Shown here: positions 1 through 33,649 of the stretch, piece after piece | Numbering within the stretch: the stretch's first letter is position 1 | How the letters are laid out: each line of letters starts with the position of its first letter | From: a virus | Length of the DNA stretch: 33,649 bases | Virus record (IMG/VR): IMGVR_UViG_3300001256_000037 | Span: 1-33,649 of that record | Direction: 5' to 3' (one strand) | Notes under the pieces: model-generated | The model's database searches: none | What the model was told of the DNA's origin: nothing | What the model saw: the letters and a program-made list of their open reading frames with translations, nothing else | Made by a program: the position numbers and the translations under genes

Positions 1-60
1 CCTACTAGCCAAGTTTTGGGCTAGCAATTACACAACCCAGCTTTACTAACCCTTACAGGG

Positions 61-102
61 TGGGGTAATAAGGTCTACCCCTACTAACCCCAGCTTTGCT
101 GG
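61..102. repeat. Intergenic hairpin repeats upstream of dut
   Basis: A TACCCC-type dyad (GGGGTAATAAGGTCTACCCC, 64-83) is followed by a mini-hairpin CCAGC-TTT-GCTGG (90-102). Both belong to families scattered through the intergenic regions of this window (13.4-13.6 kb, 24.1-24.2 kb, 33.4-33.5 kb). No T-tract follows, so a classical terminator is not shown. The mini-hairpin ends eight bases before the dut extended -10 box. Bases 1-60 hold a further short dyad (GCCAAGTTTTGGGC, 8-21) and no gene. Confidence 0.6.
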
Positions 103-109
103 CTGCGTG

Positions 110-118
110 TGCTATAAT
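110..118 (+). promoter_or_regulatory. Extended -10 promoter for dut
   Basis: TGC directly precedes a perfect TATAAT (113-118). No -35 match is present at 16-18 bp, so it would act as an extended -10 promoter. The start point would be near 125, which places the GTG at 107 upstream of the transcript and supports ATG 146 as the dut start. Confidence 0.6.
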
Positions 119-145
119 AAGGTAGTAGACCACTATAAGATAGGT

Positions 146-520
146 ATGATAGTTAAGACAGATATGGGGTTTGACCTAGCAAAAATCAGCAAGGGTTCAG
201 AGGTAATTATGCCACAGTGTAGTCTAGCTATTAGCGTAGGTAGCCTTCGTGAGAATAACCTGACACTGCAAGCTGATGAAGGCTGTCTAGTTTGTGTCAG
301 AAGCGGATTAGCATTTAACCATAACATTTTAGGTCATGTCGGCTGTGTTGACCAAAGCTATGAGGGTGATATTAAAGTATTGCTATTTAACTTAGGTCAC
401 TTGCCATACGTTGTAAACACTGGCCAAAGAATTGCTCAGGCTGTAATTGTAAAATTAGGTAAGTATAATGTACGAAAAACTGCAAGAGGAACAGACGGAT
501 TTGGGTCTAGCGGAGTCTAG
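146..520 (+). CDS. dut: dUTP diphosphatase (dUTPase), trimeric type
   Basis: Hydrolyses dUTP to dUMP and pyrophosphate, keeping uracil out of DNA and supplying dUMP to thymidylate synthase, which is also encoded here (25674-26807). All five trimeric dUTPase motifs are visible in the 124-residue product: GFDL (8-11), RSG (52-54), GCVDQSYEGD with the catalytic Asp 69 (66-75), GQRIAQ (93-98) and the glycine-rich RGTDGFGSSG (114-123) near the C-terminus. Motif II has VRSG rather than the usual PRSG. A GTG at 107 would extend the frame, but a TATAAT box lies inside that extension, so ATG 146 is preferred. The protein is somewhat shorter at its N-terminus than cellular enzymes. Confidence 0.9.
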   Translation: MIVKTDMGFDLAKISKGSEVIMPQCSLAISVGSLRENNLTLQADEGCLVCVRSGLAFNHNILGHVGCVDQSYEGDIKVLLFNLGHLPYVVNTGQRIAQAVIVKLGKYNVRKTARGTDGFGSSGV

Positions 521-656
521 TGCTGTAGTAGTGTATTTTGAGCTAGGGCTATTAGACCCTAGCCTACACCACGACTACATAATGCAATATTATGACACCG
601 AGGATGGATTTTGGGAATTGCTGGAGCAAACCGGGCTTAAGTTACCGTATTTGTAA
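468..656 (+). CDS. Small acidic hypothetical protein
   Basis: A 62-residue acidic frame starting inside the 3' end of dut (53-nt overlap) and read in another frame. It has no motif I recognise; the composition (many Glu, Asp, Leu and Tyr, no long hydrophobic run) fits a soluble small protein. Overlapping starts are common in this genome, so translational coupling to dut is plausible. Its stop overlaps the convergent gene ending at 642 by 15 nt. It could be a chance frame, since the non-overlapping part is only about 135 nt. Confidence 0.5.
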   Translation: MYEKLQEEQTDLGLAESSAVVVYFELGLLDPSLHHDYIMQYYDTEDGFWELLEQTGLKLPYL

Positions 657-1166
657 CAATTGCTGATAATCAGAGCCAGGTTGTACCCAAAGCACAGGAA
701 TGCTAACTGGTAGTTTCCGGTTAGCTATTCTTTGTGCCTCAGTACCTATATACACAGTTGGAATAGTAGTGTCCTCCAAATTTCTAACCAGTAACGTGTA
801 TTTGCTGCTTAACATACTATCACTATACTGGTCAGCACTTAGTACAAAGTTACCTACTAGGTTATGACCTGACTCTAGTGCTACCTCTAGTGCATCGCAG
901 CCAGGATAACTAAGAAATGCCAAGTCACTGTCACTAACTACCAGGTTAACTACTGGTACACCTATCAGCACACTATCCAACGTTGGAGTATCTGAGGGTG
1001 TTTCACGTTTAACGATGCCACTGTATAGCTTGGGTACAGTAGCCGTCATTCCAACTAACGTAACTACAGACCTGATAAGAGCTGCACGTTTGTCAGGAAT
1101 ATCACCTATAACAAATGTGCTAACCCACAGGCTGATGCTAAGTAATTCCAGTAATCGAGTATTCAT
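642..1166 (-). CDS. Hypothetical protein, last gene of the sigma-like unit
   Basis: About 174 residues. The start at 1166 is chosen over 1199 because it forms an ATGA overlap with the stop of the upstream gene (TGA at 1165-1163), typical of translational coupling. The N-terminal third (LLELLSISLWVSTFVIGD, then a second apolar stretch around VVTLVGMTATV) is hydrophobic and could be membrane-associated. The rest is mixed alpha/beta-like with no motif I recognise. It is third in a leftward unit with a sigma-like protein and a small membrane protein. Confidence 0.7.
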   Translation of the reverse strand: MNTRLLELLSISLWVSTFVIGDIPDKRAALIRSVVTLVGMTATVPKLYSGIVKRETPSDTPTLDSVLIGVPVVNLVVSDSDLAFLSYPGCDALEVALESGHNLVGNFVLSADQYSDSMLSSKYTLLVRNLEDTTIPTVYIGTEAQRIANRKLPVSIPVLWVQPGSDYQQLLQIR

Positions 1167-1354
1167 AACAGCATCCCCATAGCATAGCTGACAGCACAAA
1201 AAAGTAGTTCACTCAGATGAGGTTCGACACGGTGTCTATAGGTTATCAGGAACATTATGGCTAGCACCAATAAAATGATGCGTAGGCTCAAACTGATAGC
1301 CGCTAGCTCACCAATTGAAAACGGCAGTAACACAAACCAAATTAAGTTAGTCAT
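1163..1354 (-). CDS. Small membrane protein, two or three TM segments (holin candidate)
   Basis: 63 residues, mostly hydrophobic. One helix covers about residues 3-19, a second about 24-38 (RIILLVLAIMFLITY), then a short basic turn (RHRVEPH), then a C-terminal apolar stretch ending in MGMLL. Size and topology are compatible with a phage holin. A C39 peptidase that could be the lysin lies across the divergent control region at 2751-3272. Holins cannot be recognised by sequence alone, so the role is inference. It overlaps the upstream gene by 8 nt and the downstream gene by ATGA. Confidence 0.7.
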   Translation of the reverse strand: MTNLIWFVLLPFSIGELAAISLSLRIILLVLAIMFLITYRHRVEPHLSELLFCAVSYAMGMLL

Positions 1355-1742
1355 TGTCTAAGTAATGTAAATAGGCGTTAGCGATGCGCTTGCGTAAATT
1401 AGGGTACAGCATGATGCTGCTAATATAATCTGGCAAGTCAGTTACAGGAGATTCGGATGCTATGCGCTGTTTGTCTATTGTAACCATAGTAAACGGCGAG
1501 GCATCTCTAGGTGTTTTGATTAGTGTAGCGTGGTCACGTAGCCAGTGTAAACAGTAACCGTTAACACTACGCCTAATAAAACTTTGCTGACTACGCAATG
1601 GCTGACTGGTATCTAGCCTGGCCATCAGGCCTACAATCTTAGGAAAACAAAATGACTCTAGTTCGTCTGGGTGTTGCTTATATTTAAACGCCTGTTGTCT
1701 ACACTGTTGCACTACTAGCTTTAAAATGTCGTCGTAATTCAC
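1347..1742 (-). CDS. Sigma-70 region-2-like protein, lacking region 4
   Basis: 131 residues resembling sigma-70 region 2 and the start of region 3. An N-terminal helix carries a core-binding-like pattern (ELE...GLMARLD, about 28-44). It is followed by FIRRSVNGYCLHWLRDHATL (about residues 55-74) and IKTPRD, matching the F..Y....I...I..YLRD....KTPR arrangement of regions 2.3-3.0. The remaining 50 residues show no clear region 4 helix-turn-helix. A natural inference is a phage transcription factor redirecting host RNA polymerase, perhaps to the late GGGTACTA boxes. The start is GTG 1742 with GGTGG about 7 nt upstream; the same GGTGG(C/T)ATAGT leader precedes the tape measure gene. It might instead be an anti-sigma or unrelated helical protein. 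Confidence 0.6.
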   Translation of the reverse strand: MNYDDILKLVVQQCRQQAFKYKQHPDELESFCFPKIVGLMARLDTSQPLRSQQSFIRRSVNGYCLHWLRDHATLIKTPRDASPFTMVTIDKQRIASESPVTDLPDYISSIMLYPNLRKRIANAYLHYLDND

Positions 1743-1770
1743 ACTATGCCACCATTTGTACTACTACCCT

Positions 1771-1779
1771 AGTATAGCA
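1771..1779 (-). promoter_or_regulatory. Extended -10 promoter for the sigma-like unit
   Basis: On the minus strand TGC-TATACT (box 1776-1771) lies about 30 bp before the GTG at 1742. The nearest TTGACG (1807-1802) is 25 bp away, too far for a normal -35, so the extended -10 or an activator would matter. A further TTGACG (1839-1834) with CACTAT at 18 bp lies upstream, giving possible tandem promoters within the operator array. Confidence 0.5.
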
Positions 1780-1802
1780 CACTCACAGCTACACTGTAAA
1801 GC

Positions 1803-1868
1803 GTCAACTATAGTGTCCAAATTACCCTAAAAGCGTCAACTATAGTGTCATCTGTCAACTATAGTTGC
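1803..1868. promoter_or_regulatory. Three-site operator-like array
   Basis: GTCAACTATAGTGTC occurs at 1803-1817 and 1835-1849. A near-perfect palindromic version (GTCAACTATAGTTG) lies at 1854-1867. Start-to-start spacings are 32 and 19 bp. Each site approximates the full palindrome GTCAACTATAGTTGAC, as expected for a dimeric DNA-binding protein. The array is mirrored at 17539-17604 with the same spacings. Iterons of a replication origin are the main alternative. Confidence 0.75.
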
Positions 1869-2045
1869 ATTAACCCCACAGGGGTGCAGTAAATAGCTGG
1901 CATAGCGGGCTATTACTACCCTACCTGTTTACTACTACCCTAGTAGCAGCTATTTAATCCAGTAACTTACACAGCATAGCTGGCTACTACCCTACCTGTT
2001 GTACTACTGCCATAGTAGGGGGTTAGCAGTTGCAGCGTAGCTGCT

Positions 2046-2053
2046 GGGTACTA
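2046..2053 (+). promoter_or_regulatory. GGGTACTA box, candidate late promoter (lysin unit)
   Basis: GGGTACTA begins 31 nt before ATG 2077 and directly follows a mini-hairpin (CAGC-GTA-GCTG, 2032-2042). The same box at nearly the same distance precedes 17992 (+) and 17321 (-). An extended -10 (TGG-TATAAG, 2060-2068) also lies here, but it would give an almost leaderless transcript. Confidence 0.55.
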
Positions 2054-2076
2054 TTCTATTGGTATAAGTAATAATT

Positions 2077-2352
2077 ATGATTGACTCACTAATCTGGCAA
2101 CTTGACTTAACCCTGCAAAATGCTAGTAGTCTGGCTAGCTTGCCTAACCTAAGCGATGACGAACAGGCTACAGTAACCCAATTTGTAGTCAAAACACTGG
2201 ACAGCGTTGACACTCAATTGCTAACCAACCGAGATTTAATAACATATATTAAGTTATATGTCAAGTATCGCCAGTCACAGGCTGAGTTTGATATTGGAGA
2301 CTATTTAAGTGATGCCCAACTTGCCAGAATCCAGGGAATCGTTAGCCAGTGA
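2077..2352 (+). CDS. Hypothetical protein, first gene of the lysin unit
   Basis: 91 residues, predicted mostly helical (MIDSLIWQLDLTLQNASSL, then a helical LSDDEQATVTQFVVKTLD segment). It has no signal peptide, Cys or recognised motif. It is the first of three overlapping rightward genes ending in the C39 peptidase and lies 24 nt after a GGGTACTA box, so late expression is likely. No clear Shine-Dalgarno sequence is present. The function is unknown; a small virion or tail-completion protein is one possibility. Confidence 0.75.
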   Translation: MIDSLIWQLDLTLQNASSLASLPNLSDDEQATVTQFVVKTLDSVDTQLLTNRDLITYIKLYVKYRQSQAEFDIGDYLSDAQLARIQGIVSQ

Positions 2353-2791
2353 CCTGTTAGACCACTTTACCAGTGTCAAGACACTAAAGCAGTTGTTTAT
2401 TACCCTGGTACTAATAACTAACATAGCCGGAATATATGACGTAGTATTTAACAATGCCGCAGGTGTCAGAGGCCTGATACAAGCATATCTAAGCATTAAC
2501 CGATACACACCCCCTAGAGCTATTAGACAGCGTGACCTAGAGTTTATTGACACGGCATTAGCTGACTACCCTGGCACTAGGGTAACTGTGTTTGAGCTTA
2601 ACCCTGACGCTGGCTTTGAATCAGTGGTGTCCTATGTTGATGCACAAAAAATTGTTTTGTATGACTCTGGTATACCAATTGCAGTATTGGCAATCAACCC
2701 ACCAGTGCCACAGGCAGTTTTACAGCTAATATTTAATTATTTTAGAGGATATGAGGACATTAACAGTTCCATACTTGAGCCAACACCGTAA
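2312..2791 (+). CDS. Hypothetical protein with apolar N-terminal segment
   Basis: About 159 residues. ATG 2312 follows an in-frame GTG at 2309; either start overlaps the previous gene by about 40 nt. Residues about 28-42 (LKQLFITLVLITNIAGI) are apolar enough to be a membrane or buried helix. The remainder has an alpha/beta pattern (VTVFELNPDAGFESVV, KIVLYDSGIPIAVLAIN). I do not recognise the family. It overlaps the start of the peptidase gene by 41 nt, so the three genes are likely translated together. A tail-tip or lysis accessory role is only a contextual guess. Confidence 0.75.
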   Translation: MPNLPESRESLASDLLDHFTSVKTLKQLFITLVLITNIAGIYDVVFNNAAGVRGLIQAYLSINRYTPPRAIRQRDLEFIDTALADYPGTRVTVFELNPDAGFESVVSYVDAQKIVLYDSGIPIAVLAINPPVPQAVLQLIFNYFRGYEDINSSILEPTP

Positions 2792-3272
2792 CACTCGAAA
2801 CCCGCTAGGCAGTTGCAATGTTACCTGTATAGCAATGTTGCTGCACTTTTATGGTGCTACTTGGGTAACACCAGACTACTTGTATGACTGGCTATTGGCA
2901 CGCAACTTGTCTAGACACTCTGGCTATGACCTGAGCTTTGCTTTCAATAGTTTGACAACTGAGGCAACTAATAGGTTTAGCACCACGTCAAACCTGACAA
3001 CGCTTAGGCAACAAATTAATGCAGGTTATCCGGGCATTATTCACGGCTATTTTACAACATTTGGACATATTATCGTGGTATGTGGCTATGATGCTACTGG
3101 CTTTATTGTCAATGACCCCTATGGTGAGTGGTTTAGCAGTGGCTACCGTACTCAGCTAACTGGTGAAAACTTGCACTATAGCACAGGCTTAATTAAGCGA
3201 TTGTGTATGCCAGACGGTAATCTGTGGCTACACAAATTTTCAACACATAGCCCACCCTGTAAGGGTTTGTAG
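2751..3272 (+). CDS. C39-like cysteine peptidase, candidate phage lysin
   Basis: 173 residues with the papain-fold layout of peptidase C39-like domains: oxyanion Gln 11 in PYLSQ, nucleophile Cys 22 in GSCNVTCIAMLL, catalytic His 106 in FGHIIVVCGYD and Asp 122 in IVNDPYGEW. Phages often use this single-domain form as a cell-wall amidase or peptidase during lysis or in the tail tip. No separate cell-wall-binding domain and no signal peptide are visible, so release would need a holin (candidate at 1163-1354). GAGG five bases before ATG 2751 is one of the better ribosome-binding sites in the window. It could be a virion-associated hydrolase instead. Confidence 0.8.
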   Translation: MRTLTVPYLSQHRNTRNPLGSCNVTCIAMLLHFYGATWVTPDYLYDWLLARNLSRHSGYDLSFAFNSLTTEATNRFSTTSNLTTLRQQINAGYPGIIHGYFTTFGHIIVVCGYDATGFIVNDPYGEWFSSGYRTQLTGENLHYSTGLIKRLCMPDGNLWLHKFSTHSPPCKGL

Positions 3273-3400
3273 TTGACTGGCTTTAAACTAGCCTACTAGG
3301 GTAGTAGTACAACAGGTAAGGTAGTAGACTGCTATGCAGTTGACGTTTTTGCTGGGTACGCAGTAGGTGGGTAGTTAAGGTGTATACATACTAAACCAAA
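3273..3400 (+). promoter_or_regulatory. Intergenic control region before the tail gene
   Basis: Contains an inverted-orientation piece of the dispersed element (CTACTAGGGTAGTAG around 3294-3308, then ACAACAGGTAAGGTAGTAG), a mini-hairpin ACTGC-TAT-GCAGT (3328-3340), TTGACG (3340-3345) and a GGGTACGC sequence (3354). A GGGTAGTT variant of the late box lies at 3369-3376, 32 nt before ATG 3401, matching the spacing seen at other late genes. Confidence 0.5.
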
Positions 3401-5365
3401 ATGCTAATCAATACAACACACTCAACGGCAACAGTGTCACTAGGGGGGGTAGACATAACTCAGCTAGTAACAGGTATTGACCTGACTAGAACTACTATTA
3501 TTCAAGCTGTCATTAACCTAGTACCTAATCACGGTTTACAGCCTAAGCCTGGTCAACTGCTGAAGCTAAACCTGGCTGTTGCTACTAGCCTAGTAGTGCA
3601 GACCTATACCAGTGACCGTATTACTTGCGGATGTTGGTTAGCTGTGTATTTGCAAGCCAACGCCAGTCTACCATCTACTCAGCTTAGTCCAGTATTGGGT
3701 GTATGTTTAAAAGATATACTCACTGACAGAGGAATACCTGCTAACCGTATTAGCTTGCAGTCAGGTAACACTAAGCTAGGTAGTATACCAACGCTAGGAG
3801 ATGACCCAGTACAGCTAGCTAGTTTTGCTGGATTTGCGTTGTATAGTGACGCTAGTGGTACTATTAAGCTGGCCAAACTTATGGACACTGAGTCCAGTAT
3901 TGGCAGTTTTACGGCAGCCGAAGTTGTCAGCCAGTCGGCAGGAACCGCAAACCCTTTGAGTGCTAACCGTATCACAGTAGAGGGTGTGCTGAGTCAAGTT
4001 AACGAGGCAACAACTGAGTACAAAGTAGAAACAGAGACCCCAGTCAGAGGGGGTGTTCGTAAAGTAACTAAAGAGTACGAAGTCAGGCGAAACAAAACCA
4101 TAGAAACCGAAACAATTAAGGAACCTCGAAGCCAGGTCTCAAGTTTTGGCAGCAATTTTGAGTCTAGTAGGGGTAGTGCTGACAGGTTACTGAGTAGCTT
4201 CAGTAACACTCGCATTGGTCAATCAGTGGTTAGCCAAGTAACCGAAGTCACTACCGAGGTTGATAGAGATAACTATTTAAAAACCAGAACCAAAGTAGTC
4301 ACAGGCATGGCAGCAAAAGGACTAAGCAAATTTTTTGCAGCATGGGCATCAGCAGAGATACCGCCACCGCCTGACAACACCGATGCCACTGATGAATCAG
4401 CAGAAACACCGCCTGCTGAGACTACAGTTGAATTTAGCGGGTCTAGTGGTAGCATTACAGGTGATTACAATTTTAACCCAGTAAACACCACTAATAGCAG
4501 TAGCGCGTTAACTATTGCCAAGCCTACCGGACTGTTTAGAGAGATTGACCTAGAATATCAGGAAGAAAACTGGGAATGGTCGCTAGATGAGGTCAAAGTG
4601 ATTACTAACCCCAGTCAAAAGCTAGTGAGTTTCAAGGATGCACGAGGTAAGTGTGTTTACTCCAGAGTGAAGTATTTGCCTATTGGTGCTATTTTACCAG
4701 AAATGGGTAATCCTATATTTGGCTATCAGACCCCTATCAGTGGCAAAAGTAACCCCAAATACTTGAATGGAGCTAGGTTAACTATTGCTGAAAAAGAAGT
4801 TATAATTTATACTCAAGAAGAGTCAGGTGACTGGATAGCAGAACGCACACTGGAACAGGCAATAGGTGTCAGAAATGCACAGGAGCCACTAGATGCCATG
4901 CGTAGCGTGCAGTTTGATGACACTGAAGAAGCCGCTAGCCGTGACCGCAGCAATGTAGCACTCAATGTAGCAACGCAGCTTACAGTGGCTATTAACGAGC
5001 GTATAAGGCAGTCACCACCAGCACAGCTAGAAATTAATGACACTAAGCAGTATACTAAAACCCGGCCCTACAAATTTGCCATTGAGTTAGGCTCAGACGA
5101 TTTGTTAGACAGGTCAGTACAGTTGTCACCGTCGCCTTTTGTGCCTAGCATTACAGCTATTGCCAGTTTAGCTAAATACCAAGCATTGCAGCAACGGGGT
5201 CAGGCACAGCAGCTAATTATTGAGCTACCACTAGCCGGACTTACAATAGATTTACCCCCAAACTCATTGCTGCGGTTTGAGGGCAAAACTTACATATTGT
5301 CACAATTACAAGTTACTGTCAAGCAAAATCTTGGTACGATTCAACTAACGGTGTTCCCATTTTAA
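3401..5365 (+). CDS. Putative tail or baseplate structural protein
   Basis: 654 residues in three parts. The N-terminal ~210 are beta-rich (VSLGGVDITQLVTGIDL..., KDILTDRGIP...), reminiscent of baseplate hub or gpD-like proteins. A charged repeat-like middle (about 215-290) is full of T/E/V/R, followed by a PPPP and acidic linker (about 318-345). The C-terminal ~290 end in LLRFEGKTYILSQLQVTVKQ, again a hub-like beta segment. I infer tail or baseplate from composition and from the late-type control region; no catalytic motif is visible. It forms its own transcription unit. Its 3' end overlaps the convergent DUF262 gene by 47 nt. Confidence 0.65.
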   Translation: MLINTTHSTATVSLGGVDITQLVTGIDLTRTTIIQAVINLVPNHGLQPKPGQLLKLNLAVATSLVVQTYTSDRITCGCWLAVYLQANASLPSTQLSPVLGVCLKDILTDRGIPANRISLQSGNTKLGSIPTLGDDPVQLASFAGFALYSDASGTIKLAKLMDTESSIGSFTAAEVVSQSAGTANPLSANRITVEGVLSQVNEATTEYKVETETPVRGGVRKVTKEYEVRRNKTIETETIKEPRSQVSSFGSNFESSRGSADRLLSSFSNTRIGQSVVSQVTEVTTEVDRDNYLKTRTKVVTGMAAKGLSKFFAAWASAEIPPPPDNTDATDESAETPPAETTVEFSGSSGSITGDYNFNPVNTTNSSSALTIAKPTGLFREIDLEYQEENWEWSLDEVKVITNPSQKLVSFKDARGKCVYSRVKYLPIGAILPEMGNPIFGYQTPISGKSNPKYLNGARLTIAEKEVIIYTQEESGDWIAERTLEQAIGVRNAQEPLDAMRSVQFDDTEEAASRDRSNVALNVATQLTVAINERIRQSPPAQLEINDTKQYTKTRPYKFAIELGSDDLLDRSVQLSPSPFVPSITAIASLAKYQALQQRGQAQQLIIELPLAGLTIDLPPNSLLRFEGKTYILSQLQVTVKQNLGTIQLTVFPF

Positions 5366-5735
5366 ACTGCACTACTCTGGCTAGTCGTAAACCAAACTGA
5401 CGCTTTATGCTGACATCTAGCTGGCTAAAGGTTGTGTTATTTAACTCAGGCACAGTAACTAGCTTGGTTAGTGTTAGCCTATCTTGCAAATAGTCGCATA
5501 TTGTAAGCAATCTTTGCTTGCCGTCTAGTACCTCGTTACCCAGTAAGTAAATCTGGGGCATAGGCAACCCTAGCATCAGATACTCAATTAACCGGGACTG
5601 TCTGCCAACATCCCAAAACAAGCCAGTATTGTAAGTCAGTTGCCTACCAGGAATGTCCCTAAAATACCAGTCAACTGTGCTGTAATTAACCTCACTAATT
5701 AACTCTCGCAATCTAGGGGTTATACTCATAATCAC
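5319..5735 (-). CDS. DUF262 / GmrS-N-like ParB-fold protein
   Basis: 138 residues containing the DUF262 core: a Tyr/Trp-rich entry (YNTGLFWDVGRQSRLIEYLM, 35-54), LGLPMPQIYLL and the diagnostic VLDGKQRLLTI (69-79), the nucleotide-binding or hydrolysing DGQQR box of GmrSD-type proteins. Full restriction enzymes fuse this to an HNH (DUF1524) half, which is missing here; phages commonly carry such stand-alone forms. It may act in defence against other phages or in nucleotide-dependent DNA processing. ATG 5729 (residue 3) is an equally good start. The start overlaps the upstream gene by 23 nt and the 3' end overlaps the tail gene by 47 nt. Confidence 0.75.
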   Translation of the reverse strand: MIMSITPRLRELISEVNYSTVDWYFRDIPGRQLTYNTGLFWDVGRQSRLIEYLMLGLPMPQIYLLGNEVLDGKQRLLTICDYLQDRLTLTKLVTVPELNNTTFSQLDVSIKRQFGLRLARVVQFKMGTPLVESYQDFA

Positions 5736-5955
5736 CCTGGCTGTTTACAAACTGTTGGTAACGCTCATACAAATCATCAGCACGCCCTGTGTCATCCTCT
5801 GAGTGACCTACGTTGTAATTGTGAAGTAGCAACTCTTGGATAAAATTACTGGTACTGGCTGGTAAATCCATAGAAAAGGTTACTAGACCCACTGGCATGG
5901 TGGCTAAATCCAGGTTGTCTAAGAATCTCTCGGCAAAATCTAGCTCATAATCCAT
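5713..5955 (-). CDS. Small acidic hypothetical protein
   Basis: 80 residues, acidic, no transmembrane segment, no recognised motif. ATG 5955 has AAGGA eight bases upstream, a good ribosome-binding site. It heads a two-gene leftward unit with the DUF262 protein, whose start lies inside its end. A partner or regulator of the DUF262 protein is possible from context only. Confidence 0.75.
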   Translation of the reverse strand: MDYELDFAERFLDNLDLATMPVGLVTFSMDLPASTSNFIQELLLHNYNVGHSEDDTGRADDLYERYQQFVNSQGDYEYNP

Positions 5956-5983
5956 TTTGCAATCCTTCTGTGTGTATACTACT

Positions 5984-6012
5984 ATTATAACAACTGGTGT
6001 GTATAGTTGACA
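5984..6012 (-). promoter_or_regulatory. Extended -10 promoter with an overlapping operator half-site
   Basis: On the minus strand TGT-TATAAT (5992-5984) lies about 30 bp before ATG 5955. A single GTCAACTATA site (6011-6002), matching the arrays at 1803-1868 and 17539-17604, sits where the -35 would be; no consensus -35 is present. This suggests that the regulator bound at the arrays also controls the DUF262 unit. Confidence 0.5.
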
Positions 6013-6047
6013 TCTAAATAACTTATGCTAACCCTGGCAATCATAAG

Positions 6048-6545
6048 CTAGCCTAGTGTCAACAGTTTGATGTCATATTTTGCAAACAGCTTAATTGCCT
6101 CATCTGGGATATCCCCAAATAATGCCACAGTTGGCTGTAAGTTGGTAGTGTGGCTGTATGCTAATACTTGACCTAGTGCGTGTTTCCACTGGCTAGCCGC
6201 TTTTACCTCAATAACCTCGTAGGGTGTCATTACGTCAACTATCCCGGTGCTAATAGCAACCTCACGAGTAGCTTCCGGTGTTGTGTGGTAAACAAAGTCA
6301 CGATACACATACTCTGGTATAGTTACACCACTGACTTCTGTCGTTAGTCTCAGTATTGTCTGTAACCAACCGTCGCTGTAGCCCACTAACAATTGCTTAA
6401 GGTTTACAGTAGACCAGTTAGCGGCTTTGTGTAGTTGCTGAGGTTTCTCGCTAGCCGGGAAGCGTTTAATCATGTTGCAAGTAGCAGAGTTGTCAAACCT
6501 TAACGCATCTGCTACTGCTTTGGGTAATGGTATCACTCGAGACAC
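6048..6545 (-). CDS. PD-(D/E)XK superfamily nuclease-like protein
   Basis: 165 residues. The C-terminal half shows the nuclease core: Asp 104 in GIVDVMTP, E113-V-K115 in YEVIEVKAAS, and the following QWKHALGQVLAY helix with Gln 126. This motif set is shared by small viral and phage nucleases of this superfamily. The N-terminal ~85 residues are helical and could bind DNA (VNLKQLLVGYSDGWLQTILR). It probably starts at GTG 6545, overlapping the ribonucleotide reductase beta gene by 13 nt, so it is last in that operon. A role in host DNA breakdown to feed nucleotide pools would fit, but it could be a repair or restriction-type enzyme. Confidence 0.75.
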   Translation of the reverse strand: MSRVIPLPKAVADALRFDNSATCNMIKRFPASEKPQQLHKAANWSTVNLKQLLVGYSDGWLQTILRLTTEVSGVTIPEYVYRDFVYHTTPEATREVAISTGIVDVMTPYEVIEVKAASQWKHALGQVLAYSHTTNLQPTVALFGDIPDEAIKLFAKYDIKLLTLG

Positions 6546-7363
6546 TTGTCAGAATAGATATAGTCGTTAGCTAGTTCAAAAGGCAAGTGATGGAAGCTAT
6601 ACCACGTCAGCTTGTCAAACTCCGGACAGCTTAGGTCAGTCAGCAACTCACGGCTAAACCGCTTAAGGTTATCTAATGTTAGTGCCTGGGGTGCATCGTT
6701 TAAACCCTCACCCCAAATCCAGTCTAATGTTGCGTCAATTAGGTTGGTGTGTTGGCTAGCATTAGACCAGAATCCCAGACCTGAACTAACGGCTTGGTTA
6801 GTTTGAACATGGCGAAACTCATCCTCAGCTATTGCCATTGCTAAACGGCTTAAGCTAGGACTACCTACGATTCTGAGCAATCCTAAGCTAATCAGAAAAA
6901 CACCTACTTCTAGCACTCCTGCGATATGTATAGGGTGCTGTTTGTCTGACTCAGCTTTCCAGTCTTTAGCTAGTTGTTGTAACTCAGCATTAGTATCGCA
7001 GCCATAGGTTTGTTTAGCATACTGAAACCCGTTATAATGCCTAGCTTCGTCTGCGCTGTTTGACTTAAGCAACAAAACTAACTCAGAATCGGCTTTGGGT
7101 AACTCTTGCTGTAACCCGGACAGTACCATAGTACCTACTTCTATCTCTAGTTCTAGCCCTAAACCAATTAAGCGTCTTACCATAGCTTCAGCCAAAGCGT
7201 CACCCTGTTTTGTGGTGTCAGAATACAGACATACTGGGTGATATTGTAATGGCTTGGGTTGCCAAAACACGGGCTTAGGCTGGTTATCCACCAATTGGCA
7301 ACGGCTAAGATATAAATCTCTAATAGACATACTTTGCAAACTCTGGACTAAGTTGGACATCAA
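6533..7363 (-). CDS. nrdB: Divergent ribonucleotide reductase beta (R2-like) diiron protein
   Basis: 276 residues with a ferritin-like four-helix metal site: Glu 75 (31 before the next ligand, as in R2), Glu 106-x-x-His 109 in DEARH, Glu 152 in GVLEVGVF, and Glu 182-x-x-His 185 in EDEFRH. IAEDEFRH resembles the I.RDE.LH signature of class I R2. Trp 34 could match the R2 electron-transfer Trp. The position of the radical tyrosine (His + 4) is Phe 113, so a stable tyrosyl radical at the usual site is not expected. The C-terminus carries Tyr 268 and Tyr 270. It shares an operon with a class I alpha subunit (7956-9560). The protein is much shorter than typical R2 (about 340-390). Another ferritin-like oxygenase is the main alternative. 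Confidence 0.7.
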   Translation of the reverse strand: MMSNLVQSLQSMSIRDLYLSRCQLVDNQPKPVFWQPKPLQYHPVCLYSDTTKQGDALAEAMVRRLIGLGLELEIEVGTMVLSGLQQELPKADSELVLLLKSNSADEARHYNGFQYAKQTYGCDTNAELQQLAKDWKAESDKQHPIHIAGVLEVGVFLISLGLLRIVGSPSLSRLAMAIAEDEFRHVQTNQAVSSGLGFWSNASQHTNLIDATLDWIWGEGLNDAPQALTLDNLKRFSRELLTDLSCPEFDKLTWYSFHHLPFELANDYIYSDKCLE

Positions 7364-7556
7364 TACTCGGAAAGTCGGGACTAAGCCTGACTATATTTAA
7401 TTCTACTGCTATGGTTAGCACATTGTCAAGTGTAGCTAGTGTTGTACTGTCACCAACTAGACTAAACAGGACACTGTGACTGGTTTGTATGTTAGTGTCC
7501 TGTAATCTGGCCGATATTGTACTGACTGCTACTATAGGGTCAGTGTTGAATGGCAT
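7320..7556 (-). CDS. Hypothetical protein inside the nrd operon
   Basis: 78 residues, Ser/Thr/Val rich, with a beta-like pattern (SHSVLFSLVGDSTTLATL, VLTIAVELNIVRL). No motif recognised. It overlaps the gene before it by 25 nt and the R2-like gene after it by 44 nt, so the reading frames are tightly packed. Its conserved-looking place between alpha and beta suggests a small accessory factor of the reductase, but this is only context. Confidence 0.65.
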   Translation of the reverse strand: MPFNTDPIVAVSTISARLQDTNIQTSHSVLFSLVGDSTTLATLDNVLTIAVELNIVRLSPDFPSIDVQLSPEFAKYVY

Positions 7557-7954
7557 AATTGGTCGATTGTCTCGTTAAATAAACGCTGCCATTGTTCTAA
7601 GCTAAGTGACTGCAAGAACCCAATGAACTCTATTTTGTGGTCAAATGGGTCAATGCCGGCTTTGGCGGGGTTTTGACTGATTAGCCACAGTATATCGTGG
7701 TCTAATGTTAGATAAAAGCTTAGTTCGGCTTGCTGTAATTCATAGGCCGCAGATGAGTTTACCATGCACTCAAGCGTCAGCAAAGCTTCAGCAGGGTTAT
7801 CAAAGTCAGGGTCAAATAACTCGTCTAGTTGCAAGCTATGGTACATCCATCGTAGCTTGTCTTCTATGCTGTCAAACATTGGTATAACAGTAACTAGGTT
7901 CTCAAGACCCCCGAACTTAGCCAGTAACCGATTTAGGATTTTTGTAGGTATCAT
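7532..7954 (-). CDS. Hypothetical helical protein inside the nrd operon
   Basis: About 140 residues, helical and acidic (KLRWMYHSLQLDELFDPDFD, then AEALLTLECM). No Cys-x-x-Cys, so it is not a glutaredoxin or thioredoxin. ATG 7954 is chosen over GTG 7966 because GAGG lies seven bases upstream and the ATG directly follows the stop of the alpha gene (TAA at 7958-7956). This is tight coupling to nrdA. Function unknown. Confidence 0.75.
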   Translation of the reverse strand: MIPTKILNRLLAKFGGLENLVTVIPMFDSIEDKLRWMYHSLQLDELFDPDFDNPAEALLTLECMVNSSAAYELQQAELSFYLTLDHDILWLISQNPAKAGIDPFDHKIEFIGFLQSLSLEQWQRLFNETIDQLCHSTLTL

Positions 7955-7955
7955 A

Positions 7956-9560
7956 TTAGTCCTCACAACTAGAGCATAATTGAACAGGTTTGATTACTTT
8001 ACGAGCATAGTCTGCTGTTGCATAATCTCGTGTCATGTTGTAGTAAAGCGTTGGTAAACTGCTGTCATACCACTGGTCAAAGCCTGAGCCATCTAAGCCA
8101 AAATCTTTAACTGTGTCGTATGATACAGAATGCACTCGCCCGTGTTGTTTCATCAGATTATAGTACCCCTGGCACAGTTTAAGGTGAGATTCAGGGTCTA
8201 GCCGTGTCTCTACGTTACCCATGTCATAGGTTGTGATTGTCTCTGAGTCTGCGTGAGACATACGGTTAACATAGCGGCTATTGGGTGTCCAAATACCTCG
8301 GCAAATAGTAAAACCGTTAATGTCTTTGCACCGGTAACTATGCGACTGTGCTGGCTCGACAGTATGCAAACGGTCAAACTTTGGAATCTGGTGATAGTCA
8401 GCTAAACGGTCTGCTATCATTGTACTGATTTGGTAAGACCGTCGCAGGCAGCCTACCAGTCGTTTTGCGTTATCTGACGCTGTGTTATCGTACCACAACG
8501 CTTTAATGAAGTCATCGTAGCTGATTTTTTGTGATGCCAGCAAGTTAGCCATACCCATCACGTCAACGGCTACCTGATTATCGGTAGTCAAGTCAGCCCA
8601 ATTATTTGCCTTTTGTGGGTGCAGTTTACGCCATTCTACGTGTGTGTTGATTGCCCGGATTGTACAGGCTTTAAACGCCTCATCTAGCTGTGCTAAATCG
8701 CTTACTTGGCCTAAGTTAACACGGTAAATCAGACAAGTGCCTCGGTCTGCTAGTAGGATACCCTGACACACGTTAGCATACAGATTAGGTCTGGATTGCT
8801 TCTCCAGGAATAATGACTCGCTATCCACTAATGCTGATAACCGGGATTTTAGCTGTTGGTTTGGCTTAGATGTCAGTATCACGCCCTTTTTGTGGCTGCC
8901 AGGTAAGCTTACCAGTGGAACGTCAAGATAGCTAGTTAGGTAGGGTGACGTTGCCATAATAGCCGAGGTAATAATGCCTTTCTTGTATCCCCCTCTCAAA
9001 ATGACAGCGTTAAGTGTGCCAAATAGCCGTAATAACGAGTGCATGGTTTGACGGTTCAAGTGGAATCGAATCGCCTCAAAAATCTGATAAAAGATAACTG
9101 CACCGCTTGCAACCAAACCGTTACTGTTAGCAGTGTCACGGGGTCTGAGGTTGCTTAAATCAACTGCTACCTGCTTAATGCCTGTGCGTTGGTATCGGAA
9201 AACCTCGGATATAGATGCTAGTATGCTATCGATGCTGTCACCTACTACCAGGGTAGGGCATACTCGGTTAACGTTGACTCTGGACTGGTCAGTAATCTCA
9301 TCTAAATACTGAGTGTCAGAATTACCTTTTAGTACCAGTGTCAAGTCAAAGTCAGGGTCAGGCTCAGATAACCGGAAGTCTGACTCAATAATTAGCTTAA
9401 CTCCAGCCCCTACTTTGAGACTGCGAGTAGCAAAGCTAATAATCTCGGCTAGGTCGGTATTGGATTTTAGCACGGCTAGGGTGCAGCTAAACGGCAGTCT
9501 GTCCCCATGACGGTCGGCTAGGTAGGTTGTCACTCGTTCTGGTGCTGTTACTATACTCAT
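7956..9560 (-). CDS. nrdA: Ribonucleotide reductase alpha subunit, short divergent class I type
   Basis: Reduces ribonucleotides to deoxyribonucleotides. Numbered from ATG 9560 (534 residues; AGAGG five bases upstream; the longer GTG 9599 frame lacks this). Landmarks: redox Cys 101 (RVCPTLVVGDS), NLRPRDT with SGAVIF, the active-site loop N263-V-C265-Q-G267, second redox Cys 276 in GTCLIYRVNLG, VDVMGMANLLASQKISYDD matching the MGLADLL helix, the Tyr-Tyr dyad 506-507 in LPTLYYNMTRD that carries the radical in class I enzymes, and a C-terminal CSSC (529-532). The N-terminus is short, with no ATP-cone. The catalytic Glu two residues after the thiyl Cys is Gly 267 by this alignment. The R2-like partner is at 6533-7363. 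Confidence 0.8.
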   Translation of the reverse strand: MSIVTAPERVTTYLADRHGDRLPFSCTLAVLKSNTDLAEIISFATRSLKVGAGVKLIIESDFRLSEPDPDFDLTLVLKGNSDTQYLDEITDQSRVNVNRVCPTLVVGDSIDSILASISEVFRYQRTGIKQVAVDLSNLRPRDTANSNGLVASGAVIFYQIFEAIRFHLNRQTMHSLLRLFGTLNAVILRGGYKKGIITSAIMATSPYLTSYLDVPLVSLPGSHKKGVILTSKPNQQLKSRLSALVDSESLFLEKQSRPNLYANVCQGILLADRGTCLIYRVNLGQVSDLAQLDEAFKACTIRAINTHVEWRKLHPQKANNWADLTTDNQVAVDVMGMANLLASQKISYDDFIKALWYDNTASDNAKRLVGCLRRSYQISTMIADRLADYHQIPKFDRLHTVEPAQSHSYRCKDINGFTICRGIWTPNSRYVNRMSHADSETITTYDMGNVETRLDPESHLKLCQGYYNLMKQHGRVHSVSYDTVKDFGLDGSGFDQWYDSSLPTLYYNMTRDYATADYARKVIKPVQLCSSCED

Positions 9561-9613
9561 GTTACCTCTGCTAGTGTGGGTATTGGCCAGGTTAGTCACC
9601 CCCCTGGTTTTGG

Positions 9614-10345
9614 TTATATAGCGGCTCTAAACAGTCTTAGCACATTTTCGACAATTACAGACTCAGCTTCTAGCCAGTATTTGAACCGTCGCTCAAACTT
9701 GCGAGGTGTGTTGCTAGTTACGTTTTGGTAAAATGCGGATAATCGTTGACCAAAGCCAATAGTTAAACCCTTCACTTGGCCGTCGTATTTTGCAGACCAG
9801 TCATCAAACTCAGGTTGTGCCTTTAAAATGTCAACAGCAGGCGTGAAACTGGACTCATCCTCAGTGTCTCGTAACTCAGTAAAGTAGTCAGGGTCAGTAA
9901 GGATGCTTGCCTGGTCACAGAGAATGGCACGGATAAACGGTGCTATGACACTCAAGTTGCGGTCTAACAGGTCAAAGCGTTCCTCTAGTTGTGCTAGCTT
10001 AGACTCTACCGTAACTAGCTTGGACTCAGTTGCAGTCAGCTTGGACTCAGTTGCAGCTAGCTTAGTTTTTACTTTGGTTAGCTCAGACCGGAGACTGATG
10101 TTATCATTGCGTAATGTGGATATAATCTCATCTTGGCTAGTAATAATCTTGCCGTAATTTTTTAGCTCAGACTCTACCGTAACTAGCTCAGACCTGATAC
10201 TAACGCTCTCATTGCGTAATGTGGTTATAATCCCATCTTGGCTAGTGATAATCTGGTTTTGGCTAGTGATAATCTTGCCGTAATTTTCTAGCTCAGACTG
10301 AAATTGATTAAGACGTAACTCGAGTCTTTGCTCTAAACTAGTCAT
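9614..10345 (-). CDS. Coiled-coil protein with nested internal repeats
   Basis: 243 residues. Residues about 1-140 form a long coiled coil with two levels of repetition: a ~36-residue block (NYGKIITSQ...IIxTLRN...SxRSEL) occurring twice, and a 7-residue unit of the type KLTATES repeated four or five times (about 93-125). The C-terminal ~100 residues form a separate, globular-looking domain (DYFTELRDTEDESSF, then IGFGQRLSAFYQNV, ending in a helix). No catalytic motif seen. It has its own promoter, whose -35 overlaps the end of the helicase gene, and lies in the early block between helicase and reductase. The role is unknown; a scaffold or DNA-associated oligomer is possible. Confidence 0.8.
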   Translation of the reverse strand: MTSLEQRLELRLNQFQSELENYGKIITSQNQIITSQDGIITTLRNESVSIRSELVTVESELKNYGKIITSQDEIISTLRNDNISLRSELTKVKTKLAATESKLTATESKLVTVESKLAQLEERFDLLDRNLSVIAPFIRAILCDQASILTDPDYFTELRDTEDESSFTPAVDILKAQPEFDDWSAKYDGQVKGLTIGFGQRLSAFYQNVTSNTPRKFERRFKYWLEAESVIVENVLRLFRAAI

Positions 10346-10371
10346 GTAATTAACCTTAGTGTTATGTTCCT

Positions 10372-10400
10372 ATTCTAGCATGGCTGATGAAGGGTGTCAA
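10372..10400 (-). promoter_or_regulatory. Sigma-70-type promoter for the coiled-coil gene
   Basis: Minus strand TTGACA (10400-10395), 17-bp spacer ending in TGC, then TAGAAT (10377-10372). The -35 lies inside the 3' end of the helicase gene. AAGG sits upstream of ATG 10345. Confidence 0.75.
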
Positions 10401-12223
10401 CACAATCCCCAGAAGAGGTCATGGTCATAGTCGGTGTCAGCTATGATTGGCTGATTTTTGGGGGCGGGTTGCAACTTGGCTGCTAAATCCCGTAGACGGT
10501 TAAGTGTGAATCGGTTACTGACCAAGTTAGACCAACGGGGTAGCACCACATCTGACCGACCATAGCACTGATTACCGTCTGACAAGCTAAGTGACTCAAA
10601 CACCTCTTTAATGCGTTGGTTGGGGCTAGCCATGCGACCGCGAGTTAAACTTAGCTCATATGCACGTGGTAAGCTAGCAGGGTCAATTAGCTGTAAGCCT
10701 TGTACCGGATGCCAACCTGGTATAACTATCTGTTTCCCGGATTGAGTCAGTGTGTTTAGCAGGTCTTCAGCGACACCAAAGTATTCAGGGTTTTGCTTAA
10801 GTTGCATAATGCCTACTAGCCCGGTCTTAAGCACGTCTAGGTTTATTTTGGCTGGTAGTTTCGCATCAGGGGCTTCAATCAAGTGACCTAGCACAATGGC
10901 AGCTAGCACACCGTCTAACGGGTCAGCATTAGATTTACTGGCACTAGCTTCTAGTTCCTTAATACGTCCCTCTAGTTTGTGGCTGTTTTCGTTGATATAT
11001 TTGCAAAACTCATCTGTAGCCAACCGGAGACACCATAGCATAATTGTCTCGATATCCACGCCTAACTCTTTTGCCATGCGTGGGATTTTAACATACGGTA
11101 AATCAGATTCGGCTAAAACACCCTCTGGCGTTGTTTCGCACAGCGTAATCCGGCTTCTCATACCGTCATCTAAGCCCCAAAGCAGTCGCTTCTCGATACG
11201 GTTAGCGTTAATCAGCAAAGCAGTTGTGCATTTTGTGGGTTTAGCATCCTTGCCCTTTTGTTCGGTAGCAACTACTCCACCAGTAGCCATCACTTTAGCA
11301 ACTGGACTAGCTAACTCTTTAGTCAGGTTGCCAGTGTTCTCATCATCCCGGTAAGCCAGGTCTGAAGTGAAGGGTTCATCCAGGTTAAAGCGACCGCTAA
11401 GACTAGGCACTGAGTCACACACGTTGTAACCAGCTACTTTTAAGGCATCGGTGACATACCCGAACAGTGTGCTTTTGCCTTGACCAGCATACTGGCCATC
11501 AATAACCATTATGTTTCTGTAGGTATGCTTAAGTGGCTTTTTTGTAATTGGGTCAAGCGTACCAGAATGACCAACACAAACCCGACCTAGAAACAGCTTA
11601 ATTTGCTCTAGCTGGGAGCCTTGAAATATTGTAAACACGTCCTCAAAGCGGATATTACGAACTTTGGGGTCAAACTGGTCAGCACTAGGAATGATTTTAG
11701 CTGCACTACCTGACAACCGTGACTTAGTAGTAGTGCCTAGATAGTTTTTGTCAGACACAGGCAACTGTACGGGTTCCCATTGCTTAACCCAGTCAATTAA
11801 TGCCTCTAGTTGAGCTTTAGGGACAAATGGGTTATATAGTGGCTTGGCGAACTTCTTTTGTTCCTCGGACAAGCTGCGATGGTTTTGCAGAATGCCGATT
11901 AACTCACGTCGCTCTACTGTGTCAGCGTGTCTTTTGTCTAACACTTGGGCTTGTACACCATTGGTAACACGGCTAATACCTTTTAGTTTTAAAAATAGTG
12001 GGTTAGCCAGTAGTTTTACGTCAATTTTATCTCGGTCTAGCACATAACCGCCCAACTTCAGCACAGTTTCAATTTTCTCTAGGTCGAGAACAAAGTCATC
12101 GTCATACCCTGCTTTAGCTTCTGCCGATAAATTCTTAAGTGCTGCGCTATTACCGGACATAGGTTCATCGTCGTCTTGGTAGTGGAGGGGAATGCCTTTC
12201 TGTTGGGGTGTTAGACGTGCCAT
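10397..12223 (-). CDS. SF3/D5-like helicase ATPase (phage replication helicase)
   Basis: 608 residues. A P-loop ATPase core is clear: Walker A GQYAGQGKST (243-252), a Walker B-like YRDDEN (291-296), a sensor strand TTALLINANRI (333-343) with polar Asn, and arginines R356 and R358 in GMRSRITL, as in SF3/D5 helicases that form hexamers on DNA. The 240-residue N-terminal part is helical and has no recognisable archaeo-eukaryotic primase motif, and no separate primase is seen in the window. The C-terminal 200 residues may bind DNA or partners. It has a strong promoter (12254-12282) and is followed by the coiled-coil and reductase genes, so it is an early replication gene. ATG 12223 has no Shine-Dalgarno sequence. 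Confidence 0.8.
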   Translation of the reverse strand: MARLTPQQKGIPLHYQDDDEPMSGNSAALKNLSAEAKAGYDDDFVLDLEKIETVLKLGGYVLDRDKIDVKLLANPLFLKLKGISRVTNGVQAQVLDKRHADTVERRELIGILQNHRSLSEEQKKFAKPLYNPFVPKAQLEALIDWVKQWEPVQLPVSDKNYLGTTTKSRLSGSAAKIIPSADQFDPKVRNIRFEDVFTIFQGSQLEQIKLFLGRVCVGHSGTLDPITKKPLKHTYRNIMVIDGQYAGQGKSTLFGYVTDALKVAGYNVCDSVPSLSGRFNLDEPFTSDLAYRDDENTGNLTKELASPVAKVMATGGVVATEQKGKDAKPTKCTTALLINANRIEKRLLWGLDDGMRSRITLCETTPEGVLAESDLPYVKIPRMAKELGVDIETIMLWCLRLATDEFCKYINENSHKLEGRIKELEASASKSNADPLDGVLAAIVLGHLIEAPDAKLPAKINLDVLKTGLVGIMQLKQNPEYFGVAEDLLNTLTQSGKQIVIPGWHPVQGLQLIDPASLPRAYELSLTRGRMASPNQRIKEVFESLSLSDGNQCYGRSDVVLPRWSNLVSNRFTLNRLRDLAAKLQPAPKNQPIIADTDYDHDLFWGLC

Positions 12224-12253
12224 AGTAATGTTTAGTTTAATGTTTATAATTTG

Positions 12254-12282
12254 ATATTAGCAGCCCCCCTGAAACTTGTCAA
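12254..12282 (-). promoter_or_regulatory. Sigma-70-type promoter for the helicase gene
   Basis: Minus strand TTGACA (12282-12277), 17-bp spacer ending TGC, TAATAT (12259-12254). The -35 and spacer are enclosed by the dyad CAGCCC (12261-12266)/GGGCTG (12285-12290), which could be an operator or hairpin over the promoter. Confidence 0.8.
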
Positions 12283-12298
12283 GAGGGCTGAATTTGGT

Positions 12299-12982
12299 TT
12301 AGTCGGTTAGCATTGCGTCTACACAAGCATGACCGTTAGATGATGTGTATTTAGCTAGCACTTGCAGTGTCTTGCCTTTAGGGTTAATACCCATAGCTAC
12401 ACGGTTGTTGATGTATTTGTTAGCCCAATACTCGTTATTGTCGATTACCAGGATAGCTTTCTCACCGTATTTTGTGTTAATGGTTTTGAAGTCATTAATC
12501 AAATAGCTGCCAACATCCAGGTCAGATAGCTTACCTGCTGGTTTTAGGTCAGCAGAGTCTTTAACCCGGTTTAGACGGTCAAACACACCACGAATAGACG
12601 TTGATTTTAAATCAGGGTTTTGCCAAGCTGGGAAATATAAACCCGAGTTAGGTACAAAGCCTACAACGGTTGGAACCCCGTCGATTTCCTCGATATCCCA
12701 CATTAGCTCAGACGGTTCATAATAAAGCCACTCGCTGCGGTTGCTAAAACCACCATACATCAGTACAACTTTGTCCTCGAACCGGGCTAGCATACTAGGC
12801 AAAACTCGCTTAATGTAGCAATAGCTAATATGCAAAACAAAGGGTGACTTATTACGACCCAGGATTCCAAACAGGTCACGGTACTCAGGCTTAACTAAGT
12901 CCCAGTCGGCTGCTACATAACCATCCAGATTATCAAAACGTGCTGTCAGGGTTTCGGGGTTTAATACAGTTGCAATTTCCAT
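12299..12982 (-). CDS. Early protein, possible OB-fold nucleic-acid-binding C-terminus
   Basis: 227 residues. The N-terminal ~130 residues are an unrecognised alpha/beta domain rich in aromatics (YCYIKRVLP, EWLYYEPSELMWDI). The C-terminal ~75 residues read LDVGSYLINDFKTINTKYG followed by KAILVIDNNEYWANKYINNRV. That strand pattern (short acidic L..G.Y, then TKYG.K..L.ID) is often found in OB-fold segments of phage single-strand-binding or replication proteins. Placement between a helicase gene and another early gene, with its own strong promoter, fits a replication role. The OB-fold call is inference from pattern only. Confidence 0.75.
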   Translation of the reverse strand: MEIATVLNPETLTARFDNLDGYVAADWDLVKPEYRDLFGILGRNKSPFVLHISYCYIKRVLPSMLARFEDKVVLMYGGFSNRSEWLYYEPSELMWDIEEIDGVPTVVGFVPNSGLYFPAWQNPDLKSTSIRGVFDRLNRVKDSADLKPAGKLSDLDVGSYLINDFKTINTKYGEKAILVIDNNEYWANKYINNRVAMGINPKGKTLQVLAKYTSSNGHACVDAMLTD

Positions 12983-13010
12983 TGTGTGATGTTTGGTTAG
13001 TTACTCCTAT

Positions 13011-13039
13011 AGTATAGCAAGCTAAAAACTGGCTGTCAA
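13011..13039 (-). promoter_or_regulatory. Sigma-70-type promoter for 12982-12299
   Basis: Minus strand TTGACA (13039-13034), 17-bp spacer ending TGC, TATACT (13016-13011). The -35 overlaps the last codons of the upstream gene. Confidence 0.8.
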
Positions 13040-13386
13040 TAGCTTAACTCAAACTCCCGTTGTAAGTACCGCAGGGCAGCATCACAGGTCATGTTTTGTA
13101 CTGACTGTACTGGCTTACCTGAGTCTGTTAATACCCACTTGCCTAGTGGTACTACCCGGATAGTGCATAGACTGTTGGGGTGTGTGCCTAGTGTAGCTAA
13201 ATCTACCTCACGCCCTCCGACATACAATTTGAAGAATTGGTCAGTACACTCGGCTAATAAATGGTTAGCTAGTGCCAGCTTATCTAGCTTTATATCGCCT
13301 GTTTGCTGCACACCACTGATTTTTAGCTGATTGGCTAGGTTGCGCTTTCGGGGTAACTCGTTAACTACGTAATCTACGGCATTCAT
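13036..13386 (-). CDS. Hypothetical early protein
   Basis: 116 residues, basic N-terminus (VVNELPRKRNLANQL), then a mixed region (FKLYVGGREVDLATLG, TIRVVPLGKWVLTD). No recognised motif or membrane segment. It is first in the early leftward block and has its own consensus promoter, consistent with very early expression; small early phage proteins often inhibit host functions, but nothing here shows that. ATG 13386 has no Shine-Dalgarno sequence. Confidence 0.75.
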   Translation of the reverse strand: MNAVDYVVNELPRKRNLANQLKISGVQQTGDIKLDKLALANHLLAECTDQFFKLYVGGREVDLATLGTHPNSLCTIRVVPLGKWVLTDSGKPVQSVQNMTCDAALRYLQREFELSY

Positions 13387-13412
13387 AATTGGTCTAGTAT
13401 ACTACTACCTAT

Positions 13413-13441
13413 AGTGTACCCCTACCTACTAATGTTGTCAA
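13413..13441 (-). promoter_or_regulatory. Sigma-70-type promoter for 13386-13036
   Basis: Minus strand TTGACA (13441-13436), 17-bp spacer, TACACT (13418-13413). A second TATACT lies nearer the gene (about 13403-13398) without a matching -35. Confidence 0.7.
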
Positions 13442-13444
13442 CTA

Positions 13445-13640
13445 CCAGCAAAGCTGGCTACTATGGGTAGATTTTAATACCCCTCACTATAGTTGAGTTA
13501 GTTGCTAGCAAAGCTGGCTAGTGGGGGCATACTGCAATACCCCCCTACTGCCAGTTGCAACAAAGCTGTGAGTTGTGTGTTAGTTGCCAACAGCGTAGCT
13601 GTGTTAGTAGAGGTATACCCTAACTACCCCCCTAGTAGTT
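13445..13640. repeat. Cluster of intergenic hairpins
   Basis: Three TACCCC-type dyads (about 13461-13478, 13523-13553 and 13611-13637) alternate with mini-hairpins CCAGC-AAA-GCTGG (13445-13457), GCTAGCAAAGCTGGC (13502-13516) and ACAGC-GTA-GCTGT (13589-13601). A shortened CACTATAGTTGA operator-like sequence lies at 13486-13497. This sits between the end of the cadherin gene and the promoter of the next leftward gene. No coding frame is supported. Confidence 0.7.
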
Positions 13641-13641
13641 G

Positions 13642-15738
13642 TTATTCTAATACTGAGACTAGGGTAAGTTGTACGCTACGGGTATCTGCATAACTAGCCT
13701 GATAGCTGACCAGGTAGCAATCCCAGTCTGTGCCATCTACACTAACCAAATAAGTCTCAGTAGGGGGGGAGTCCCAGTATTGGGTTAGTAGGTTAAGCAT
13801 GGCTGGTGTTACCTCAGTGCTTATGCTTAGTTTGTAACTAATACTAGCTGGCTTGTTTAATACCACACCACCACCTAAGTTGCGGTTGTAACCAGTATCA
13901 GTGTTGTCTGGTACAACCTGTAAGCTACCTTGCCCAAACCCAACACTACCCACACTGTATCTAATGTTGGATAAGGTGGCTATAGCTTGACCTGACTGAC
14001 CGGCAAACACATCACCCAAATAGGTGTCAGATGTATCAGTAGTGTCGGTTTGCTCTGACTCTAGCTGAATATTTACAGCCAGGGAATCGCCTGACGAGTC
14101 AACAACTGTAAAGCTAGTGCTGACTACTGGTACAGCAGTAACCGTTATTTGACCTGTGTTAACGTCCAAGCCGTAGCTAGCTAAATTACCGTTGCTCAGG
14201 GTAACAGGGTATTGCAGTGTACCCAGCGTACCTACTACTACCCCTATAGTAGCGGTGTCAGCTACCACTAAAGCCAGGTCAGACTCAGTAGCAACGTCAT
14301 AAACGATTACTCTAACTGTCTTAGTAATAGGGGTGTTAGGTAGTGCAGGAGTAGCCGTTACTGTGAGCAGGTAAGTGCCAACTGCTAAAATTGATGCTGC
14401 TGTGATTATTATGTCACCAGTGTCACTGACTATGCTAAATACTGTACTGGGTGTTAGTGTATAGCTGAGTGCCAAGCTTTCGGCAGCGTCAATACTAACC
14501 TGACCCACGCTACTACCATTGCTAGAGTCTACAGCTATCCAGAATTCCTGTGTCTGGGTTAGTTTAGTAGGGTCATAGACATTAACAAACGTAGTAAACT
14601 CACCAGTATTGCCATTAGCGTCTGTGCCAATTACGCTGAGTTCTAGCAGTTGCTCGTTAATTTGTGTGCCGTCAACTACTACCAGTTGGTTACTGGAGTT
14701 AATATCAAAACTGAAATTAGGGCTAGCTAGGCTGTAACTTAACCCAGTAGGGTATGTACCTACTACCTGGTTAGTGGCTGGCAACGGGTTTAAGTTAAAT
14801 CGCTGAGTAGGTAGCTGTAACTGGTTATCGGCTGTAAGCAGGTGTATGACACAACTAACGGTTAAACCCGTGCCATAGCTTACGGTTACTATGTGACCAT
14901 CTGATAACCCCCCTAGTGACAGCATTATTAGCTCACCAGTGTAGGGGTCAATAGCAAAGTTGTTGCCAGTATTACCGCTAACAATGCTAAACACTGGCTT
15001 TATACCTGTGTCACCCTGTACTGTGACCTCAATTTTACCCAGGCTGCTACCACTGCTAAACCCGTCAGTTTTCACATAAAAATCGTAGTCAGGTCTGTCA
15101 GCTAACGGGGCTTCGGCTATGTCTAGCACATATACTGTAACCGGGGTGTTGCCTATTGTTAGGGTGTATTCGTCAGTTTCCTCATAATTCAGGCTACCAC
15201 TAACGCTAAGAGTGCCGCTAGTCGCATCGTAGCTAAACGGCAAGTCTGGCCTACCAGTTAGCAATGCTGACTCTGAGAATCCTAGTATAGTACCGACTAC
15301 TGTACCAGTATTAGCGTCTTCTGATACTGAGAAGCTTTGACCTTCGACTATAGCCAGCTGGGTTTGCGTTGGTTCCCCATAGCCGTGCAAAGTAACCAGA
15401 AACTCGCTACTACCCAAACGTGAGTACCAGTCCTCCAATACCCAGAAAATACTGTAGCTGCCATCGTCATCACCTAAGCTTTGCTGACTGCTAACAGTTA
15501 AACCTAGCCTTACTATGTTACCACTGCGGTACTCAGCTAGTTGGTTGATTAGCTTTGACTTGACCTCAATAAATGTGTCAACGTCTTGCACTAAAAATGA
15601 CACCCAGTATTCTGTTACTGGCTCAGTAGTCTGGGTTCCTGTAGCCGGGTCATAGTTGTAATCGGTATATTGTCTAAAGTGTTCAGGTGCTACCAGTGGT
15701 AACTCAGTAGCTATATCGTCAAACAGTATGTAATCCAT
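13642..15738 (-). CDS. Cadherin-like repeat virion protein
   Basis: 698 residues. After a ~110-residue N-terminal domain (LVQDVDTFIEVKSKLINQL, IFWVLEDWYSRLG) come about five cadherin/Ig-like beta-sandwich repeats of 80-90 residues (about 120-555). They show the typical FSVSEDANTGTVVG start, F.ID..TG.L and NYEETDEYTLTI. A Thr/Asp linker (TQTDTTDTSDTYLG) leads to a C-terminal domain of ~130 residues (SYKLSISTEVTPAMLNLL, TYLVSVDGTDWDCYLV), possibly the virion-anchoring part. Such proteins decorate tails or capsids and bind carbohydrates or cells. The start overlaps the upstream HNH gene by TAATG, so the two are co-translated. Confidence 0.8.
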   Translation of the reverse strand: MDYILFDDIATELPLVAPEHFRQYTDYNYDPATGTQTTEPVTEYWVSFLVQDVDTFIEVKSKLINQLAEYRSGNIVRLGLTVSSQQSLGDDDGSYSIFWVLEDWYSRLGSSEFLVTLHGYGEPTQTQLAIVEGQSFSVSEDANTGTVVGTILGFSESALLTGRPDLPFSYDATSGTLSVSGSLNYEETDEYTLTIGNTPVTVYVLDIAEAPLADRPDYDFYVKTDGFSSGSSLGKIEVTVQGDTGIKPVFSIVSGNTGNNFAIDPYTGELIMLSLGGLSDGHIVTVSYGTGLTVSCVIHLLTADNQLQLPTQRFNLNPLPATNQVVGTYPTGLSYSLASPNFSFDINSSNQLVVVDGTQINEQLLELSVIGTDANGNTGEFTTFVNVYDPTKLTQTQEFWIAVDSSNGSSVGQVSIDAAESLALSYTLTPSTVFSIVSDTGDIIITAASILAVGTYLLTVTATPALPNTPITKTVRVIVYDVATESDLALVVADTATIGVVVGTLGTLQYPVTLSNGNLASYGLDVNTGQITVTAVPVVSTSFTVVDSSGDSLAVNIQLESEQTDTTDTSDTYLGDVFAGQSGQAIATLSNIRYSVGSVGFGQGSLQVVPDNTDTGYNRNLGGGVVLNKPASISYKLSISTEVTPAMLNLLTQYWDSPPTETYLVSVDGTDWDCYLVSYQASYADTRSVQLTLVSVLE

Positions 15739-17321
15739 TATTTAAAACTAGCTTGGAGGTATTTGTAAAATTTCTCACGGTCGCTATTTGACAATATATA
15801 CGAGCCATCTGGTTTTTTTGCGTTTAAGTCAGGTATTTTGTTGCCTGCTCTAGCCCAAGACCAGGGGCTAGCTGATAACTCGCTGCGAGGTATAGGGGGT
15901 ATATTTTTATCTATACGTGTGATAATGCTTTTAATGTAGGCTGGATGCTTGTCAAACATTTTTGAGTTGGCCAAGTTACCACCCGAATCACCATAAAATA
16001 GTGCGAACTTATCCATAACCCGGTGTATCTGTTTGGGTTTAAGCTTGTCCAAACTGTCGATTTTAACTATGCCTTTAATGTCTTTGTTTGACGGGATACG
16101 AGACTGTTTAGCTGTCTGACCTGACCCTTGACTTCGTAAATCATCATACTTCTCAGATATTGCCATAGTACCAACTTTAGCAATAGTGATGTCAGCATCC
16201 TCTTGGGCAGCTTTCATTACCTCCTTTAACGCTGCCTTTTTAGCATCACCCTTTAACCCATCAAAAGACGATTTAGATTTGATTAGGCCTACCTCATTCA
16301 AGGCTGTAAACACTTTGTTAACCTGGTCAGGGCTAAGTATGTCTATCTCGGCAGGTGTTGGTAACTTTGGCTGAATGTTGGTATAAGGCAGCGTAGACGC
16401 ACCAAAGTGTGCCAGCAATCCATTCTCGACCCCTCGCTGTAGCTCTAGTAACGGTCTTTCCTTTTTCTCAAACTCATCTATCTTTTCGTCTAAGTGCTTG
16501 TTATAGCCATCGTCACCTTCTGCTAAGTGTATTTTAAGCTTTTTGATAGTGCCATCTAAATCAGAGTCACCTTTATAGTTACGGTTTATTTCTGGCTTAA
16601 CCCAGACCCAGTTATCAGATGTAATAGTGGTGTTGAAGTCAGCAGTTTTTTCTTTACTAACCTTGCCACCGTGACCCCCACCCTTTTTTAGTGGTACTAT
16701 GTGGTCTAGGTCTGCCGGAAACTCTAGTGTCTTGCCAGTCCAGGGGTCAATTACGTCACCGTTATCGTCAGTTTGCTCCATCATGGCTTTTAACATCGAT
16801 TTACGCATTAACTCGGTGTCTTTGTTCCACTCGTCTCGTATACGGTTGCCCTCCCCTCTAGCTGGCGCACCGGCATTAGCACTAAAAATCAGTTGTTGCT
16901 GGTCTGGTGTCATCGCTTCCCACACCGCTTCGACTTCGGTATCTGACACTGTGCGTCGTTTCATAGTTGGCAGGTCATACACACCCACGCCTTTGCCTTT
17001 GTCGTGGAATTCACCAATAGTCTCACCAGTCGCATCAATAGGTGTGTTCAAAATAGCTGTAATCTGGCCAGGGGGTAGGCGTAAGCTTGACTGTTTAACA
17101 ATCTCCCGACGTTTGGCCACGTCAACAGGTTCAGCTTCTAGTTCGTCTAAAACTTTGGGTGTCTGTTCTTTACTCTTGACCCGTGTTGCTGACGTACCAC
17201 CTTTAACTAGGTTATCCAACACTTTGCTAGTCTTCGAGTTTAGTCTACAAGTCTTGTTTGCTGGTAAACACACATAACCACAGGGGTCGCCATGTTTGCA
17301 TTTTGTGGGTTTAGTTGCCAT
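15738..17321 (-). CDS. HNH nuclease-domain protein with N-terminal Cys cluster
   Basis: 527 residues. The N-terminus holds C8, C14, C18 and C25 in KCKHGDPCGYVCLPANKTC, a zinc-knuckle-like pattern seen in some phage head and cyanobacterial proteins. An HNH/His-Me core follows: DPWTGKTLEF, DLDHIVPLKKGGG (His 207), then DNWVW...EINRNYKG (Asn 237, Asn 246). The ~270-residue C-terminal part is helical and Lys-rich. Not a homing nuclease by look: it is large, long-tailed and first in the operon with the cadherin virion protein behind a late-type box. That suggests a virion-associated or packaging-related nuclease, or an injected toxin-like protein. Confidence 0.75.
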   Translation of the reverse strand: MATKPTKCKHGDPCGYVCLPANKTCRLNSKTSKVLDNLVKGGTSATRVKSKEQTPKVLDELEAEPVDVAKRREIVKQSSLRLPPGQITAILNTPIDATGETIGEFHDKGKGVGVYDLPTMKRRTVSDTEVEAVWEAMTPDQQQLIFSANAGAPARGEGNRIRDEWNKDTELMRKSMLKAMMEQTDDNGDVIDPWTGKTLEFPADLDHIVPLKKGGGHGGKVSKEKTADFNTTITSDNWVWVKPEINRNYKGDSDLDGTIKKLKIHLAEGDDGYNKHLDEKIDEFEKKERPLLELQRGVENGLLAHFGASTLPYTNIQPKLPTPAEIDILSPDQVNKVFTALNEVGLIKSKSSFDGLKGDAKKAALKEVMKAAQEDADITIAKVGTMAISEKYDDLRSQGSGQTAKQSRIPSNKDIKGIVKIDSLDKLKPKQIHRVMDKFALFYGDSGGNLANSKMFDKHPAYIKSIITRIDKNIPPIPRSELSASPWSWARAGNKIPDLNAKKPDGSYILSNSDREKFYKYLQASFK

Positions 17322-17346
17322 TACTATAATATTTTTGTATCTTAGC

Positions 17347-17354
17347 TAGTACCC
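17347..17354 (-). promoter_or_regulatory. GGGTACTA box, candidate late promoter (HNH/cadherin unit)
   Basis: Minus strand GGGTACTA begins 33 nt before ATG 17321 and follows mini-hairpin CCAGC-ATA-GCTGG (17370-17358) after four bases. A TATTATAGT sequence lies adjacent to the start codon. Confidence 0.55.
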
Positions 17355-17538
17355 ACACCAGCTATGCTGGTTTCTACTGCTAACCCCTACTATAGTAGTA
17401 GTGCAACAAGTAGGGTAGTAGCCAACAGCGTAGCTGTGTAAGTTACTGGGTAAAACATAGTCTACTAGGGTAGTAGTAAACAGGTATGGTAGTAGACTGC
17501 TTTGCAGGTGGCTATTTACAAACCCAGGGTTGGTTAAT

Positions 17539-17604
17539 GACACTATAGTTGACAGGTGACACTATAGTTGACGCTTTTAGGGGTAATTTGCTACTATAGT
17601 TGAC
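17539..17604. promoter_or_regulatory. Three-site operator-like array, mirror of 1803-1868
   Basis: GACACTATAGTTGAC at 17539-17553 and 17558-17572, and CTACTATAGTTGAC at 17591-17604. Spacings of 19 and 32 bp are the mirror of the copy at 1803-1868. Confidence 0.75.
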
Positions 17605-17627
17605 GCTTTTGCTGGCTATGTTACTAT
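17568..17627 (+). promoter_or_regulatory. Tandem promoters inside and after the operator array
   Basis: TTGACG (17568-17573) with TACTAT at 18 bp (17592-17597), and TTGACG (17600-17605) with TACTAT at 16 bp (17622-17627). Each -35 is the right arm of an operator site, so binding of a repressor or activator would directly affect RNA polymerase. They face 17664. Confidence 0.5.
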
Positions 17628-17663
17628 AGGGGTACTAGCTTAGTAATAGTTTGAGTAACTACA

Positions 17664-17870
17664 ATGTTTGGTTTTTTGTTAGGTTTTGCAACCGCAGCAT
17701 CCGTTACTGTGGTGACAGTGTTAAGCCGGGAGTCCAGGGCTGATGTTGCCTGTAAAGAACTAGAAAGGGTTGGCAAGGTACTGGCACGTAATACTGAGGC
17801 TACTGATGACCAGCTAGCCAGTATCGAATACTCAAAACAGGTAGTCAAATCGCTAGGTGACTTCTACTAA
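17664..17870 (+). CDS. Small N-terminally anchored membrane protein
   Basis: 68 residues. Residues 2-20 (FGFLLGFATAASVTVVTVL) form one membrane helix. The rest is a charged helix (ESRADVACKELERVGKVL...) with one Cys. The topology is signal-anchor-like; an inner spanin or small tail or membrane protein would be compatible. It is the first gene after the array and tandem promoters and is separated from the tape measure by another hairpin region. Function unknown. Confidence 0.65.
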   Translation: MFGFLLGFATAASVTVVTVLSRESRADVACKELERVGKVLARNTEATDDQLASIEYSKQVVKSLGDFY

Positions 17871-17959
17871 CACAGCCAACTGCGTAGCAGTCTACTACCC
17901 TACCTATTGTACTACTACCCTAGTAAGGGTTAGCGGTAGTAACCAGCTATGCAGTTGGT
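17871..17959. repeat. Dispersed repeat element upstream of the tape measure
   Basis: Contains mini-hairpin ACTGC-GTA-GCAGT (17879-17891), CTACTACCCTACCTATTG, then ACTACTACCCTAGTA, and a final hairpin (ACCAGCTATGCAGTTGGT, 17942-17959) that touches the GGGTACTA box. It corresponds to the promoter-proximal half of the 255-bp control region. Confidence 0.7.
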
Positions 17960-17967
17960 GGGTACTA
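17960..17967 (+). promoter_or_regulatory. GGGTACTA box, candidate late promoter (tape measure)
   Basis: Begins 32 nt before ATG 17992. A TGG-TATAGT sequence abuts the start codon; GGTGG six bases before the ATG could serve as ribosome-binding site. Confidence 0.55.
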
Positions 17968-17991
17968 CTAGGGTAGTAGTGGTGGTATAGT

Positions 17992-20900
17992 ATGAGTGAC
18001 CAGCGCATTGTAATTAGCTTTAGTACAGAAGGTATACCTCAGACCCGTAACGATATTGACAAGCTTCAAAAGCGTACGACAGGGGGTTTTACTGAGTTAA
18101 ACAATGCTTTTGAGGTGATGCAAAAGGCATTAGCTGGTGTTCAAGGTGTGGCAACTAGCCTATACTCGGCACTAATTGACAGTAACGAAAAGCTAAACGC
18201 AGAGCTGCTAAAGTCTCAAACTAACCTGGCTAGCAACTTAGAGATTTACAGAGACGGCACAGAAATCGTTGATATCACCGAGAAAATTGTCAGTACCCAG
18301 AATCTACTAAAAGACAGTCTTAAGCAAATCGAGCAAGACACTAAGTCATTAGTTGGGGTAACTACTGACCAGGTTAACGGCGTGTTTCAGGTGTTGTTAC
18401 AAAATAGCCAGAAGTTTATTGGCCAGTCAAAAGAGTTTAGTGACCCTATAGAAGCCGCAACAGCTAGCACTAAAAATTGGGCAGCTGCTCTAGGTACTCT
18501 AGGTATACCACTAGAACAGGCTAACCAAGAAATCCGAAGCATATTGCAAGGCGATGTTAATAATCCTGATTCTATTATTGCTAAAACTTTACAAATTAGC
18601 CGTGAACAGTATGACCAGTGGGTAGCTAATGGTGAACTGATTGACCAGCTAAACTCTAAGCTAGAGGTATTTACGGCTGGTAATGCACTAGCTAGCCAAT
18701 CTATAGCAGGTGTAACGTCAAACCTCACTAGCTTAGTAGAAGATACAGCACGTCTAGTAGGGGAGCCACTGTTAGCCCCAGTAGTAACCGCTTTAAACGA
18801 CATCTATAAGCTGATGGAAGACAACATTAAGCTAGTAGAAGAATTGGCAGGTGATAACATTCAGCAAGTTGTCAGCCTAATGGAAACGCTACGCCAGACA
18901 ACTGCCAAAGTAGCTGAGTCACTCGATATAAACCCCGAAGGCTTCTTAACAGGCGGTAGTCAGTTACTAGGCAACCTAATAGTTGCAATCGAGGCAATTA
19001 TTGAGCTAGGGGGTGGTCTGGTAGTATTAATTGGTGATGACCTAAGCTATGCTTTCAATAACGCTACTGCTGTACTTGACCTAACATTAGAGGGCATAGC
19101 CAAGTTAGCAAATTTCCTTAATATTGTAGTTGGTGGTATTGGTGACTTTGTAGACGCACTTGACAAAATCCCTGGCTTAGACTTGGGTGAAGTGCTAGGC
19201 AACGCTCAGACTGGTGTGGCTAAGTTAACAGGTGAGTATCAGCAGTCAATAGAAGCCGTAGGTATTTATAACGATATAACAGGGGTGTTGCTGGCACAAA
19301 CTGACAAACTCAGCAAGTCTCAAAATGCCTCAGAAGACAGCATAAAATCACAAATAGCCGCGTTACAAACCCAAAAAGCCGAGTTAGAGTCTGTCAAAAC
19401 ATTTAGAGATGCTGATGCTCAGTCAGTACAGGCACAAGTAGACGCTATTGACAAGGCTATAGCTGGGTTAAACTCCATGACTCAGGCAACTGGCGAACTC
19501 AGTTTTAAAAGTAAAGAGTTAGCTGAAGTTGGTACAATTTACGACACACTGGCTGCTAAAGCTGAGGCTGCGGCTGGTCAAATAGCATCAGAGGGCAGTG
19601 GTGATGCTGCTGTGTTTAAAGAGTCAATAGATGCGCTAACTGAGTTAACAGAGAAACAGGTTGAGTATGGTCAAATAACGATTACTGAGGCATCAGAGCG
19701 ACTAAATAGTATACTAGGTAACAACAAAATTGAGCTAGAGCAACGAGAGTCGGTGTTGCAGACGCTTAGGCAACTAGAGCAGGATTTCACCGATTTCAAA
19801 TTAGCTGAGTTACAGCAACAGGCTGATGCACTTAATTTGCTAGCCGAAACAGGGCAAATCAGTGAACGTGAATCTCTTGACCAGGTTTATGCTAACGAAA
19901 ACACACAGTTACAGTTACAAATCGACCTGTTGGATAGGCAAATAGAACAAAACACTGAGTTAGGCATCAGTAGCCAGCAACTAGCACAACAAAAAGCAGG
20001 GTTATTACAGCAACAACTCCAAGCCGAAGTCGAGTACAGCGAGTCAGTTGTAGATTTACAAGCTGAGGCACTTGACCGGGCCTATGACCAAACTTTGCGA
20101 CTAGCAGAGGAGTCTGAGTTAGCGCGTACCATAGCACTAACCAGGGGACTGATTGACCGTAGCATTAGTGAGGATGAGTTTAATAGTCAGCAACTAAACG
20201 CAACAAAGCAGCGACTAAATGCTGAACTAGCGGCCGAAAAAGCACAAGTCACGGCGTTACAAGCATTGGTGGCTAGTGCCTCTACTGTTGACCAGCAACG
20301 TGAGCTACAAAGCCAGATAGACGAAGCTAAACTAAATTCAGCACAAATAACTAAGCAACTGCTAGACGTTGAGCTAGATGCCCAAAAACAAATACAAGAG
20401 GCATTGCAAAAGACAATTGATAAGCGTAACCAGGCAATAGCTGACTCAATTGATGCCCAAAAGCTAGCATTGACTAAGCGGATTAGCGATGAGTCACAAT
20501 TACAAGACAGTCTGGTACAGCTTACAGTTGACCGGATAAACGCTGAACTAGCGGCCGAAAAACAGGCACAAAATGAACTAGCAGCACTAAATGATGCTGA
20601 TGGGGTTGAGGCAAGTTTACGCAAGCAAACCCAGCTTAAAATTAGCCTAATAGAAGCCGAGAAATCAGCAGAAGCATCCAAACTAAGTTTGGTTAAAGAG
20701 GGCTTAGATAAGCAGCTACAAGCCACAGAAGACGAATTTAAGGCTAGAGAACTAGCTATCAGGCAATCTGTCAGCAATGAGTCTGAGTACCAGTCACAGT
20801 TAGCTGAACTGACAGTAGCCCGGATAAATGCACAACTAGAGGCTGAACTAAACGCACAGGCTGAACTAGAGGCTGCTGGTGATACTGAGGGTGCAGAAGA

Positions 20901-22569
20901 AAGCAAGCGTAAGCAACGCCAGCTAGCTATCAACCTGATAGATGCTGAAATAGCCGCAGAGAAATCTTTACAGTCAATAATATCCAGTCAACTAGATGAG
21001 TACCGCAAACGCTTAGACTTGCAAAAACAGTCTGCTGAAGTGAAACTACTGGATGAAGAACTGAAACTAGAAAAGGCTGTTATAGCTGGCCGGATAACTA
21101 AAGAAAAGGCTGAAATTGCAAAGCTAAATATTGTCAAAAAACGGGTAGCTGAAGAACTAGCTATATTGCAACAGCTAGAGGGTCAAGGTGATGAGGCTGC
21201 TCAGATAGCTAACCAGCAAGCCATAGCCAAAGCAAAAATTGAGAGTTTGCGAGTTACCCAGCAAATTAATGAGGCTACTAAAGACGCTGCTACACAGGCA
21301 GCACTAGAAAAAATCACACTAGAGTATGAGTCACAGTCTCAGATAGTGGAGGATGTTGCTAGCCAGTTATCACACATTAACCAGCTAATCGATTTACAGG
21401 GTCAGTCAGTTGCCAGAGTTAACCAGTTACGTGAGTCTCAGGTTAATTTAGCTAATGCTCAAGTAGGTGTGCTAGAAGCTGGATTAGGTAACGAGCTAAG
21501 TTTAGTCAACAAATCGCTGAGTGCCAGACAGAAGCTTAACGACATACAATCACAACTAGCCGATTCTGAGTTACCAGAAGAAAAGCAAATTGAGCTACTG
21601 AACCAACAAAAGGCAATTAAGGCTCAGTTAGCTGTGCTAGGTAGTGACGGGCTTAAGTCAGAAGTTGAGCTAATAATCGAACGCCAAGCAATAGAACAGC
21701 AGCAACTAGCATCTAAACAGGCACAGTTTGACATTAGCCAGCAACAGGCAGCGTTGACACTTGAGAACCAACGGGCTAGTATACAACTTGACCAAATCAA
21801 AGCCAGTAACAAAGCACAAGAGTTAGCACTAGAAGCCGAGTTACTAGCCATTAAAGCCGAACAGTTACAAGCTGAGGCCAGGTTAACCGAGGATTCAACA
21901 AAACGTAACCAATTGTTGCAACAAGCGGCTAGTATTGACAAACAATCAGAGCGTACTGCCGAATTAGCTGTGAAACAAACTGAAGCTGCTGAACAAGAGG
22001 CCGCTATTCGTACTTCTATGTTAGACCAGCAAGAGGTAATCAGCAAATTGCAAGCTGACAGCCAGCAGGAATCGCTAGATACTCAGAAAACACTGCTAGA
22101 TGCACAGCAAGCGTATGAGGCTAGTATCGAGGGCTTTAACCCCAAAATAAACACCAAGTCACTTGACGATTTCAGCAAAAAAGTAGGCAAAATAAAAACT
22201 GAGTTTAACGAGGCTATAAAAATCGATAATGTACCACTTGATGTCCAAATACCGGTACAAGTAACGCCAGCCAATTTAGACGTTAGGGTAACTGATAACC
22301 AACTTAGCAACAGCATTAGTAAGTTAAGCAGTGGGCTAAACTCGCAAGCAACGGCTATGACTGGTATCAGAGGCACAGTTAGCGGCTTAGGTGGCAAGCT
22401 AGATAGTATTAGCCGTGCATTAGCCACCCAGACTACTGGAAGTGGTGCTAGCACAACAGTAAAACCCGTAGTTAACAATAACATACAGGTTACTGTTAGC
22501 CCTACGGGTCAAGTTGGGGTCTCATCTACATCGCTAATTGACGAACGTAAAGCTGAGGCCGGTTGCTAG
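17992..22569 (+). CDS. Tail tape measure protein
   Basis: 1525 residues, the longest gene. The N-terminal 300 residues are helical (MSDQRIVISFSTEGIPQTR, EVMQKALAGVQGVATSLYSA), typical of tape measure starts. A hydrophobic segment around residues 323-343 (LIVAIEAIIELGGGLVVLIG) is typical of the membrane-penetrating part. From about 600 to 1380 it is almost continuous Gln/Glu/Leu/Ala coiled coil, with about four degenerate ~100-residue repeats marked by R(I/L)NA(E/Q)L(A/E)AE (near residues 744, 851 and 948, with a weaker copy near 1050). By the usual 0.15 nm per residue this predicts a tail near 230 nm. No lysozyme or peptidase domain is visible. The stop overlaps the convergent gene by 4 nt. 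Confidence 0.9.
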   Translation: MSDQRIVISFSTEGIPQTRNDIDKLQKRTTGGFTELNNAFEVMQKALAGVQGVATSLYSALIDSNEKLNAELLKSQTNLASNLEIYRDGTEIVDITEKIVSTQNLLKDSLKQIEQDTKSLVGVTTDQVNGVFQVLLQNSQKFIGQSKEFSDPIEAATASTKNWAAALGTLGIPLEQANQEIRSILQGDVNNPDSIIAKTLQISREQYDQWVANGELIDQLNSKLEVFTAGNALASQSIAGVTSNLTSLVEDTARLVGEPLLAPVVTALNDIYKLMEDNIKLVEELAGDNIQQVVSLMETLRQTTAKVAESLDINPEGFLTGGSQLLGNLIVAIEAIIELGGGLVVLIGDDLSYAFNNATAVLDLTLEGIAKLANFLNIVVGGIGDFVDALDKIPGLDLGEVLGNAQTGVAKLTGEYQQSIEAVGIYNDITGVLLAQTDKLSKSQNASEDSIKSQIAALQTQKAELESVKTFRDADAQSVQAQVDAIDKAIAGLNSMTQATGELSFKSKELAEVGTIYDTLAAKAEAAAGQIASEGSGDAAVFKESIDALTELTEKQVEYGQITITEASERLNSILGNNKIELEQRESVLQTLRQLEQDFTDFKLAELQQQADALNLLAETGQISERESLDQVYANENTQLQLQIDLLDRQIEQNTELGISSQQLAQQKAGLLQQQLQAEVEYSESVVDLQAEALDRAYDQTLRLAEESELARTIALTRGLIDRSISEDEFNSQQLNATKQRLNAELAAEKAQVTALQALVASASTVDQQRELQSQIDEAKLNSAQITKQLLDVELDAQKQIQEALQKTIDKRNQAIADSIDAQKLALTKRISDESQLQDSLVQLTVDRINAELAAEKQAQNELAALNDADGVEASLRKQTQLKISLIEAEKSAEASKLSLVKEGLDKQLQATEDEFKARELAIRQSVSNESEYQSQLAELTVARINAQLEAELNAQAELEAAGDTEGAEESKRKQRQLAINLIDAEIAAEKSLQSIISSQLDEYRKRLDLQKQSAEVKLLDEELKLEKAVIAGRITKEKAEIAKLNIVKKRVAEELAILQQLEGQGDEAAQIANQQAIAKAKIESLRVTQQINEATKDAATQAALEKITLEYESQSQIVEDVASQLSHINQLIDLQGQSVARVNQLRESQVNLANAQVGVLEAGLGNELSLVNKSLSARQKLNDIQSQLADSELPEEKQIELLNQQKAIKAQLAVLGSDGLKSEVELIIERQAIEQQQLASKQAQFDISQQQAALTLENQRASIQLDQIKASNKAQELALEAELLAIKAEQLQAEARLTEDSTKRNQLLQQAASIDKQSERTAELAVKQTEAAEQEAAIRTSMLDQQEVISKLQADSQQESLDTQKTLLDAQQAYEASIEGFNPKINTKSLDDFSKKVGKIKTEFNEAIKIDNVPLDVQIPVQVTPANLDVRVTDNQLSNSISKLSSGLNSQATAMTGIRGTVSGLGGKLDSISRALATQTTGSGASTTVKPVVNNNIQVTVSPTGQVGVSSTSLIDERKAEAGC

Positions 22570-22904
22570 ATGCTTTGTTTAAGTTCGGGTTTAGCTTCAG
22601 CACCAAACAAAAACTCAGTCTCATTCAGCAGTTGTTTAGCTCGAGCCACGTTTTTACCAGTGCTAGCTGTCAGTACATTGGCTTGACTTACATAGTTAGC
22701 CTGACGTAGCAAAGTCATACCTTTAGTAAACTTGTTATGGTCATTAGCCTGTCCCAATACTTCTTGAGCAGTTTCTAGTCGCTTAGTAGCTGTTTCTACC
22801 TGTACTATGGCTTTCTGGTTACGCAATTCTAACCCTTGCACCAAAGTGTCATAATAAACTGAGTCTTTTTCTCGTTTGGTTTGGGTGTATTGGGCTTTAT
22901 TCAT
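22566..22904 (-). CDS. Small helical hypothetical protein
   Basis: 112 residues from ATG 22904, which overlaps the upstream stop (TAATG) and has GGAG eight bases upstream; the frame could start at 22916. It is entirely helical and charged (TKREKDSVYYDTLVQGLELR, VETATKRLETAQEVLGQA), ending in an acidic tail. No motif recognised. It closes a three-gene leftward unit with an HNH protein. Confidence 0.75.
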   Translation of the reverse strand: MNKAQYTQTKREKDSVYYDTLVQGLELRNQKAIVQVETATKRLETAQEVLGQANDHNKFTKGMTLLRQANYVSQANVLTASTGKNVARAKQLLNETEFLFGAEAKPELKQSI

Positions 22905-23230
22905 TACCATCTCCAAAGTTGTAGTGCAATTCTAAGTACCCAGTATCTAACTCTTAAACATTGGATAGCAAGAAATTTGTTGCGATTATTCCACTTGTTG
23001 CGGTACTGTACCCATTTAGCAGGTACATGGTAGCTGTTATGACAAGGTACACACAACGGAAACAAATACAAACCAATGGCCCAAAAGCTAGGCTTAACCA
23101 CGTTACCGATGCGATACAGTGTGTGATGTGCCTCTAAGTTTCGTTTTCGGTAACAGCAGCTACAACGCCATTTAGTTGACTTTTTGGTAGCCACTGCTAT
23201 TTTATCCCAGTTATCGGGGTAAACACTCAT
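22904..23230 (-). CDS. HNH endonuclease
   Basis: 108 residues from ATG 23230, chosen for the ATGA overlap with the upstream stop. Compact zinc-bound HNH fold: C23-x2-C26, the NLEAHHTLYR core with His 35-36, then LFPLCVPCHNSYH with C60-x2-C63 and H64/H68. Stand-alone HNH proteins of this size are commonly homing endonucleases, or packaging-associated when beside terminase, which is not seen here. The basic Trp-rich C-terminus (KWVQYRNKWNNRNK) likely contacts DNA. It sits next to the tape measure gene but on the opposite strand. Confidence 0.85.
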   Translation of the reverse strand: MSVYPDNWDKIAVATKKSTKWRCSCCYRKRNLEAHHTLYRIGNVVKPSFWAIGLYLFPLCVPCHNSYHVPAKWVQYRNKWNNRNKFLAIQCLRVRYWVLRIALQLWRW

Positions 23231-23418
23231 AATCTTAGCCAACCGTCCTTACAATTGTATCTAGTAGTCTCTAGGCCATGCTTAATTAGTGTATCGTTTA
23301 CTTGGCTAGCTGACAAATAGTGAGACTTGCCACGCTCGAAACCTAAGCAAACAGTAGCAGGGTGTTGTCTGTGATGCTGTGCAATCAAGCTTATGATGTT
23401 TGAGGGGTATATGTTCAT
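23227..23418 (-). CDS. Small hypothetical protein
   Basis: 63 residues with several His and Tyr, no recognised domain. The segment SASQVNDTLIKHGLETTRYN has a helix-turn-helix-like spacing, so it may bind DNA, but this is weak. ATGA overlap with the HNH gene below indicates coupling. No clear ribosome-binding site is present. Confidence 0.6.
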   Translation of the reverse strand: MNIYPSNIISLIAQHHRQHPATVCLGFERGKSHYLSASQVNDTLIKHGLETTRYNCKDGWLRL

Positions 23419-23454
23419 AATCAGGGTTAGCGGCTGTTACACCGCTAAATAACG

Positions 23455-23838
23455 TTAGCTAGCTTGTTTTGGCGTAGTAATGTCCTTATCGGTAATATCT
23501 AGGGTTTCAACCATATCACAGCTATAGTCACCACTGTTGTACCTCTTGAGTGCCTGTTCAGCACTACCTGCATAAATGTAAACCTCAGCAGTTACTTCGC
23601 GGAATACTTGCATTGTGTACAACTGGGTGTCAAGCTGTAACTCAAATCGGTTAGGGTAGCCACAGTCTTGCCAGGTTTTTAAAAAGTGGTCAAGTGCATC
23701 GGTGTCTATGCTAGACCAATTGCTAGAGCGACGTTTACCGATTGTGTGGTCACGTTTGAGAGTAGCCCAAAAGTAAACCCAGTTAGGGCAATTACCACAC
23801 ACAGACAGCATTTTGTTGTCAATTTGATATGTAAGCAT
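23455..23838 (-). CDS. Hypothetical protein
   Basis: 127 residues. N-terminal CGNCPNWVYFWATLKRDHTIG contains a C-x2-C pair but no second pair. The middle is mixed (LDTQLYTMQVFREVTAEVYIY) and the end is acidic. Not recognised. It starts at the TAATG overlap with the 61-residue gene upstream and is followed by a 36-nt gap before the next gene. Confidence 0.75.
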   Translation of the reverse strand: MLTYQIDNKMLSVCGNCPNWVYFWATLKRDHTIGKRRSSNWSSIDTDALDHFLKTWQDCGYPNRFELQLDTQLYTMQVFREVTAEVYIYAGSAEQALKRYNSGDYSCDMVETLDITDKDITTPKQAS

Positions 23839-24023
23839 TAGTTTTTAGATAGTCTCGCTAGCAACTTCAGCATAAATCCAGCAGTTTGGGCAGCTTCTAG
23901 TAACTCATCTAGTTGGTGAGCATACCACTCAAATTCGTGGCTGCCTGGCTCACATTGGTCACGTTTTGAAACAAGTGACTGGAACTCATGTACAGCGTCA
24001 TCTAGGTTTAAGTCAATTGACAT
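23838..24023 (-). CDS. Small acidic helical protein
   Basis: 61 residues, acidic helical hairpin-like (LDDAVHEFQSLVSKRD, FEWYAHQLDELLEAAQTAGF). No family recognised. It heads a short leftward unit; TAGAAT (24056-24051) is a possible -10 without a good -35. Its stop overlaps the next start by one base. Confidence 0.65.
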   Translation of the reverse strand: MSIDLNLDDAVHEFQSLVSKRDQCEPGSHEFEWYAHQLDELLEAAQTAGFMLKLLARLSKN

Positions 24024-24112
24024 ACGGCCTACCTGTTTGGTTATGCCTCAATTCTAACTTAAAGCGTGTAAAGTTGCCATACAGTTTAGTTATGCTTTTG
24101 CTAGCAACTATA

Positions 24113-24240
24113 AGCCAACAGCGTAGATGTGTTAGTAGGGGTAGACCTTAATACCCCCCTAGTGCGGTAGAAGCAACCCGGCTATATTGTTGGCAGCAAA
24201 AAGCCTACTAAGGGTATACCTGAATACTCCCCTAGTAGGT
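24113..24240. repeat. Intergenic hairpin pair
   Basis: Two TACCCC-type dyads (TAGGGGTAGACCTTAATACC region, 24137-24163; TACTAAGGGTATACCTGAAT region, 24207-24238) with a decayed mini-hairpin (ACAGCGTAGATGT, 24119-24131) before them. The 24024-24263 gap (240 nt) holds no supported gene. Confidence 0.6.
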
Positions 24241-24263
24241 TAGTTTTGACTTAGCTATGTTGG

Positions 24264-25001
24264 TTAATTTGCTAACTGACTAATAGCGTGGTCAATGTAA
24301 TCTTTGTATGTCCAGTGTTTGCGGTTACGGACAAATTTATCGGCACAAAACAGCTTTACTTGTGTAGCCAAATCCATTGACTCAACTTCGGCAAGTGTCC
24401 AGTGGTTTAAACCAACATTAGCAGTGCCGTCACAAGTCTGAGGCAATAGCCGCGACTGTTTGGCTGTACGACCTACTAACCGAGTAGTCAGGTAATCGTG
24501 GGCTACAGCTAGGCTAAAACGTTTGGCTAACATCCAGTTTTGAAAGTAGTTGTGCGCCTTAATTTCTAGCTGCTGTTGCCGTGCCTCTTGAATAGTTAAC
24601 GCTCGGTTTTCAACGTTAGCATAGGAATCTAGCGGTGTTAAATTACCCTCAAATCGGATATCTAACGCCTGTGACATCAGACTGGGTACTAACTGGGTAG
24701 CGACAGCGTTACCTTTGGCAAACTCGCGCAATACAATCTGATTAAACACCTCTGTGCTTAATGCTACAATGGTTTGAATACCTGAATCCGTTTGGGCTGT
24801 TGTTTCGCTCACCTGTTGAGCCTTGCCTAGAGCCTCTTTCAGCCATTTTGATGCAACAAAACCACGCACCGAAGAGTCAGCAATATTTAATACACGGGCT
24901 GTCTGACGAATACCGATAACCCAGTCACCTGACTCAGTTTTGTATCCGGTTAAATCAACACCACCGACTGTAATTGTGACCTGTTTAGCAACGTAACTCA
25001 T
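24264..25001 (-). CDS. Antirepressor-like (BRO/P22AR-type) regulator candidate
   Basis: 245 residues. The N-terminal 70 residues (VTITVGGVDLTGYKTESGDW, IGIRQTARVLNIADSSVRGF) resemble the BRO-N or antirepressor domain, where a short beta pair is followed by A.VL.... DNA-contact helices. The next part (STEVFNQIVLREFAKGNAVA) matches a F..I...EFAKGN.VA pattern I associate with cyanobacterial members. The C-terminal third is basic (KFVRNRKHWTYKDYIDHAI). Likely a DNA-binding regulator. It lies next to a ribbon-helix-helix gene, forming a possible switch. AAGG precedes ATG 25001 by seven bases. Confidence 0.6.
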   Translation of the reverse strand: MSYVAKQVTITVGGVDLTGYKTESGDWVIGIRQTARVLNIADSSVRGFVASKWLKEALGKAQQVSETTAQTDSGIQTIVALSTEVFNQIVLREFAKGNAVATQLVPSLMSQALDIRFEGNLTPLDSYANVENRALTIQEARQQQLEIKAHNYFQNWMLAKRFSLAVAHDYLTTRLVGRTAKQSRLLPQTCDGTANVGLNHWTLAEVESMDLATQVKLFCADKFVRNRKHWTYKDYIDHAISQLAN

Positions 25002-25062
25002 TAGATTACCTTATTAGTGTGTACTGATGGGGTCTTTTTATGTCATACCCAGGACAATTGCA

Positions 25063-25278
25063 CTACTCGTTCAATAATCTAGCTAATAATCGAGCCAACT
25101 CAGCAGCATCAGTATTAGGGTATCTGTGTACCCCCCTAGTGACAAAAGTTAAGCGGTCTAATGTTGCCTCTCGAATAAACTCACCTATCGACATATTATG
25201 AGCTATACAGTAGTCCCGTATCCTATCCCAGTGGTCTTGCTCAAATTTAACGCTAGTGTTATGTGAAAGCTTAGGCAT
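25063..25278 (-). CDS. Ribbon-helix-helix transcription regulator
   Basis: 71 residues with the MetJ/Arc pattern: a strand HNTSVKFEQDHWDRI, helix A (WDRIRDYCIAHN), turn MSIGEF, helix B IREATLDRL. Such proteins bind palindromic operators as dimers and often in arrays. It is a candidate for binding the GTCAACTATAGTTGAC sites, which is inference only. Strong promoter at 25311-25339. The C-terminal tail (AAELARLLARLLNE) is a likely dimerisation helix. Confidence 0.8.
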   Translation of the reverse strand: MPKLSHNTSVKFEQDHWDRIRDYCIAHNMSIGEFIREATLDRLTFVTRGVHRYPNTDAAELARLLARLLNE

Positions 25279-25310
25279 AATCAGGTGCTACTTTTTGTGT
25301 CTATACCTAT

Positions 25311-25339
25311 ATTATAGCATTTGCATTTTGCAACGTCAA
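25311..25339 (-). promoter_or_regulatory. Near-consensus sigma-70 promoter for the RHH gene
   Basis: Minus strand TTGACG (25339-25334), 17-bp spacer ending TGC, perfect TATAAT (25316-25311), about 33 bp before ATG 25278. This is the strongest promoter seen in the window. Confidence 0.85.
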
Positions 25340-25366
25340 CCTAGCTGTTGGTCACAAACTAACCCA

Positions 25367-25434
25367 GTAGTGGTATACTGCAACACCCCCCTAGTAGCTA
25401 GTTTTGTTGTGGTCAACTAATGCAACTTCTAACC
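25367..25434. repeat. TACCCC-type dyad between the RHH promoter and the small ORF
   Basis: TAGTGGTATACTGCAACACC region with CCCCCTAGTAG (25367-25396). A bare GGTCAACTA (25411-25419) recalls the operator half-site. No gene seen in this part of the 25279-25673 gap. Confidence 0.45.
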
Positions 25435-25599
25435 TTACAGGTAGGGGTGTAGTGGTATACCCGTAGTAGCCAGCTCTTTTACTGACACAGCATCCACTAT
25501 AGGAGTGGCTGTGAACTCAGCATAATCAGCCAAATCATCTAATCCCGTTAACCACAGCATCAACTCCAGACAAACCCAAACCACTACCTTACCTATCAT
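25435..25599 (-). CDS. Possible 54-residue small membrane protein
   Basis: Open frame from ATG 25599 to TAA 25435, inside the 395-nt gap between the RHH gene and thyA. The product starts MIGKVVVWVCLELMLWLTGL, a likely membrane helix, followed by the acidic DDLADYAEF segment and a polar tail ending HPYL. TAGGAC lies just upstream of the ATG. A weak TTGCAT-17-TAGCAT promoter, with TGC, would fire divergently from thyA. No homology is claimed. It resembles in layout the small anchored protein at 17664-17870. Confidence 0.45.
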   Translation of the reverse strand: MIGKVVVWVCLELMLWLTGLDDLADYAEFTATPIVDAVSVKELATTGIPLHPYL

Positions 25600-25621
25600 A
25601 GTCCTACCCTAGTAACATACT

Positions 25622-25649
25622 TTGATGCTAGCAACATATATGGTATAAT
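25622..25649 (+). promoter_or_regulatory. Promoter for thymidylate synthase
   Basis: TTGATG (25622-25627), 16-bp spacer ending TGG, perfect TATAAT (25644-25649), giving a leader of under 20 nt before ATG 25674, with no Shine-Dalgarno sequence. Confidence 0.7.
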
Positions 25650-25673
25650 GCAAATAGTACCCTATTACAGCAG

Positions 25674-26807
25674 ATGTACAATAACCCTAATAACAGTGAC
25701 ATACAAGTAAACTTTGAGGCCAAAGCCTCGGCTAGTGGCACTTATGCCATCTTGGTAACAGGTTGGTCTAATCCAGATAGGTTTGACTGGGACATCGTAC
25801 CTAACCTAATTGCTAAAGGCAGTTTGTTTAGTGCCAAAGCAGGCACAAAGCAGCTAGTAGATAGTATCTGTGCTAACCCTAGTGTAGACAGAGTGTATTT
25901 TCTAGCACTAACCAAGTATGACCTGGTTAGCGGGTCTTTTAAAGCTGCTTACCGTGCTGTTACCGAGCTAGGTGTTGCTAGCACTGTCAGTTTTAGCTTG
26001 CCAATTTTGCCAATACAACCGTCTAAGCCACACAACCTTAAGCCTAGACCTCGGTTGCAATTCAAACCAGGCAAAGCAAAAGCTAGTCAGCCAGTATTTC
26101 ACTATCAGGGTAGTGACCTAGACATGGTTTGCGCCAAAATGATTAACAATGTCACCAGCTTTGGAACTCACTACCCTAGCCGAGGTTTCACTAGCTTGCC
26201 TAGCCAAGTAGCACAGCTAACCGATTTCAAAAAACCCGAGTATCATAGCTACTTTGACCAGTGGCTAGATGCTAACCCTGATTTGTCTGATGTTAGATAT
26301 ACCTACGGTAGTCGCATACAGCACCAAACAGCAGATTTAGTTAGCGGTTCTCAGTTTAGCACCCAGCGAGTAATTAGCCTGTTGCTGCCTAGCGATTTGA
26401 CAGCAGACACTAAGCCATGCTTAACCCAGTTATCGGTGTTTGATAATCAGCTAACAGCAGTGTTTCGCAGTCACGAGTTAGTCACAGCTTGGCGGTTAAA
26501 CGTCTTAGCTTTGCAATACTTACATTATTTGTGGTTTCCTGACTGTGCTAGCCGTATGCTGATTGTTATTAGCCTAAATGCCCACATTTATGACTTTGAC
26601 CTAGCTAAACCACTGCCTTTTGTGTGTGACCCTATTGGCTATTTTACTTTTAGTCACAACAATAACAGCTACCAAATTTATCTAAATGACAACCTGGTAG
26701 CTGAATGTGGCACTAAGTCGGGTGTTATGAGGTGGGTTAGTAAGCACTATCCCGGGCTAGATACCAGTCACGCCTTCTGGATTGCTAACACTGTTCACGC
26801 TTTGTAA
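25674..26807 (+). CDS. thyA: Thymidylate synthase (ThyA-type) with N-terminal DUF4346/MtrA-like domain
   Basis: Converts dUMP to dTMP. In 377 residues, the C-terminal ~170 contain the ThyA active site: TYGSRI (210-215), Arg 232, catalytic Cys 249 in PCLTQLSVF, R265-S266 followed by Glu 268 where most enzymes have Asp, Asn 276 in WRLNVLAL (the dUMP-selecting Asn), and NAHIYDFDL with His 304 and Tyr 306 that hold the deoxyribose. The N-terminal ~110 residues (YAILVTGWSNPDRFDWDIVP, GSLFSAKAG, NPSVDRVYFLAL) resemble the domain found before archaeal-type thymidylate synthases. A proline-rich linker (110-128) separates the halves. It is a lone rightward gene with its own promoter; the end overlaps the convergent tail gene by 51 nt. 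Confidence 0.8.
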   Translation: MYNNPNNSDIQVNFEAKASASGTYAILVTGWSNPDRFDWDIVPNLIAKGSLFSAKAGTKQLVDSICANPSVDRVYFLALTKYDLVSGSFKAAYRAVTELGVASTVSFSLPILPIQPSKPHNLKPRPRLQFKPGKAKASQPVFHYQGSDLDMVCAKMINNVTSFGTHYPSRGFTSLPSQVAQLTDFKKPEYHSYFDQWLDANPDLSDVRYTYGSRIQHQTADLVSGSQFSTQRVISLLLPSDLTADTKPCLTQLSVFDNQLTAVFRSHELVTAWRLNVLALQYLHYLWFPDCASRMLIVISLNAHIYDFDLAKPLPFVCDPIGYFTFSHNNNSYQIYLNDNLVAECGTKSGVMRWVSKHYPGLDTSHAFWIANTVHAL

Positions 26808-27113
26808 ATACTCAACTTGCAATAGCCCTAACTCGGTAACTAATTGCTGGAAAGTTGGCAGTATTGCCGCTAGTTCTGTTAGCTTGGCTTGCATGGCTGC
26901 TGTAGGGGGGTTAACCAGGCTAACCTTAACAATGGTCGGAATGCCTGGTAACTGACCCCTACCTGTCTCTAAGCCTGTGCTAGTGTCATAGTTAAGCACA
27001 TAATGAGGCAACTCAATCTCGGTAATAACAGCCTCAATTGCTTGAGTTTGAGGGTTCCATCTGTGGCCAACCTCAACCTGTAATCTGAAAAATCTTGTCT
27101 GTGTATCTAGCAT
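26757..27113 (-). CDS. Hypothetical protein after the tail fibre, possible fibre accessory
   Basis: 118 residues. The N-terminal half is beta-like (FFRLQVEVGHRWNPQTQAIE, IPTIVKVSLVNPP), then a C-terminal helix (AAMQAKLTELAAILPTFQQL). Position directly after the tail fibre, three bases from its stop, suggests a fibre chaperone or attachment protein, but there is no sequence proof. Last gene of the structural operon; its final 51 nt lie under the thyA 3' end. Confidence 0.7.
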   Translation of the reverse strand: MLDTQTRFFRLQVEVGHRWNPQTQAIEAVITEIELPHYVLNYDTSTGLETGRGQLPGIPTIVKVSLVNPPTAAMQAKLTELAAILPTFQQLVTELGLLQVEYLQSVNSVSNPEGVTGI

Positions 27114-27116
27114 AAT

Positions 27117-29504
27117 TTAAGCGGTTCTATAGTTTCCTGTTATTCTTAGCCAGCCATCTTTTAAGAGGTTGAAATTAATCTGTTGCGCCCCCCCTCCAGT
27201 TGCAATAGGGTAAAAGAATATTACATAGGGTGTAGTTGACCCCGTTACACCTGCTGTCATTGGCGCGGTTTCGTAGCCAGAGAATACATTCCAACTCAGC
27301 AACCCAATACTGTCAATTAGAGAGGCTGCACTAACCCGTTTAAACGGCAACCCTCCCATAACACAAGGCCCTGGCGTAAGGCCTGATTGAGTAGGTAATA
27401 TAACCCTAGCTGAAAACTTGACATCATTGCCTGTTCGCCACCAATAGCCGAACTGACTCCCATAAACAGGTTGTGTATTATCCGCTAAATTATAAAGGAT
27501 TGGCGTAAATGAGCCTTCATCTACAGGTATATTAGGTGCATACAGATTAGAACAGTGAATGTTTCCTGCTACACTAATACCGCCTTCTGTCCTAATACTT
27601 GCCGGGGAGGTGGGCGACGTTGAATTGGTTTTAGAGCTTACCTCTACATCGCCACTAGTAGCAACACGTATATGCACAGCAGCCTCACCGCTACTGTTTA
27701 TAGTAATTAATCTAAAGTTGGGTGCAGAAGCAACCCCCCGACAATCAACCTGCCAAATTGATGATGATGAACTACCAGGGTTCTCAGGGTAGTGCAAGTG
27801 CAGTTCACCCCCCTCACTACTGGAATTTTGGCGACCGAACTTAGTACCACCAGCCAGTAGAGGGGCTGTATTTTGCAGTACAACATTAGAACTTAATCTA
27901 GCATCAGATAATACACCTGTACCAATATTGTCGGCATTTGTAGTGTCAGTATTAGGCACATTAGGCAACCCTACATCAGCTTTGGTTAACACCACTGCAC
28001 CAGTTTTACCACTAACGCTATCCACAGTATTTACATTAGCACCTGTAGCTATGGTGTCTAGTTTTGTCTTAAATGCACTGTTATTAAACCAGCTAGCTAT
28101 AGCTTGCCATACTGTTACAGGCGACCATGCTAACCGTGTTGTTGCTGTGCCAGCTTCGGCCTGAGCCTGAGTTGCTGTACTAGCTACCCACTCACGGCTG
28201 TCAGTTAGTCGGCTGTCAGCATTTGTAACTACCAGGCTAGTGTCTATCTCAAATGTTTTGGCTTCTGTGCCGTTATAGCTATTAGACAGTAACCCTGTAC
28301 CTGCTGTCAGTAGTGCCTGTGTAACGTCTGCTGTACCGTCAAAAGCTACGCCATTAATCAATCTAGCTGTTGCCAGCTTACTAGCTGTTGCAGCATTGCC
28401 TGTTGTGCTTTGGTTAAGCGTTGGTATTAAACTAGCATCAACTATGCCACTAGCCAAGTTGCTAGCATTGGTAAAGTCTAGGTTAGGCACACTACTCAGG
28501 CCTATGTCTGCTTTGGTTAAGCTAATGTCACCAGTACCATCAAAAGCAACACCGTTAATCAATCTAGCTGTTGCCAGCTTACTGGCTGTTGCAGCATTAC
28601 CTGTTGTGCTTTGGTTAAGTGTAGGTATTAGACTAGCATCAACTATGCCACTAGCTAAGTTGCTAGCGTTGGTGCTATCCACATCAACAACGTTACCTAA
28701 ACCCAGGCTAGTTTTGGTTAGGCTAATGTCTGCTGTACCATCAAAAGCTACGCCATTAATCAATCTAGCTGTTTCTAGCTTGCTGGCTGTTGCAGCATTG
28801 CCTGTTGTGCTTTGGTTAAGCGTTGGTATTAGACTAGCATTTACTATACCACTGGTTAGGTTGCTGGCGTTGGTGTTGTCAACATCAACAATATTGCCTA
28901 GACCCAGGCTAGTTTTGGTTAGTACGACACTGCCAGCGTTACCATTTACTGAAGTCACAACAGCAGTCGGGTCAATCTCAAATGTTACTGGGTTACTACC
29001 ATCATACTCAGCTACTACCAGACCACTACCTGCTGTCAATACTGGTAAACTAATACTGGTAACTGGCAAGCTTACATTTTCCTCAGTACCAGTATACTCA
29101 ACAGGGGTGCTAGTAGCCAGTCCTGTGATTTGTAACTGGGTGGGTCTAATACTGATTCCCTCTAGCTGTGCAAGGCGAGTCAGCAACCCTTGAGCTACGC
29201 CATTAGGTAGTGGGTCAACTATTAGGCTAGTAAGCTGTAATGGTTCGTCTGACTCTGGTACTCTAATTTTAAAATTCAAGCCAGACTCAAACTGAACTCT
29301 ATAGTAGCAGTGATTGCTACTGCTTAGGTCGTTCCAGATATCAAAGCTAAATTGTCCGGTTAGTGGGTCAGGGGTTACTACCAGTGGTTTTGATGAGTGA
29401 TACAGAACATCACGTGTCGTGCCATAGTCTACTAGGCTAACTTTAAAGCTTTGTGTTTCGGGACTGCCATCTGGTCTAGTTAGAGTTCCGTTAATTGTTA
29501 CCAT
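27117..29504 (-). CDS. Tail fibre / receptor-binding protein
   Basis: 795 residues. The N-terminal ~110 residues form a beta-sandwich (TINGTLTRPDGSPETQSFKV, FSFDIWNDL) likely attaching to the tail. The middle is a long trimeric-fibre region with three nearly identical ~67-residue repeats (LTKTSLGLGN.VDVD.TNAS..., TLNQSTTGNAATASKL, ARLINGVAFDGT), then the classic LTKADVGLPNVPNTDTTNAD unit. The C-terminal ~135 residues (GYWWRTGNDVKFSARV, DGWLRITGNYRTA) look like a receptor-binding head. No intramolecular chaperone motif is evident. It starts inside the end of the preceding gene (7-nt overlap). Confidence 0.9.
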   Translation of the reverse strand: MVTINGTLTRPDGSPETQSFKVSLVDYGTTRDVLYHSSKPLVVTPDPLTGQFSFDIWNDLSSSNHCYYRVQFESGLNFKIRVPESDEPLQLTSLIVDPLPNGVAQGLLTRLAQLEGISIRPTQLQITGLATSTPVEYTGTEENVSLPVTSISLPVLTAGSGLVVAEYDGSNPVTFEIDPTAVVTSVNGNAGSVVLTKTSLGLGNIVDVDNTNASNLTSGIVNASLIPTLNQSTTGNAATASKLETARLINGVAFDGTADISLTKTSLGLGNVVDVDSTNASNLASGIVDASLIPTLNQSTTGNAATASKLATARLINGVAFDGTGDISLTKADIGLSSVPNLDFTNASNLASGIVDASLIPTLNQSTTGNAATASKLATARLINGVAFDGTADVTQALLTAGTGLLSNSYNGTEAKTFEIDTSLVVTNADSRLTDSREWVASTATQAQAEAGTATTRLAWSPVTVWQAIASWFNNSAFKTKLDTIATGANVNTVDSVSGKTGAVVLTKADVGLPNVPNTDTTNADNIGTGVLSDARLSSNVVLQNTAPLLAGGTKFGRQNSSSEGGELHLHYPENPGSSSSSIWQVDCRGVASAPNFRLITINSSGEAAVHIRVATSGDVEVSSKTNSTSPTSPASIRTEGGISVAGNIHCSNLYAPNIPVDEGSFTPILYNLADNTQPVYGSQFGYWWRTGNDVKFSARVILPTQSGLTPGPCVMGGLPFKRVSAASLIDSIGLLSWNVFSGYETAPMTAGVTGSTTPYVIFFYPIATGGGAQQINFNLLKDGWLRITGNYRTA
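28316..28920 (-). repeat. Three tandem ~204-bp repeats in the tail fibre
   Basis: Copies run roughly 28920-28724, 28720-28520 and 28519-28316. DNA identity is high, for example GCATTGCCTGTTGTGCTTTG near 28392 and 28795. Unequal recombination could shorten or lengthen the fibre by 67-residue steps. Confidence 0.8.
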
Positions 29505-29938
29505 GTTACTATACCGTTATTTATGCTGTATGTGTGGTCACTGTACAAGCCAGGTAATACCCAACTACCCCCAACATCTGTAGTGACAGTATTTGTGCCT
29601 ACTGTGCCATTGTTGCCAAACCTAACCAAACTACCTACAATAACTTCTAAGTCACTGGTATTAACTATGCGGGCTGTGGTTTCCAAACTACCCCAAAACG
29701 TTACTACTAGGCTACCTGTGCCATTGGCTAGTAAGCTGTCACCATAGCCCAAACCTGACCCTACTATGCTACCGGTATAGGTAACAACGCTGTTGTCAAA
29801 CCCAGACTTTAGCTTGAGGTCTACGCCTAGCCTAGATTCGGCTGTAAAAATTAGGCCCTCTTTACCTGCTGTAAACAAATTAAGGTCACTGGCTTGTGTA
29901 TCTAGATTGCCGCGTGAGTAGGTATAAATGCCTTTCAT
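29498..29938 (-). CDS. Small beta-rich structural protein
   Basis: 146 residues, Gly/Thr/Ser rich and beta-strand-like throughout (LIFTAESRLGVDLKLKSG, VVTYTGSIVGSGLG, GSLVVTFWGSLETTARIV). No catalytic motif. Placed between the Ig-like protein and the tail fibre in the structural operon, it is probably a tail or collar component. The start is two bases before the preceding gene's stop region, so genes are tightly packed. Confidence 0.75.
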   Translation of the reverse strand: MKGIYTYSRGNLDTQASDLNLFTAGKEGLIFTAESRLGVDLKLKSGFDNSVVTYTGSIVGSGLGYGDSLLANGTGSLVVTFWGSLETTARIVNTSDLEVIVGSLVRFGNNGTVGTNTVTTDVGGSWVLPGLYSDHTYSINNGIVTW

Positions 29939-29940
29939 GA

Positions 29941-30660
29941 TTAGGTGCTAGTTATTTTTATTATTAGTTCAGTTAGAAGATTTGCCTTGTACTCTCTTAC
30001 CACATCTAATTGTATATCGGCAATAATAGGATAAACCGGGAATATCAACCCCGGTTGTGTGCTAGGGGGTGCTAGTGTTGGGGCTTCTATTGTGCCTTGA
30101 CCATCAACATAGCTAATTAATACTCGCAGGTCATCGCCTACGTCACCAGCTTCAGGCTCATACACACGGCTAGTAGCACCTGCTATGTTAACCCAAGTAA
30201 TACCAGCATCTTCTGACACTTGCCACTGATATGACACTTCAGGAGTTGCGACATTAGCATAAAATACAGCTACCTCGCTAACCGGGACTGTAAACTGTAC
30301 CTGGCTACCTGTTACACTTAGCACATCATACAAGCTAGTGCCTATTCTAAATGTGTCACCTGTGCTAACACTAACAGGCGTGGGTGTCAGAGTGGCTGTG
30401 TCTGTGCTAGTCCAGACAACGCTGTAACTAGCTGGATTGCTGCTAGCTTTTTCGATTACCTGAATTTGGCTGACTGACTGGCTAGTAGTAGGGTTATAGG
30501 GTGCTAGTATAGTAGTCTCTACGCTACTGTCTAGTTTTGCTATGCTGAAACTGCTAGGTATACTTGTGTCAAACTCTGGTAAATAAGTAGTTAGCTTGTT
30601 AGCGTCAACTAGCTGAGAAAAGTATGCCAAATCACGGCTATATAGTGCGTTTATATCCAT
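29941..30660 (-). CDS. Structural protein with an Ig-like domain
   Basis: 239 residues. The centre (about 140-195) is an Ig-like domain of the YQW...DAG.TW..I.GATS..Y.P...DVG..LRV..SY.DGQG type (SYQWQVSEDAGITWVNIAGA). Such domains adorn capsids and tails and help adhesion to cell-surface sugars. The N-terminal helix (INALYSRDLAYFSQLVDAN) and C-terminal segment (YKANLLTELIIKITS) would anchor it. It overlaps the connector gene by 10 nt. Confidence 0.8.
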   Translation of the reverse strand: MDINALYSRDLAYFSQLVDANKLTTYLPEFDTSIPSSFSIAKLDSSVETTILAPYNPTTSQSVSQIQVIEKASSNPASYSVVWTSTDTATLTPTPVSVSTGDTFRIGTSLYDVLSVTGSQVQFTVPVSEVAVFYANVATPEVSYQWQVSEDAGITWVNIAGATSRVYEPEAGDVGDDLRVLISYVDGQGTIEAPTLAPPSTQPGLIFPVYPIIADIQLDVVREYKANLLTELIIKITST

Positions 30661-30956
30661 AATACGGGTTTATTGCGTTTAGCTATCCATTGCCATACTT
30701 CGTCATAGCCTGTGCTAACAACCTCTCGCTGTGTGTATGGGTCTAGTAATTTTCGTGCTACTCTAAGTTCTGATATTCTAAATAACGCCCAACTAGGGCT
30801 AACTTTTTGAGTCAATAGCAAATAAGCGTCATCTAGTGCTGTTTGAATTTTGGCGTGGTCAATGCTGTCAATATCTGGGTTGTCAACTTGTGTTAGCTGT
30901 GTAGCTTCGTCTATGCCTACAAACTGCACAAATTGTTGTGTAGTATTTATACTCAT
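30651..30956 (-). CDS. Head-tail connector-like protein (DUF1320/gp36-like)
   Basis: 101 residues from ATG 30956. The longer frame to 31064 would run through hairpin repeats and is rejected. Layout fits the DUF1320 type: FVQFVGIDEATQLTQVDNPD, IDSIDHAKIQTALDDAYLLLT, a loop, then helices (LFRISELRVARKLLD, YDEVWQWIAKRN). These proteins close the capsid-to-tail joint. Directly downstream of the major capsid gene, as expected. Assignment rests on helix pattern and position. Confidence 0.65.
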   Translation of the reverse strand: MSINTTQQFVQFVGIDEATQLTQVDNPDIDSIDHAKIQTALDDAYLLLTQKVSPSWALFRISELRVARKLLDPYTQREVVSTGYDEVWQWIAKRNKPVLWI

Positions 30957-30974
30957 CACTTTAATACAGGTAAT

Positions 30975-31045
30975 TAAGTAGTTGGGTATACCCATACACC
31001 ACCCTAGCAAAGCAGTAGGGGGGTAGCTGAGTATACCCCTAGTAA
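30975..31045. repeat. Hairpins between capsid and connector genes
   Basis: GTTGGGTATACCCAT region (30980-30994), then CCTAGCAAAGCAGTAGG and a TACCCC dyad half GGGGGGTAGCTGAGTATACC (31018-31037). It may trim or attenuate transcription after the capsid gene. Confidence 0.55.
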
Positions 31046-31051
31046 CAGTGT

Positions 31052-32029
31052 TTAGGTTAAGCAATCTGTCAGCAAATAACCTGCACCTGCTTTACCAGTT
31101 GCACCAATTCCAGTAATAACAGGACTGTGTTCATACAATACGTCAGCAACGATTACACGTCGGTCGTCGTCGTTTCTAAAAGGTGTGACTACCGGGTAGT
31201 TACGGTGAGTATAGGTATAGGCAAAGCTGGGTACACCCATACTAGCACTTGAGTTAGCTGCTAGGCTACCAGTGCCTAGCTGATTATTGGGTGCATAAAA
31301 CAGCAATGCGATGTCACCGATTAGGTCGGCAAATGTACCGTCAGTCGCTAGTTTAACCTTTTCAGCAACCCGGATACCACGACTTAAGCCAAAATAAGCA
31401 GCCAGGTCATCTAAGCCTACTACACGGCTAGTTGTTGGCTGGAATTGTGACCGGATTGTTGAGTTTTGTTGCAAGGCATAGTACACTTTGGGACTCAGTA
31501 CCATGCTGTTAGGGTAAACGGCTGACTGACTACGCACCGCCTCTTTAGCAGCCATAATATCAGCAAACGGGTCGCCACCAGCAGCGTCCCACTTGGTACT
31601 AACTGAAGAAGTTAAAGCTGACTCAAAGTTAGCAGGATTAGTTGCCATTTCTAGCACTTCAGCCTCGTTACTTAGCATCAATTGACTCAACACCTGGTTA
31701 AGTGCTAGTCGCTGTAGCTGAGGCATATTAGCCGCGTCAGCTTCTTCAATATGCTCGTATGGCACTTCGACACCTAGTGCGTCCTGATACAAGCTAAACA
31801 ACTTGGTGCTGTAAGCTGCTGTAGTGCGTTTAATGTTAGCACCTGGACTGCGACGTGTGGGCTTGATGGCAAACTCTTCTTTACCAAACATCATTACTTG
31901 ACCGGCACGTGTGCTAACGCTAACCGGTGGTGCAATAAAGTCAGCTACTCCTGGTACTGGGTTCTGATAACCATGCGCTAACTGGGTTAGTACAGGGTCA
32001 ATAATTCGGGTCTGTTTTAAATTTAACAT
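31052..32029 (-). CDS. Major capsid protein
   Basis: 325 residues. The N-terminal PVLTQLAHGYQNP followed by ADFIAPPVSVSTRAG matches one major-capsid family with the HK97 fold. Continuing features are the FGKEEF.IKPTRR segment, LGVEVPYEHIEEADAAN (spine helix region), AEVLEMATNPANF, DIMAAKEAVRSQSAVYPNSM, and a C-terminal A-domain strand VVTPFRNDDDRRVIVADVLY. Its start overlaps the cement protein stop (TAATG). Neighbours (protease, cement) support the call. Confidence 0.85.
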   Translation of the reverse strand: MLNLKQTRIIDPVLTQLAHGYQNPVPGVADFIAPPVSVSTRAGQVMMFGKEEFAIKPTRRSPGANIKRTTAAYSTKLFSLYQDALGVEVPYEHIEEADAANMPQLQRLALNQVLSQLMLSNEAEVLEMATNPANFESALTSSVSTKWDAAGGDPFADIMAAKEAVRSQSAVYPNSMVLSPKVYYALQQNSTIRSQFQPTTSRVVGLDDLAAYFGLSRGIRVAEKVKLATDGTFADLIGDIALLFYAPNNQLGTGSLAANSSASMGVPSFAYTYTHRNYPVVTPFRNDDDRRVIVADVLYEHSPVITGIGATGKAGAGYLLTDCLT

Positions 32030-32352
32030 TAGTTTAATAATACCGTGACAAATGTGCCATCAGTGGCAAGAGCATACTTAAAATCAGCTACTTTGTCAGC
32101 ACTACCCGGGGCTGTGGCTTTACCAGTAGCATCAATACCAACCAAGTCACCTACTGCAATAGTTTCACCAGTACGAATAGCAACCTCGGCTGTACCGGCA
32201 CAAGTAACAGTGACATCTGAGCCAGTATTAGCGTCAAACATTACTACACCCAAATAGGGCTTAGTGCCATCATAACCACCGTCAAATCGGCATACAGTGT
32301 TACTGGCTAAGTCGGTTGTAGCTGTAACAGTTAAAGCAAGTAAATTAATCAT
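32029..32352 (-). CDS. Capsid cement / head decoration protein (DUF2190-like)
   Basis: 107 residues with the beta-rich pattern of the DUF2190 family: LTVTATTDLASNTVCRFDGG, a small acidic turn, GVVMFDANTGSDVTVTCAG, VAIRTGETIAVGDLVGID, then a final strand VTVLL. These proteins stabilise the capsid surface. It lies between protease and major capsid genes as in many long-tailed phages. Confidence 0.8.
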   Translation of the reverse strand: MINLLALTVTATTDLASNTVCRFDGGYDGTKPYLGVVMFDANTGSDVTVTCAGTAEVAIRTGETIAVGDLVGIDATGKATAPGSADKVADFKYALATDGTFVTVLLN

Positions 32353-32353
32353 T

Positions 32354-33334
32354 TTAGGTTAGTAAGTTGTAAACAGCAGAAAAGTCCTCAGATGAGTTAT
32401 AGTCTTTACCTAGCTCGGCACACTTAGCCTGAATTTGGCTCAGTAATGGATTCTCGGCTAACTCAAACTCAGCAAATTTTCCTGTGTTGCTGGCTTTGCT
32501 AGTTTCCACTGTCTCAGTATTGTCTACCATAGGAGGCAACTGGTTAAGCAACTTGACTGCAATGCCAGTAGTATCCTCACTAAGCAACTTAAGTGCCTCT
32601 GACTTAGGCAGAATAGCCTCGGTTAGCTTGAATTTGCTGTAAATGTCCTCGACAATGGCTAGGTTAGCGTTCTCGTTAATTTGACGCTCTAGTAACTGCA
32701 CTCGCTCAGATAACTCAATGACTTCGGGGTTAGCTAGCTTAGTTTCTGTTTGCCATTGGCCGTCTACTTTTTTGATTGTGTAGTCGTACTCAGTGCCATC
32801 AGACAAGCTAATAACGCCAGTAATAACATCATCGTTTAGTTGTGGCTCAGTCTTGAAATCAGACGGCTTAAGGTTGTCAAATGACTCGCTTAAGGCATAC
32901 ATCGTAACAGGCTTGAGATAATCGGTTAGGTTTTGCATGGGTTGGGATACGGTTGTAACATCTGCATCTATGTCAGATAGCGTAATAGCTTCTAGTCCTT
33001 TAATTCTGGGTGGTGTAGCACCTAAAAAGCCTAGATGTCGTAAAACAGGGGGTTGCTTGTCATAAAACGCTACACTGCGTTCCCTAAACCTGCCTTCTGA
33101 CAGCAACTTGCTAAATTCTGGAGTAACCTCTAGGTCACAATATAGGTTGTCGTTGCTGGCGTTGCAGCTAGTTACCCAACCCCAAGCTGGACTGTTATCT
33201 TTAGGGTGGCCTAGCACTACTGGCGCACGATGACCGCTACTGGCATAAGACCCAGCCAGTTGGTTAACCATTTCAGGCGTAATACCAACACTAGCATCTG
33301 CCTTTAGTACGTTTACTTTAGTTAATTTAATCAC
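32354..33334 (-). CDS. Prohead protease with scaffold-like C-terminus (Mu gpI-like)
   Basis: 326 residues. The N-terminal ~120 residues match the Mu-gpI group: APVVLGHPKDNSPAWGWV with His 43, EFSKLLSEGRFRERSVAFYD with probable Ser 87, and LRHLGFLGATPPRIKGL with His 100. The catalytic residues are inferred from pattern. After a helix-poor linker the C-terminal ~120 residues are a coiled coil (ERVQLLERQINENANLAIVE) likely serving as the internal scaffold. Start codon GTG 33334 with no clear ribosome-binding site. First gene of the capsid operon. Confidence 0.8.
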   Translation of the reverse strand: MIKLTKVNVLKADASVGITPEMVNQLAGSYASSGHRAPVVLGHPKDNSPAWGWVTSCNASNDNLYCDLEVTPEFSKLLSEGRFRERSVAFYDKQPPVLRHLGFLGATPPRIKGLEAITLSDIDADVTTVSQPMQNLTDYLKPVTMYALSESFDNLKPSDFKTEPQLNDDVITGVISLSDGTEYDYTIKKVDGQWQTETKLANPEVIELSERVQLLERQINENANLAIVEDIYSKFKLTEAILPKSEALKLLSEDTTGIAVKLLNQLPPMVDNTETVETSKASNTGKFAEFELAENPLLSQIQAKCAELGKDYNSSEDFSAVYNLLT

Positions 33335-33366
33335 GCATTTCTAATAGTTACAAAACTGCTAACATA

Positions 33367-33374
33367 TAGTACCC
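33367..33374 (-). promoter_or_regulatory. GGGTACTA box, candidate late promoter (capsid operon)
   Basis: Minus strand GGGTACTAT begins 40 nt before GTG 33334. A CACAGC...GCTGTG stem (33397-33373) abuts it, replacing the mini-hairpin at other sites. Confidence 0.5.
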
Positions 33375-33403
33375 ACAGCCCCCCACTATTACGCTGTGCA
33401 AAT

Positions 33404-33649
33404 TGTTAGCCAGAAACTAGGCTACTATAGGTATACCTAACTACCCCCCTAGTGGATTATAGCTAGCTCAAAACCAGGTTACTATAGGTAGACCTAACTA
33501 CCCCCCTAGTAGCCAGCAAAGCTGGGGGTTGTGCAGTTGTTAGCTTTAGACTAGCCTACTAGGGGTAGACTACTATAGGGGTCTAGTAGAAAGCTTTGCC
33601 AAATAGTAGCTGAGTAAGTCACTGGGTTAAATAGCGGCTACTAGGGTAG
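33404..33649. repeat. Hairpin cluster and partial third copy of the control region
   Basis: The 33335-33649 end (315 nt) holds no gene. It contains two TACCCC-type dyads (33421-33453; 33479-33511), a mini-hairpin CCAGC-AAA-GCTGG (33512-33524), and from about 33606 a stretch (TAGCTGAGTAAGTCACTGGG ... CTACTAGGGTAG) that parallels 17431-17473 of copy B. The copy continues outside the window. Confidence 0.65.

Follow-up and report, generated by a model that had tools for sequence, protein, structure and literature searches.

Which kind of ribonucleotide reductase (RNR) is encoded by a phage locus whose short R2-like beta subunit carries Phe at the radical-tyrosine position, and is this Phe its unusual feature? 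An initial annotation placed the beta gene at positions 6533-7363 of the window, the whole stretch of 33,649 bases from an IMG/VR virus record analyzed here (window coordinates refer to the minus strand unless marked +). The window carries head and tail genes of the tailed-phage type, and no near relative was found among 50,697 phage records in a megablast search with its first 25 kb.

The beta subunit and its metal site

The beta open reading frame (ORF) comprises 276 codons at exactly these positions and begins with TTG. Since its relatives start near M2 or M12, one of these residues is the likely start, and the protein probably has 265-275 amino acids. Its assignment as an RNR beta subunit in an operon with its alpha was borne out by a match to PHROG 6799 (RNR class Ia beta, E = 2.7e-22), by the metal-ligand pattern and by an AlphaFold2 model (pLDDT 88.3), whose best 50 structural matches are all R2 proteins (top Z 20.4). 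A phmmer comparison with the PDB gave nothing significant. The ORF is not a chance reading frame, as indicated by the PHROG match, the conserved ligands, the confident model and the presence of the same neighborhood in four more phages. The annotation had also considered an unrelated ferritin-like oxygenase, which is excluded by PHROG 6799 and by the R2-only folds among these best 50 matches; the Pfam Phenol_Hydrox match remained below threshold (15.7 bits against a cut-off of 24.4).

The metal site was analyzed in an alignment of the window's beta with 18 relatives. The proposed ligands E106xxH109, E152 and E182xxH185 agreed with this alignment and were verified at the DNA level, but the first ligand is E73 rather than the E75 named originally, because E73 is invariant in the 19 sequences and position 75 is Pro in most relatives. 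Glu73 (7145-7147) aligns with E42 of the P-SSP7 beta (PMC6370689). The other ligands comprise Glu152 (6908-6910) and those in two motifs, each preceded by a second-sphere Asp: D105-E106-A-R-H109 in the first helix pair (7037-7051) and D181-E182-F-R-H185 in the second (6809-6823). All ligands, both Asp residues and W34 show complete or near-complete conservation, and the conserved C-terminal Tyr270 (6554-6556) would be the counterpart of E. coli R2 Y356. The ligands together with D105 and D181 match exactly the E-E-H-E-E-H plus D,D pattern of the Cyano SP clade (PMC6370689). Elsewhere, a class O beta in L050 (1578-2315, +) has Val at the alignment position of ligand Glu152.

The lack of a radical-site tyrosine was confirmed at the DNA level, with Phe113 (7025-7027) at position His109+4. 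This residue is ordinary, as Leu or Phe is the rule in class O betas: Tyr occurs at His+4 in none of about 50 betas located beside class O alphas, which have mostly Leu and some Phe, and the betas of the window's clade have F, V or I. Published class O ferritin-like proteins also carry Phe or Leu there and have a mean length of 240 amino acids (PMC9531940), and short Tyr-free betas of the class O or 'Cyano SP' type have already been described (PMC6370689, PMC9531940). Phe113 was therefore rejected as a special feature, and a short beta without Tyr is a known property of class O. Nor is there a kinship to class Ic in particular: the beta is of the class O or 'Cyano SP' type, and its second-sphere residue ahead of the first ExxH is D105, a position at which class Ic has Glu (Chlamydia trachomatis E119; PMC6370689, Table 3). 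The pair is not minimal either. The alpha, supposedly trimmed, is without an ATP cone, yet its 547 amino acids exceed the typical class O range (about 412-470). Published class O alphas average 412 amino acids and have no loop 1 extension, a minimal form from which the window's alpha departs in size and by an insert at residues 72-142; alpha and beta each exceed the published class O lengths (470 amino acids for the S-CBP4 alpha and the above mean for beta).

The alpha subunit and its gene neighborhood

The alpha gene (7956-9599; 547 amino acids) is followed downstream by the ferritin-like beta gene, an arrangement characteristic of class O, with two small ORFs in between. One of these encodes 144 amino acids (7532-7966) and has a weak counterpart in L008, and the other encodes 78 amino acids (7320-7556) and has a counterpart in L003 (37% identity over 84 residues, E 1e-8). 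The alpha-beta neighborhood is also present in L003, L004, L005, L008, L120, L121 and L126. Beside the beta gene lies a gene for a 165-residue protein (6048-6545) with a PD-(D/E)XK nuclease-like motif, GIVDVMTPYEVIEVKAASQWKHALGQVLAYS, recognized by eye; it is kept beside beta in L003, L004 and L008 (38-43% identity) and was not found in L005. Upstream of alpha, the window has a single copy of a gene for a 243-residue coiled-coil protein (9614-10345), and L008 (~892-3917, +) contains four diverged tandem copies with 31-38% identity to it. Elsewhere in the window are a 138-residue ORF (5319-5735) with likeness to GmrSD_N (DUF262) and PHROG 2598, which is short for the GmrSD_N family, a 698-residue phage protein (13642-15738) with a Pfam Cadherin match (44.9 bits, E 1.6e-11), and a 1525-residue ORF (17992-22569, +) that matched neither Pfam nor PHROG at the thresholds applied.

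The enzyme almost certainly belongs to the class O RNRs. The alpha matches the S-CBP4 class O alpha (7urg) with E values of 1.2e-29 by sequence and 9.2e-83 by profile, and 7urg is also the best PDB match of its structural model (pLDDT 87.6; Z 42.4 over 377 residues). In the tree, the alpha falls within the class O clade together with cyanophage alphas (100/99-100 support), with classes I and II outside. The strand A redox cysteine Cys39 (9483-9485), the counterpart of E. coli C225, is present, as are the class O strand J dyad Tyr519-Tyr520 (8040-8045; E. coli Y730/Y731) and the C-terminal Cys pair C542/C545 in the motif CSSC (7965-7976), a presumed relay of reducing equivalents. The residues C39, N276, C278, C289 and YY are conserved throughout the window's clade. 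A phmmer alignment had placed C114 at the redox cysteine position, but C114 is not conserved and C39 is invariant. Two other class O loci deviate in their own ways. The canonical class O alpha L025 has Gln in place of the conserved Asn two residues ahead of the radical Cys (QVCLE), and in L017 (Microcystis phage Mic1) the gene after the class O alpha (4457-5296) does not align as a beta, with no beta found in the stretch examined.

Glutamate exchange and loop 1 insert in a clade of nine alphas

The unusual feature of the locus lies in the finger loop of alpha, N276-V-C278-Q-G280 ... C289 (8733-8774). The NxCxE finger loop is common to classes O, I and II (PMC9669993), and the substrate O3' in the E. 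coli enzyme is bound by Glu441, the proposed general base, and Asn437 (PMC4728125). The window's alpha reads NVCQG, with Gly280 (8760-8762) in the place of this catalytic Glu; because NxCxE is absent, we place it in class O as a divergent branch and not as a typical member. A new Glu occurs ahead of the phosphate-loop Pro in the motif E415-P-A-Q418 (8346-8357), where residue 415 aligns with E. coli M620 and Gln418 with E. coli E623.

In a set of 100 distinct class O alphas, 91 combine the finger-loop Glu with Ala at position 415, and the other nine combine Gly (eight) or Ala (one) in the finger loop with Glu at 415, with no exception to this reciprocal pattern. The count was mostly automatic, with the pre-proline residue of L004 and L005 (Glu) read by eye. 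The class I and II sequences compared all have the finger-loop Glu and carry M, P, A or K at the 415 position. Gln418 is invariant in all nine clade alphas, whereas canonical class O has Ala. Viral contigs were also scanned independently with two DNA patterns, which targeted the Gly finger loop and EPAQ, respectively. The two scans share five contigs, and the further RNR matches L120, L126 and L127 have both halves of the exchange; another EPAQ match, L125, is due to chance and is not an RNR. In L120 the loop is still class O-like (EPTQSCAYR), yet the Glu is already there. Thus, the glutamate exchange in class O alphas is established at the level of sequence.

The nine Gly/Ala-Glu alphas form one clade with a long stem within the class O branch (100/100 support); the order within it is unsure, as some rows are long. 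About 16 other columns also set the clade apart from canonical class O, including a new invariant Asp495. The nine sequences may stem from one event, in which case the joint change may reflect no more than one accident of history. Scans of bacterial and archaeal genomes found no member. A literature search, with most subscription journals outside its reach, found no published alpha of class O, I or II that lacks the Glu of the finger loop and no beta-dependent enzyme with an insert of the type found in monomeric class II reductases (RTPR). The beta and the general enzyme type are thus already known, and the alpha branch is so far unreported.

This insert lies in loop 1 at residues 72-142 (9174-9386). 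In all nine clade alphas, strand B and helix B are separated by about 70 residues that canonical class O alphas lack. A profile of the N-terminal alpha region aligns unbroken through the NrdJ of Priamo (E 6.5e-11), an RTPR by NCBIfam, and the alpha model superposes on 1l1l over 485 residues, compared with at most 389 for the other structures among the matches listed. Profile and superposition thus agree in identifying the dimer-mimicking loop 1 insert of RTPR. Other RTPR features are missing: the alpha has the YY dyad and an adjacent beta, and it reaches 34.5 bits with TIGR02505 against a cut-off of 340. The strand A-helix A-strand B profile matches twice, but a new N-terminal tandem duplication was rejected in favor of the insert, which accounts better for this result. 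Since such an insert allows a single alpha to mimic a dimer interface, the alpha is probably monomeric.

Proposed mechanism, alternatives and known systems

The reading that we favor, with moderate confidence, is a dimetal-powered and probably monomeric phage class O reductase with a relocated Glu. The dimetal center of beta would be built on E73, E106, H109, E152, E182 and H185, and with Phe113 in place of Tyr the oxidizing equivalent would stay on the metals. Judging from conserved residues and the known pathway, the hole would travel from beta W34 through Y270 to alpha Y520/Y519 and C278, and this finger-loop Cys would abstract the ribonucleotide 3'-H. The 2'-carbon would be reduced by C39 and C289, both re-reduced by the CSSC tail. 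Glu415, at the end of strand H, would replace the finger-loop Glu in handling the 3'-OH proton from another side of the pocket, and, as in the RTPR of Lactobacillus leichmannii, the insert would enable one alpha on its own to mimic the dimer interface and build the specificity site. Docking in E. coli lists M620 together with C225, N437 and C439 around a pocket-docked ligand (PMC7059031), which lends weak support to a position of Glu415 in the pocket. On balance, Glu415 is the probable substitute acid-base carboxylate for the 3'-OH.

Formate use is thought to apply to most class III reductases. The clade might likewise rely on a small carboxylate such as formate or have no internal 3'-OH base, with Glu415 and Gln418 serving the phosphates or proton transfer at Tyr519-Tyr520; the proposed role of E. 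coli E623, the counterpart of Gln418, as general base for Y731 (PMC11482829) is in favor of this explanation. The coupling of Glu loss and Glu gain in nine of nine alphas speaks against it, as does the retention of the class O redox Cys pair and the C-terminal CxxC, which the formate-using class III enzymes do not have, and we regard it as unlikely. Less likely still is that another new carboxylate took over with Glu415 in a secondary role. The main competitor to Glu415 is Asp495 at the end of strand I, which is invariant in all nine alphas and specific to the clade (Asn in canonical class O), but Asp is shorter, and it is the pre-Pro position that lines the E. coli pocket by docking.

Two further readings appear very improbable. 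A catalytically dead or repurposed paralogue would agree with the loss of a residue held essential for catalysis by the E. coli enzyme, and a precedent, a viral R1 that has lost ribonucleotide reduction, is cited in a passage of PMC12918982; against this, all remaining catalytic residues are retained across phages, along with the radical path and an intact beta next door, at 31-60% identity. The plainest reading, in which an ordinary class O beta with a meaningless Phe accompanies an alpha altered by drift, accounts well for the beta, where Leu or Phe at His+4 is usual, but not for the strict reciprocal pattern in alpha.

Reductases of classes O, I and II are regarded as unable to do without the finger-loop Glu. 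If Glu415 has assumed its function, then in one of the oldest enzymes the position of the acid-base carboxylate can change, which would bear on whether this carboxylate is ancestral. The monomer-type insert in a class O enzyme likewise raises the question of whether class O was minimal from the start or has been reduced to that form. A bolder and doubtful extension is that these enzymes represent a distinct ferritin-powered, monomeric subclass with a different acid-base set-up, which would combine the class O radical system with class II RTPR-type regulation, possibly act on triphosphate substrates and connect the two classes as a living link. Viral RNR surveys validate sequences by their catalytic residues or drop those without them as 'likely non-functional' (PMC6370689, PMC12918982), and a branch without the finger-loop Glu would probably be lost in this way.

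Among known systems, the class O enzymes of S-CBP4 (7urg) and P-SSP7 share with the window's enzyme the alpha fold (Z 42.4), the absence of an ATP cone, the YY dyad, the redox and C-terminal Cys pairs, and an adjacent short Tyr-free ferritin-like beta with E-E-H-E-E-H ligands plus D,D. The window's alpha differs from theirs by its NVCxG finger loop (NVCLE in S-CBP4 and P-SSP7), the Glu before the phosphate-loop Pro, the extra loop 1 insert of about 70 residues and another insert at about 173-195, and its beta exceeds theirs by 25-35 residues and extends about six residues past the last Tyr. Monomeric class II RTPR (L. leichmannii 1l1l, TIGR02505, Mycobacterium phage Priamo) has the loop 1 insert, aligned over its full length with Priamo, but it retains the finger-loop Glu, uses adenosylcobalamin and has no beta, and YY is absent from the Priamo alignment. 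The Mn/Fe class Ic R2 of C. trachomatis (NrdB) resembles the window's beta in its R2 fold (Z 18.7) and in the lack of a radical-site Tyr, whereas it is longer, has an E/D second-sphere pattern and is not close in sequence, and the published phylogeny separates Cyano SP from class Ic. Finally, in the thioredoxin-dependent class III NrdD of Neisseria bacilliformis a catalytic Glu has been proposed, according to its published description, without the class I/II finger-loop motif; unlike the window's enzyme, it is a glycyl radical enzyme.

Follow-up and report, generated by a model that had tools for sequence, protein, structure and literature searches.

A candidate −35-less late promoter box and a putative reduced SigF-like sigma factor in a probable cyanophage

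The window analysed here is an entire virus record from IMG/VR, 33,649 bases (33.6 kb) long. In it the 8-mer GGGTACTA lies in the sense orientation before mostly structural genes. It sits 31–44 nt upstream of start codons, a location that these genomes also use for ordinary −10 hexamers; it has no conserved −35 and recurs before orthologues in related phages. We favour, with moderate confidence, the explanation that GGGTACTA forms the −10-like core of a late promoter specific to the phage, one that lacks a −35 and is read by a SigF-like sigma factor reduced to region 2. The virus probably infects cyanobacteria, and GGGTACTA probably acts in it as a promoter for a very small phage sigma.

The major head protein, which matches non-T4 families, and the primase are closest to their counterparts in cyanophages, among them S-TIM5, S-CBWM1 and A-HIS1, a resemblance that makes a cyanobacterial host likely. 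A nearly identical sequence, L001, adds 144 bases at the right end; these (L001:1–144) suggest a divergent plus-strand gene just past the end of the window. An independent 35.4 kb relative, G1, shows 58–72% protein identity to the window (ribonucleotide reductase 58%, primase 61%, capsid 72%), while in the 77 kb relative G2 (L009–L012) the same three proteins are 50%, 44% and 55% identical, respectively. A 3 kb contig, L013, encodes a capsid protein 74% identical to that of the window. Protein queries with 15738–17321, 25674–26807 and a single-sequence primase yielded no relatives, and a scan of genome contigs returned only a distant Cupriavidus locus. The DNA pattern GTACTACTACCCTAGTA, tried as a relative finder, matched two unrelated contigs by chance and was abandoned. 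Gene starts are those of a simple home-made gene caller, with the start of the G1 head protease corrected by homology.

Several other features of the window were observed. CTAG occurs 344 times (10.2 per kb) and is also common in G1 (9.0 per kb), and the intergenic regions are made up of related TACTA/TAGTA repeat units. The tail fibre gene (27117–29504) contains three in-frame 201-nt tandem repeats at 28311–28913. A small ribbon–helix–helix protein encoded at 25063–25278 on the minus strand, with a homologue in G1, is a candidate regulator. Both large divergent intergenic regions carry three copies of ACTATAGTTGAC (17542–17604, plus strand; 1803–1865, minus strand). This word, absent from G1 and G2, forms most of the near-palindrome GTCAACTATAGTTGAC and resembles an operator for a dimeric regulator.

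Exact copies of GGGTACTA number eight in the window, compared with 2.1 expected from shuffles. They are given here with one variant and one weak candidate:

2046..2053, plus strand: GGGTACTA, 31 nt before gene 2077
3369..3376, plus strand: variant GGGTAGTT, 32 nt before gene 3401 (654 aa, with a G2 homologue)
17347..17354, minus strand: GGGTACTA, 33 nt before gene 17321 (minus)
17630..17637, plus strand: GGGTACTA, 34 nt before a 68-aa ORF at 17664
17960..17967, plus strand: GGGTACTA, 32 nt before the 1525-aa gene 17992 (with a G2 homologue)
33367..33374, minus strand: GGGTACTA, 40 nt before the head maturation protease gene 33334 (minus)
22934..22941, minus strand: weak candidate GGGTACTT, 37 nt before a 112-aa ORF at 22904 (minus), adjoining the putative tape-measure gene
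8161, minus strand: non-conforming GGGTACTA, within the ribonucleotide reductase gene
24684, plus strand: non-conforming GGGTACTA, antisense in 24264–25001
25655–25662, minus strand: non-conforming GGGTACTA, intergenic, 63 nt from a doubtful ORF and overlapping the leader of gene 25674 on the opposite strand

The boxes that an initial annotation had placed at 2046, 17960, 17354 and 33374, and the GGGTAGTT variant at 3369, lie at exactly the distances it gave (31, 32, 33, 40 and 32 nt, respectively). It had missed one conforming copy, that at 17630; the remaining three of the eight exact copies (8161, 24684 and 25655) do not conform. Because the 17630 box overlaps a possible TTGACG-16-TACTAT promoter, it is the least certain of the five conforming copies. 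Gene 2077 is the first of a unit (2077–3272) that does include the expected lysin, a C39-peptidase/endolysin-like protein. The 17347 box precedes a unit comprising 15738–17321 and 13642–15738; cadherin-like repeats are present in 13642–15738, as had been proposed. Pfam and PHROGs detected no HNH domain in 15738–17321. By size and place, gene 17992 fits a tape measure. Among the boxed genes are those for head protease, portal, tape measure and tail, along with some of unknown function, and their ‘late’ status is deduced from gene function.

The fixed distance claimed for the box is borne out statistically. Five of the six intergenic copies in the window sit 31–40 nt before a start codon in the sense orientation, where 3.2% would be expected under the null (P = 2e-7). 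As the 31–40 nt range came from the earlier reader, G1 serves as an out-of-sample test: here 4 of 10 intergenic copies fall within it (null 4.3%, P 6e-4), and half of the intergenic copies are off-position. When positions were pooled, GGGTACTA ranked first of 754 recurrent 8-mers (P 1e-9). After its one-base shift, TGGGTACT, the next words were GTTAGAAT and GTTATACT, both pieces of ordinary −10 boxes, which indicates that the box occupies the −10 position. The reverse-complement control gave none of six at 31–40 nt in the window, and the antisense count was zero in the window, G1 and G2.

Boxes recur at corresponding genes of the relatives. The head protease gene has a box at 40 nt in the window, at 44 nt in both G1 (start 6279) and L013, and, as GGGTATATT, at 35 nt in G2. 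The post-capsid gene is boxed in G1 and L013, and the portal gene in G1 (GGGTACTA) and G2 (GGGTACTCT). The G2 homologue of 13642–15738 has GGGTACTT 37 nt upstream, a box whose form is also given as GGGTACTTT. Exact GGGTACTA was found at no G2 promoter; there the box has drifted to GGGTA[CG]T, of which 4 of 9 intergenic copies lie 28–46 nt before a start (P 7.5e-4), some of them preceding orthologous late genes. A matrix trained on the boxes of the window and G1 failed to pick out promoters in G2, where this drift has occurred. GGGTAGT is also found just after ordinary −10 boxes, for example at G1 1845 and G1 3095, so that the degenerate form is ambiguous. Gene 25674 of the window has an ordinary promoter and its G1 homologue a GGGTAGT box. 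In many G2 promoters, of both TATAGTAGG and GGGTAGTAT type, a small hairpin, CACCCTT-loop-AAGGTG, was seen directly before the −10 and after a CACTACTAG element. A dedicated element for late promoters, as the initial annotation had proposed, is thus favoured by where the box lies, how it is oriented, which class of gene follows it and its conservation in two relatives.

Ordinary promoters of the following kind were found in the window, all on the minus strand:

1771..1800, minus strand: TTTACA-18-TATACT, sigma gene; no GGGTACTA at promoter position
12254..12282, minus strand: TTGACA-17-TAATAT, primase gene; early-type, no box
13011..13039, minus strand: TTGACA-17-TATACT, gene 12982; no box
10372..10400, minus strand: TTGACA-17-TAGAAT, gene 10345; no box
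13413..13441, minus strand: TTGACA-17-TACACT, gene 13386; no box

The last four are classical TTGACA-17-TAnnnT promoters. Across the window and G1, a strong −35/−10 pair precedes none of 16 boxed genes, as against 15 of the 37 others (P 0.002 by Fisher test, calculated with 38). No −35-like word recurs upstream of 17 boxes, and within 32 nt upstream of these no shared 5- or 6-mer of the GTTTAA (SigB) or TAGGC (SigF) −35 type was detected. Small dyads lie just before the boxes at 2046, 17347, G1 6235 and G1 11424. The small hairpin said to precede each box is clear at two sites in the window (2046 and 17347), but dyads at several other boxes are no better than the intergenic background and some boxes have none; a hairpin is thus no defining part of the box.

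The protein that had been called sigma-like belongs to a family with members in all three phages:

1347..1742, minus strand: putative reduced sigma factor, 131 aa; region 2 plus an LRD...IKTPR start of region 3
G1 1845–2255 and G2 60456–60866: homologues of 136 aa each, 45% (G1) and 30% (G2) identical

Pfam and PHROGs, searched with E values as high as 10, yielded no sigma match for this family. The best NCBIfam match of all three homologues is cyanobacterial SigF (PRK07408; E 0.002–0.006, with a score far below the curated cut-off). Comparison by hhalign of the three-sequence alignment with the SigF-type sigma of the phage record MaAM05, which is of cyanobacterial type, gave a probability of 74% (E 3e-5). 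In controls, twelve proteins scored below 1%, as did single E. coli sigma sequences, and T4 gp55 gave 0.1%. The match to MaAM05 spans region 2 and an LRD...I+xPR start of region 3 and ends at residue 81, for which reason we file the protein as a reduced relative rather than a full SigF. Region 4, which recognizes the −35, binds the beta-flap and occupies 257–304 of the MaAM05 reference, was not detected in 1347–1742. A PDB sequence search returned only two matches, both sigma factors. AlphaFold modelled approximately residues 1–72 with confidence as three helices, and the remaining 50 residues with low confidence as two short helices. With two models, Foldseek matched sigma region 2 (probability 0.97–0.99, rmsd 1.8–2.4, E 0.26–0.53), the high-probability PDB matches being the SigE N-terminal domain, sigma-28 and sigma-A; in the viral structure library no named entry matched clearly. 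These lines of evidence are each weak to moderate, yet they concur, and support the assignment of 1347–1742 as a sigma of the SigF/SigB kind.

According to our preferred explanation, the host RNA polymerase, carrying its main sigma, would transcribe the early genes, the sigma gene among them. Next, the phage would make the 131-aa sigma of SigF/SigB kind, pared down to region 2 and the beginning of region 3. This protein would bind the host core polymerase and open promoters through GGGTA(C/G)T alone, and the leaders of the late transcripts would be short, roughly 15–25 nt. In the absence of a detectable region 4, no −35 is expected; and since SigB/SigF-type sigmas read GGGTA/GGTAA, a SigF-like protein without region 4 should read a GGGTA-type −10 only. 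Drift of the box in G2 may reflect co-evolution with its own divergent sigma. Counting against this explanation are the off-position copies in the window and G1, the lack of an exact box at G2 promoters, the ambiguity of the degenerate form, the ordinary promoter of gene 25674 and the weakness of the individual sigma scores. The best argument for connecting box and protein is that the family of the one and the word of the other agree although each was arrived at separately; we infer that the sigma encoded at 1347–1742 reads the GGGTACTA box.

Alternatively, the main sigma of the host could use the box as an extended −10 without a −35, TACTAT preceded by GGG; late expression would then arise through a phage activator or replication, and the sigma-like protein would be otherwise employed. 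We consider this unlikely, though worth weighing. TACTAT and TAGTAT are acceptable −10s and the box is positioned as a −10 should be. All four GGGTA[CG]T boxes at G2 promoters have T at the last −10 position, and the G2 forms GGGTACTTT, GGGTAGTAT and GGGTACTCT also fit the TAnnnT −10 of the main sigma. No base of a main-sigma −10 is better conserved than this last T, but among 10 aligned boxes of the window and G1 only 3 have T directly after GGGTACTA; such variation weakens the extended −10 interpretation, although the G2 forms would fit it. Furthermore, GGG is kept in nearly all box forms across the phages, and no conserved activator site was found upstream of the boxes.

It is improbable that a host SigF-type sigma reads the box, with the phage protein serving as helper, anti-sigma or decoy. 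Cyanobacterial SigF, which is SigB-like, reads GGTAA at −12 (PMC2758279), close to GGGTA; its promoters also need TAGGC at −32. TAGGC was not seen upstream of the boxes, however, and a SigF relative is encoded by all three phages themselves.

Very improbable, too, is that the box belongs to a family of repeats (TACTA...GGGTAGTAG units) spreading between genes, its distance from start codons being incidental. Related words do abound between genes, with 10 intergenic copies of GGGTAGTA, the commonest of them, in the window and many repeat families besides. Nevertheless, none of these 10 sits at the promoter position, compared with five of six for GGGTACTA, and this lack of positional preference argues against a mere repeat effect; enrichment is confined to the sense orientation, and the box recurs at orthologous genes of relatives.

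That the box is a translational or leader element in mRNA rather than a promoter is scarcely credible: a fixed distance from the start codon and the location of a few boxes inside small dyads would suit such an element, but at 31–44 nt the box lies much too far out for a ribosome-binding site, the sequences upstream of the boxes share no common fold, and the −10 boxes of ordinary promoters use the same distance. A sigma-54 promoter was dropped on spacing, and the box as a −35 was rejected because the transcription start would fall at or after the start codon.

A search of the literature for GGGTACTA as a phage promoter found no description of it, none of the matches listed concerning a phage. 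In bacteria, Bacillus subtilis SigB reads GTTTAA-N15-GGGTAT (PMC9847131), and SigB homologues of Streptomyces coelicolor use GGGTAT, GGGTAG and GGGTAC (PMC8346170). The phage system resembles these SigB/SigF/SigG-type systems in the SigF family match of its protein and in the GGGTA-/GGTAA-type −10 at the box. It differs in that the protein ends after the start of region 3, without region 4, and in that the boxes lack a GTTTAA or TAGGC −35.

Relatives of T4 and SPO1 are known to encode late sigma factors of their own, and SPO1 gp28 and gp34 are phage sigmas that direct a temporal class. Some sigmas of Firmicutes phages are homologous to host sporulation sigmas (PMC9429907). In contrast to these, with SPO1 likened by description, the protein considered here is reduced and belongs to a cyanophage-like lineage. 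Ma-LMM01, likewise a cyanophage with temporal classes, has neither a phage-specific motif nor a gp55-type sigma, and its late promoters resemble SigA promoters (PMC5780444).

What is new here is a putative cut-down phage sigma of SigF type, paired with a promoter box of its own. If the reading is correct, it would provide a naturally minimal sigma–promoter pair for use in cyanobacteria, and joint drift of box and sigma could be tested from sequence by comparing the window and G1 with G2. T4 late promoters consist of a −10 element without a −35. The T4 sigma gp55 is itself very small and recognizable in domain 2 only (PMC2988020). A small domain-2 sigma and −10-only promoters would therefore be common to both phages, whereas the box is GGGTACTA rather than the TATA-type element of T4, 1347–1742 has no detectable sequence match to gp55, and the head protein is, as noted, of non-T4 families. 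Chances are about even that, outside the T4 group, a line of cyanophages arrived on its own at a late switch resembling that of T4, in which a host-type SigF, cut down to region 2 and the beginning of region 3, directs host polymerase to −35-less GGGTACTA promoters. If so, it would be a second, independent case of a late sigma, drawn from the SigF/SigB branch, and region 2 alone would be a repeatable route to a phage-specific polymerase.
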